A stretch of 33,710 nt of DNA from positions 1-33,710 of IMG/VR virus record IMGVR_UViG_3300025162_000122; one strand, written 5' to 3'. Source of the DNA: a virus. The first letter of the stretch is position 1. Each line of letters starts with the position of its first letter. Both the position numbers and the translations under genes were made by a program. Positions 1-33,710 of this stretch are shown here, one piece after another. The notes beneath the pieces are model-generated. The model was given only the letters and a program-made list of their open reading frames with translations, was not told where the DNA came from and made no database searches.

Positions 1-367
1 CATCCTTCACCTTCCAGCTCTCTGTTTTCCGCACACTATACGTGTGCCTCGTTGTTTTTATACTCGTTTCATCAATATCTACCATCGCAAATGTCATGCG
101 CTCTCTGGCCGTTTCTACTGCGTTAGATAGAGTTTTCGCTCGTTTCATCCATTCATCAGCCTGCCCTTTCGCATACTCTTGCTGACCCTTGCAGTAACCA
201 ATCCATTCCGCGTAATTATCCAGCTTTTCATTGAGCGTTTCTGTGTTATCAGCCAGCAGTTCCATGATCTCAGGCGTAAGCTCTCCGCCGGTTGCAAACA
301 TCAGCTCTTCCGCCTTGTGAAACCGATTCACGATTTCATTGAGTGTTGTTTTTTGCGTTTGTTCCAT
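1..367 (-). CDS. Gp157-like phage protein, 3' end cut by window edge
   Basis: Reading frame open from an ATG at 367 to the window edge (122 codons seen, no stop). The protein begins MEQTQKTTLNEIV and is helical and charged, with a central coiled-coil stretch (LNEKLDNYAEWIGYCKGQ) followed by DIDETSIKTTRHTYSVRKT. That architecture, a helical body followed by a basic segment carrying a 'tsiKT..ysv.v.kt' pattern, is typical of the siphovirus Gp157 family, whose members sit in phage recombination/replication operons and have been linked to phage resistance in Streptococcus. The biochemical role is unclear. The gene follows the small membrane-protein gene ending at 443, separated by a hairpin-bearing leader. 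Its translation start region nearly duplicates that of the Rha gene near 2208. Family assignment is by pattern memory, so moderately sure; that it is coding is quite sure. Confidence 0.72.
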   Translation of the reverse strand, partial: MEQTQKTTLNEIVNRFHKAEELMFATGGELTPEIMELLADNTETLNEKLDNYAEWIGYCKGQQEYAKGQADEWMKRAKTLSNAVETARERMTFAMVDIDETSIKTTRHTYSVRKTESWKVKD

Positions 368-403
368 TTTTACTTTAGATTTGATTGTTTAGATGTTGCT
401 CTG

Positions 404-432
404 AAATCCCGACTCTCGCAAAGTTGGGATTT
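404..432 (-). promoter_or_regulatory. Hairpin in leader of the Gp157-like gene
   Basis: An 11-bp stem (AAATCCCGACT at 404-414 pairing with AGTTGGGATTT at 422-432, one G-U pair) encloses a 7-nt loop. It lies between the stop of the upstream gene (443) and the start of the Gp157-like gene (367). No T-run follows on either strand, so it is not a standard intrinsic terminator. It could be an mRNA-processing, stability or translation-control element. The structure is seen; the role is inferred. Confidence 0.45.
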
Positions 433-442
433 CGCTTGTTGA

Positions 443-667
443 TTAATACCAGTACTGGTTGACATTATCCCCCTCCAATTCGCTCAGCCTTTCCTGCTCC
501 CTGAAGTCATAGATCAAATAGCTAATCTTCAGGATGACAAGGATTAGGGCAATCCATAAGCCAACCATCGCACAGAAATTCATTTGCTCCCCATCGATCG
601 CGGGAACAGCAAAGAGACCAACAATCATTAGCACCATCCCCGTTTTTACCACTTCGATAGTTTTCAC
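443..667 (-). CDS. Small two-helix membrane protein
   Basis: 74 aa with a GTG start at 667, preceded by a good AAAGGAG Shine-Dalgarno. Two hydrophobic segments are visible, about residues 9-24 (GMVLMIVGLFAVPAI) and 30-52 (NFCAMVGLWIALILVILKISYLI), followed by an acidic/charged tail ending in QYWY. It lies 12 bp downstream of the secreted protein gene 680-1054 and is probably co-transcribed with it. No family is recognised. A role at the inner membrane, such as lysis modulation or exclusion, is possible but nothing in the sequence shows it. Confidence 0.6.
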   Translation of the reverse strand: MKTIEVVKTGMVLMIVGLFAVPAIDGEQMNFCAMVGLWIALILVILKISYLIYDFREQERLSELEGDNVNQYWY

Positions 668-679
668 AATTATTCTCCT

Positions 680-1054
680 TTAAAATGTTTTTGATATCCC
701 TACTGTAAACTTCCCACCATCCCTTGAGAGGTGAACGCCTCCAAGCCAAGTCCCAAGAGCCGCCCCCGCGCTCCACTCCAGCATATCGGAAAAGCTGGCG
801 TTCTTGTCCAAAAGCTCTTCTTTTCCAACGCCTATCATCGCTGGTATCACCCAGCTCACGATCGGGCTCGCTCCTTGTGTGCGTAAAGCGTAAGCAGCTC
901 CAGCCCCAAGGGCTATATGAGAAGACACCGGCACCCACGCAGGATTTCTGTTACTCCAGTCCGAAAACTGGCGGTATGAACTTTCTGCTTTTGCGCTTGC
1001 TGGATCTCCAGCTACAGCTAAGAGTCCAAGCAAAACCCATGCAATAGTCCTCAT
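680..1054 (-). CDS. Secreted/periplasmic YfiM (DUF2279)-like protein
   Basis: 124 aa. The N-terminus is a classic signal peptide (MRTIAWVLLGLLAVAGDPASA, cleavage probably after ASA). The mature part has the pattern HIALGAGAAYAL ... GVGKEELLDK ... FSDMLEWSAGAALGTWLGG, resembling YfiM/DUF2279-type proteins in which a glycine-rich helix precedes a conserved GKE..D motif and a second 'D...GA..G' helix. The start codon overlaps the stop of the 46-aa gene upstream (ATGA), implying translational coupling. An alternative frame on the same strand at 522-938 lacks any such features and was discarded. Function in the phage is unknown. Family assignment is tentative; secretion is well supported by the signal peptide. 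Confidence 0.65.
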   Translation of the reverse strand: MRTIAWVLLGLLAVAGDPASAKAESSYRQFSDWSNRNPAWVPVSSHIALGAGAAYALRTQGASPIVSWVIPAMIGVGKEELLDKNASFSDMLEWSAGAALGTWLGGVHLSRDGGKFTVGISKTF

Positions 1055-1191
1055 TCTCCATCCTCCTGCACGCGATAGCTGTTCTCTGCAAGCAAAATCT
1101 TATCATTCATAAACCTCACGATCTCAAAAACCTTCGTCTCGCGGGTCAACGCGTACCGAATTACCCCACCGATTTCCGACAAAATCTTCAT
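1051..1191 (-). CDS. 46-aa hypothetical protein
   Basis: Small gene starting at ATG 1191 with a near-perfect Shine-Dalgarno (AAGGAGGTGAT) just upstream. It runs 46 codons to a TGA that overlaps the next ATG as ATGA. The product starts MKILSEIGGVIRYALTRETK and ends ENSYRVQEDGE, with no recognisable domain. The strong SD and the 4-nt overlap with 680-1054 are the reasons to call it. It lies just after the AlpA-like gene, whose last codons contain its ribosome binding site. Confidence 0.6.
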   Translation of the reverse strand: MKILSEIGGVIRYALTRETKVFEIVRFMNDKILLAENSYRVQEDGE

Positions 1192-1409
1192 ATCACCTCC
1201 TTTTTAATTGTTGATTCGCTTTCCCACCCTCCATTTGATAGCCGGCTTATCAGGTCTTCAATGTCTGCAGACTTCCAAGCGACACTCCTAACCGATAATT
1301 TCACCGGCTTCGGATACTTTCCGTCCCGCATTCCGTTGTACCAGCTCGCCTTGCTTACCGGTATAATCCGCAGCACTTCTTGCAGGCGCATAAGTCTTAT
1401 TTCACTCAT
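1188..1409 (-). CDS. AlpA-like transcriptional regulator (excisionase-type winged helix)
   Basis: 73 aa. The sequence reads like the AlpA family: MRLQEVLRIIPVSKASWYNGMRDGKYPKPVKLS, then RSVAWKSADIEDLISRL. In this family the first helix-turn-helix contacts DNA, the 'YPKPvkLg.r.v.W...di..wi' strand-helix forms the wing, and members act as activators of excision or as small MerR/Xis-related regulators. It follows the Rha/KilAC gene and precedes the small coupled genes at 1191 and 1054. It could serve as the phage excisionase or as an early regulator; the sequence does not decide which. It is not adjacent to the integrase, which is mildly against an Xis role. Confidence 0.8.
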   Translation of the reverse strand: MSEIRLMRLQEVLRIIPVSKASWYNGMRDGKYPKPVKLSVRSVAWKSADIEDLISRLSNGGWESESTIKKEVI

Positions 1410-1415
1410 GGTTGG

Positions 1416-1629
1416 TCAGTTTTTCTTCGCTTGGATGTCGTTGCTCTTACGGTACTCGCCGATCAGCTTGTGAATGAACTGTCTCCCTTGCTCATTCCAG
1501 CAAAGCAGTTGTGCTGTGCAGATTTCTCCGTCCTTTACGTAGGTGCTGGTTTTATAGATGGTGAGCCCCTTGTCTTGATACTTTGAGTACGGAACCCATA
1601 CATTGTCGACCTTGTGAATCACTCCGAGT
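1416..1629 (-). pseudogene. Frameshifted C-terminal part of the KilAC domain of the Rha gene
   Basis: The reading frame 1416-1658 contains, from about 1629, LGVIHKVDNVWVPYSKYQDKG and continues to an ICTAQLLCWNEQGRQFIHKL segment. This is the second half of a KilAC antirepressor domain. The first half (DEVLRSDKAITATVIAKELG, then MSAVTLNQ) ends the Rha gene in the other frame. The two halves meet at about 1629. Relative to the usual '.LN.LL.ELG' pattern, roughly four residues are missing as well, so a short deletion (about 11 nt) with loss of frame fits better than a single-base slip. Independent translation from the ATG at 1658 is possible but no Shine-Dalgarno is evident. Confidence 0.6.
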
Positions 1630-2208
1630 CTGGTTGAGAGTGACGGCTGACATTCCAAGCTCTTTGGCTATCACTGTTGCTGTAATGGCTTTGTCAGACC
1701 GCAGAACCTCATCGTAATAGTCAACCTTCGGGGCTGCTATGGCGGCTTCGTGCGCTTGGAGAAGGATTCTTTCTTGCTGGATTTCGTTTTGTTGTTGCAG
1801 CGCCTTCACATCTTCCTGCAAGAAGCACATCGCCTGCATGATTTGCTCTTGGCGTGATAGGACTTTAGTTGGTGGAGTGATATGGCTTATTGTTTTTCGC
1901 ATTTCGTGAAAAGCCCAAACCAACTCCCGCTTGAATGACATCGCTTCTTTCCCTGTGAATGATAGCGTCACCAACATTGCTGCGCTTTCAGTGAGTTCGT
2001 ACATCTTCCTCATCTCACCCTTAGCATCGCGGTATTCAACCGTCTTTATTTCGTGCCGGTTGAATTCTTCTGCATAATGCCCTGATTCTATTGACTGCAG
2101 TACAACTTTATGCCCTTTTTTAAATAGTCCAGCAATCCGTAATGAATCCGTGACCGGTATTCCATCAGGTCTCATTATTACCAGACCATCAATTTGTGTT
2201 TGTTCCAT
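1552..2208 (-). CDS. rha: Rha-family antirepressor with truncated KilAC domain
   Basis: 218 aa. Residues about 8-110 match the phage Rha (pRha) N-terminal domain: VTDSLRIAGLFKKGHKVVLQ, a YELTESAAMLVTLSFTGKEA segment and FKRELVWAFHEM. A predicted coiled coil follows (residues 120-155, QEDVKALQQQNEIQQERI), then the first half of a KilAC DNA-binding domain. After LNQ the frame runs into unrelated sequence (TRSDSQGRQCMGS...) while the true KilAC continuation lies in another frame (1416-1629). Rha proteins act in phage regulation and interfere with growth in IHF-deficient hosts; KilAC domains bind DNA in antirepressors. The start at 2208 is supported by the conserved domain position. Its leader closely resembles that of the Gp157-like gene. 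Confidence 0.85.
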   Translation of the reverse strand: MEQTQIDGLVIMRPDGIPVTDSLRIAGLFKKGHKVVLQSIESGHYAEEFNRHEIKTVEYRDAKGEMRKMYELTESAAMLVTLSFTGKEAMSFKRELVWAFHEMRKTISHITPPTKVLSRQEQIMQAMCFLQEDVKALQQQNEIQQERILLQAHEAAIAAPKVDYYDEVLRSDKAITATVIAKELGMSAVTLNQTRSDSQGRQCMGSVLKVSRQGAHHL

Positions 2209-2250
2209 TTTTTTGTACCTTTGATTTGATTGTTACTGATCTCCGTTTTG

Positions 2251-2475
2251 TTACCTACTCATGACTTGCCCGGCGTTCCCGCGTCGGGTTTTGTCTTTTC
2301 CGCCAAGCACCAAATAATCATTCGCCCCTGTTTGCAAAACAGTAAACTTCCCAGCTCTCAAGTCCTCAAGAATCGCTTTCCTATCAGACTGTAACCTTGC
2401 CTCAATTGACACCATCGGCTGATGCCTTGAGTGCAGCGTTATCATTTTCTTTTTCTTCTCATCGCCAGTGTTCAT
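2251..2475 (-). CDS. Hypothetical protein, 74 aa
   Basis: Starts MNTGDEKKKKMITLHSR at ATG 2475, preceded by a strong Shine-Dalgarno (AAAAGGAGGTAAAAGAA). The middle contains LQSDRKAILEDLRAGKFTVLQTG, a plausible helix followed by a strand, and the C-terminus is basic (KDKTRRGNAGQ). No family is recognised. It sits between two other small genes in the early block. The strong ribosome binding site is the main reason to call it; function is unknown. Confidence 0.6.
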   Translation of the reverse strand: MNTGDEKKKKMITLHSRHQPMVSIEARLQSDRKAILEDLRAGKFTVLQTGANDYLVLGGKDKTRRGNAGQVMSR

Positions 2476-2490
2476 TTCTTTTACCTCCTT

Positions 2491-2730
2491 TTAGTTGATG
2501 CTTGCTTTAAGTTTTCGGAACTCTTCCTTTTTTTCCTGTTTTTCCCGCAAAAGCCTTTCATTTATCTCAATGGCAAGACGAAACGTATCAACATGTGACT
2601 CCTCCCTAAGCCGTTTAGATATGGCGTTATCAGTGACTTTTTCGCCGTAAATCTCACGTCTCAGCCGCCCAACTTCTTTTATTAAACCCTTTTGCCATTT
2701 GCGGGAATATTTCATTTTTACTTCTGGCAT
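2491..2730 (-). CDS. Basic helical hypothetical protein
   Basis: 79 aa (74 if the second Met at codon 6 is used), strongly basic and mostly helical. It contains KGLIKEVGRLRREIYGEK, an AISKRLREESHVDTFRLAIEI stretch and a charged coiled-coil C-terminus (ERLLREKQEKKEEFRKL). No family is recognised; a nucleic-acid-binding role is possible from charge alone. It is the first gene after a 147-bp intergenic gap holding a consensus -10 box, so it probably starts a transcript that continues into 2251-2475 and the Rha gene. Confidence 0.55.
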   Translation of the reverse strand: MPEVKMKYSRKWQKGLIKEVGRLRREIYGEKVTDNAISKRLREESHVDTFRLAIEINERLLREKQEKKEEFRKLKASIN

Positions 2731-2851
2731 GTTTCTGGCTTATATTTTTCATATTCGTTTCTTGTTACAGTGGTAATTTATGCAAATTGTATAAAAAAAC
2801 AAAGAAATTTGAACCTCATACCTCCCCCTTTTTAAGTTGATAATCCACAGC

Positions 2852-2857
2852 ATTATA
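2852..2857 (-). promoter_or_regulatory. Candidate promoter -10 box upstream of the Rha block
   Basis: A perfect TATAAT on the minus strand at 2857-2852 lies in the 147-bp gap between 2878 and 2730, upstream of the gene starting at 2730. No good -35 is found at 17 bp; the closest is TTGTAG at about 20 bp. The gap also holds an A/T-rich stretch and a GGGGGAGG Shine-Dalgarno directly before a 13-codon frame (MRFKFLCFFIQFA), which may be a leader peptide or chance. Confidence 0.4.
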
Positions 2858-2877
2858 CGCCTATCTGCAGGTTTTTA

Positions 2878-3105
2878 CTACAAGACCGCTTTTTCGCGCC
2901 TCAATTTGAGCTTACCCACAGTCCCAGGCGCATACAACACACGACCGTAAAAGAGGGCCCAGTCTTCACCCTCAACCAGCACCGGTTCACTCACATACTC
3001 TTTTCCGCCTTGCCTTTGCGTCTGCCCTCGCCGCAGGAAGCGCAGGTTTTGGCGGGTGTAGCCTGTCGCTTCGCAAAGCTCTTTTTCCGTGACTGTGAAT
3101 TTCAT
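2878..3105 (-). CDS. Small HTH-like DNA-binding protein
   Basis: 75 aa. The N-terminus MKFTVTEKELCEATGYTRQN followed by LRFLRRG has the shape of a helix-turn-helix of the excisionase/MerR-like type ('teke l.e.tGysrqnL..lR.G'). A region that looks like a wing follows (GGKEYVSEPVLVEGEDWALF, then YAPGTVGKLKLRR). The start at 3105 overlaps the stop of the upstream gene (ATGA), so the two are translationally coupled. A DNA-binding role is inferred from the motif; it could also be a recombination directionality factor, a role left open by the AlpA-like gene. Confidence 0.6.
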   Translation of the reverse strand: MKFTVTEKELCEATGYTRQNLRFLRRGQTQRQGGKEYVSEPVLVEGEDWALFYGRVLYAPGTVGKLKLRREKAVL

Positions 3106-3743
3106 AATTCAAAAGCGTTTATTACTTCCCTTAATTTTCCTGCCGATTCTTTTTCGTTCGGAACTAAGTGATTTTTGCTTTGTATTGGCAACCGAGCCTC
3201 CACCATCTCTTCCTCTGTCAACCTCGCTCCCATAGCCTTTTCCGCGCTCTCATACCAAATCACCCAGCCGGGTGAGCAATCAATATCAGTTTTTTTAATA
3301 TCTCCACCTCTGACGCCATACGGCAGCTCAACCAACCCACCGCCATCAGGTAACACAATCAAATCAGTAGCGATATCCCCTCTATGCTCTTGTTTCCCGC
3401 TCCAAGTAGTAGCGATGGAGGGGTGCAGGTTTTTTGTGTGTCCGCTCCAGTGCCCTCCGTGAGAATAATTACGTTTGTAATCTCCACGGCTGTAGATTGG
3501 AGTCCAGCAGCCTCCGGAAAAACGCTCACGTTGCTCATCCTCTTCTTCTTCAGTCAATTCCTCTCCGGTATATCTGCATCTACCATCAGTATCATATTGT
3601 AGCATTGGCCCGGAGTCTTTTGTCCCGATGTAGATGCGTATAAGCTTGTTATCTCTCTCCCTATACTCCATTGCGATATATACGCCTTCCGCTATCTGTC
3701 CATCTCTCCGCTTTTGGCTGGATATTAAGTCTTGTACGCTCAT
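3102..3743 (-). CDS. Hypothetical protein, 213 aa, unknown family
   Basis: Start chosen at the ATG at 3743 (MSVQDLISSQKRRDGQIAEG) because it overlaps the upstream stop as ATGA; the longer frame to 3776 would add 11 residues inside the neighbour. Visible features are a strand-rich N-terminus (VYIAMEYRERDNKLIRIYIG), an acidic helix (GEELTEEEEDEQRERF), a His/Gly/aromatic-rich middle (YSHGGHWSGHTKNLHPS), and a second half with IATDLIVLPDGGGLVELPYG and GWVIWYESAEKAMGARL. I recognise no family. It is coupled at both ends to neighbours, so it belongs to a small-gene early operon. Confidence 0.65.
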   Translation of the reverse strand: MSVQDLISSQKRRDGQIAEGVYIAMEYRERDNKLIRIYIGTKDSGPMLQYDTDGRCRYTGEELTEEEEDEQRERFSGGCWTPIYSRGDYKRNYSHGGHWSGHTKNLHPSIATTWSGKQEHRGDIATDLIVLPDGGGLVELPYGVRGGDIKKTDIDCSPGWVIWYESAEKAMGARLTEEEMVEARLPIQSKNHLVPNEKESAGKLREVINAFEL

Positions 3744-4180
3744 GATACCCTCCCGTTTTTGTCGCACACATACCAAGTCCCTTCGCCGATTTGGTCATCA
3801 TCCATCTGCTCAAAGTCCGCTTGTGCATCAAAAATGGGCACCGGTACACCTAGATCCCCATCTCCATAAGTCACGTACTCTGCGCCTTCCAGAGCCTTCC
3901 CGCGTATCGCTTCAGCTATCTTTTCACCACGCGTAAGTGAGAGCGGAACCTCAAAGTCATGATACCAGTCGTCTGTCGTCGGGATTTCTCCGGCGTCTAA
4001 TCTCGCCTGCATCGCCTTGCAGACTGACAAGATATCTTTGGCTTCAGCGTACGTTATATCAATGCTGATGCCGATAGCGTAATCCATAACAGTCTCTACG
4101 CTTGCAAGATTTGCAGCTCTGTACTCTGCCGCCGCAGGATCCATGATTCCTTGTGCTACGATCAATTTGTTGCTTTTCAT
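3740..4180 (-). CDS. Hypothetical protein, 146 aa
   Basis: Starts MKSNKLIVAQGIMDPAAAEY at 4180 with Shine-Dalgarno AAGGAG in its leader, and ends in a 4-nt overlap with the next gene. The protein is acidic and helical in its first half (AEAKDILSVCKAMQARLDAG), with a C-terminal part GEGTWYVCDKNGRVS. Its leader carries a small GAAA-loop hairpin that is duplicated before the preceding gene (see the features at 4203 and 4406). No family recognised. Confidence 0.6.
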   Translation of the reverse strand: MKSNKLIVAQGIMDPAAAEYRAANLASVETVMDYAIGISIDITYAEAKDILSVCKAMQARLDAGEIPTTDDWYHDFEVPLSLTRGEKIAEAIRGKALEGAEYVTYGDGDLGVPVPIFDAQADFEQMDDDQIGEGTWYVCDKNGRVS

Positions 4181-4202
4181 GATATTCTCCTTGTTAAGTT
4201 AT

Positions 4203-4216
4203 GCGGGGTTTCCCCC
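4203..4216 (-). repeat. GAAA-tetraloop hairpin leader, copy 1
   Basis: On the minus strand GGGG-GAAA-CCCC, followed by GCATAACTTAACAAGGAG, lies between the 49-aa gene (ends 4235) and the 146-aa gene (starts 4180). It is nearly duplicated at 4406-4421, where the stem is two pairs longer. The tetraloop and placement just before the Shine-Dalgarno are seen; a translation or mRNA-stability role is inferred. Confidence 0.4.
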
Positions 4217-4234
4217 TATTTTGTGATTTCAGAT

Positions 4235-4384
4235 TTAATATGACCGGTGCGCGTTTTCGATACTCATAAATTCAGCACCCCCTGTTGACAGGTTGTTCAT
4301 GTCATAACCTTTTTCCTTCACGTCAATCACAAGATAAGTCCAGTGCCCAATCTTTATCTTATCCCCAACTTTATACCTTTTCAT
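4235..4384 (-). CDS. 49-aa hypothetical protein
   Basis: ATG at 4384 preceded by a GGAGACGGAG Shine-Dalgarno, stop TAA at 4235. The product begins MKRYKVGDKIKIGHWTYLVI and ends SIENAHRSY. The 'y.vGdkikIg.wtylVidv' start suggests a small beta-barrel or SH3-like fold, but no family is assigned. It fills the otherwise empty stretch between 4180 and 4431 and is flanked by the two copies of the hairpin leader. Confidence 0.55.
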   Translation of the reverse strand: MKRYKVGDKIKIGHWTYLVIDVKEKGYDMNNLSTGGAEFMSIENAHRSY

Positions 4385-4405
4385 CTCCGTCTCCGTTTAA
4401 GTTTG

Positions 4406-4421
4406 CGGGGTTTCCCCCGCT
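4406..4421 (-). repeat. GAAA-tetraloop hairpin leader, copy 2
   Basis: GCGGGG-GAAA-CCCCGC, a perfect 6-bp stem with a GAAA loop on the minus strand, followed by AAACTTAAACGGAG, the ribosome binding region of the 49-aa gene. It repeats the arrangement at 4203-4216. There is no T-run, so it is not an intrinsic terminator. Confidence 0.45.
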
Positions 4422-4430
4422 TTTGGTTGG

Positions 4431-4631
4431 TTAGTTATGTAGACTGTCTGATATCGCTTTCCATGAGCATTCATAGACTAATTCTACACCCATAAAAGTT
4501 TTCCCCTCATAAAATCCCTCTGACTCAACAAGCTCAACCAACGTAGTATCAACAGCATATTTTTCGCTTTGGCTAAGCATTAAGTATTCTTCTTTTGTCA
4601 TCTTTGCGATCGCTGCGTAATCCTGTGTCAT
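4431..4631 (-). CDS. Hypothetical protein, 66 aa
   Basis: Start chosen at ATG 4631 (MTQDYAAIAKMTKEEYLMLS), which has an ACGGAGATC Shine-Dalgarno; the upstream Met at 4661 has none. The protein is acidic and helical, with KYAVDTTLVELVESEGFYEG and a C-terminal GVELVYECSWKAISDSL. No family recognised. It is the first gene after the integrase and its upstream region has a candidate promoter and a long inverted repeat (4675-4722). Confidence 0.55.
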   Translation of the reverse strand: MTQDYAAIAKMTKEEYLMLSQSEKYAVDTTLVELVESEGFYEGKTFMGVELVYECSWKAISDSLHN

Positions 4632-4674
4632 TTTCGATCTCCGTTTTGTTGTTTGTCTCAATTACCCACTGATT

Positions 4675-4722
4675 AAATATGCACAATATTATTTTAATTT
4701 GCAACATGTAAATTAAAATAAT
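4675..4722 (-). promoter_or_regulatory. Candidate early promoter with operator-like inverted repeat
   Basis: A perfect 13-bp inverted repeat (ATTATTTTAATTT at 4688-4700 and its complement at 4710-4722, 9-nt spacer) lies in the 108-bp A/T-rich gap between the integrase stop (4770) and the next start. On the minus strand a TTGCAA box falls in the spacer/right arm, and a CATATT box follows 17 bp later, giving a plausible sigma-70 promoter for the early operon overlapped by a repressor operator. The repeat could instead act as a terminator after int, but its stem has no G/C and no T-run follows. Confidence 0.45.
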
Positions 4723-4769
4723 GCAAAATAATATCAGAAAATGAAAAATAACCTGATAAAAGTAGCGTA

Positions 4770-6041
4770 TTATTTCCCCTTGATCTCATCAAGATAATCC
4801 GCCCAAACCTGCATTATTTTTACCCTCTCTGTCAAGTGCTTTGATCTGTTGTAAGCAGATCCGAGCCGATCAGGCACGCGGTGCCCTAATTGCGCCTCAA
4901 TCGCGTCAGGCGAGAAGTTGAGCGTTTCGTGAAGCATCGTACGAGCAGTGGCGCGAAATCCATGGCCACAAACGGTTTCTCCGTCCCATCCCATTGTACG
5001 CAATGCCTGGTTGACCGTATTACCGGACATAACACGCGATGCAGCGCGTCCAGGGAAAACATATTGACTGCGACCGGTAAACGGATGGAGCTCTTTGAGT
5101 ATAGCAACGGCTTGCTTTGAGAGCGGCACAGCATGCACTTGCCCTTTTCTTTTCGCCTTCTCTTTCACAGTGAGCTTTGTATCCTCTGCTGGAAGATTCC
5201 AGATCCCCGCGCCGAGATCCACGTCGGCCCACTTCGCGTTTCTCAGCTCCCCTGGGCGTACAAAAAGCACCGGGGCGAGCCGTAGGGCGCACTTGACCAC
5301 GAAAGAACCGGCATAGGTGTCGATATCGGCAAGCAGGCGCCCAAACTCTTTCGGATCCAGAATCGCCGGCATATTCCTCTTGATTGGCATTTTAAGCGCC
5401 TTCCCGAGGCCGGCGGCGGGGTTATTCGTCACACCGGAGGTGTCACTTATCAGCGCGAAAGCGTAAATCTGACCGATGATTGTTTTTATCCGGTGCGCTG
5501 TTTCAAATGCCTGGCGCGACTCGACAATGCGCAAAGCGTCGAGCACGTCCCGTGTTGTTATGGCGGATATGAGCTTACTTCCAAGTGTCGGCAGGATATC
5601 CCTCTTCAGTCGCGATAATACCGTCCTTGCATGCCCTTCTGTCCATTCCGTCGACGCAACCCTGTACCACTGCATAGCGATCTTTTCAAGCGTATTTTCA
5701 GTGATCTCTTGCTCGATCCTTTCAGTGGACGCGATTCTCTTTTTATCTTCTTGCGGGTCCACCCCGTCGGCAAGCAATCCTCTTGCAGCGTCTCTCTTTT
5801 CTCTTGCTCTCGCAAGGCTCACTATCGGATAAGCACCAAAAGAAATCTTTTTTGATTTTCCGTTAAAGGTATACTTGAGTCTCCATAGCTTTGACTCCGG
5901 AAGCGGCAAGCCTTCATCGGTAAATATTCTTGGAGGGATATACAAGAAAAGGCCTCCGCCATCAAACAAAGTTCCGGCCTTATCTCCAGCCTTAAAAGCC
6001 TTTATTTTTGCGTCGGTTAAAGGGACGATCTTCTTAGGCAT
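4770..6041 (-). CDS. int: P4-type tyrosine integrase
   Basis: 423 aa from the ATG at 6041 (MPKKIVPLTDAKIKAFKAGD), the usual start of DUF4102/P4-type integrases; a longer frame begins at a TTG at 6101. Residues about 1-90 form the DUF4102 arm-binding domain (LFDGGGLFLYIPP, KSKKISFGAYP), about 100-210 the SAM-like core-binding domain, and about 225-410 the catalytic domain. The catalytic residues are visible: R262 in FVRPGELR, H360 and R363 in HGFRATART, H387 in LGHRVPD and nucleophile Y397 in YNRS. It catalyses site-specific recombination between attP and attB. The putative att core lies about 200 bp upstream of the start, as is normal for this group, and many family members use tRNA or tmRNA 3' ends. 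Confidence 0.96.
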   Translation of the reverse strand: MPKKIVPLTDAKIKAFKAGDKAGTLFDGGGLFLYIPPRIFTDEGLPLPESKLWRLKYTFNGKSKKISFGAYPIVSLARAREKRDAARGLLADGVDPQEDKKRIASTERIEQEITENTLEKIAMQWYRVASTEWTEGHARTVLSRLKRDILPTLGSKLISAITTRDVLDALRIVESRQAFETAHRIKTIIGQIYAFALISDTSGVTNNPAAGLGKALKMPIKRNMPAILDPKEFGRLLADIDTYAGSFVVKCALRLAPVLFVRPGELRNAKWADVDLGAGIWNLPAEDTKLTVKEKAKRKGQVHAVPLSKQAVAILKELHPFTGRSQYVFPGRAASRVMSGNTVNQALRTMGWDGETVCGHGFRATARTMLHETLNFSPDAIEAQLGHRVPDRLGSAYNRSKHLTERVKIMQVWADYLDEIKGK

Positions 6042-6072
6042 GAGTACACTTCTTGGAGGTTTTGGGTACCTT

Positions 6073-6101
6073 TTTAAAATCAGAAAGCGGTATGCAGTCA
6101 A
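6073..6101 (-). promoter_or_regulatory. Putative int promoter
   Basis: On the minus strand a TTGACT box (6101-6096) is followed after 17 bp by TTTAAA (6078-6073), about 32 bp upstream of the int ATG. GGTACCT direct repeats flank it at 6065-6071 and 6116-6122, which suggests that integrase or an accessory factor could bind across it. Box spacing is ideal, the -10 match is moderate. Confidence 0.5.
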
Positions 6102-6176
6102 TGGCTCCCATTAAAGGTACCTAAAATAGGTGGAACCCGCTATACTTTGTTGTGCTTTATTAGACCATAAAAAAGC

Positions 6177-6204
6177 AAAAGCCCCTGTAAAATAAGGGGC
6201 TTTT
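6177..6204 (-). terminator. Intrinsic terminator between att core and int
   Basis: A 10-bp stem (AAAAGCCCCT at 6177-6186 with AGGGGCTTTT at 6195-6204) has an 8-nt loop and U-rich flanks on both strands; the longer run (TTTTGCTTTTTT) is on the minus strand. It lies just 3' of the tmRNA-like fragment, so it may be carried by the phage to restore a terminator to the host RNA gene after integration. It also insulates int from late readthrough. Confidence 0.75.
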
Positions 6205-6235
6205 AGACTTCGTTGGATTTCGTTGGATAGGTACT

Positions 6236-6270
6236 TAGTGGAGATGGCGGGAGTCGAGAATGCCCATTCT
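6236..6270 (-). other. attP: Putative attP core: 3' end of a tmRNA/tRNA-like gene
   Basis: The minus strand at 6257-6239 reads TCGACTCCCGCCATCTCCA, the T-loop/acceptor 3' end of tmRNA-type genes (E. coli ssrA ends ...CAACTCCCGCCAGCTCCACCA). The next bases are CTAAG, so the exact CCA end is not present, and upstream of TCGA there is no tRNA body, so this is a fragment. An AGAATG-CC-CATTCT inverted repeat (6257-6270) abuts it. A terminator lies on the 3' side and the integrase gene beyond. A tRNA-Ser or tRNA-Leu end is an alternative. Late genes on the other side show that this is attP and not attL or attR. Confidence 0.7.
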
Positions 6271-6421
6271 ACAAAGCTCGCAAGCAAGATTGAAAAAAAT
6301 ATGTACCCATAAAAGCGTCAATAATAAAAAATGCTCTCTTAAATTAGTGGCTTTTCGGACTCCTTGCAGAGCGCAATCCCCTGTGCATTGCACGGTTCAA
6401 CATATGCATAATGGCGATATT

Positions 6422-6453
6422 AAAAAAGAAGCCAAGGGCTGTCTATTCCCTTG
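6422..6453 (-). terminator. Terminator of the late/lysis operon
   Basis: On the minus strand CAAGGG (6453-6448), a 9-nt loop and CCCTTG (6438-6433) are followed by GCTTCTTTTTT, an intrinsic terminator directly after the last late gene (stop at 6456). Between it and the att core (6271-6421) I see no gene or RNA, only A/T-rich sequence. Confidence 0.7.
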
Positions 6454-6455
6454 TT

Positions 6456-6698
6456 TTATTTCAACAAGTCGTCCCTGTAGTACCCTCCCTCCTGAAGATC
6501 TGCGGTTACAGGAATTGATACCCCTGTTGAATCCTTGGCCCATGCCTTTACGCCCTTCAACGTCTCTCTGAGCCGGATCGTCTTTGTCGTCCCGCTCCCG
6601 AGGTACATCACTCTACTTGAGCTGCTGCATGCGCTAAGGCTTAGGATTAGTGCCAGCCCAGCCATCAGCTTGCGCTGATCTAAGGAAATTATCATCAT
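6456..6698 (-). CDS. Phage outer-membrane lipoprotein (possible o-spanin)
   Basis: 80 aa (69 aa if the Met at 6665 is used). The N-terminus MAGLALILSLSAC is a lipoprotein signal with a lipobox LSAC. The mature part, SSSSRVMYLGSGTTKTIRLR then ETLKGVKAWAKDSTGVSIPV, resembles small lipoproteins found at the end of phage lysis cassettes. It overlaps the preceding gene (6634-6846) out of frame, an arrangement reminiscent of Rz/Rz1 gene pairs, but that upstream partner has no obvious N-terminal membrane anchor. Outer-membrane spanin function is therefore only a possibility. It is the last gene before the late terminator. Confidence 0.6.
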   Translation of the reverse strand: MMIISLDQRKLMAGLALILSLSACSSSSRVMYLGSGTTKTIRLRETLKGVKAWAKDSTGVSIPVTADLQEGGYYRDDLLK

Positions 6699-6846
6699 CG
6701 CTGTTTGGTTTACTTGCGGTTACTTGGACAGGCTCATTTGCCTGGCGCCAGGCGTTGACTAGGCTCAGCAATACGCCAGGCTTGGCCAGTGCTTTACAAA
6801 GACCGAGGATCGCTGCCTCGGTTATTTTCGCTACCCATTCGCTCAT
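6634..6846 (-). CDS. Hypothetical protein in lysis region
   Basis: 70 aa, starting MSEWVAKITEAAILGLCKAL at 6846 with an ATGA overlap to the upstream gene. The N-terminal half is amphipathic/hydrophobic helix, the C-terminal half is polar (ASKPNSDDDNFLRSAQADGW). It overlaps the lipoprotein gene by up to 65 bp in another frame. No family is recognised; it could be the inner-membrane partner of the lipoprotein, but the hydrophobic segment is not a clean membrane helix. Confidence 0.5.
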   Translation of the reverse strand: MSEWVAKITEAAILGLCKALAKPGVLLSLVNAWRQANEPVQVTASKPNSDDDNFLRSAQADGWAGTNPKP

Positions 6847-7211
6847 ACTGCAGCGGTGAGTGTTCCTGCTTCTGTGAAGTTCACAGCACCAGTTCCTGCT
6901 ATAATTGCAGCTGGGTTCGCCTTCGTTACGGTGCTAATTTTGAGCGCTGTCTTGATAGCTCCTGGGATATCCGAGGCCGTAGCGACGATCTGATTCACGT
7001 CTGCTGTGGTCAGGCTGTTCTTGTCTGACGCTGCGATGACTTCAGTTAATAGTGATAGCGCACCTTCAGCTCCGGCTTTGGCTGCGGCAGCGATGTTCTG
7101 CGCTATTACGAGTTTTGATCGATATCCTCCGATCCATTTCAGAACGCCGAATGTTGACGCTGCTGCGGTTGCAAGACCGCCCAAGATGCCGATGATTGAT
7201 GATACGTCCAT
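6843..7211 (-). CDS. Small protein with N-terminal membrane-like helix
   Basis: 122 aa with a strong Shine-Dalgarno (AAGGAG) before the ATG at 7211. Residues about 5-28 (SIIGILGGLATAAASTFGVL) are hydrophobic, followed by alanine-rich helices (QNIAAAAKAGAEGALSLL) and a C-terminus rich in A, T and G. Similar proteins with one N-terminal hydrophobic helix occur in phage lysis/late regions, but I cannot name the family. It is coupled by a 4-nt overlap to 6634-6846. Confidence 0.6.
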   Translation of the reverse strand: MDVSSIIGILGGLATAAASTFGVLKWIGGYRSKLVIAQNIAAAAKAGAEGALSLLTEVIAASDKNSLTTADVNQIVATASDIPGAIKTALKISTVTKANPAAIIAGTGAVNFTEAGTLTAAV

Positions 7212-7249
7212 AGTGTTGTTCTCCTTTTTGTTATAGGTTTATTTGTCGA

Positions 7250-7594
7250 TTATATGCCCTCGCATGGTGTTACATAAATGGTTCCGGCTACGGTGGCGAT
7301 CGCTGAAAAACAGGATCCTGCTGGGAAGCTGATAACACGCTCAGCACCTGGCCCGATCGGGATTGCTCCTGTGCCGGCTGGAGCGCCTGTTGTCGGGATC
7401 ACTGCCGCGGCCTGGGCTAATGCTGGAGTGAGTCCGATGCCAACAAAAGACACGACGGTGTTGGCGTTATAGATCCTGTGCTGCTGTGAAAGTCTTGCCG
7501 CTGCTGAGTTGTTGACCTGCAAACCGAGGCCTGCGGTCGTGCCCGCAGCGATTGCTACGGTATTGCCTAATGGTTGAAATGGTGTAGTGATCAT
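7250..7594 (-). CDS. Small phage structural/decoration-like protein
   Basis: 114 aa beginning MITTPFQPLGNTVAIAAGTT. The pattern 'TPFqPlG.TV.iaAgt....v', a central strand-rich region (RIYNANTVVSFVGIG), then 'PAGTGAIPIGPGAERVIS' and a terminal TVAGTIYVTPCEGI, is shared by many short virion-associated proteins of temperate phages that form a small beta-sandwich. The exact virion location is not known from sequence. It lies between the endolysin gene and the late-operon end. Confidence 0.6.
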   Translation of the reverse strand: MITTPFQPLGNTVAIAAGTTAGLGLQVNNSAAARLSQQHRIYNANTVVSFVGIGLTPALAQAAAVIPTTGAPAGTGAIPIGPGAERVISFPAGSCFSAIATVAGTIYVTPCEGI

Positions 7595-7612
7595 GGCTTG
7601 TTTTTACCCTGG

Positions 7613-8032
7613 TTAATTGGGGAGTGTTTTCCCTTTTTGGAAGTCAGAAAGCTTCAGCCCTGCTGTGAATTGGAAGTGAGGTTTTTCTTTAAAATGAATC
7701 CAGTCTCCAGCCCACTCAAGACCACAGGATTTTCCTATATGCCCAATGCTTAACCACAGTTGCTCATCATCCCACTGAGGCTTGCCGTTTCTGACTGGTA
7801 CAGTATCAAACGCAACATGATATTGATGATAGCTTTGTCCGCCACGAGCATCAGTTACAATATTGCCAGGGATAGTTCTGCCTTGAGCGTAGAGTGCGTT
7901 CTGCGCTTTAATGTCTCGGTAGGTGCTGGTTATAAGGATATCGACGTGCGATTTCTTGCATTCAGCGATAAACTTCTCGCAGAGCGCTTGGACGTGAGGA
8001 TGGAGATCCTCGATCTTCCTGCTGTTAATCAT
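7613..8032 (-). CDS. Endolysin, M15 L-alanyl-D-glutamate/D-Ala peptidase type
   Basis: 139 aa. Peptidase M15 (VanY / T5 endolysin) features are clear: TSTYRDIKAQNALYAQG in the N-terminal part, the zinc motif SYHQYHVAFD (S67, H69, D76, the same H-x6-D spacing as T5 lysin), GLEWAGDW with a probable catalytic acid at E106, and the third zinc ligand H119 in KPHFQF. It cleaves peptidoglycan peptide cross-links. There is no signal peptide, so it needs the holin encoded just upstream; the two genes overlap by 8 bp. Length is typical for this endolysin class. Confidence 0.93.
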   Translation of the reverse strand: MINSRKIEDLHPHVQALCEKFIAECKKSHVDILITSTYRDIKAQNALYAQGRTIPGNIVTDARGGQSYHQYHVAFDTVPVRNGKPQWDDEQLWLSIGHIGKSCGLEWAGDWIHFKEKPHFQFTAGLKLSDFQKGKTLPN

Positions 8033-8345
8033 TATCCTTTAATTCTCGTTTAATCCTGTCCCCTACAAAAAAGGTGTAGATATCCTGCTCTCTCCGGTAG
8101 ATCTCCTGAATAACCCGATCGCCGAGTAATCCTGCCAGGTAGCCGATCACCAGCAGCATATCCTTGTCGAGATGGAAAATGTTGCCGACGAGGTATGCAG
8201 GATAAACCGCACAGGCTCCTACCAAAAACTGCAGTAGAATTTTACGCCACGAATGCTTTACTCCTCGCTTGATTGCGTGCAGAATGCTTGTTATCGTTCC
8301 CGCCAATCCGCTCAGAAGCAATCCGTAGATGTTGAATTTGTCCAT
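8025..8345 (-). CDS. Holin
   Basis: 106 aa from the ATG at 8345 (MDKFNIYGLLLSGLAGTITS). This start has a GAGGGAG Shine-Dalgarno and forms a TAATG overlap with a 25-codon frame upstream; a longer frame starts 18 bp earlier. Hydrophobic segments lie at about residues 7-25, 36-58 (ILLQFLVGACAVYPAYLVGN) and 64-80 (MLLVIGYLAGLLGDRVI), with a charged C-terminus (RREQDIYTFF, RIKRELKDND). Size, topology and direct coupling to the endolysin gene identify it as a holin of the LydA/phage_holin_3 type. It would permeabilise the inner membrane to release the endolysin. Confidence 0.82.
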   Translation of the reverse strand: MDKFNIYGLLLSGLAGTITSILHAIKRGVKHSWRKILLQFLVGACAVYPAYLVGNIFHLDKDMLLVIGYLAGLLGDRVIQEIYRREQDIYTFFVGDRIKRELKDND

Positions 8346-8422
8346 TATACTCCCTCTGGCCATGCGAACTCCGGGAAAATCGGTTCTATATCAGAATATC
8401 CTGCAAGTGTTTTATGTGTCAT
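8345..8422 (-). CDS. 25-aa ORF coupled to holin
   Basis: ATG at 8422 opens a 25-codon frame (MTHKTLAGYSDIEPIFPEFA + WPEGV) whose TAA overlaps the holin ATG as TAATG. It fills the otherwise empty gap between 8436 and 8345. No clear Shine-Dalgarno precedes it (A-rich leader). It could be a short translated leader controlling holin synthesis. Overlap and location are seen; function is inferred. Confidence 0.4.
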   Translation of the reverse strand: MTHKTLAGYSDIEPIFPEFAWPEGV

Positions 8423-8435
8423 TTTTTTCTATTGT

Positions 8436-8711
8436 TTATATGCTTGTATCCATCAAAACAAAACCAGACTCTATTAACCCAGTATTTGCCCCATATACAG
8501 CTTTCCATTGCACGCGGTATTCACCAGAGCCATTTGCTCCGCTTTGATAAATATATTGCCAGCGGTTTGTTGTGGAGTTAAAAGTTGCCGGCATGTTCGA
8601 GATTGGTTTTGTGCCGTCTGGCGCCAATATAGATACCAGTACTGATGACGGAGAATATCCTCCCGTGATAGTAACAACTGAGCTAAGTAATACAGCCGTG
8701 CCTAAATACAT
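8436..8711 (-). CDS. Small Ig-like/beta-sandwich late protein
   Basis: 91 aa starting MYLGTAVLLSSVVTITGGYS. The pattern of a short strand region, 'I.APDGT.PISNMPATF', then RWQYIYQSGANGSGEYRVQW and GLIESGFVLMD is that of small Ig-like or 'DP.G' beta-sandwich proteins found near phage baseplate and fibre genes. No catalytic motif. The gene lies between the repeat protein and the lysis genes, so a virion-surface or fibre-accessory role is likely but unproven. Confidence 0.6.
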   Translation of the reverse strand: MYLGTAVLLSSVVTITGGYSPSSVLVSILAPDGTKPISNMPATFNSTTNRWQYIYQSGANGSGEYRVQWKAVYGANTGLIESGFVLMDTSI

Positions 8712-8721
8712 ATATTGCCTA

Positions 8722-10560
8722 TTATAGCGCTGTAACGCTTTGATTGATAAACTCTTTTATAGCAGTTAAACCAAAGTCTATGTGATCCTGTGGTGTATCG
8801 TTTATAATTGACACATAGTCTTTTTTGTAGCATGCAATGTCTAAAAGCTCAGTCACGATGTCGCCATATCTGATAAACTCTATTGTTGGGAATACCGATA
8901 TAATGACATCAACTCCAAGTGCAGGAAATGTCCCTGATGCCTTATCTATACTTGTGGATATATCGGAGGCAGATAACGCGCTTGTAGATAATACGGAGTT
9001 GACGGCTGTTACAGAATCATAAGCTGATATCGCTATTGCCGTTGTTATATTTTCAGAAGATGCCGCATTTTCCGATATAGAAACCGTCGTCGATATAAAC
9101 GAATTGTCTGTTGACGACGACGCATCCGATGTGGACAGTATCGATTGATTCGATGATGACGCGAAATCATAAGATGAGGATATATCTATTGGAGATATTG
9201 CCGCTTGCAATCCAGAAGCATCGCCAGTAGTAATACTTTCTTGCTTTAAAATTATAGCATATACCTGCGCCAACTCACTTGCCGAAATCGATTCTGCAAG
9301 TCCTGCTGTAACGAAAACTCCGGCAGAATCGGAAGAGGTTGATGTGTCTAAAGCGGAAGCCGATACAATTGTGCCGACAACATCAAACTCTGAAGAAGAG
9401 TCTGATGGGGATATTGTTGATGAATTAGATGTTGATACTGCATCAAGCGCAGATTCAGAATCAGTCGCTTTAACAGATATTGCAATATTCGTTGCATCTG
9501 CCGTTAATGATGATTCAGCGGATATTGCTGAAACTGCCAACCCTGCAGATTCTGTTCCGGAGGCAGTATCTTGTTTTGGTATTATGACCGCCACTTGAGA
9601 CGCTGCATCTGAAACAGATCCAGCGTCTATTACTACTGTTGAAATGATGACCCCAATAGAATCAACGGCAGAAGACGTATCCGATGGCGTACTTGCAGAA
9701 AAAACAATAGCAAGATCAGCGACTGAAGAAGAATCAGACGGGAAAATGGGGTATGATGCGATATCTGAAGCTGTGGAAGAATCCGCAGCATTCAGTGATA
9801 CGATAACATTTGAATTATCAGCAGCAATTGAAGACTCTATTCTCGGTATTGCTGCTTGCAGGCCTGCAGTATCAAAAGAGCTTGATGAATCAGACGTTAC
9901 AGGAACTGCGATAATACCAGAAACGTCCGCTCCGCTTGTAAACTCTAAAGGGCTTATTTCGGCTATAACGCCAGATGCATCCGAAGAAGATGATGTATCT
10001 GCCGGGTTCTCTGTATCAGTTCCGGACCCTGTCGACGTTATCTGTATTGTAAAGGTCGATGCAGTAGCTGACATGCTACCAAAGCTACCGGGTGTCTCTG
10101 ATGATGACGGAGATGTTTTGTAAAAAACGCCAGAAGATCGGCCTGAAGCATTACTACGGGTATTTGATGAAGTATATCCTGCCGGTGTTGATGGGGATGT
10201 TACCGTGTTATTCCCTATCGCGGCAATACAAACATCCGTTGAGCTTAATCCCGTTAATATCGGTCCTGTTTGTGTCCCCGTTGCATACGTGCCCATTGCC
10301 GCACCGCTGAAAGCGGACATTGATGCCGTTGCGGCAGAACTGATCGTAATGTTGAAGTTTGACGTAGAGGATACTGTTTGGTAAAAAACAGCCCCATTAG
10401 TCCCTGTTGCGAGGAGTGTCCATCCCGATGGTGTCGTTATCGAGTTGTTGGAGACAACCATAATCGCCAGATGCCCTGATGAAGCCCCAGCAGGGTACGA
10501 CATGATAATCGTGCCTACATTTGTTGATCCGCTCGAACCCGCTATATAGGAGATGGACAC
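8722..10560 (-). CDS. Large repeat adhesin/fibre-like protein
   Basis: 612 aa. Residues about 1-175 look like a beta-rich domain (AGASSGHLAIMVVSNNS, then GWTLLATGTNGAVFYQTVSS) similar to the N-terminal domains of many phage fibre and putative receptor-binding proteins. Residues about 181-545 are some 19 degenerate 18-residue repeats of the type 'vi.......DSSS..D.AG', rich in Ser, Asp and Ala and almost free of Lys/Arg. The last 65 residues form a different, charged end (FIRYGDIVTELLDIACYKKD). It is probably a virion-surface protein. The repeats make the opposite strand appear open in places; those frames have no independent support. Repeat regions of this kind often vary in copy number. Confidence 0.75.
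   Translation of the reverse strand: MSISYIAGSSGSTNVGTIIMSYPAGASSGHLAIMVVSNNSITTPSGWTLLATGTNGAVFYQTVSSTSNFNITISSAATASMSAFSGAAMGTYATGTQTGPILTGLSSTDVCIAAIGNNTVTSPSTPAGYTSSNTRSNASGRSSGVFYKTSPSSSETPGSFGSMSATASTFTIQITSTGSGTDTENPADTSSSSDASGVIAEISPLEFTSGADVSGIIAVPVTSDSSSSFDTAGLQAAIPRIESSIAADNSNVIVSLNAADSSTASDIASYPIFPSDSSSVADLAIVFSASTPSDTSSAVDSIGVIISTVVIDAGSVSDAASQVAVIIPKQDTASGTESAGLAVSAISAESSLTADATNIAISVKATDSESALDAVSTSNSSTISPSDSSSEFDVVGTIVSASALDTSTSSDSAGVFVTAGLAESISASELAQVYAIILKQESITTGDASGLQAAISPIDISSSYDFASSSNQSILSTSDASSSTDNSFISTTVSISENAASSENITTAIAISAYDSVTAVNSVLSTSALSASDISTSIDKASGTFPALGVDVIISVFPTIEFIRYGDIVTELLDIACYKKDYVSIINDTPQDHIDFGLTAIKEFINQSVTAL
8925..10020 (-). repeat. 54-bp coding repeats (about 19 copies, 18 aa each)
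   Basis: The central part of the 612-aa protein can be aligned in register every 18 residues, e.g. IIAVPVTSDSSSSFDTAG, VIVSLNAADSSTASDIAS, TIVSASALDTSTSSDSAG, VYAIILKQESITTGDASG. Nucleotide identity between units is low, so the array is old. A hydrophobic start, a DSSS-type turn and an acidic/AG end recur. Confidence 0.7.
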
Positions 10561-10571
10561 TCTTTACCTCC

Positions 10572-11123
10572 TTACGAGAACTGAACCGTGTAGTTCAAGG
10601 TCAACTGGAATCCATTGCTTGTCGTTACTGGGCCGATAAGTAAATGGCTAAGCAGCGTGCCCGCACTTGCAGCATTCAGGATTCCGGCTTCCTGGACCGT
10701 GCTTGCCCCTGACGCTGTCCATGTGTAAGCGATCTTAAGCGTATCGTTTGTGTAGGTTGTTGTCTGTCTTGTAACGGTGCCGGATGCTCTTCCAAGGCCA
10801 TTTGTAGAGATCTCTCCACCTAACGCTGTATCGCCAACCACGGGAGTCGTGGCGCTTGTGCCAACTGCGAGGTAGGAAAACGCGGTTAAGCCCCCTGTGT
10901 TCCCGACAAGGCCTGCGATAGCGGCTTTCCCTGCACTTGTAATGATGTTGTTGTAAGTTTCTTCATGCACAACTTTACCGTCTGCGTCTGTCAGGATAAC
11001 TTCACATTTTCCTGTCACCTTTACAAAACCTGTGTTGGCATGCTGTTCCTCGGTTATTCCGCCTATGCCTATAAAATTGTTAGAGACAGATTCTTTTTCT
11101 TGTGTTAGATCGCCTTGTGTCAT
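10572..11123 (-). CDS. Phage tail/fibre-type structural protein
   Basis: 183 aa. The pattern NNIITSAGKAAIAGLVGNTG, FSYLAVGTSATTPVVGDTAL then RASGTVTRQTTTYTNDTLKI, ASTVQEAGILNA and HLLIGPVTTSNGFQLTLNYT is a widespread phage protein family found beside tail fibre genes: a beta-sandwich with the 'ylAvGtg.tap...dtaLg.e' motif. It is likely virion associated. The 105-bp gap upstream of its start contains the first copy of the 27-bp repeat described separately. Confidence 0.75.
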   Translation of the reverse strand: MTQGDLTQEKESVSNNFIGIGGITEEQHANTGFVKVTGKCEVILTDADGKVVHEETYNNIITSAGKAAIAGLVGNTGGLTAFSYLAVGTSATTPVVGDTALGGEISTNGLGRASGTVTRQTTTYTNDTLKIAYTWTASGASTVQEAGILNAASAGTLLSHLLIGPVTTSNGFQLTLNYTVQFS

Positions 11124-11193
11124 GTTCTCTTTTTGTTATGGTTGAGGAGAAATGTCTGTCGTGATTTCCATTTTCTTGCACGATAAAGGATAA

Positions 11194-11220
11194 CACGACA
11201 AATAAAGGAGGGCGATTTTT
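11194..11220 (-). repeat. 27-bp repeat copy 1, upstream of the 10572-11123 gene
   Basis: The minus strand contains CGCCCTCCTTTATTTGTCGT inside a 27-bp stretch identical to 26195-26221. It sits 71-97 bp upstream of the ATG at 11123, in an intergenic gap. A 7-bp inverted repeat partner (TGTCGTG at 11157-11163 against CACGACA at 11194-11200) is present at this copy only. See the finding for interpretation. Confidence 0.7.
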
Positions 11221-11228
11221 CGTCTCTG

Positions 11229-11678
11229 CTATGTGGGCGGAATTGGCCAGTTGATGGCGTTCGGGAATCCTGCCTGTTTCGTCACGTCTCGTAACTCCTG
11301 CCGGAATGCTCGGAATTTCCCCTTTGTCGCCGGCGTTTGGTCATCTGTCTGTGTCCAGTCGCTGGCGGTGAGCATTTTGTTTCTTTTTGCTCTTGCTCGT
11401 GCAGCTAATACTGTAGAGATATCTGCATCATCAAGATGCTTAACAGCGGTCATTGTCAGGTTATCCCAGACATAGCCGTAAGGAGTACTGGATTTTGCCA
11501 ATAATTGCTCTTCGGTGTAGTCTGTAACTACTCCATCAACTATATATTGAGTTATATCATTAGCTGTACCTTCGATGACAGTCTCTCCGTCGGACGCTTG
11601 TATAGCAGCCATTTCAGGAGGACATGTTCCTGTCCGCAGAATATCTCCAGTGTCTGTATTGTAAACGATGAAATTCAT
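11229..11678 (-). CDS. Tail fibre assembly/chaperone-like protein
   Basis: 149 aa. The C-terminal half reads RAKRNKMLTASDWTQTDDQT then GKFRAFRQELRDVTKQAGFP and WPIPP, the hallmark of the phage tail assembly chaperone (Phage_tail_APC/Tfa C-terminal) domain. The N-terminal half (MNFIVYNTDTGDILRTGTCP) is the small beta domain common in this group. Such proteins assist or cap fibre proteins. The gene lies right after the tail-tip gene and before the fibre-like gene, fitting that role. It begins 4 bp upstream of the tail-tip gene's stop region with no long leader. Confidence 0.8.
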   Translation of the reverse strand: MNFIVYNTDTGDILRTGTCPPEMAAIQASDGETVIEGTANDITQYIVDGVVTDYTEEQLLAKSSTPYGYVWDNLTMTAVKHLDDADISTVLAARARAKRNKMLTASDWTQTDDQTPATKGKFRAFRQELRDVTKQAGFPNAINWPIPPT

Positions 11679-11681
11679 AAG

Positions 11682-14600
11682 TCACTTTTTTAACTCGATT
11701 AATGAAATGGTTCGGTGGTCGCAGTACGAAGAGTTTGGAAGTAAGCCGATAGTATATGTATATGTTGCTGGATAATCTGTCACGTCGGTATCTACGAATG
11801 ATATTGAAACAATACCCCTGTACCCACCTGAAAAAGAACAATCATATTTTGCGGTACCGTTCCTATAAACCGTGACGTAGCTACCGTAATCTGCGTCTCC
11901 GTTTAATTGCATGCATGCTGTAAATAAAACAGCAGCTCCCGATGTAGTTATTGCTAATGACTGTACATTTGTTGACCCGGTTACTGATCCTACTGTATAG
12001 ATGCCGACCATGTTCGACACTGCGTTATTGAAAATATTCGCTGTGTTGATCCACGTGCCATTCAGTCTTCCTGTAGAGCCGTCGAATGTCATGTTCGTTG
12101 ACGCATTCCCAAACGCAAACTGACCGCTCGAATACAACACGCCGCCTGCGCCGGTCATGGTCGTCCCGCTTATCGCTGCCGTGTTGCTGGTCAATGTTCC
12201 GGATATGGTCAGCGATCCGGTGTTTGTCGTAATCGCTGAAAGGCTGCCAACCTTAAGGGCCGAGATATATGGTGTTGACCAGACCGTGTTTCCTGTCGAT
12301 GGGCTATAAATGCCGTCCGATTGATAAAGCGAATCTGTACTCGACGGGTTTGGATCTGTTGCGTACCATGTGGTGGTTAATCCCCAGTTCGTCCCTGTCG
12401 GGAATGAGGAGTTGCCTGACGTCGTGACCGTCCCTGTCGTTGGCGTCGGGTTCCCTGTGATGCGAGCGTACATTATCCTTGATGAGGCTCCAGTCCCCCC
12501 CGCATAGCCGATCGCGGATATTGTCGACGATGTCCAGTTGAATGCCGTTGTCGTAGCTGCCGTTGCATCGATCAGGGTTAATTTCGCAGCCCACAGCGTG
12601 TATCCAGAGCTTGGGCTTGTGCCTGGAGTTAAAGCCCACCCTGAAGGAGCGGATCCAAAGCCACCAGTTGACCAAGTATAGGTTGCCGCTCCCGACGGGC
12701 CGGATGGGATTGTTGCCGCCCACTGATACACGGTTGGTGTCGCTGTCTGTGCGCCTGCAGTGCCGTTTGCACCGGCGACAAGCATTGTGAATCCTGACGC
12801 CCAGCTTACGGTTGTTGTTGCCGCTGTCGCGTTGTCGCTGACCGCTTTACTCGCTATCCATAGCTGCAGGCCTGGCGTCCCCGGATTCGCTGGCGCTGAA
12901 ACCTGCCACCCATTTCCTCCAGTATAAGATGAACTGGCATAAGTTGACCAGGTGAAAACGGAGGTACCGGAAGGGTTCCCTGGCGTTCCTGCGTACCATT
13001 GGTAAAGTGAGGCTGTGGCGCTCTTGGACGCGGTGATCGGTACGATGCTATATTCCGAGCTGTAGCTCATGTTCGCTTTGCTGGTCTTTGTGTATCCAGC
13101 TATTCGGACATAATAGGTTGTCCCTCCAACAAGGGCCGCACCTGCTGCGTCGGTGGTTATCGTGATCAGGCTGTCTGGGCCAGAATAGACCAGATTTCCG
13201 CTCCCTGGCGTGAATCCGCTTGTTGCGCTCATGTAGACGTTGACACCACCAAAGTCCGATTGCGTTGGAACAGCGTACTTGATCGTGAACCCGCCATAAA
13301 CCGCTGTTAGGACGATACCCGTCAACGTCGGCACCTGGCTTATGGCGATGGTGTAAGTATTAGCAGTGCAGGCCGAAAGCTGCTGCAATTGCGATCCAAA
13401 TTGGTTATAAGCCGGCAGTTTGACGTATATCGTCTGGCCGATCTTGTCGGGTGTGAACGGCATTTTGAACATGGCCTGGTCAACACGGACGAAGTTTGCG
13501 CCTGCAGCGTGGCTTGCGATTGCGGATCCATAAAGCCCTCTGTGTAGGGTTGTCAGGTTATAGCTGTATCCGCTATCAGTCGTGAGCCAAGCATCACCGA
13601 TTGCGATTTGTGCACCATTGCTGAAATCGGCCAAGAAGTAGATGTTGCCGGTGACGCTCGCCACGCTGTTAAACGACAGCGAGAATTGTTGCCAAGACGA
13701 AGTTAAACCTGAAGTCGAAAATGGTAATGTTTTCCTTTCCAATGTCCCTGCGGCACCATCGGTATCATCTTCTGCTATGATCAGATCCCCTCCTATAGGG
13801 CATGTGCCTGAGATGATCTTCGCCCATACCGTTATCGTATAATGTGTATTTGATATAAAACTTACGCCGTTCAACACTGCGACATAACTGTTATTCGGTA
13901 TGGTGGAAGAATATACCGTAGCGTTCCCACCTCCGGTATGATCTGTCGTATTACCTATTCTTGTCGTATTTGTTCCTTTTACCCAGCCCGAACTGGTGCT
14001 GCTGTCGATTGCCGTCCCGCCTGTCAGATAGTTATAACTTGCTGTTAGCGTTGCTGTCTGGTATGCAACATATTCGCTATCAACGAGGGTTAGTGAGGCA
14101 TAGTTGTTCCATTCTGCGACTGTTGCGCTTCCCAATGATTGACCGCTCAGAACATTGACGGCAAGCGTGTTTGTCGTATCGGGATCTGAACCTGACGCCA
14201 GCGTCGCTGTAAGTTTCCCCAAGCGTGCCGGTGAATCAATAGCCCCGACGTATGCATAGCTCACGTTATCGTAACTCACCCATACCTCGCACCCTCCCCA
14301 GGTCGCTGGTACTGCGCCATAAGCTCCCACCCATATTTCAAGGCCGGTTGCCGTCAGTACGCTTGGCGGCACAAAAATGTTAGGTGCGGCGGTGCTCCCT
14401 GGAAGCACCAGGTTGTTGACTCCGCCTCCGCCTCCGGTTTGTGTGCCATAAACGGCATGTGAACTTATCCCTGCCGGTGCATCTTCAGCGGTGATCAGCA
14501 ATTCATCTCCGCTTTCATCTATCGTCAGGATCCTGACCGGCGTGGCTACCAGACCGAGGGCAGGATCATCCAGGGTGACGTAATCAGTTGGCTCAAGCAG

Positions 14601-15734
14601 GATGTACTGAATTGGCAGCGTGAAGGTGTACTTGTTCCGGATGTACAGGTTTCGCTGCAGGATGAGCTGCGCTGCAGATTGCGCGATGCTGGTGTTGCAT
14701 ATCTGGTGCGCAGTCACGTTACTCATTGCTCGGAGTCCATAAACGTCGACGTTCACCTGGTCACTGGCTCGGATGCTTGTTTTGTTGTAGCTGTTGGAGC
14801 GATCCAGGCACTCGACGTCTATCTGGTTATAAGCGTCAGCCTGCGATCCTCTCTCGATTAAAACCGGATCCGAAGTACCTGAAACAAGGAACGCATCATC
14901 TCCAAGTTCGTATATCGGCGTGATGTTTGGCGTGTAGGTGTAGCTGTTTGCGGTGATGGCTGTGTCGCCATACGGCGTGATCTTCAGCAATCCCTCGCTG
15001 AAGTATGCCTCTGCATTCGTCAATGCCAATAAATCCGTTATGGCTTTGGCTGCGCTTTGCGTGGTATCGTATGCCGGCGAGAAAAGCAGACCGTTGGCTA
15101 TGCAGTATGCCTTGTAACTTGTCCATGTTCCCAGGTTCGCGGCTGGGAATCCGGCGCCATATCTGGCGTTGGTGAGGATATCGGTGATGATAAAAACCGG
15201 ATCGACGTCGGGGATCCCTGTGACGCTGGTTCCGTATCCTTGCCCGTACACCTCAAAGGTCAGTTGTGGTAACGATGGGGAGCTGCCGAGGTTGTAATTC
15301 GCTGCTGCGATGTATGCCAGGTTTCTGTACGTCAGTGCCTTTATCGGATCCAGTGTCGTTAAATATCCCCATGCTGCCTGTGCTGCGCCTCCCGTGAACG
15401 TCGAGAAGGTGTCCGTTGTGTCCAGGACGCCGTTGTTCCAGACCGCATGGATGCTGCCTATTGGCCCTTCGCAAATCCCAAGCATGAACGAGGCCGTGTA
15501 ACCGTATCCGGTCTGTGTCGCCTGGTTCCCGCCTCCGCCCTTGCCTGAGCTTGTTTGAGTGTATTGTGGTGTCGCTGTGAACGCTCCGTACCAGATCATG
15601 TTCCCTGGCACTCTTGTGGCTCCGTAGATGATGGGAAGCGTCAGCCCGTATACTGAGGTGGACACAGATAAGCCGAGCGCTGCGGCTTGCTGTGATGCAT
15701 TGTTTGCAGCGCTGTGTACAAATAACCCGCCCAT
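11682..15734 (-). CDS. Tail-tip / central fibre protein (lambda gpJ-like)
   Basis: 1350 aa, the largest gene. The N-terminal 450 residues have the pattern of gpJ-like tail proteins: VYGLTLPIIYGATRVPGNMI, YGYTASFMLGICEGPIGSIH, DVDPVFIITDILTNARYGAG and NAEAYFSEGLLKITPYGD. A block follows with the usual 'LTTLHRGLYGSAIASHAAGA' segment; here a roughly 160-residue carbohydrate-binding-like module appears inserted before it. Fibronectin-like sequence is next, then two tandem copies of a 75-residue domain (about 12500-13020), and a C-terminal fibre region with a small beta domain. It would form the tail tip and contact the host receptor. Its ATG overlaps the NlpC/P60 stop (TAATG). Confidence 0.9.
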   Translation of the reverse strand: MGGLFVHSAANNASQQAAALGLSVSTSVYGLTLPIIYGATRVPGNMIWYGAFTATPQYTQTSSGKGGGGNQATQTGYGYTASFMLGICEGPIGSIHAVWNNGVLDTTDTFSTFTGGAAQAAWGYLTTLDPIKALTYRNLAYIAAANYNLGSSPSLPQLTFEVYGQGYGTSVTGIPDVDPVFIITDILTNARYGAGFPAANLGTWTSYKAYCIANGLLFSPAYDTTQSAAKAITDLLALTNAEAYFSEGLLKITPYGDTAITANSYTYTPNITPIYELGDDAFLVSGTSDPVLIERGSQADAYNQIDVECLDRSNSYNKTSIRASDQVNVDVYGLRAMSNVTAHQICNTSIAQSAAQLILQRNLYIRNKYTFTLPIQYILLEPTDYVTLDDPALGLVATPVRILTIDESGDELLITAEDAPAGISSHAVYGTQTGGGGGVNNLVLPGSTAAPNIFVPPSVLTATGLEIWVGAYGAVPATWGGCEVWVSYDNVSYAYVGAIDSPARLGKLTATLASGSDPDTTNTLAVNVLSGQSLGSATVAEWNNYASLTLVDSEYVAYQTATLTASYNYLTGGTAIDSSTSSGWVKGTNTTRIGNTTDHTGGGNATVYSSTIPNNSYVAVLNGVSFISNTHYTITVWAKIISGTCPIGGDLIIAEDDTDGAAGTLERKTLPFSTSGLTSSWQQFSLSFNSVASVTGNIYFLADFSNGAQIAIGDAWLTTDSGYSYNLTTLHRGLYGSAIASHAAGANFVRVDQAMFKMPFTPDKIGQTIYVKLPAYNQFGSQLQQLSACTANTYTIAISQVPTLTGIVLTAVYGGFTIKYAVPTQSDFGGVNVYMSATSGFTPGSGNLVYSGPDSLITITTDAAGAALVGGTTYYVRIAGYTKTSKANMSYSSEYSIVPITASKSATASLYQWYAGTPGNPSGTSVFTWSTYASSSYTGGNGWQVSAPANPGTPGLQLWIASKAVSDNATAATTTVSWASGFTMLVAGANGTAGAQTATPTVYQWAATIPSGPSGAATYTWSTGGFGSAPSGWALTPGTSPSSGYTLWAAKLTLIDATAATTTAFNWTSSTISAIGYAGGTGASSRIMYARITGNPTPTTGTVTTSGNSSFPTGTNWGLTTTWYATDPNPSSTDSLYQSDGIYSPSTGNTVWSTPYISALKVGSLSAITTNTGSLTISGTLTSNTAAISGTTMTGAGGVLYSSGQFAFGNASTNMTFDGSTGRLNGTWINTANIFNNAVSNMVGIYTVGSVTGSTNVQSLAITTSGAAVLFTACMQLNGDADYGSYVTVYRNGTAKYDCSFSGGYRGIVSISFVDTDVTDYPATYTYTIGLLPNSSYCDHRTISLIELKK

Positions 15735-16153
15735 TATTCCCCTTTAAATGGTGACCAGAATGAATGAAGCCGTCCCCTGAGTTCCGCTCCCTCAGCCGAT
15801 GCCAGGACAACTCCCTGGCGTAGGTACGAATGAATAACCTCCCCTGGCCAGTTGACGATAATCGCTGCGTGTGAAACACAGCGTCCGAAACAAAACAAGG
15901 CGATATCGGCGGCTTTCGGTGTCTCTGTCTTGGTGCAATATTTTTGAATCCAGCCGAGGTATAGCTCTGCAGATTGGTGGAGGTGCCAGTCGTGAGGATA
16001 TTCTCCAACATCGATCTTTTCGATAACTCCGGCGGCTGCGTAAACTTCGATAAGGATCTGAGCACAGTCCACACCGCTGCCCTTCACTGCTGCGTGGTGA
16101 TGATATGGCGTGCCGAGCCATGTTCTGGCTTCCTGGATTACTTTGTCTCTCAT
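15734..16153 (-). CDS. NlpC/P60 tail-assembly peptidase (lambda gpK-like)
   Basis: 139 aa from the ATG at 16153 (MRDKVIQEARTWLGTPYHHH), chosen because it overlaps the upstream stop as ATGA; the longer frame would intrude on the neighbour. NlpC/P60 motifs: WLGTPYHHH, then GSGVDCAQILIEV with the catalytic Cys (C30), and VSHAAIIVNWPG with the catalytic His (H95). In siphophages this tail protein is assembled at the tip and can cut host peptidoglycan during entry. Its position between the DUF2163-type hub and the gpJ-like protein matches the lambda L-K-I-J order. Confidence 0.9.
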   Translation of the reverse strand: MRDKVIQEARTWLGTPYHHHAAVKGSGVDCAQILIEVYAAAGVIEKIDVGEYPHDWHLHQSAELYLGWIQKYCTKTETPKAADIALFCFGRCVSHAAIIVNWPGEVIHSYLRQGVVLASAEGAELRGRLHSFWSPFKGE

Positions 16154-17040
16154 ACGGCGGTTTCCGGTACAGGGATAAAGGGCTGGCCCTTGAAGTTTGC
16201 GCCATTGCTGAATTTCGCCTGGCAGGTCGCCAGTTGCTTGTCGCATCCAGCATAAATCATAAATGTGTCGCCTGCTGCAGGTGAAACTGAAAATGGGCTG
16301 AGGAGCGTAAGAACTCCGCCTGTCCATGCCTTGACCGTCCTGGCTTCTCCGTTTGCCACACCAGAGGTGAAGACGATACCGCCCTGGTTCCAGTATCCTG
16401 CTGCCTGTCCTGCTGCTGCTCCGGTAATCGTCAGCGTCGTTCCGGTGATTGTGGACACGGTACCGGCTGCCGAAAATGAAGCCTGCGATAATGAGCAGGC
16501 GCCATCATAAAGCGAATTCTGGCAGGCTGCCTGGTAGACGTTCCTTGGTACCTGGACGTTGAGGAGGTCGGTGAGTGAATTGATCGTTATCGATGCTCCG
16601 TTCCGGCTTGGTGAAGCCTTGGCGACGTGCCCTGTGAACCAGTTTACGGTTCCGATAACGGAATGGTCAGCGTTGAGAAACGCCCTGTCCACCTTGATCA
16701 TCGCTCCGTCGAGCACTCCCTGGGTAATCGCATGCATGAACGGGATCCCGAGTACCAGCATCGATGGCGTTGCGTTGATCGTGATGTTCATGGTGCCTAC
16801 TTCGAGGCCGATCGTCTGCTTCAATCCGTCGCGTGCAAATATCGCATCAGAGCCTGTGAAGGTGTGCCCGCCATTCACGACGTCGTAATCTGAGCCTGAA
16901 TAATAGTAATTGGTGTATGTCACGGACAGGCCGCTTCCCCATGCCGTATTGATCACTGAGAGGGTATAAAGATCGACGACAATAAACTGGCTATTGCTGA
17001 GCAAATAAGCGCTGGTGAGGCTTCCTGTAGGTATTTTCAT
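16150..17040 (-). CDS. Tail hub protein, DUF2163/gpL-like with four conserved cysteines
   Basis: 296 aa. The N-terminal half matches DUF2163 (KIPTGSLTSAYLLSNSQFI, then LEVGTMNITINATPSMLVLG, and a GMV/FTGHVAK-type segment), the C-terminal part the BR0599-like domain ending FSNGANFKGQPFIPVPE. Four cysteines at residues 173, 182, 266 and 273 have the C-x8-C and C-x6-C spacing of the iron-sulfur ligands of lambda gpL, so a [4Fe-4S] cluster at the tail tip is expected. It is coupled to the NlpC/P60 gene by a 4-nt overlap. Confidence 0.88.
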   Translation of the reverse strand: MKIPTGSLTSAYLLSNSQFIVVDLYTLSVINTAWGSGLSVTYTNYYYSGSDYDVVNGGHTFTGSDAIFARDGLKQTIGLEVGTMNITINATPSMLVLGIPFMHAITQGVLDGAMIKVDRAFLNADHSVIGTVNWFTGHVAKASPSRNGASITINSLTDLLNVQVPRNVYQAACQNSLYDGACSLSQASFSAAGTVSTITGTTLTITGAAAGQAAGYWNQGGIVFTSGVANGEARTVKAWTGGVLTLLSPFSVSPAAGDTFMIYAGCDKQLATCQAKFSNGANFKGQPFIPVPETAV

Positions 17041-17043
17041 GGA

Positions 17044-17679
17044 TTACAGCTTGTTGCTGAGTGAGCCGTACAAAGTCATCTTCCCGCTTCCAAGTGTCCA
17101 GAAGTTCTGGAGCATCTGCGTAAAGTCTACGGTATCTGCATCAAATCGGCACCTGTGATAAAAGTTGCCCGTCCAGGTCAACACGGCGGCGGCGGCTGGA
17201 GCTGAGGAAAAGGTCACCAATCCCGAGCTGCTGATACTGCCTGGTGTGGTCAGGGATCCGTTGACGTAGATCGATGGCGTTCCGTTGAGGTTCATAACCG
17301 GCTCGGGGAATCCAAAACCGCCACCCATTGTCCGTGAAAGCTGGAAGGTGGCAAGGCTGCCGGTGCCGGTGCCGAATTGCTGAGCGGTAGCCTGGTTGTC
17401 GGTGACGTCGTTAAAGAGAAACGAATCAAATGAGCCCTGCCTGGCAATGAAAAAAGCCATCAAAGCCTTCAGGTCGTTGTACGGTGACACTGGCACCTGG
17501 ACGCCCAACTGGTCACGCAAATACTCAAAGTTGAGTTGCCAGTTGTACATCGGTGACGCCATGTATGCCACCCTGGTTTCCCTGCCTGAAACGGCTTTCT
17601 TGGTCACGGTATTGAATATCGGCGTCTTGATCGTGTCGTAGGTCATTCCAGTCAGTGTCGGGAATATGGCGCTGCTCAT
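17044..17679 (-). CDS. Distal tail protein, DUF2460 (lambda gpM-like)
   Basis: 211 aa starting MSSAIFPTLTGMTYDTIKTP. The N-terminal beta-rich domain with 'IFPtL.G.t....KtP.f.t....a.sGre.R.a' and YNWQLNFEYLRD, the MAFFIARQGSFDSFLFNDVT segment and the C-terminal FDADTVDFTQML are typical of DUF2460 tail proteins, which form the ring joining tail tube and hub. It lies immediately after the tape measure gene (4-nt overlap) and before the hub gene, the standard siphovirus order. Confidence 0.9.
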   Translation of the reverse strand: MSSAIFPTLTGMTYDTIKTPIFNTVTKKAVSGRETRVAYMASPMYNWQLNFEYLRDQLGVQVPVSPYNDLKALMAFFIARQGSFDSFLFNDVTDNQATAQQFGTGTGSLATFQLSRTMGGGFGFPEPVMNLNGTPSIYVNGSLTTPGSISSSGLVTFSSAPAAAAVLTWTGNFYHRCRFDADTVDFTQMLQNFWTLGSGKMTLYGSLSNKL

Positions 17680-20183
17680 CGTTTGAGGTTCCTCATTTGG
17701 TGTTTAAGGCTGTCCGCCAGTGCCGCTCCGTTATCCTGGAACAGGCGCCTGACTGAATGGGCATCTACGGAGGAAACGTGCAGGTGCACATCTCCGTTTC
17801 TGGATCCTGCGCCATTGCCACCTGCCATATTTCTTACCGTGTCTGCGAGGTGCGCTGGCAGAACCATCTCGTTTTGATGAAGCTGGGTTATCGGATTTAC
17901 ACCGGCGGGGATATCGTAACCTCCGGCGGCTGAAGCCATACCGTCCATGATGGTTCCATAGGTCGCTGCATACGCTGCGATAGCCAATGCTGGGCCGGCA
18001 AACGGGATATCAGCTACAGCGTCGGCTGACTTTGCACCTGCTGACACTGCTGTTGCTGGTATTTCTTTTTTCTTTGCAGCGAGTCCTATTAAGCCCGCTG
18101 CTTGTTCGAGGAGATACCCTGCGATCATCTTGCCGATCATCGATTCAAAAGCGCTCTGAATCGTTGAGTAGATCCCTGTCATTGCCTGTGACAAGCTCTT
18201 CGTGCCGACAATAAATCCGGCGATTGCATTACCGAATCCGTCGCTGATAAATTTGAACAATTCCTGCCACTTCTTTGCTGCCTCTTTCGTGGTCGTGTCC
18301 TCTATCTTCTGAATTGCTAATCCATGCGCTGAAGCCTGCGCGAGTTGCTTGTCCTGCTCTTGCTTGACCTTTACGGCATTGTTCGGGCTTTGCTTGTCCA
18401 GCTCGATCATCTTGTCCATTGCCGCTTTCTCGATCTCATATCGGCGGTTTTCAAAGCTGATAAGCTGTGCCTGGTACTCATCAAATGTCGTCTGGTCTAA
18501 GTCGTGCCTGGTCTTGGCCATTTCCTCTTCTTGTGCGAGTCCGGCAATCGCTGCAGCTTGTTCGGCTTTGATGCTTTCGGTAGCCAGGCCGATCGCTTCT
18601 TTCCGCTCTTCTTTCTGGATTTCGAGCCTGAGTCTGGAAACTTTACGGTTTATCTCCAGGCGTTCCTGCTCGGTGAGGTTGGTTTGATCAAGGGCTGACT
18701 GCCAGAAGTCGATCTCGTCTTGCTTGCTATATTCACGGAGGTTGTGGGTGGCTGCGTAGTATACTTTGGCGTCAGCAAGCTGGGCATCCCAATGCGGGAC
18801 GTAGCTTTGCTCTGCACCTCCTTTCCCTCCTTTCCCGCCTTTCCCTGGTGCCGTTGGTGCGTTTTTCTTTTCTTTTTTTGGAGGGTTGGGAGCATCACCT
18901 TCGCGTAACTTTTTGATGGCTGCCTGGAAGTCCTTTTCATCCTTTAGAATCGCTGCATTACCTTCCGCTCTGATTTTCTCGTCGGCTGCCATGTATCGCT
19001 TCAGCTTCGCTTCGCCTTCGTCTGTGCCGGTGAGCGCTCCTGAAAAAATCGCGGAGAAATCGTTGCCGACCTCCTTGATTTTCATAACGAGCCAGTCCAT
19101 TGCCGTAACCATTCCGTTTGTCCACCTCTCAATATTTCCGGCGGTCATCTGGTATGTCGTTGCCCAGCCTTCGGTGGCTTTCGGCGCATCAGTTACAAAA
19201 ACCTCTTGTACTTTTTTCCCTAACGATGAAAATAGATCAATAGAGGAATCAACGACCTTCTTGGCTACTCTGCCGAATGCCTCAAGGAAAAGACCGGAAT
19301 AGCTGAGAGCGCTGTTGACGTAAGGCATGGTAACGATGGCTACATCGGTAAATCCTTTAGCCATTGAGGTGAGCATCGGCATCACTGCTTCGCCGAGGTG
19401 GGCTGTAAAAGATTCGCCGGCGAGCTTGGCCTCTCCTATCGCGATCTTGTAATCTTTGGCTTTGCGGAGAGAGACTTCATCCAATTCGAGGCCGTAGGCT
19501 TTCGTCAACTCTGCCGCTCGCTCGCTGGTCTTTTCGTTGAGCTTCAGCAATGCATACGCTGAATCCGCCGACCTTCCAAACATAGTCATGGCTACCTCGT
19601 TGCGGTCGACACCTGCTTTGTAGGTCATCATGGTGTTGGCTGCGTTCTGGAGCAGAGTCTGTTGATCCAGCAGCTTTCCGTTCCCATCGCGGGTGGTAAC
19701 TCCGAGCGCTTTCAGTCCGTCCTCATTGGTCTTGAGCTGTCGGTCGAATTTCATAGCAATGCCGACGTACTGCTCTGAAGACATACCGACGATCTTCAGC
19801 TCGGTGTTGAATTTCGAGGCTGCCTCTGCTGTCATCCCGAGGCCGTTCATCAACTTCTTTGTTTCCGCTGTCTCGTCAGAGAATGCCTTGATTCCTTCGG
19901 CGAATAATGCGCCTCCCGCCAGAAGAACACCTATCCCAGCAAGTTTAGAGGTTATCCCTTCGATAAGACTCCCGAGTCCTGCAGCAGGGCCATTCGTTAT
20001 TCCTGCAATGCTTTCATTGATGCCGTCAACGTGTCCGGTTACCATGGACTTCAGCTTCTCAAAGATGGATCCTGTGCCGTTGGTAAACCCTGACAGCGTA
20101 TTGCCGGCTTTGTTGACACCCGCTTCCAGATTTGCCGTATCGGCGCTAAAGCTGACGACCGTGTTCGAGTCGTTATTGGTCAT
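17676..20183 (-). CDS. Tape measure protein
   Basis: 835 aa. Begins MTNNDSNTVVSFSADTANLE with alternating helices. It has hydrophobic stretches around residues 65-110 (IEGITSKLAGIGVLLAGGAL) and again near 650-760 (GNAIAGFIVGTKSLSQAMTG, KMIAGYLLEQAAGLIGLAAK), and long coiled coils at about 550-640 rich in Glu, Lys and Ala. Using about 0.15 nm per residue, the tail would be roughly 125 nm long, a family-based estimate. It sits directly after the tail-assembly chaperone frames and before the distal tail gene. Length and domain order fit TMPs that set tail length and help DNA pass the membrane. Confidence 0.95.
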   Translation of the reverse strand: MTNNDSNTVVSFSADTANLEAGVNKAGNTLSGFTNGTGSIFEKLKSMVTGHVDGINESIAGITNGPAAGLGSLIEGITSKLAGIGVLLAGGALFAEGIKAFSDETAETKKLMNGLGMTAEAASKFNTELKIVGMSSEQYVGIAMKFDRQLKTNEDGLKALGVTTRDGNGKLLDQQTLLQNAANTMMTYKAGVDRNEVAMTMFGRSADSAYALLKLNEKTSERAAELTKAYGLELDEVSLRKAKDYKIAIGEAKLAGESFTAHLGEAVMPMLTSMAKGFTDVAIVTMPYVNSALSYSGLFLEAFGRVAKKVVDSSIDLFSSLGKKVQEVFVTDAPKATEGWATTYQMTAGNIERWTNGMVTAMDWLVMKIKEVGNDFSAIFSGALTGTDEGEAKLKRYMAADEKIRAEGNAAILKDEKDFQAAIKKLREGDAPNPPKKEKKNAPTAPGKGGKGGKGGAEQSYVPHWDAQLADAKVYYAATHNLREYSKQDEIDFWQSALDQTNLTEQERLEINRKVSRLRLEIQKEERKEAIGLATESIKAEQAAAIAGLAQEEEMAKTRHDLDQTTFDEYQAQLISFENRRYEIEKAAMDKMIELDKQSPNNAVKVKQEQDKQLAQASAHGLAIQKIEDTTTKEAAKKWQELFKFISDGFGNAIAGFIVGTKSLSQAMTGIYSTIQSAFESMIGKMIAGYLLEQAAGLIGLAAKKKEIPATAVSAGAKSADAVADIPFAGPALAIAAYAATYGTIMDGMASAAGGYDIPAGVNPITQLHQNEMVLPAHLADTVRNMAGGNGAGSRNGDVHLHVSSVDAHSVRRLFQDNGAALADSLKHQMRNLKR

Positions 20184-20410
20184 TATTGCGGCGGTGGAAA
20201 TGCTTGCATAAGCTGTTGGATAAAGTCGGCTGTGTCATCTTCTGTTGGTCTTTTTGTAGGTTCTCCAAATCCGAAATAGCTGGCAATAAGGACGTACTGC
20301 GGTGGGTACTGCTTGCTGCTCTTTGTGAAAGCGTAAAGCCGGGGAAGATCAAATTGCTCACGCACCTCTTCGAGTGACATGCCTGTCGATCTCTGGAGGT
20401 GAATGAACAC
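20183..20410 (-). CDS. Tail-assembly chaperone frame 2 (lambda T-like, -1 frame extension)
   Basis: The visible start is a GTG at 20410 (MFIHLQRSTGMSLEEVREQF), but the frame stays open upstream through EEIEDWNE to overlap the end of the 20425-20763 gene. In that overlap the upstream frame carries G-GGG-GAA (20452-20446), a plausible -1 slip site: GGG re-pairs fully and GAA re-pairs on GGA through a G-U pair. The two frames would be fused as in lambda G/G-T, which lies between major tail and tape measure genes exactly as here. Separate translation of this short frame is less likely. Confidence 0.7.
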   Translation of the reverse strand: MFIHLQRSTGMSLEEVREQFDLPRLYAFTKSSKQYPPQYVLIASYFGFGEPTKRPTEDDTADFIQQLMQAFPPPQ

Positions 20411-20424
20411 TTCGTTCCAGTCCT

Positions 20425-20763
20425 CTATTTCTTCACCGGCTTCGATTCCCCCGCCTCTCTCGCTTTCCGGATAGCGCTGCCTGAATCCATAGCGTAGTTC
20501 ATGAGCTCGATCATGTTGCCGAAATCAACCAGCTCATTTTTGAACTTCGCCTCGGTCAAGTCAGGATAATTGCGCTTCATGGCGGCGTAGATCGTGTCCG
20601 TCATGAGCTTCCTGTCGGTGGTCACTCCCCAGGTCGTCATCTTGCCGTACTCTTCTTCCAGGATATCAAGGGAGCCAATGGAAACGGGAGGGATAATGTA
20701 TTCCTCCCCGTTGTCGAACGTGTGTTTAATGCCTTTGTACATTATTAGTTGCTGGTTGACCAT
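20425..20763 (-). CDS. Tail-assembly chaperone (lambda gpG-like)
   Basis: 112 aa with a possible alternative start at 20742 (MYKGIKHTFDNGEEYIIPPV). Features: a short N-terminal beta part, DILEEEYGKMTTWGVTTDRK and NYPDLTEAKFKNELVDFGNM, then a helix ending REAGESKPVKK just before the stop. It is small, acidic and located between the major tail protein and the tape measure gene, as expected for the G chaperone that binds the tape measure. It overlaps the end of the major tail gene by 19 bp. It is expected to be translated in part as a fusion with 20183-20410. Confidence 0.8.
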   Translation of the reverse strand: MVNQQLIMYKGIKHTFDNGEEYIIPPVSIGSLDILEEEYGKMTTWGVTTDRKLMTDTIYAAMKRNYPDLTEAKFKNELVDFGNMIELMNYAMDSGSAIRKAREAGESKPVKK

Positions 20764-21509
20764 TTAAGGAAGTTCCCGAAAGCATCGGCGCTGCACTCCC
20801 AAGACAGGGCGGGGATCGCGTAATCGTCGAGTTTGGTTGAGATGGTCAGTTTATTGCTGACGCACTTCAGGAAGGTGAAAGACGTGTAAACGCCGGCGGT
20901 GCTGCCTGGGAGCAGAATTTCAGCCTGGAACGCTGGCGTCGATCCCATGAACGGGTTCACCATCGTGCCTTTGCTGGCTGTGGTATTGGTTGCCGTGTAG
21001 CTGTAGTTGATATACATAACGAGCCCGACGTCTGCTGCTGCGAAAGTGTAAACGCCGGCGGCTACGCTGTACTGTCCGGTTGTTGGGGCGGAGGCTACGC
21101 GGGTAAGCGGCACTCCCGTTGATCCTGAAACACCGAGATCAGTTGCCCAGGTACCAGAGCTTGGCGGCACTGGCGTGATCTGGAATGGTGTTGTTGGTAC
21201 TGCCGTTCCGGTCAGATCGGTGAAATCGGAGGTTATGCCGGCGGTCAATGTCTGCCCAAAAAAGAGCGAATTGACCAGGGCACCATTGACCTTGCCGGTT
21301 GATGCCTTGCCGGTGATGGAGCCTTTGCCTCGGGCGATATCGTCAGGGAACTGCTTTGTTCCGTAGAGTTTCTTGATATCAAATCCCAAATCGAGCGAGA
21401 TGTCCTGCAGGGTGCCGAATTGTACCGGTGTCGGTACGGTGATTGCGTTGCCCTGGTAGTCGACCGTAGGGATTCCCCACAACCTGCCTGCTGCAAAAAT
21501 GTTAGCCAT
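20745..21509 (-). CDS. Major tail tube protein
   Basis: 254 aa starting MANIFAAGRLWGIPTVDYQG. The strand-rich pattern (PVQFGTLQDISLDLGFDIKK, then GKGSITGKASTGKVNGALVN, TSFTFLKCVSNKLTISTKLD) and an internal variable region around residues 95-175 fit tail tube proteins of siphophages. The position after the tail terminator and before the chaperone pair is diagnostic. No sheath gene exists in the window, which supports a non-contractile tail. Confidence 0.9.
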   Translation of the reverse strand: MANIFAAGRLWGIPTVDYQGNAITVPTPVQFGTLQDISLDLGFDIKKLYGTKQFPDDIARGKGSITGKASTGKVNGALVNSLFFGQTLTAGITSDFTDLTGTAVPTTPFQITPVPPSSGTWATDLGVSGSTGVPLTRVASAPTTGQYSVAAGVYTFAAADVGLVMYINYSYTATNTTASKGTMVNPFMGSTPAFQAEILLPGSTAGVYTSFTFLKCVSNKLTISTKLDDYAIPALSWECSADAFGNFLKWSTSN

Positions 21510-21522
21510 AGTTTATCCTTGG

Positions 21523-21948
21523 TTACGTTGTTGTTAAAATCTTAATCGTGAAAATCGCTACGGATTGATCTCCGAGCGTTCCTTCGTCCGTGACTATTTC
21601 TCCGTCTATCCAGCAATCTTCTACCAGGCCGCTGAGCGTCTGTTTGTCCTGGGGGGCGTCCGGCTTCATCACTTCATCGACCTGATCAAGGATGTTGTTT
21701 ATCGCGTATGCCGGTGGCTTTGACGGATCAGGATCATTGGTGTAAATCCATGCTTTTGCCTGGAGTGTGTATTTTGTCGGGAACCCTTTTATGTGTTCGG
21801 CGTGCTGGCTGCCTTGTGCGACGAAAATCGCCGGCTGCTCTGAGGGAGAGACGTCCGAGTAATGTTTCAGGTTCCGGCTGCAGGTGACAAAATCACTTGC
21901 TGTCTGTAGCCTCTGGAACAATGCCGAGTATATGGTTTCCCTGTTCAC
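21523..21948 (-). CDS. Tail terminator / tail completion protein
   Basis: 141 aa. MNRETIYSALFQRLQTASDF begins an alpha/beta fold with 'P..Qpaifvaqgsqh', KYTLQAKAWIYTNDPDPSKP, NILDQVDEVMKP and a final SVAIFTIKILTT. Tail terminator (gpU-like) and related minor tail proteins have this size and 'NnildqVd.vl.Pd...g.qTLgGlv.dc.i.G' motif. It lies between the gp10-like protein and the major tail gene, as expected. Some family members are annotated simply as minor tail proteins. Confidence 0.82.
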   Translation of the reverse strand: MNRETIYSALFQRLQTASDFVTCSRNLKHYSDVSPSEQPAIFVAQGSQHAEHIKGFPTKYTLQAKAWIYTNDPDPSKPPAYAINNILDQVDEVMKPDAPQDKQTLSGLVEDCWIDGEIVTDEGTLGDQSVAIFTIKILTTT

Positions 21949-22457
21949 TTCAGGATCTCTTTAATTTCTTTCACAAGGGCCGCCTGCAGTCCGGTCACAA
22001 TCTCCGTGTTCATTTCTCGTAATGACGACCTCAAATAGCTACGTTCCGGCATGTGGATGTCGTGGGCTTTCCTTTGCGCTTCCTGCATAAAGTTGCTTTT
22101 CGATTTCTTGACAAACTGGCGGCTAACTATCCCGTCTTTGGCTTTGAAGTACATCTTCTGGATTCGCTCCTTCGCGTGGATTATCCCGCCGTACTCATGG
22201 ATCCCTGCGTACTCGACATTGGTGCCGACGGTGGCTCGGTATACTCCTGGCTCAAAATCCCACTCAGGGTGGATCGACCGCCTTAAACGGCCAGTCCTTA
22301 CTTTCAGTACATCGCCACTGAGCTTTGTCATGACGAGCGTTGTCATCTTGAGCGCCAGGCGCATGATCTCCTTCTGCACTCCGCTCTGGATGTTCGGGAT
22401 TGAATCCTTGAACTGTTTCCCGAGGCCGGCACCTTTCGTGATTTTAGCGGTGATCAT
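21945..22457 (-). CDS. HK97 gp10-like head-tail/tail component
   Basis: 170 aa from the ATG at 22457 (MITAKITKGAGLGKQFKDSI), chosen for its ATGA overlap with the upstream gene; the longer frame extends into that gene. The pattern KVRTGRLRRSIHPEW, then 'tVGTNVEYAGIHEYGGIIHA' and MPERSYLRSSLREMN is typical of HK97-gp10-type proteins, which join head and tail. It lies between the gp6-like connector and the tail terminator. Confidence 0.9.
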   Translation of the reverse strand: MITAKITKGAGLGKQFKDSIPNIQSGVQKEIMRLALKMTTLVMTKLSGDVLKVRTGRLRRSIHPEWDFEPGVYRATVGTNVEYAGIHEYGGIIHAKERIQKMYFKAKDGIVSRQFVKKSKSNFMQEAQRKAHDIHMPERSYLRSSLREMNTEIVTGLQAALVKEIKEILK

Positions 22458-23002
22458 CCTGGGAATAGCCTCCTGTGTCGCTGGAGCAGGGTTTTTACAT
22501 GATCTGGCATGTCTTTTGTTATGAAGGATGTTGTCTCTCCTGCGATGCTCTTGCTCGACAGTCCTATGCGGTCTCTGCTTCGGTACCGATGCACTACCAG
22601 CTCGATGCATGCCTGCTTCACATCATCGGGGACGGTCTGCCCTGCGGAATAAACGACTTGGCAGTTCCGCTTTCCCCACCCAAACTGATAACCGAAAAGC
22701 AGGAGCCGGTCATCAAAAATCATGTATCCCCGATCCTGGATTGTCGCTGCCTGCGGTATTGATGCTCCGTCGACGTTAACGCTGGTTATCGCCTTCACTG
22801 GATAGTTTTTGAACAGGTGCTCTTGGCCTCCGTTGCCTCCGAAAAGGTCGGTATACGTGTCGGTATCAAACTTCCGGCTTAGCCAGGAAAGAATGAAGAC
22901 GCTCTCGCCATCGATCAATGACTGAAAAAGCATATCGTCAGCGGTGTTTGCCTGGTTGCCCAGGTAGGCTTTGACGTCGTCTACAGATGCAAGAGCTGCC
23001 AT
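22454..23002 (-). CDS. gp6-like head-tail connector
   Basis: 182 aa. MAALASVDDVKAYLGNQANT, DDMLFQSLIDGESVFILSWL and SRKFDTDTYTDLFGGNGG are the helical bundle and beta-strand start of phage gp6-like (HK97/SPP1 gp15-type) connectors, which form the ring below the portal. The C-terminus (LLQRHRRLFPG) overlaps the next start by 4 nt. Confidence 0.88.
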   Translation of the reverse strand: MAALASVDDVKAYLGNQANTADDMLFQSLIDGESVFILSWLSRKFDTDTYTDLFGGNGGQEHLFKNYPVKAITSVNVDGASIPQAATIQDRGYMIFDDRLLLFGYQFGWGKRNCQVVYSAGQTVPDDVKQACIELVVHRYRSRDRIGLSSKSIAGETTSFITKDMPDHVKTLLQRHRRLFPG

Positions 23003-23004
23003 TG

Positions 23005-23298
23005 TTATTTGGTCTCTGGTTCGGTTGCTGGGATGCCTTCAATCGTAGCCGCTTCCGGATCCGGAGCAGATGCCGGCACAATCTCTTGCACTGGTTCTGC
23101 TGCCGGTACCGGTGTGGCTGGCTCGTCTGGTTCCGGCGGAACGTTTTTGCCGATAGTCACGAATCCAAGTGAAAACATGGTGTCCTCATATTCTGCGGGG
23201 ATCTCGATTACTCCGCGTTTGTTGGCTTCGTAATTCTGCCCGCCAAGGGAGACGCTTGTGGTTCCCTCCAGGCTTTTCATTTTCAGGGTGCTTGCCAT
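23005..23298 (-). CDS. Small late protein, acidic Pro/Ala-rich tail
   Basis: 97 aa. The first 50 residues (MASTLKMKSLEGTTSVSLGG, then YEANKRGVIEIPAEY) look like a small beta domain. Residues 52-97 are a low-complexity P/A/E linker (PPEPDEPATPVPAAEPVQ). It lies between capsid and connector genes, downstream of a hairpin. Similar short 'head protein' genes occur at this place in HK97-like phages, but I cannot assign a name. Confidence 0.6.
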   Translation of the reverse strand: MASTLKMKSLEGTTSVSLGGQNYEANKRGVIEIPAEYEDTMFSLGFVTIGKNVPPEPDEPATPVPAAEPVQEIVPASAPDPEAATIEGIPATEPETK

Positions 23299-23304
23299 AA
23301 CTTT

Positions 23305-23335
23305 AAAAAGGTTTGCCCTGCCTCTCGACAGGGCA
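23305..23335 (-). terminator. Attenuator/terminator-like hairpin after capsid gene
   Basis: On the minus strand TGCCCTG (23335-23329), an 8-nt loop and CAGGGCA (23320-23314) form a 7-bp stem, followed by AAACCTTTTT. It lies in the 50-bp gap after the capsid stop. The T-run starts 5 nt after the stem, so termination may be partial, which would lower expression of downstream genes relative to capsid. Confidence 0.5.
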
Positions 23336-23348
23336 CGTTTCTGAAAGA

Positions 23349-24866
23349 TTAACCGTTTGCTATGTTGCTAATGACGCCCATCGAGAACGGTGCGTAATGC
23401 TGAAGCACTCCGTCGCAATAGACGCCGTACTGGTGTTTCCTGGTGATCAGCGGCCAATCAATCTGGTAGTAATCGGCTCGCAGCAATACCTGGCAGGTGT
23501 TGCTTACATTGCTCAATGGGTATGGTAAGGTGTCCGTAAAGAACAAGATCGTCCCTGCTGGCAGGTTCGGGTGTACTCTGATCGGCACTTCATCACCCGT
23601 TGTAGTGTTGAGCACTGCAGAAACTCTCCAGCCTGCGACGAGATCTGCATTGCCTCCTTTCTCAAGCTGACGAAGTAAAGGAGCGCCCGCATTCGCGACG
23701 ATCTTCTTGCTGATATTCCTGCTTTCCTGGCTCGATACATAGATCACTGTTGGGCTTAGACGGTATACGTCATAGAAATACTGGAATGCAGCGTCAAGCT
23801 CGGCGATTCCGCCTGATCCGTTGGAGGTTAGCGTGGTTCCCGTTCCTGCTGTACCTGTGGCCAGTGCTGTGATGTAAGCGCCTGATCCGGATTTCACTGC
23901 CTGGTAGAGCAATCCGTCATAATCGAGCGATGAGGTCGAGTTGTCGGACACTGCCAGTGTGGAGGCAAGCTGTGCTGATCCGTTTGAGTTGGCGATAAAC
24001 TTCGCAGAGTTAATCGTGGTGATCTGATTGAGTCTTTCGTTGCCTGCACCAATGCCGATGAACCATGCATATCCTACGGCGCCGGAGACTGGTGTCACGG
24101 TCGCTGTAATGGAAAGGTTCGGGCTGGAGGTCGCCTGTGTCGCTGCGGCAGACTGCTGAGCGGATCCGCCGCCGAAGGTGTCCGTCGTGCCGTCGATGTT
24201 TGTTCTGGTAATCTGTCCAGGAACAACAGCCGTTGCTGCGTTGAAAACCTGACCGACAGATCCGTTGTTGACGCCGACCGCATCCAGATAAGCCTGTACT
24301 CCAAGGGCTACGCAGATCACTCGGTAGGTAGACGCATCGGTCAAAGCGCCGCCGGTGACCGCTGCGAGTGACGGTGTTCCTGTCGTGCCGAGCCCTATCG
24401 AGTTGTTGCCGCCAAGGAGAACGCGTTCTTCCTGGATCATTAACCCTGTCATGGTTGACTGCACTGCCAGAGCCTTGATGTCCTCAAAGGATTTAGCAGC
24501 GTTCTCTGCCTCAAAAGTGGTATAGTTTTCCAGGCCCATCGATTTAAACGACGCATAGTAATCGTTTACCGTGTGGTTGATCGCTCCGCCTCTTTTTCCT
24601 TCAGCTACGCCACCCCTGACGTTACCTGCATTGATATTGGTAATCGCTTTCCAGTTCGCCTGCACAGTAAATCCGCCGTTGATGCGGGGGATCGAATTGC
24701 GGAGCGGTGTAAGTTTTGGATACAGCTTTTTTGATGGAGCTTCGAGGTTGTAGGCCTGGAGCCCCTGCGTTGCCGTTGCTGTCTGTGTGAAATACTTGGT
24801 TAATTCCTGATCTCCGGCTGCTTGCGCGATTTTCAGGAGTTCGAGTGTTTCTTTTGTTTCGCTCAT
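23349..24866 (-). CDS. Major capsid protein
   Basis: 505 aa. N-terminus MSETKETLELLKIAQAAGDQ followed by 'LTPLRNSIPRINGGFTVQAN', an ENYTTFEAENAAKSFEDIKA segment, and QEERVLLGGNNSIGLG. The C-terminal part has YRLSPTVIYVSSQESRNISK, VLLRADYYQIDWPLITRKHQ and YGVYCDGVLQHYAP. Length, strand/helix pattern and the place after the prohead protease identify an HK97-fold major capsid protein, of a larger-than-HK97 subtype with an inserted Gly/Thr/Ala-rich region (about residues 170-330). Confidence 0.92.
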   Translation of the reverse strand: MSETKETLELLKIAQAAGDQELTKYFTQTATATQGLQAYNLEAPSKKLYPKLTPLRNSIPRINGGFTVQANWKAITNINAGNVRGGVAEGKRGGAINHTVNDYYASFKSMGLENYTTFEAENAAKSFEDIKALAVQSTMTGLMIQEERVLLGGNNSIGLGTTGTPSLAAVTGGALTDASTYRVICVALGVQAYLDAVGVNNGSVGQVFNAATAVVPGQITRTNIDGTTDTFGGGSAQQSAAATQATSSPNLSITATVTPVSGAVGYAWFIGIGAGNERLNQITTINSAKFIANSNGSAQLASTLAVSDNSTSSLDYDGLLYQAVKSGSGAYITALATGTAGTGTTLTSNGSGGIAELDAAFQYFYDVYRLSPTVIYVSSQESRNISKKIVANAGAPLLRQLEKGGNADLVAGWRVSAVLNTTTGDEVPIRVHPNLPAGTILFFTDTLPYPLSNVSNTCQVLLRADYYQIDWPLITRKHQYGVYCDGVLQHYAPFSMGVISNIANG

Positions 24867-24901
24867 GGGTTGTTGTGGTTTGGGTTAAGGTCAAATAGTT
24901 A

Positions 24902-26137
24902 TTAGTGCCGGATTCCGCCCTTCATATGGCTGAGTTTTATCAGGGTGGCTGCTTCGTTGATGTTTCCATGTGCATCCTTGACAAATATTTCGTCATCGAG
25001 GCTGCTCTCTGTTCTGCCGTCCTGCTCCTTGGTAATCGTCACGCCCTTGTCGTTCAGGGATACTTTCGGAGCGACAGGTTCGGATTTGATCTTTTCGAGT
25101 TCCGCCTTCATGCTCTTGATGAAATCGACGATTAATTCGCCTTCTGGGCATCCTGCTTCGCCACAGGCCTTGTTGATTTTATCCAGGGCCTCCGTTTTGT
25201 GCGCATAGTCTTTCTGAATTGTGGCATGTTCGCTCTGCACCTTTTGTAATTCGAGGTATTCGGTAAGAGGCATGAGTCTGTTGAGGTCATTACCGTTGCC
25301 ATCAAACTTTCCGGTGTCTGGAGTACACTGTGCGCCAAGAGAGACCGCGTGGTCATGGATCGCCTGAGCTTTCTCTTTGTTTTTTGCGCTGATCTCGGCA
25401 CCTGCTTTGTGGATGTCGTCAGTAGTTGCGGCAAGCGTTATGGGTGTGGCCATTGCGTTGGCGGCTGTAACTGCAGCTGCATCTATATCTGGATCAGGCT
25501 CTTTGAGCTCTGAGATGATGAATGATTTAAGTCTATCTATAACAGCTTTAAGGTCGGCAATCTGGTCAGGGTTCTTCTCTGCCTCACCCACTTCATCACT
25601 GAAAAGCCACAGGATATCGCCTAAGGAGTTTAGCGCTTGTCGTGCATCCATGATACTCTCGCCTAAATATTTCTTGAGGTCTACCTTTTCGAGTTTGTCG
25701 ATGTCCTCAAACTTCACCAAAGTGAATATTGCCTCTTGATTGGCTGGTCTGTCAACCAGTGAGATTTCAATCAGTTTTAAGCCGGTGACAGTGGATTTAT
25801 TCAGCTCATCTCTACCGGTGACTTTCCCGCCAATGCTGAAGCCTTTGTACACGCCTGCGTTGACTTTCTTCACTGCTTCGGAATCGACAATGTGCGCCCC
25901 GAAATAAGTACGGCCATCTTCCTGGACTTCTGCTTCAATAGCGGTGCCTGCTGCTTTTGCCTGGTGCATTTCTCGGACAGCTCCGAATTTCATGTAATCA
26001 GGAATGGCGGCTTTCATGGCTTCCGCTGTCACGACCTCACCGTCTGAATCAACAGCTTCTGAGGATGCGATTCCCCATACTTTGATGGTGCCGTCATCCT
26101 GTGCTTCCGTTTTGCTAATTTCTCCGTAGAGTTTCAT
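24902..26137 (-). CDS. Prohead protease with fused scaffold domain
   Basis: 411 aa. Residues about 1-145 form the caudoviral prohead protease (herpesvirus-assemblin fold): IKVWGIASSEAVDSDGEVV, REMHQ with catalytic His58, YKGFSIGG with catalytic Ser101, and KLIEISLVDRPANQEAIFTL. The rest is helical and charged with a coiled coil (residues about 300-350, LELQKVQSEHATIQKDYAHK), typical of the scaffold part that is cleaved during head maturation. The fusion of protease and scaffold explains the length. Its leader holds the second copy of the 27-bp repeat and follows a terminator. Confidence 0.9.
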   Translation of the reverse strand: MKLYGEISKTEAQDDGTIKVWGIASSEAVDSDGEVVTAEAMKAAIPDYMKFGAVREMHQAKAAGTAIEAEVQEDGRTYFGAHIVDSEAVKKVNAGVYKGFSIGGKVTGRDELNKSTVTGLKLIEISLVDRPANQEAIFTLVKFEDIDKLEKVDLKKYLGESIMDARQALNSLGDILWLFSDEVGEAEKNPDQIADLKAVIDRLKSFIISELKEPDPDIDAAAVTAANAMATPITLAATTDDIHKAGAEISAKNKEKAQAIHDHAVSLGAQCTPDTGKFDGNGNDLNRLMPLTEYLELQKVQSEHATIQKDYAHKTEALDKINKACGEAGCPEGELIVDFIKSMKAELEKIKSEPVAPKVSLNDKGVTITKEQDGRTESSLDDEIFVKDAHGNINEAATLIKLSHMKGGIRH

Positions 26138-26194
26138 AAGTGCTTCTTGAATTTTAGTAGCCTCTGCCTCTGTTAATTGGTAGGCTATAGAAAT

Positions 26195-26221
26195 TCACGA
26201 CAAATAAAGGAGGGCGATTTT
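26195..26221 (-). repeat. 27-bp repeat copy 2, upstream of the prohead protease
   Basis: Identical over 27 bp to 11194-11220. It lies 58-84 bp upstream of the ATG at 26137 and just downstream of the terminator at 26243-26271. The placement, right after a terminator and before a new gene block, is what a promoter or processing signal would show. Confidence 0.7.
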
Positions 26222-26242
26222 TAAGGGGAATAATTTTGGGCA

Positions 26243-26271
26243 TAAAAAAAGCCCCTCATTGCTGAAGGGCT
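26243..26271 (-). terminator. Strong intrinsic terminator after accessory cassette
   Basis: On the minus strand AGCCCTTCA (26271-26263), the GCAA tetraloop and TGAGGGGCT (26258-26250) form a 9-bp stem (one G-U pair), followed by a seven-T run. It ends the transcript carrying terminase, portal, MuF and the accessory genes and separates them from the capsid block. Confidence 0.85.
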
Positions 26272-26316
26272 GAAGATATATACTTGCGGTCGCCGTAACA
26301 GACGCCAAGACATCCT

Positions 26317-26529
26317 TCAAATCGACTTGTATCTTACCACTACGGTTTTTATTCCTGAAGTTTTTAATCCGTATAATTCCGGATTGGTAGATGTTATCGC
26401 TCCTACCTCAGTTTTGAGATCAACGTCTAAAGGAACAATCGTCCCGTCCTGAAGACCGGATACTAAATCCTCAAGATATTTTATCACCGCTCTTATCTCT
26501 TTTTCGCTATTAACATGGATTTTGGACAT
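26317..26529 (-). CDS. Hypothetical accessory protein, 70 aa
   Basis: MSKIHVNSEKEIRAVIKYLE followed by LVSGLQDGTIVPLDVDLKTE; the end is GIKTVVVRYKSI. It looks like a small alpha/beta protein. No family is recognised. It is the last gene before the strong terminator and so belongs to the MuF-linked accessory cassette. Confidence 0.55.
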   Translation of the reverse strand: MSKIHVNSEKEIRAVIKYLEDLVSGLQDGTIVPLDVDLKTEVGAITSTNPELYGLKTSGIKTVVVRYKSI

Positions 26530-26535
26530 ATCTCT

Positions 26536-26646
26536 TCAGTAAGTTTCTTCTTCTTCAATAAATCCGGATGGGATAATCCCACATAAAACTCCTTTAATGA
26601 CGAACCACACTTCGCCTACTGATCCGTCATCTTCAAAATGAACCAT
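26536..26646 (-). CDS. 36-aa hypothetical protein
   Basis: ATG at 26646, AAAGG directly upstream (a poor spacing for a Shine-Dalgarno). The product begins MVHFEDDGSVGEVWFVIKGV and ends EEEETY. It overlaps the end of the Cys-rich gene by 14 bp and fills the gap before the 70-aa gene. Coding is plausible from the overlap pattern, function unknown. Confidence 0.4.
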   Translation of the reverse strand: MVHFEDDGSVGEVWFVIKGVLCGIIPSGFIEEEETY

Positions 26647-26884
26647 CCTTTGATTTGAATTCTCCGCACCACCAATCTTCAACAACACAAGGGAAATACC
26701 CCAAAGCCGGACGATACCAATCAGGAGCTACTCCAGCAGCTAAATCTTCGCCATCATCGGCGTATGTCGGCATTGTTTCGACAAAAGGCAATGGTGGGTT
26801 TCTCCTGCATAAGCCTTGAGTCGCTCCATCAAAAAAATTTTCCTCCGGATAAAACCACTCGCAATTATCACACTTTCTTTCCAT
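26633..26884 (-). CDS. Small Cys-rich (metal-binding-like) protein
   Basis: 83 aa from the ATG at 26884 (MERKCDNCEWFYPEENFFDG), chosen because it overlaps the preceding stop as TGATG; a longer frame to 26956 runs inside the neighbour. Five cysteines: C-x2-C at residues 5 and 8, then GLCRRNPP, FPCVVEDWWCGEF. The 'kC.nC..f.pe....G.CrrnPP.......vv.dWCGEfk' pattern is a common small bacterial/phage domain thought to bind a metal or Fe-S centre. Its function is unknown to me. Confidence 0.65.
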   Translation of the reverse strand: MERKCDNCEWFYPEENFFDGATQGLCRRNPPLPFVETMPTYADDGEDLAAGVAPDWYRPALGYFPCVVEDWWCGEFKSKDGSF

Positions 26885-27099
26885 CACTCTCCATCCTTTG
26901 CTGTATTTCCTGAAAACGCCATCGACAAAGCCACAATCCAGCCTATAAACGTCCATCCAAGGAAAATATTCACAACGGCAACACTGCCGTAACTCCTATG
27001 GCTTCTTGCCCCTGCAATTATCGCGGGAAGCATGTAGATCAGAATACACATGATCGCGAAAAACATTATCAGCTCCTTGATTGATATTAAAAAGGCCAT
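26884..27099 (-). CDS. Superinfection immunity-like membrane protein
   Basis: 71 aa with two hydrophobic segments (LIMFFAIMCILIYMLPAIIA and VNIFLGWTFIGWIVALSMAF) and the motif YMLPAIIAGARSHRSYGSVA. This matches the Imm_superinfect family (PF14373; T4 Imm-like), in which the 'lP...A..R.h...isI.vlN.flGWT.iGWv.aL' pattern is diagnostic. T4 Imm blocks DNA entry of superinfecting phages at the inner membrane; many relatives have no tested role. Here it sits in a cassette after the MuF gene, so it may protect lysogens or infected cells. Confidence 0.85.
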   Translation of the reverse strand: MAFLISIKELIMFFAIMCILIYMLPAIIAGARSHRSYGSVAVVNIFLGWTFIGWIVALSMAFSGNTAKDGE

Positions 27100-27116
27100 T
27101 CCCTAAATTGCGACCA

Positions 27117-27323
27117 TTACTTCTTGTCATTTAGTTTTTCGAACTGGATGCCATGATCGCCTTTGTACGGTTCTTTGTGATCGTTTTTCCCCATCCATAT
27201 TTCCATTGGTATGCCCTTTGGGAATGCTTCGCATTTGTGATCTTCTCCTACGTCGTTATGCTTGCAAAAGGTGCATATCTTGCTGTATTGAGGGATTTCA
27301 AACTCTTTGTCAATGGTTATCAT
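27117..27323 (-). CDS. Small Cys-containing protein, candidate MuF partner/immunity
   Basis: 68 aa starting MITIDKEFEIPQYSKICTFC. Three cysteines (C17, C20, C31) in 'iCtfCkHnd...dhkCeAFPkGIP', then EIWMGKNDHKEPYKGDHGIQ and F. This compact domain occurs as a stand-alone small protein in many bacteria and phages. Its start overlaps the MuF stop (ATGA), so the two are made together. Tight coupling to a gene with a C-terminal enzymatic-looking domain is the classical toxin-immunity layout, but no immunity function is known to me for this family. Confidence 0.72.
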   Translation of the reverse strand: MITIDKEFEIPQYSKICTFCKHNDVGEDHKCEAFPKGIPMEIWMGKNDHKEPYKGDHGIQFEKLNDKK

Positions 27324-28594
27324 AGCTCTATTCTGTTATAGTTTATATAGCCCATATCCGCGAAATGTGTTGCTCTGAGATGTGCGTGTATAGCATCGGC
27401 TTCCTTGTAAGTTATCTCTCCTGAATTACATTTAGCTGTTAATTCTTTCTTTATCTTCTTTTGCGAACGCGTCAAGGCACTTTCGAAATCTGCTTTTGAG
27501 GTGCTTAACCCTTGCTCGGTTAATGACATTTCATACAAAAATTCCGTACTGGTTGCTCTTAATGATGACGGTTCCCATGATCTAAGGAAATATATATCTG
27601 CTTCAGAAAAAGCCGTTCCTGATGGATGGTTGTGGGTCAAAATATTACCTGTCGCCATCTCACATTCTTCTCGCGTGAATGAAACTAATTTCCCTTCACC
27701 TCTTTTCCTGAATACTTCAGCCCCATCGTTATCTACAAATATAGCTGTTTCAAAATCGTTCCCCGCTATATCAGCTTCTAACGCAAGAATAATTTCTTCT
27801 GTTCCCGCTTTTTCTGAATCTTGACCAGTGTCATCTCCACTGTCTGCATCTAAGTTGTCTTGCGACGAAACACTCTCTTCTTGTTTGTCGTCAGCACTTA
27901 AAGTATCCTGCCTTTCTTGCGGATCATCCTCCACTGCCGGAGCTAAAACACAACGGCAATTTGGATGTTGCGGGCACTCAATCGCGCCACTTGGAAACTC
28001 TTCGCCTATCTCCCTTACTTCTCCATCGTTCATCTCACACTCTTCAGAAACCAGATCATCACCTGCGGTCATCCACTGCCACTTAACATCAAGACCTGCA
28101 TCTTTTGCCTCAAGATAAGCGGCTTTATTGCCTTGTGTATCCGCAAACGCGGTTTCTGTTCGAGCTATCATCATTGCGCGGCTGTCGGAAAATCCTGTGT
28201 TTTCGACAATCGCATCTCTCAGTCTTTGATTACTCCATCCTTCTGAAATTGCGCTGTCAACATCCTTATAGATCATGTCTCGGGTGGATTCGGCGATGCT
28301 CCACTCTGCGTTTGGATTTGTTACCAGCTCCCCATCAATCCACTTCATACCAACCAGTTCGGCGGCTCGGTCTGCGGCCCATTCCTCAGCTCGGGAGTTA
28401 GCGAGCTTTGTCGCTTCTTTTTCTGTAAATGCAATCTGCTTCATCGCGTCTTTCACGCCCTGCGCGGCTGTGGCTGAAAGAAGCTCTTCAATGTCCGGCA
28501 CGATATTAGACCAATCAAGATCAAGTTGATCAAGAAGCTCCTGCACGGTGTTATCTTCTTCAGCCTTGCTTATTGCTTCATACAGCTTAACCAC
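27320..28594 (-). CDS. MuF-type minor head protein with C-terminal JAMM-like domain
   Basis: 424 aa from the first in-frame GTG at 28594, but the frame stays open to the portal gene (see finding). Residues about 100-217 are the Mu gpF/SPP1 gp7 head-morphogenesis domain: NQRLRDAIVENTGFSDSRAM, MIARTETAFADTQG, a GDDLVSEECEMNDGEV segment and ECPQHPNCRC. An acidic, Ser-rich linker (about 222-265) follows. The C-terminus (about 268-424) holds NILTHNHPSGTAFSEAD, with H321, H323, S330 and D333 arranged like the JAMM/MPN+ metal site of RadC-type proteins, and an E293 upstream. MuF proteins with such C-terminal extensions are known polymorphic-toxin carriers. Confidence 0.88.
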   Translation of the reverse strand: MVKLYEAISKAEEDNTVQELLDQLDLDWSNIVPDIEELLSATAAQGVKDAMKQIAFTEKEATKLANSRAEEWAADRAAELVGMKWIDGELVTNPNAEWSIAESTRDMIYKDVDSAISEGWSNQRLRDAIVENTGFSDSRAMMIARTETAFADTQGNKAAYLEAKDAGLDVKWQWMTAGDDLVSEECEMNDGEVREIGEEFPSGAIECPQHPNCRCVLAPAVEDDPQERQDTLSADDKQEESVSSQDNLDADSGDDTGQDSEKAGTEEIILALEADIAGNDFETAIFVDNDGAEVFRKRGEGKLVSFTREECEMATGNILTHNHPSGTAFSEADIYFLRSWEPSSLRATSTEFLYEMSLTEQGLSTSKADFESALTRSQKKIKKELTAKCNSGEITYKEADAIHAHLRATHFADMGYINYNRIEL

Positions 28595-28724
28595 TTGCGC
28601 AGCTACATCCTTTCCTTTCGTCTTCAGGTACCCGGCAACAAACTTCTTCAGCTTTGCTTCGTGCTTCAGTATCGCGGGCCTTTCGCGGTCAAGCGCTTCA
28701 TAAACGGTGCGGGCTTTTTTTTTT
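28595..28724 (-). other. Open in-frame extension linking portal to MuF at an A10 run
   Basis: In the MuF frame the sequence upstream of GTG 28594 has no stop and reads ARTVYEALDRERPAILKHEA, then KLKKFVAGYLKTKGKDVAAQ, which is amphipathic helix of the type found at the start of MuF proteins. It has no ATG, GTG or TTG start. It begins at a run of ten A's (28715-28724) within the portal gene, where the portal frame would need a -1 shift to enter it. Confidence 0.6.
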
Positions 28725-30249
28725 GAAGGTCGTCGTTTTTAGGTAAGGTTACCGGCTCTTCTTTGTCTTGGCAAGCATCTGTAGTAAAGTTTCCGGTAGA
28801 ATCGCCTAACTTTTGCGCCGGCTCCTTAATCGTCGCATCTTGTGATGCTGGCTCTTCTGGCACTGGCTTCGCTCCGTTATCTATTTGCCCTTCGAGCTGT
28901 GGCGGCGGCGCTGGCTTGCGCTCGTCAATCTCTTGCGGCGTCAGTGGGTCAAGACCTCTTTTAATCCTGACCTCGTTGACGTCCAGCACGCCCGTGTTGA
29001 TATCAATCTGATCTGCTTGAGAGTTTTGCAGGTTGATAGCGGCCTCCTGAGCAAGATCCGGGTCTTTGCTGTCCTTGAATTTCATCATCAAATCAGTATA
29101 GCCGAAATACTTGATGATGATGTAATCGACAAGGGATTTGACCCACTGCAAAACTGGCAATAATCCCTCTGACACCGCCTGATCAACGGCAGTCCCTGCA
29201 GTTGCCCTGTTCATCTGCTTGATAAAAGCCATATTCGGCACGGAGAAAGCATAACAGACGATACGAGCAATCCACTCATCAAACTCATCTTTAAGCAGGC
29301 CTTCCTTCGTGTTGATCGGTGACATCCCCCCAGGCACAAACTTTGCTTTCCTGCGCTCTCCAGTGTTGCCGCTCATGACCTCATCCCAATAACCCTGCAT
29401 CATCCGTACTTGGTCAGGCGTCCAGTCTGTAGGGCAGGCAAGCATCATATCAGGGACGCTTCCCTCGGTATAAAACTGCAACTGTGAGAGCTGGCGGCGC
29501 AATGCGATGTTTACCGTCATCATGATCTGTTCAACCGGAGAGAACCCATACAGCTTGTTGGTGCGCTTATTCCGTGGTTTGTAGATCAGTTCGTCTCGCG
29601 TAAAATCTCCCGCAGGGATGCCTTTAAGTATCTGCTGGTATGCTGGCTGTGGGGGAATCGGTGTTCGTCCTGATAAATCGATCTTACGGGATATCGTAGC
29701 TCCATCTATCGGATCAAGAGCATACAACCGCCCGCCTTTCGTGAGGCGCGGGTATATAGCAGGGGCATCAATGACAAGCAAATCTTCAAGCAGCATTCTC
29801 AACCACTCAAACCAGGTATTCTCTTTGTCAGGCAGTGAAAGAAACTCCTGAATCTCCCTGCATCTTGCGTCGGGCTCAATGCCGTCTTCTTTCTGCACTA
29901 TCTCGATCTCAAGAGAGCATACCAGGTCTTTTCTTGTCTCGATCACAAGCCTGAGGATATCGAGATTGTCAGCGAGAGCGCGGAGCTGATCAAAAGTCAC
30001 TGGCTCATACGCGCGAGGCCTGATGTTGACATTATAGCCAACGGGATAGTCAAACGCCCGTCCTCTAACGTCTGCGGGTGTCGAGACTTGTAAGGGTTGC
30101 ATTGGCGCCATCCATCCGCTTCCCTGCTCTACCGGAACTGCTTGAGGGGCTGGCTCGACGACATTGCTTTCCGTACTGACGAACTGACCGCCCCTAATGA
30201 CGGTCTGAAGCATCGCGTCACTGATTGGCGTCTTTATTCCTTCTGGCAT
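28666..30249 (-). CDS. Portal protein
   Basis: 527 aa. MPEGIKTPISDAMLQTVIRG starts the protein. The portal-type core has FDQLRALADNLDILRLVIET, RKDLVCSLEIEIVQKEDG, WLRMLLEDLLVIDAPAIYPR, FSPVEQIMMTVNIALRRQLS and FVPGGMSPINTKEGLLKDEF, VCYAFSVPNMAFIKQMNRAT. The C-terminal 80 residues are a polar linker (KPAPPPQLEGQIDNGAKPVP). It forms the dodecameric ring through which DNA is packaged. It lies between the large terminase and MuF genes. The last codons contain the A10 run that could shift the ribosome into the MuF frame. Confidence 0.92.
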   Translation of the reverse strand: MPEGIKTPISDAMLQTVIRGGQFVSTESNVVEPAPQAVPVEQGSGWMAPMQPLQVSTPADVRGRAFDYPVGYNVNIRPRAYEPVTFDQLRALADNLDILRLVIETRKDLVCSLEIEIVQKEDGIEPDARCREIQEFLSLPDKENTWFEWLRMLLEDLLVIDAPAIYPRLTKGGRLYALDPIDGATISRKIDLSGRTPIPPQPAYQQILKGIPAGDFTRDELIYKPRNKRTNKLYGFSPVEQIMMTVNIALRRQLSQLQFYTEGSVPDMMLACPTDWTPDQVRMMQGYWDEVMSGNTGERRKAKFVPGGMSPINTKEGLLKDEFDEWIARIVCYAFSVPNMAFIKQMNRATAGTAVDQAVSEGLLPVLQWVKSLVDYIIIKYFGYTDLMMKFKDSKDPDLAQEAAINLQNSQADQIDINTGVLDVNEVRIKRGLDPLTPQEIDERKPAPPPQLEGQIDNGAKPVPEEPASQDATIKEPAQKLGDSTGNFTTDACQDKEEPVTLPKNDDLQKKKPAPFMKRLTAKGPRY

Positions 30250-30282
30250 GGTTTAAAGTTTAAGTGTGTCAAATCTCATTGT

Positions 30283-31680
30283 CTATCCAGCTTTGCGCTC
30301 TTCCCTCAGTCTTTCCGCCTCTTGCTGGTAATACTCCAGCATGCCTGTGGATTTTATCCCTAATGCCAGCTCGTTAAATGCATCCGATGAAGCGTCAATC
30401 TGGTCATCATGTCCCGAACCTGAACCGTCAAAACTCTCAAGCTCTGACAGATAAGCATCATTCCACTTGCCTCTTAAAAGCTTCACATTTCCGCCTTGGA
30501 CTTGTGAGGAAAACGGCGTAGCTCTTACGGTCTTGCTGCCAGATACAGGATTGGTTTTGATCGTATATCCGGCTAATTCTTGAATGTATGATCTCACCTG
30601 TGTTTTTCCTGCTTGTCCGGGGTCTTGTGGGATAAGAACCGGAACGCCAAACCCATCTGATGAAGCAACGTTTTTGATGCTGCCCATGACCTTTGATGCG
30701 TCAACCCTGAACCTCTCGACGTGCTCAACGTAGTAGATTTTGTCAATGACAGACATTCTCACGCCAGCCGTCCAATCTGGATCATCAGCTTCTTTTTTCT
30801 TTTCAGTTCCCGCCAGATCCCACGCCCTGACGGTTTTCGTTATCTGGCCAACAGGAAGCACATCAACGATCTCAAACTCTGATCGCTTGAAGTAGCTCCC
30901 TGCTGATGGCCTAATATTCCAATTCCCCTTCTTCAGCCTTTCCCGCTCAACTCTTGTAAGAGCATCAAGGTTTGATAAATATTTTGGATCGAGCTTAAGC
31001 AGTATCGGATTATCTTCAATCGATGACGCAATAAACGTAAAACTTAACGGCAAGCTGTTCGGGTACTCATCAAGCAGCTCTTGTTTTGTGCCCGCAAAGA
31101 CTGCCGCATCATCAACCACAATAAGCCACCTGATAACGCCAGAGCGTTCAGGAATCGCATACCCCGCACTGTCCAGATACCAGTCAACCCACTCGCGCGC
31201 GAAATGGTCAGGATCAGGGTTAAGTGTTGCGCGGATTTTTGTATCTACCCCGGACGTTGACCGGTTACGTGACAGCATATAGCTGAACTGCGCCCACGTA
31301 AAATGAGTAAGCTCATCGAATGCGAGGTATACGATCTGTGAGCCCTGCCAGTCAAACCGGTTTTTTTCGTACTCCATGTGAGCAAATCCAACACGGCCAC
31401 CGGAGGGAAATGTGAATGTAAGTGCTGATTGGTTTGACTTTGCGCCGACAAGAGAATATACCGTGCTTGCTGTATCCCATAAACCGCCCTCACTGGTAAC
31501 CTGCTTTGTTGTGCGCCGGAAAATAACAGCGCCATAATCCTTATTACTTACGTCTCTGCATGCGTCCAACAAGAGAGCATAAGATTTCCCGCCGCCAGCC
31601 GCACCGCCATAAAAAACGATATCTGCGCTGCACTTTACGAACTGCGTCTGCGGACCTGCTTGCGGTTTAAATTCGGTCAT
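30283..31680 (-). CDS. terL: Terminase large subunit
   Basis: 465 aa. The ATPase part has Walker A GGAAGGGKS (residues 25-33), Walker B IVYLAFDE (D122, E123) and the coupling region RATLNPDPDHF. The nuclease part has RAWDLAGT (D288), PQDPGQAGK (D353) and HDDQIDA (D425, D426, D429), the acidic residues of the RNase H-like site. The protein packages DNA into the prohead. The gene starts in a 4-nt overlap with the small-subunit gene. Headful or cos packaging cannot be decided from this sequence. Confidence 0.96.
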   Translation of the reverse strand: MTEFKPQAGPQTQFVKCSADIVFYGGAAGGGKSYALLLDACRDVSNKDYGAVIFRRTTKQVTSEGGLWDTASTVYSLVGAKSNQSALTFTFPSGGRVGFAHMEYEKNRFDWQGSQIVYLAFDELTHFTWAQFSYMLSRNRSTSGVDTKIRATLNPDPDHFAREWVDWYLDSAGYAIPERSGVIRWLIVVDDAAVFAGTKQELLDEYPNSLPLSFTFIASSIEDNPILLKLDPKYLSNLDALTRVERERLKKGNWNIRPSAGSYFKRSEFEIVDVLPVGQITKTVRAWDLAGTEKKKEADDPDWTAGVRMSVIDKIYYVEHVERFRVDASKVMGSIKNVASSDGFGVPVLIPQDPGQAGKTQVRSYIQELAGYTIKTNPVSGSKTVRATPFSSQVQGGNVKLLRGKWNDAYLSELESFDGSGSGHDDQIDASSDAFNELALGIKSTGMLEYYQQEAERLREERKAG

Positions 31681-32045
31681 GGCTTTGGGTCTTTCTCGGG
31701 GAGGATAATAACTCCTGCGTACAGGTCTTTACCATCGCCACCGGTGATTTCTTGCCTTTCGACATACCCCCGCTGCTTCCCTTTTGTTTTTAAGTAAAAA
31801 ATAATGCTTGCTGTGTCTCTGTCTTTGATGTTTAAAAAGAGCTGCGACTCGACGAAATCAAGCGCAACATTAGAAAGTTCATCAACATTGGCTTTGAAAT
31901 TTTTATCCAAATCATACCAACGATAAAATGACGCCCTGTTTAAACCGACAGATTTACATGCCGTCGTCACTATGCCAAGATTTTTTTCAAGTGCTTGTAG
32001 AAGCGCCTTTTTTGATGCGTTGTTATTTGTTGCTGGCTTGCTCAT
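31677..32045 (-). CDS. terS: Terminase small subunit
   Basis: 122 aa. N-terminal helix-turn-helix: ASKKALLQALEKNLGIVTTA then CKSVGLNRASFYRWYDLDKN. A helix (FKANVDELSNVALDFVESQL) and 'DTASIIFYLKTKGKQRGYVE' follow; the last is a phrase frequent in phage small terminases of this type. It recognises viral DNA for packaging. It overlaps terL by 4 nt and follows a short Gly/Lys-rich gene. Confidence 0.88.
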   Translation of the reverse strand: MSKPATNNNASKKALLQALEKNLGIVTTACKSVGLNRASFYRWYDLDKNFKANVDELSNVALDFVESQLFLNIKDRDTASIIFYLKTKGKQRGYVERQEITGGDGKDLYAGVIILPEKDPKP

Positions 32046-32195
32046 TTAGAACGGATGATCTCCGGAGATATTTGCCGCACGCATTGCCTGTTCATAAGAT
32101 TTCCCCCCGCGCCTACCTTTGGCTTTAGATGGTTTCCCTTTTCCAGCGGGACCTTTTCCGCCTCCGCCTTTACTTCCGCTACCACTCGCCATCAT
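32046..32195 (-). CDS. Gly/Lys-rich small basic protein
   Basis: 49 aa from the ATG at 32195 (MMASGSGSKGGGGKGPAGKG). The longer frame to 32237 overlaps another possible coding extension. The C-terminal half (RRGGKSYEQAMRAANISGDH) is folded-looking. Charge and Gly/Lys content suggest nucleic-acid binding, but no family is recognised. Its stop directly abuts the small terminase ATG. Confidence 0.5.
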   Translation of the reverse strand: MMASGSGSKGGGGKGPAGKGKPSKAKGRRGGKSYEQAMRAANISGDHPF

Positions 32196-32336
32196 CAAAC
32201 ATTCCGTTGTCAAGCGATAAATCTCCATCAAAATCAAAATCTGTATCCATGCTTGCTTTATGACCGTTTTTGTGGATTGCTTCTATCACCTTACGAAACT
32301 GTCCGCCAATAAAAGGAGGGCGTTAATTTCCGTACC
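32179..32336 (-). other. Open -1 frame following the 32323-32673 gene
   Basis: Just before the stop of the 116-aa gene, a run of seven A's (32337-32343) lets a -1 shift enter a frame open for about 50 codons: LTPSFIGGQFRKVIEAIHKN, GHKASMDTDFDFDGDLSLDN, then GMFDDGEW. The stop at 32179 overlaps the start of the Gly/Lys-rich gene. Its composition looks coding. A separate start within it (GTG near 32285 or ATG 32250) is the alternative. Confidence 0.35.
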
Positions 32337-32673
32337 TTTTTTTCCAGATATCATCGCAGAGAGCCTTAAACTCTTTCTTTCTGCTTATCAATGCTTTCAT
32401 TTTCTCTATCACGTCGCCTTTTGTCTGCCCGTGAACTCCAAATCCTTTGATCCCATCGCATCCGGCCCAATCAGCCACCCAGTCACCAACCTCATCAAAT
32501 CCTCTATGGCCGTTTATCCGAGAGATGATATCGCTTCTGTTGTCGATAAAAACATCCTCGCCATCAATCTTTATCAATTCTGCGGTATTCTTGCTCACGC
32601 TCTCGTATTCACAATCCCTCATCTGCTTTTTCCGGCCTTTTACAGCTTTCTGGCTTCGCTTCGTAGGTGGCAT
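32323..32673 (-). CDS. Hypothetical protein, 116 aa
   Basis: Starts MPPTKRSQKAVKGRKKQMRD, a basic N-terminus, then DCEYESVSKNTAELIKIDGE, FIDNRSDIISRINGHRGFDE and a helical end (MKALISRKKEFKALCDDIWK). No family recognised. It sits between ssb and the terminase genes and may have a -1 frame extension at its 3' end. Its TAA stop lies at the edge of a sequence related to the 27-bp repeat (32308-32326). Confidence 0.6.
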   Translation of the reverse strand: MPPTKRSQKAVKGRKKQMRDCEYESVSKNTAELIKIDGEDVFIDNRSDIISRINGHRGFDEVGDWVADWAGCDGIKGFGVHGQTKGDVIEKMKALISRKKEFKALCDDIWKKRYGN

Positions 32674-32756
32674 CTAAAGAGTTTTTTATATCAAATGATT
32701 AAAGTATCCGTTTGCGGCTTTTTTTGCTGTCAGACCGCCCACTTTATCATCCTTGA

Positions 32757-33164
32757 CTAAAACGGAAGATCATCAGCCGCACCTGTAACCTCTTCAGGAA
32801 CGGGAGGCGAATACGGTCGCTCATCCTGTCCTGCTGGCTTTCGTTCGAGCATCTGCATCTCACTAATCACAATCTCAGTGGTGTACTGCTTCACCCCCTC
32901 TTTTTCCCAGCTCCGAGTCTGCAGTCTTCCCTCTATGTATACCTGCGATCCTTTGTGCAGATACTCTTTGCATATTTCTGCTAACCGTCCCCAGGCAACA
33001 ACTCTATGCCATTCCGTTCTCTCCTGCCACTCTCCTTGCTGGTTTTTGAACTTCTCGCTTGTTGCGATGGTGAAGTTTGCGACAGTTGTCGAACCCGCCT
33101 GACGGCTTTCGGGATCCCCACCGAGTCTGCCGAGAAGAATTACTTTATTAACGCCTTTTGCCAT
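32757..33164 (-). CDS. ssb: Single-stranded DNA-binding protein
   Basis: 135 aa. OB-fold motifs: [60 protein letters not shown] and [20 protein letters not shown]. The C-terminal tail is short and ends with the conserved acidic tip DDLPF that recruits partner proteins. It protects ssDNA during phage replication and recombination. It lies near the Gp157-like gene if the genome is circular. Upstream are iteron-like repeats. Confidence 0.97.
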
Positions 33165-33181
33165 TATGATCTTGTTTATGC

Positions 33182-33208
33182 GCGGTTTATGCGGTTTATG
33201 CGGTTTAT
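33182..33208 (+). repeat. Three tandem 9-bp repeats (iteron-like)
   Basis: GCGGTTTAT is repeated exactly three times at 33182-33190, 33191-33199 and 33200-33208, with a partial copy before it (TGTTTATGC). The array lies 18-44 bp upstream of the ssb ATG. It may be an origin or regulatory binding array. Confidence 0.7.
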
Positions 33209-33220
33209 GCGCCTTAAGCG

Positions 33221-33248
33221 CGTTTTAAGCTACACTTTTCTTAAAACG
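33221..33248. repeat. 9-bp inverted repeat upstream of ssb
   Basis: CGTTTTAAG (33221-33229) and CTTAAAACG (33240-33248) are perfect inverted repeats with a 10-nt spacer. It lies beside the iteron-like array. Operator or origin hairpin are both possible. Confidence 0.55.
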
Positions 33249-33308
33249 TCTATTTGTACGCCTACATGCCTGTTTTTAAAGCCTATCCACCTTCCTGTGC
33301 GTCCTGCA

Positions 33309-33551
33309 CTATCTCACTACCTTATCAGCATGCACTAATCCGCTGCGCTGTGCGAGTTGAGCTCGAAATCTTGCGATCAGAGCGTCACGAACAAGAATGT
33401 CGTGCCTTAAGCATTCATTTGCTTCGTCTGCGGCATGGAGCATCAATTTTAGTTGAGCTATGCGATTGTCCTTTTCGGCTATGTCGGCGTTGTGAGTTTC
33501 GATAAGATCATTCCATTCGATATCGTTCAGTCCCAGTAATCCTTCGTTCAT
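33309..33551 (-). CDS. Coiled-coil hypothetical protein
   Basis: 80 aa starting MNEGLLGLNDIEWNDLIETH. The sequence is one long heptad-like helix (NADIAEKDNRIAQLKLMLHA, then ANECLRHDILVRDALIARFR), so a coiled coil is expected. No family is assigned. Its start overlaps the stop of the zinc-ribbon gene as ATGA. The 144 bp between it and ssb hold only the repeats at 33182-33248. Confidence 0.6.
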   Translation of the reverse strand: MNEGLLGLNDIEWNDLIETHNADIAEKDNRIAQLKLMLHAADEANECLRHDILVRDALIARFRAQLAQRSGLVHADKVVR

Positions 33552-33710
33552 TTTTCTTCCTCCATTTTATCGGATTCAACCGTCTCAATCTCACTTTTGC
33601 AGTGAGAACATTCATTAATTTGTTTGTTGCTTGTAATCCTTGCTCCGCACTGGCAAGTTACATCAAAGTACGGAATCAGCCTATATGGCTTTTCTTGTTG
33701 TGTTGTGCTC
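33548..33710 (-). CDS. Zinc-ribbon protein, 5' end cut by window edge
   Basis: Only the last 54 codons are visible: PYRLIPYFDVTCQCGARITS, then NKQINECSHCKSEIETVESD and KMEEEK, ending TGA in a 4-nt overlap with 33309-33551. The CxC...CxxC arrangement is a zinc ribbon. If the window is a permuted circle, the start lies beyond the left edge near the Gp157-like gene; the two partial frames are not in phase when joined directly, so at least one base is missing or they are separate genes. Confidence 0.7.
   Translation of the reverse strand, partial: STTQQEKPYRLIPYFDVTCQCGARITSNKQINECSHCKSEIETVESDKMEEEK

Follow-up and report, generated by a model that had tools for sequence, protein, structure and literature searches.

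The window, that is, the whole stretch of 33,710 nucleotides of viral DNA analysed here, carries on its minus strand a head and packaging module composed of terminase, portal, MuF, prohead protease and a probable major capsid protein, with the MuF gene directly downstream of the portal gene (Table 1). In profile searches the portal protein reached 72.4 bits against PF04860, above the cut-off of 39.1, and stayed under the cut-off of 112 for TIGR01537 (E = 3e-8, 33.2 bits). The MuF protein is above the cut-off for both of its profiles, with 61.5 bits against PF04233 (E = 1.6e-16, cut-off 29.6) and 46.3 bits against TIGR01641 (E = 4.6e-12, cut-off 39.65).

Table 1. Features at and around the portal-MuF junction of the window
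Feature	Position	Strand	Evidence or remark
Portal ORF, HK97-like, 0 frame, 527 aa	28666..30249	-	PF04860, E = 4.8e-20; C-terminus QKKKPAPFMKRLTAKGPRY, then stop
A10, putative slip site	28715..28724	-	Portal-frame reading CTT CAA AAA AAA AAG CCC
0-frame TGA stop, ends portal alone	28666..28668	-	About 49 nt past the run here, 46-49 nt across the window clade, where it is conserved
Third-frame TGA stop	28698..28700	-	Reads KKKSPHRL, then stop; the other slipped frame would give a short portal too
Start-less MuF-frame segment (ARTVYEALDRERPAILKHEAKLKKF...)	28595..28714	-	Coding-type divergence; conserved PIDR motif inside
MuF part of the predicted fusion, 464 aa after the run	27320..28714	-	Open frame and profiles
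MuF domain (PF04233)	27944..28273	-	Residues 108-217 when counted from the GTG
Weak RadC/JAB-like motif (THNHPSG...) in the MuF C-terminal extension	27590..27658	-	PF04002, E = 0.089, under cut-off
Small Cys-containing ORF	27117..27323	-	Overlaps the MuF stop by 4 nt; no family match
Superinfection immunity protein	26884..27099	-	PF14373, E = 5.7e-17; shortly downstream of MuF, within the head module
Prohead protease	24902..26137	-	Peptidase_S78; marginal Multi_ubiq match (E = 0.05), probably chance

The original prediction, made from the window alone, had drawn attention to a run of ten A residues near the 3′ end of the portal gene, and this run is in fact the sole A/T run of at least 8 nt within the window. 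It had also held that a -1 shift at the run enters an open MuF frame, and that this frame has no good start before a GTG at 28594. Both points were borne out. The MuF frame is -1 relative to the portal and is open from 28738 to 27320; past the run, ATG, GTG and TTG are all absent from it up to GTG 28594, which has no Shine-Dalgarno (SD) match in the upstream stretch that was scanned. As the frames read, the segment between the run and the GTG is reachable solely via a frame shift. A -1 shift would join portal residues 1-512 to 464 residues of the MuF frame, with the junction reading Q509-KKK-ARTVYEALDRERPAILKHE..., and the computed product of 976 aa agrees with the fusion of about 970 residues that had been expected. 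Both frames that do not lead into the fusion end early after the run, at the two stops given in Table 1. The run also includes an in-frame heptamer, A AAA AAG, of the X XXY YYZ type.

Relatives of the window were gathered by portal or by MuF from many samples, and the portals of the window clade are 64-92% identical. Run length and frame in homologous phages had been named in the original prediction as a check on the site, and the outcome is uniform: all window-clade contigs that cover the site have exactly A10, the same -1 relation and a 0-frame stop at the distance given in Table 1. The alternative raised there, that the true run length differs and the two genes form one plain portal-MuF ORF, is refuted for the window clade. 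An error of sequencing or assembly could be suspected from the fact that homopolymers are error-prone and that single fused ORFs do occur in relatives, but A10 recurs in contigs that were sampled and assembled separately, conservation extends to the 0-frame stop, and divergent relatives with a GC content of 24-67%, including the genome-collection contigs L137 and L139, still have MuF at -1 behind an A10 or A9. We regard such an error as exceedingly improbable.

The divergence within the clade was further resolved by codon position. For the MuF-frame codons that follow the 0-frame stop and precede the first GTG, the values at the three positions are 0.25, 0.24 and 0.51; in the undisputed MuF codons further on they are 0.32, 0.29 and 0.63. 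Because the divergence before the first GTG falls mostly on third positions, the start-less segment appears to be translated, and this pattern of substitution marks the MuF frame as coding upstream of any start. The same segment encodes an L/PIDRDRP motif, which is present also in those relatives that have portal and MuF in a single ORF.

Viral and genome contigs were searched with a portal alignment and MuF was found with a purpose-made profile, which gave a set of 80 non-redundant loci with MuF near the portal. An A9 or A10 stands at the junction in 38 of the 80 (15 A9 and 23 A10), with no A8 and no longer run. Runs of at least nine A number 38 in 29,735 nt of junction sequence, and the other 636,584 nt of these loci have none; when the four loci found by a pattern containing the A run are left out, the counts are 34 in 28,118 nt versus none in 613,649 nt. 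A scan for at least eight A ahead of the PIDR motif returned 34 stretches, in which the 21 new loci all have A9 or A10, as do the loci that had already been read, and runs of A8 or of A11 and above occur in no locus of any set. By these counts, the junction run is conserved in homologues beyond chance.

A dispensable lysine tract was considered for the run and rejected, since genes that use AAG keep an AAA tract at the junction alone. AAA makes up less than 35% of the portal lysine codons in 19 of the 36 A9/A10 clusters, the AAA:AAG ratio otherwise in the genes is 0:25 in L108, 0:16 in L097 and 0:13 in L137, and none of the six other KKK stretches in the same portal and MuF proteins has an A9. 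These observations also bear on the possibility that portal and MuF are two ordinary genes, in which MuF would begin internally, at GTG 28594 or elsewhere, and the A run would be a harmless lysine tract. A GTG does exist at that position, and the distant relatives L013 and L017 have separate, overlapping downstream genes. Such an arrangement is nevertheless very unlikely here: the GTG is without an SD, no start is conserved across the -1 loci, the start-less segment has coding-type divergence and the PIDR motif, and the AAA tract that is unique to the junction in AAG-using genes would be left unexplained. Recoding at the portal-MuF junction is not universal, since no slip site is recognised in 14 fused loci and in 5 out-of-frame loci among the 80, and other solutions therefore exist in the family.

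The 38 A9/A10 loci fall into two polarities. MuF is in the -1 frame in 21 of them, where a slip would lead to the fusion, and portal and MuF form one ORF in the remaining 17, where a slip would lead to the short portal form. Opposite polarities are found between sisters, namely L044 (A9, -1) versus L055 and L043 (A10, fused), and L131 (-1) versus L151 (fused). The second pair consists of a viral contig of 24% GC (L131) and a Campylobacterota contig (L151), both with A10. On the portal tree, which is a quick version with SH-aLRT support only and many weakly supported forks, the seven site-and-polarity labels require 28 changes. Read from the sequences, the run is retained while the default product changes.

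An A9/A10 difference that flips the frame between close relatives, as in L044 versus L043 and L055, is also what a phase-variable tract or a decaying gene might leave, with replication slippage toggling the MuF fusion within a population. We consider this highly improbable, given that the window clade is A10 throughout and that lengths of 8 or of at least 11 are missing from all sets. Moreover, heptamers with ribosomal stimulators, which cannot phase-vary, occupy the same place in relatives.

These heptamers (A AAA AAA, A AAA AAG, G GGA AAA/G and C CCA AAA/G) are found in frame in 17 of the 31 clusters of fused loci that lack A9/A10, where 0.83 would be expected at the rate seen in the remainder of the genes; the heptamer positions had been chosen by pattern. 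By the median, they stand as far from the MuF domain as the A9/A10 runs do (168 and 166 nt). Resampled in-frame positions of the same genes served as controls for SD-like pairing and folding. Upstream anti-SD pairing at the heptamers averages -7.9 versus -3.0 kcal/mol in the controls (p < 5e-5), where the SD-like bases may partly stem from conserved peptides, and downstream folding is -24.9 versus -18.6 (p < 5e-5). The A9/A10 sites are enriched in neither respect against the same controls (p = 0.15 for anti-SD pairing and p = 0.81 for folding). The heptamer relatives thus look like true -1 ribosomal frameshift sites.

The position of the next stop also separates the two kinds of site. In fused loci, the +1-frame stop comes after a median of 2 codons at A9/A10; the median is 13 for heptamers (p = 1.7e-4) and 17 for the control positions, with some shifted-frame stops being created by the downstream PIDR codons by themselves. 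A -1 ribosomal shift needs no early stops in both alternative frames. Slippage on the transcript populates all frames, so that early stops in both alternative frames are expected of it.

At the window site, the same two products could also come chiefly from ribosomes shifting to -1 on A AAA AAG, the way they do in dnaX of Escherichia coli, and a -1 slip on this kind of heptamer, held to be the most efficient known type, was what the original prediction had in mind. The heptamer is indeed present in frame within A10, so some slipping by the ribosome may take place. The resemblance of the heptamer relatives to true ribosomal sites speaks for this mechanism, as does an AAGGAG that lies about 15-20 nt upstream of the run in several members of the window clade (L054, L061, L062 and L064). 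Against it, the window itself has neither SD-like pairing (+0.4 kcal/mol) nor unusual downstream structure (z = +1.5), which favours transcriptional slippage; the run lengths are 9-10 and never 8, though 7 suffices for the ribosome; and an early third-frame stop at A9/A10 sites would be needed only under transcript heterogeneity. Ribosomal slipping is rather unlikely to be the main mechanism here. We infer that RNA polymerase, more than the ribosome, is the main slipper at A10.

Taken together, it is quite likely that one locus makes both the portal and a 976-aa portal-MuF protein, mainly through RNA-polymerase slippage at A10, which would then be a programmed recoding site. The majority of transcripts would keep the portal frame and yield the portal alone. 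In some transcripts RNA polymerase would slip on A10, as a rule inserting a single extra A, and ordinary translation of these transcripts would produce the fusion; transcripts in the third frame would run into a quick stop and again give a short portal. The portal rings would be dodecamers of mixed composition: on a few subunits, MuF and the variable extension at its C-terminus would project inside the head, and the slip rate would set how many subunits bear them. Probably it is the fraction of fusion that determines how many MuF copies the 12-subunit portal ring holds. The original prediction had proposed that slippage gives MuF to a share of the portal subunits, and this is now strongly supported by the comparison, with the run, the frame and the 0-frame stop conserved and the -1 frame under constraint. 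The occurrence of slippage, the entry of both proteins into the virion and the ratio between them are what we infer from these sequence patterns.

For the family, the best reading is RNA-polymerase slippage at A9/A10 and -1 ribosomal frameshifting at the heptamers. It is likely that the portal rings of tailed phages across a broad family consist of portal and portal-MuF in a ratio fixed by recoding, with the signal often replaced, the polarity flipped and the dual output kept. The family would then offer a clear natural series, with RNA-polymerase slippage standing in for ribosomal frameshifting, and the reverse, at one spot. How one or two copies of an internal protein are matched to a 12-fold portal ring would find a simple and testable answer in a covalent fusion whose amount is set by recoding. 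If this is true, the fidelity of the host RNA polymerase would be a determinant of virion stoichiometry and of the load of internal protein.

The C-terminal extension of MuF is variable within the window clade. Its RadC/JAB-like signal in the window is only weak, and for this reason we claim no effector role for the extension; the C-terminal domain gave a low-confidence model, with no fold match at E <= 0.001 and no match to a solved structure. The small Cys-containing ORF behind MuF is conserved in L018, L019 and L021, where it sits beside the same MuF C-terminal domain, and could be a partner of the extension. In L018 (1631-1915), a superinfection-immunity ORF is fused to the MuF tail motif (SGATEPPQHPNSRC), present there as a second copy, a recombination relic which suggests that the region behind MuF is subject to exchange. 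On the portal side, L003 (4706-5262) as well as L002, L004 and L005 carry an extra in-frame module of about 160-185 residues right before A10 in the portal 3′ end, and the portal-alone product therefore also varies via module exchange. A contig of Roseiarcus fermentans (L145 and L152; G006:C7, 165-178 kb) holds seven portal-like pieces of the portal-MuF family in about 13 kb of one chromosome.

Fused portal-MuF genes are known from Arthrobacter phage Sonali, from Microbacterium clusters EA3, EA5, EA8 and EB, and from a survey of polyvalent proteins (PMC7302621, PMC5512222). They are described as plain fusions there, recoding or a dual product not being noted. Neither portal-MuF fusions nor slippage is new by itself; in the open-access literature searched on these subjects, no earlier report of recoding at the portal-MuF junction was found. 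Probably, many genes of this kind have been wrongly annotated, be it as a pair of genes, a plain fusion or a frameshift error. The cultured reference phages examined are either plain fusions or only distantly related. Polewnik, Strzyga and Sonali each lack any run reaching A6, and THSA-485A, an AT-rich distant relative that was left out of the counts, has one A9 about 200 nt after the portal match. Two matches from the plasmid collection are both fused, a Herbaspirillum seropedicae record with A7 at the junction and a Neisseria gonorrhoeae prophage without a run. An A10 element of the portal-MuF family lies in Trinickia mobilis DHG64 (L140). A look for further prophages in the family of the Trinickia genome returned, among 300 genomes, only the one already known.

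MuF proteins bind the portal and may carry C-terminal effector domains (PMC5576092, PMC6316719), and gp7 of SPP1 is present at 1-2 copies per capsid (PMC5576092). In SPP1, gp6 and gp7 are encoded by separate genes and bind non-covalently, whereas the link predicted here is covalent and its copy number would be set by recoding. Two products from one phage locus are also made by the lambda tail assembly chaperone gpG/gpGT and by SPP1 gp17.1/17.1*; those are tail genes with ribosomal frameshifts and no transcriptional slippage.

Closer parallels to the A9/A10 sites come from bacterial genes. In the type VI secretion gene tssM, slippage on poly-A leads to the long form in tssM1 of Citrobacter rodentium and to the short form in tssM3 of Yersinia pseudotuberculosis; it amounts to 15-25%, with 20-25% shown experimentally at A11, and both TssM1 forms are needed (PMC4256274). 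As at the A9/A10 sites, the poly-A lies before a premature stop, without SD or structure and in both polarities (PMC4256274). Slippage is reported to be uncommon among tssM genes, whereas A9/A10 is found here in about half of the sampled loci. The dnaX gene uses transcriptional slippage at A9 in Thermus thermophilus (PMC1088944) and ribosomal frameshifting on A AAA AAG with an SD and a stem-loop in E. coli (PMC5009743), and both polarities occur across bacteria (PMC5009743, PMC1088944). Like portal-MuF, it is one gene for two proteins with a common N-terminus, with A9 or a heptamer according to lineage. The difference is that dnaX is a cellular DNA polymerase gene, while the site described here lies at a phage structural junction, where slip type and polarity appear to have been switched repeatedly within one family.
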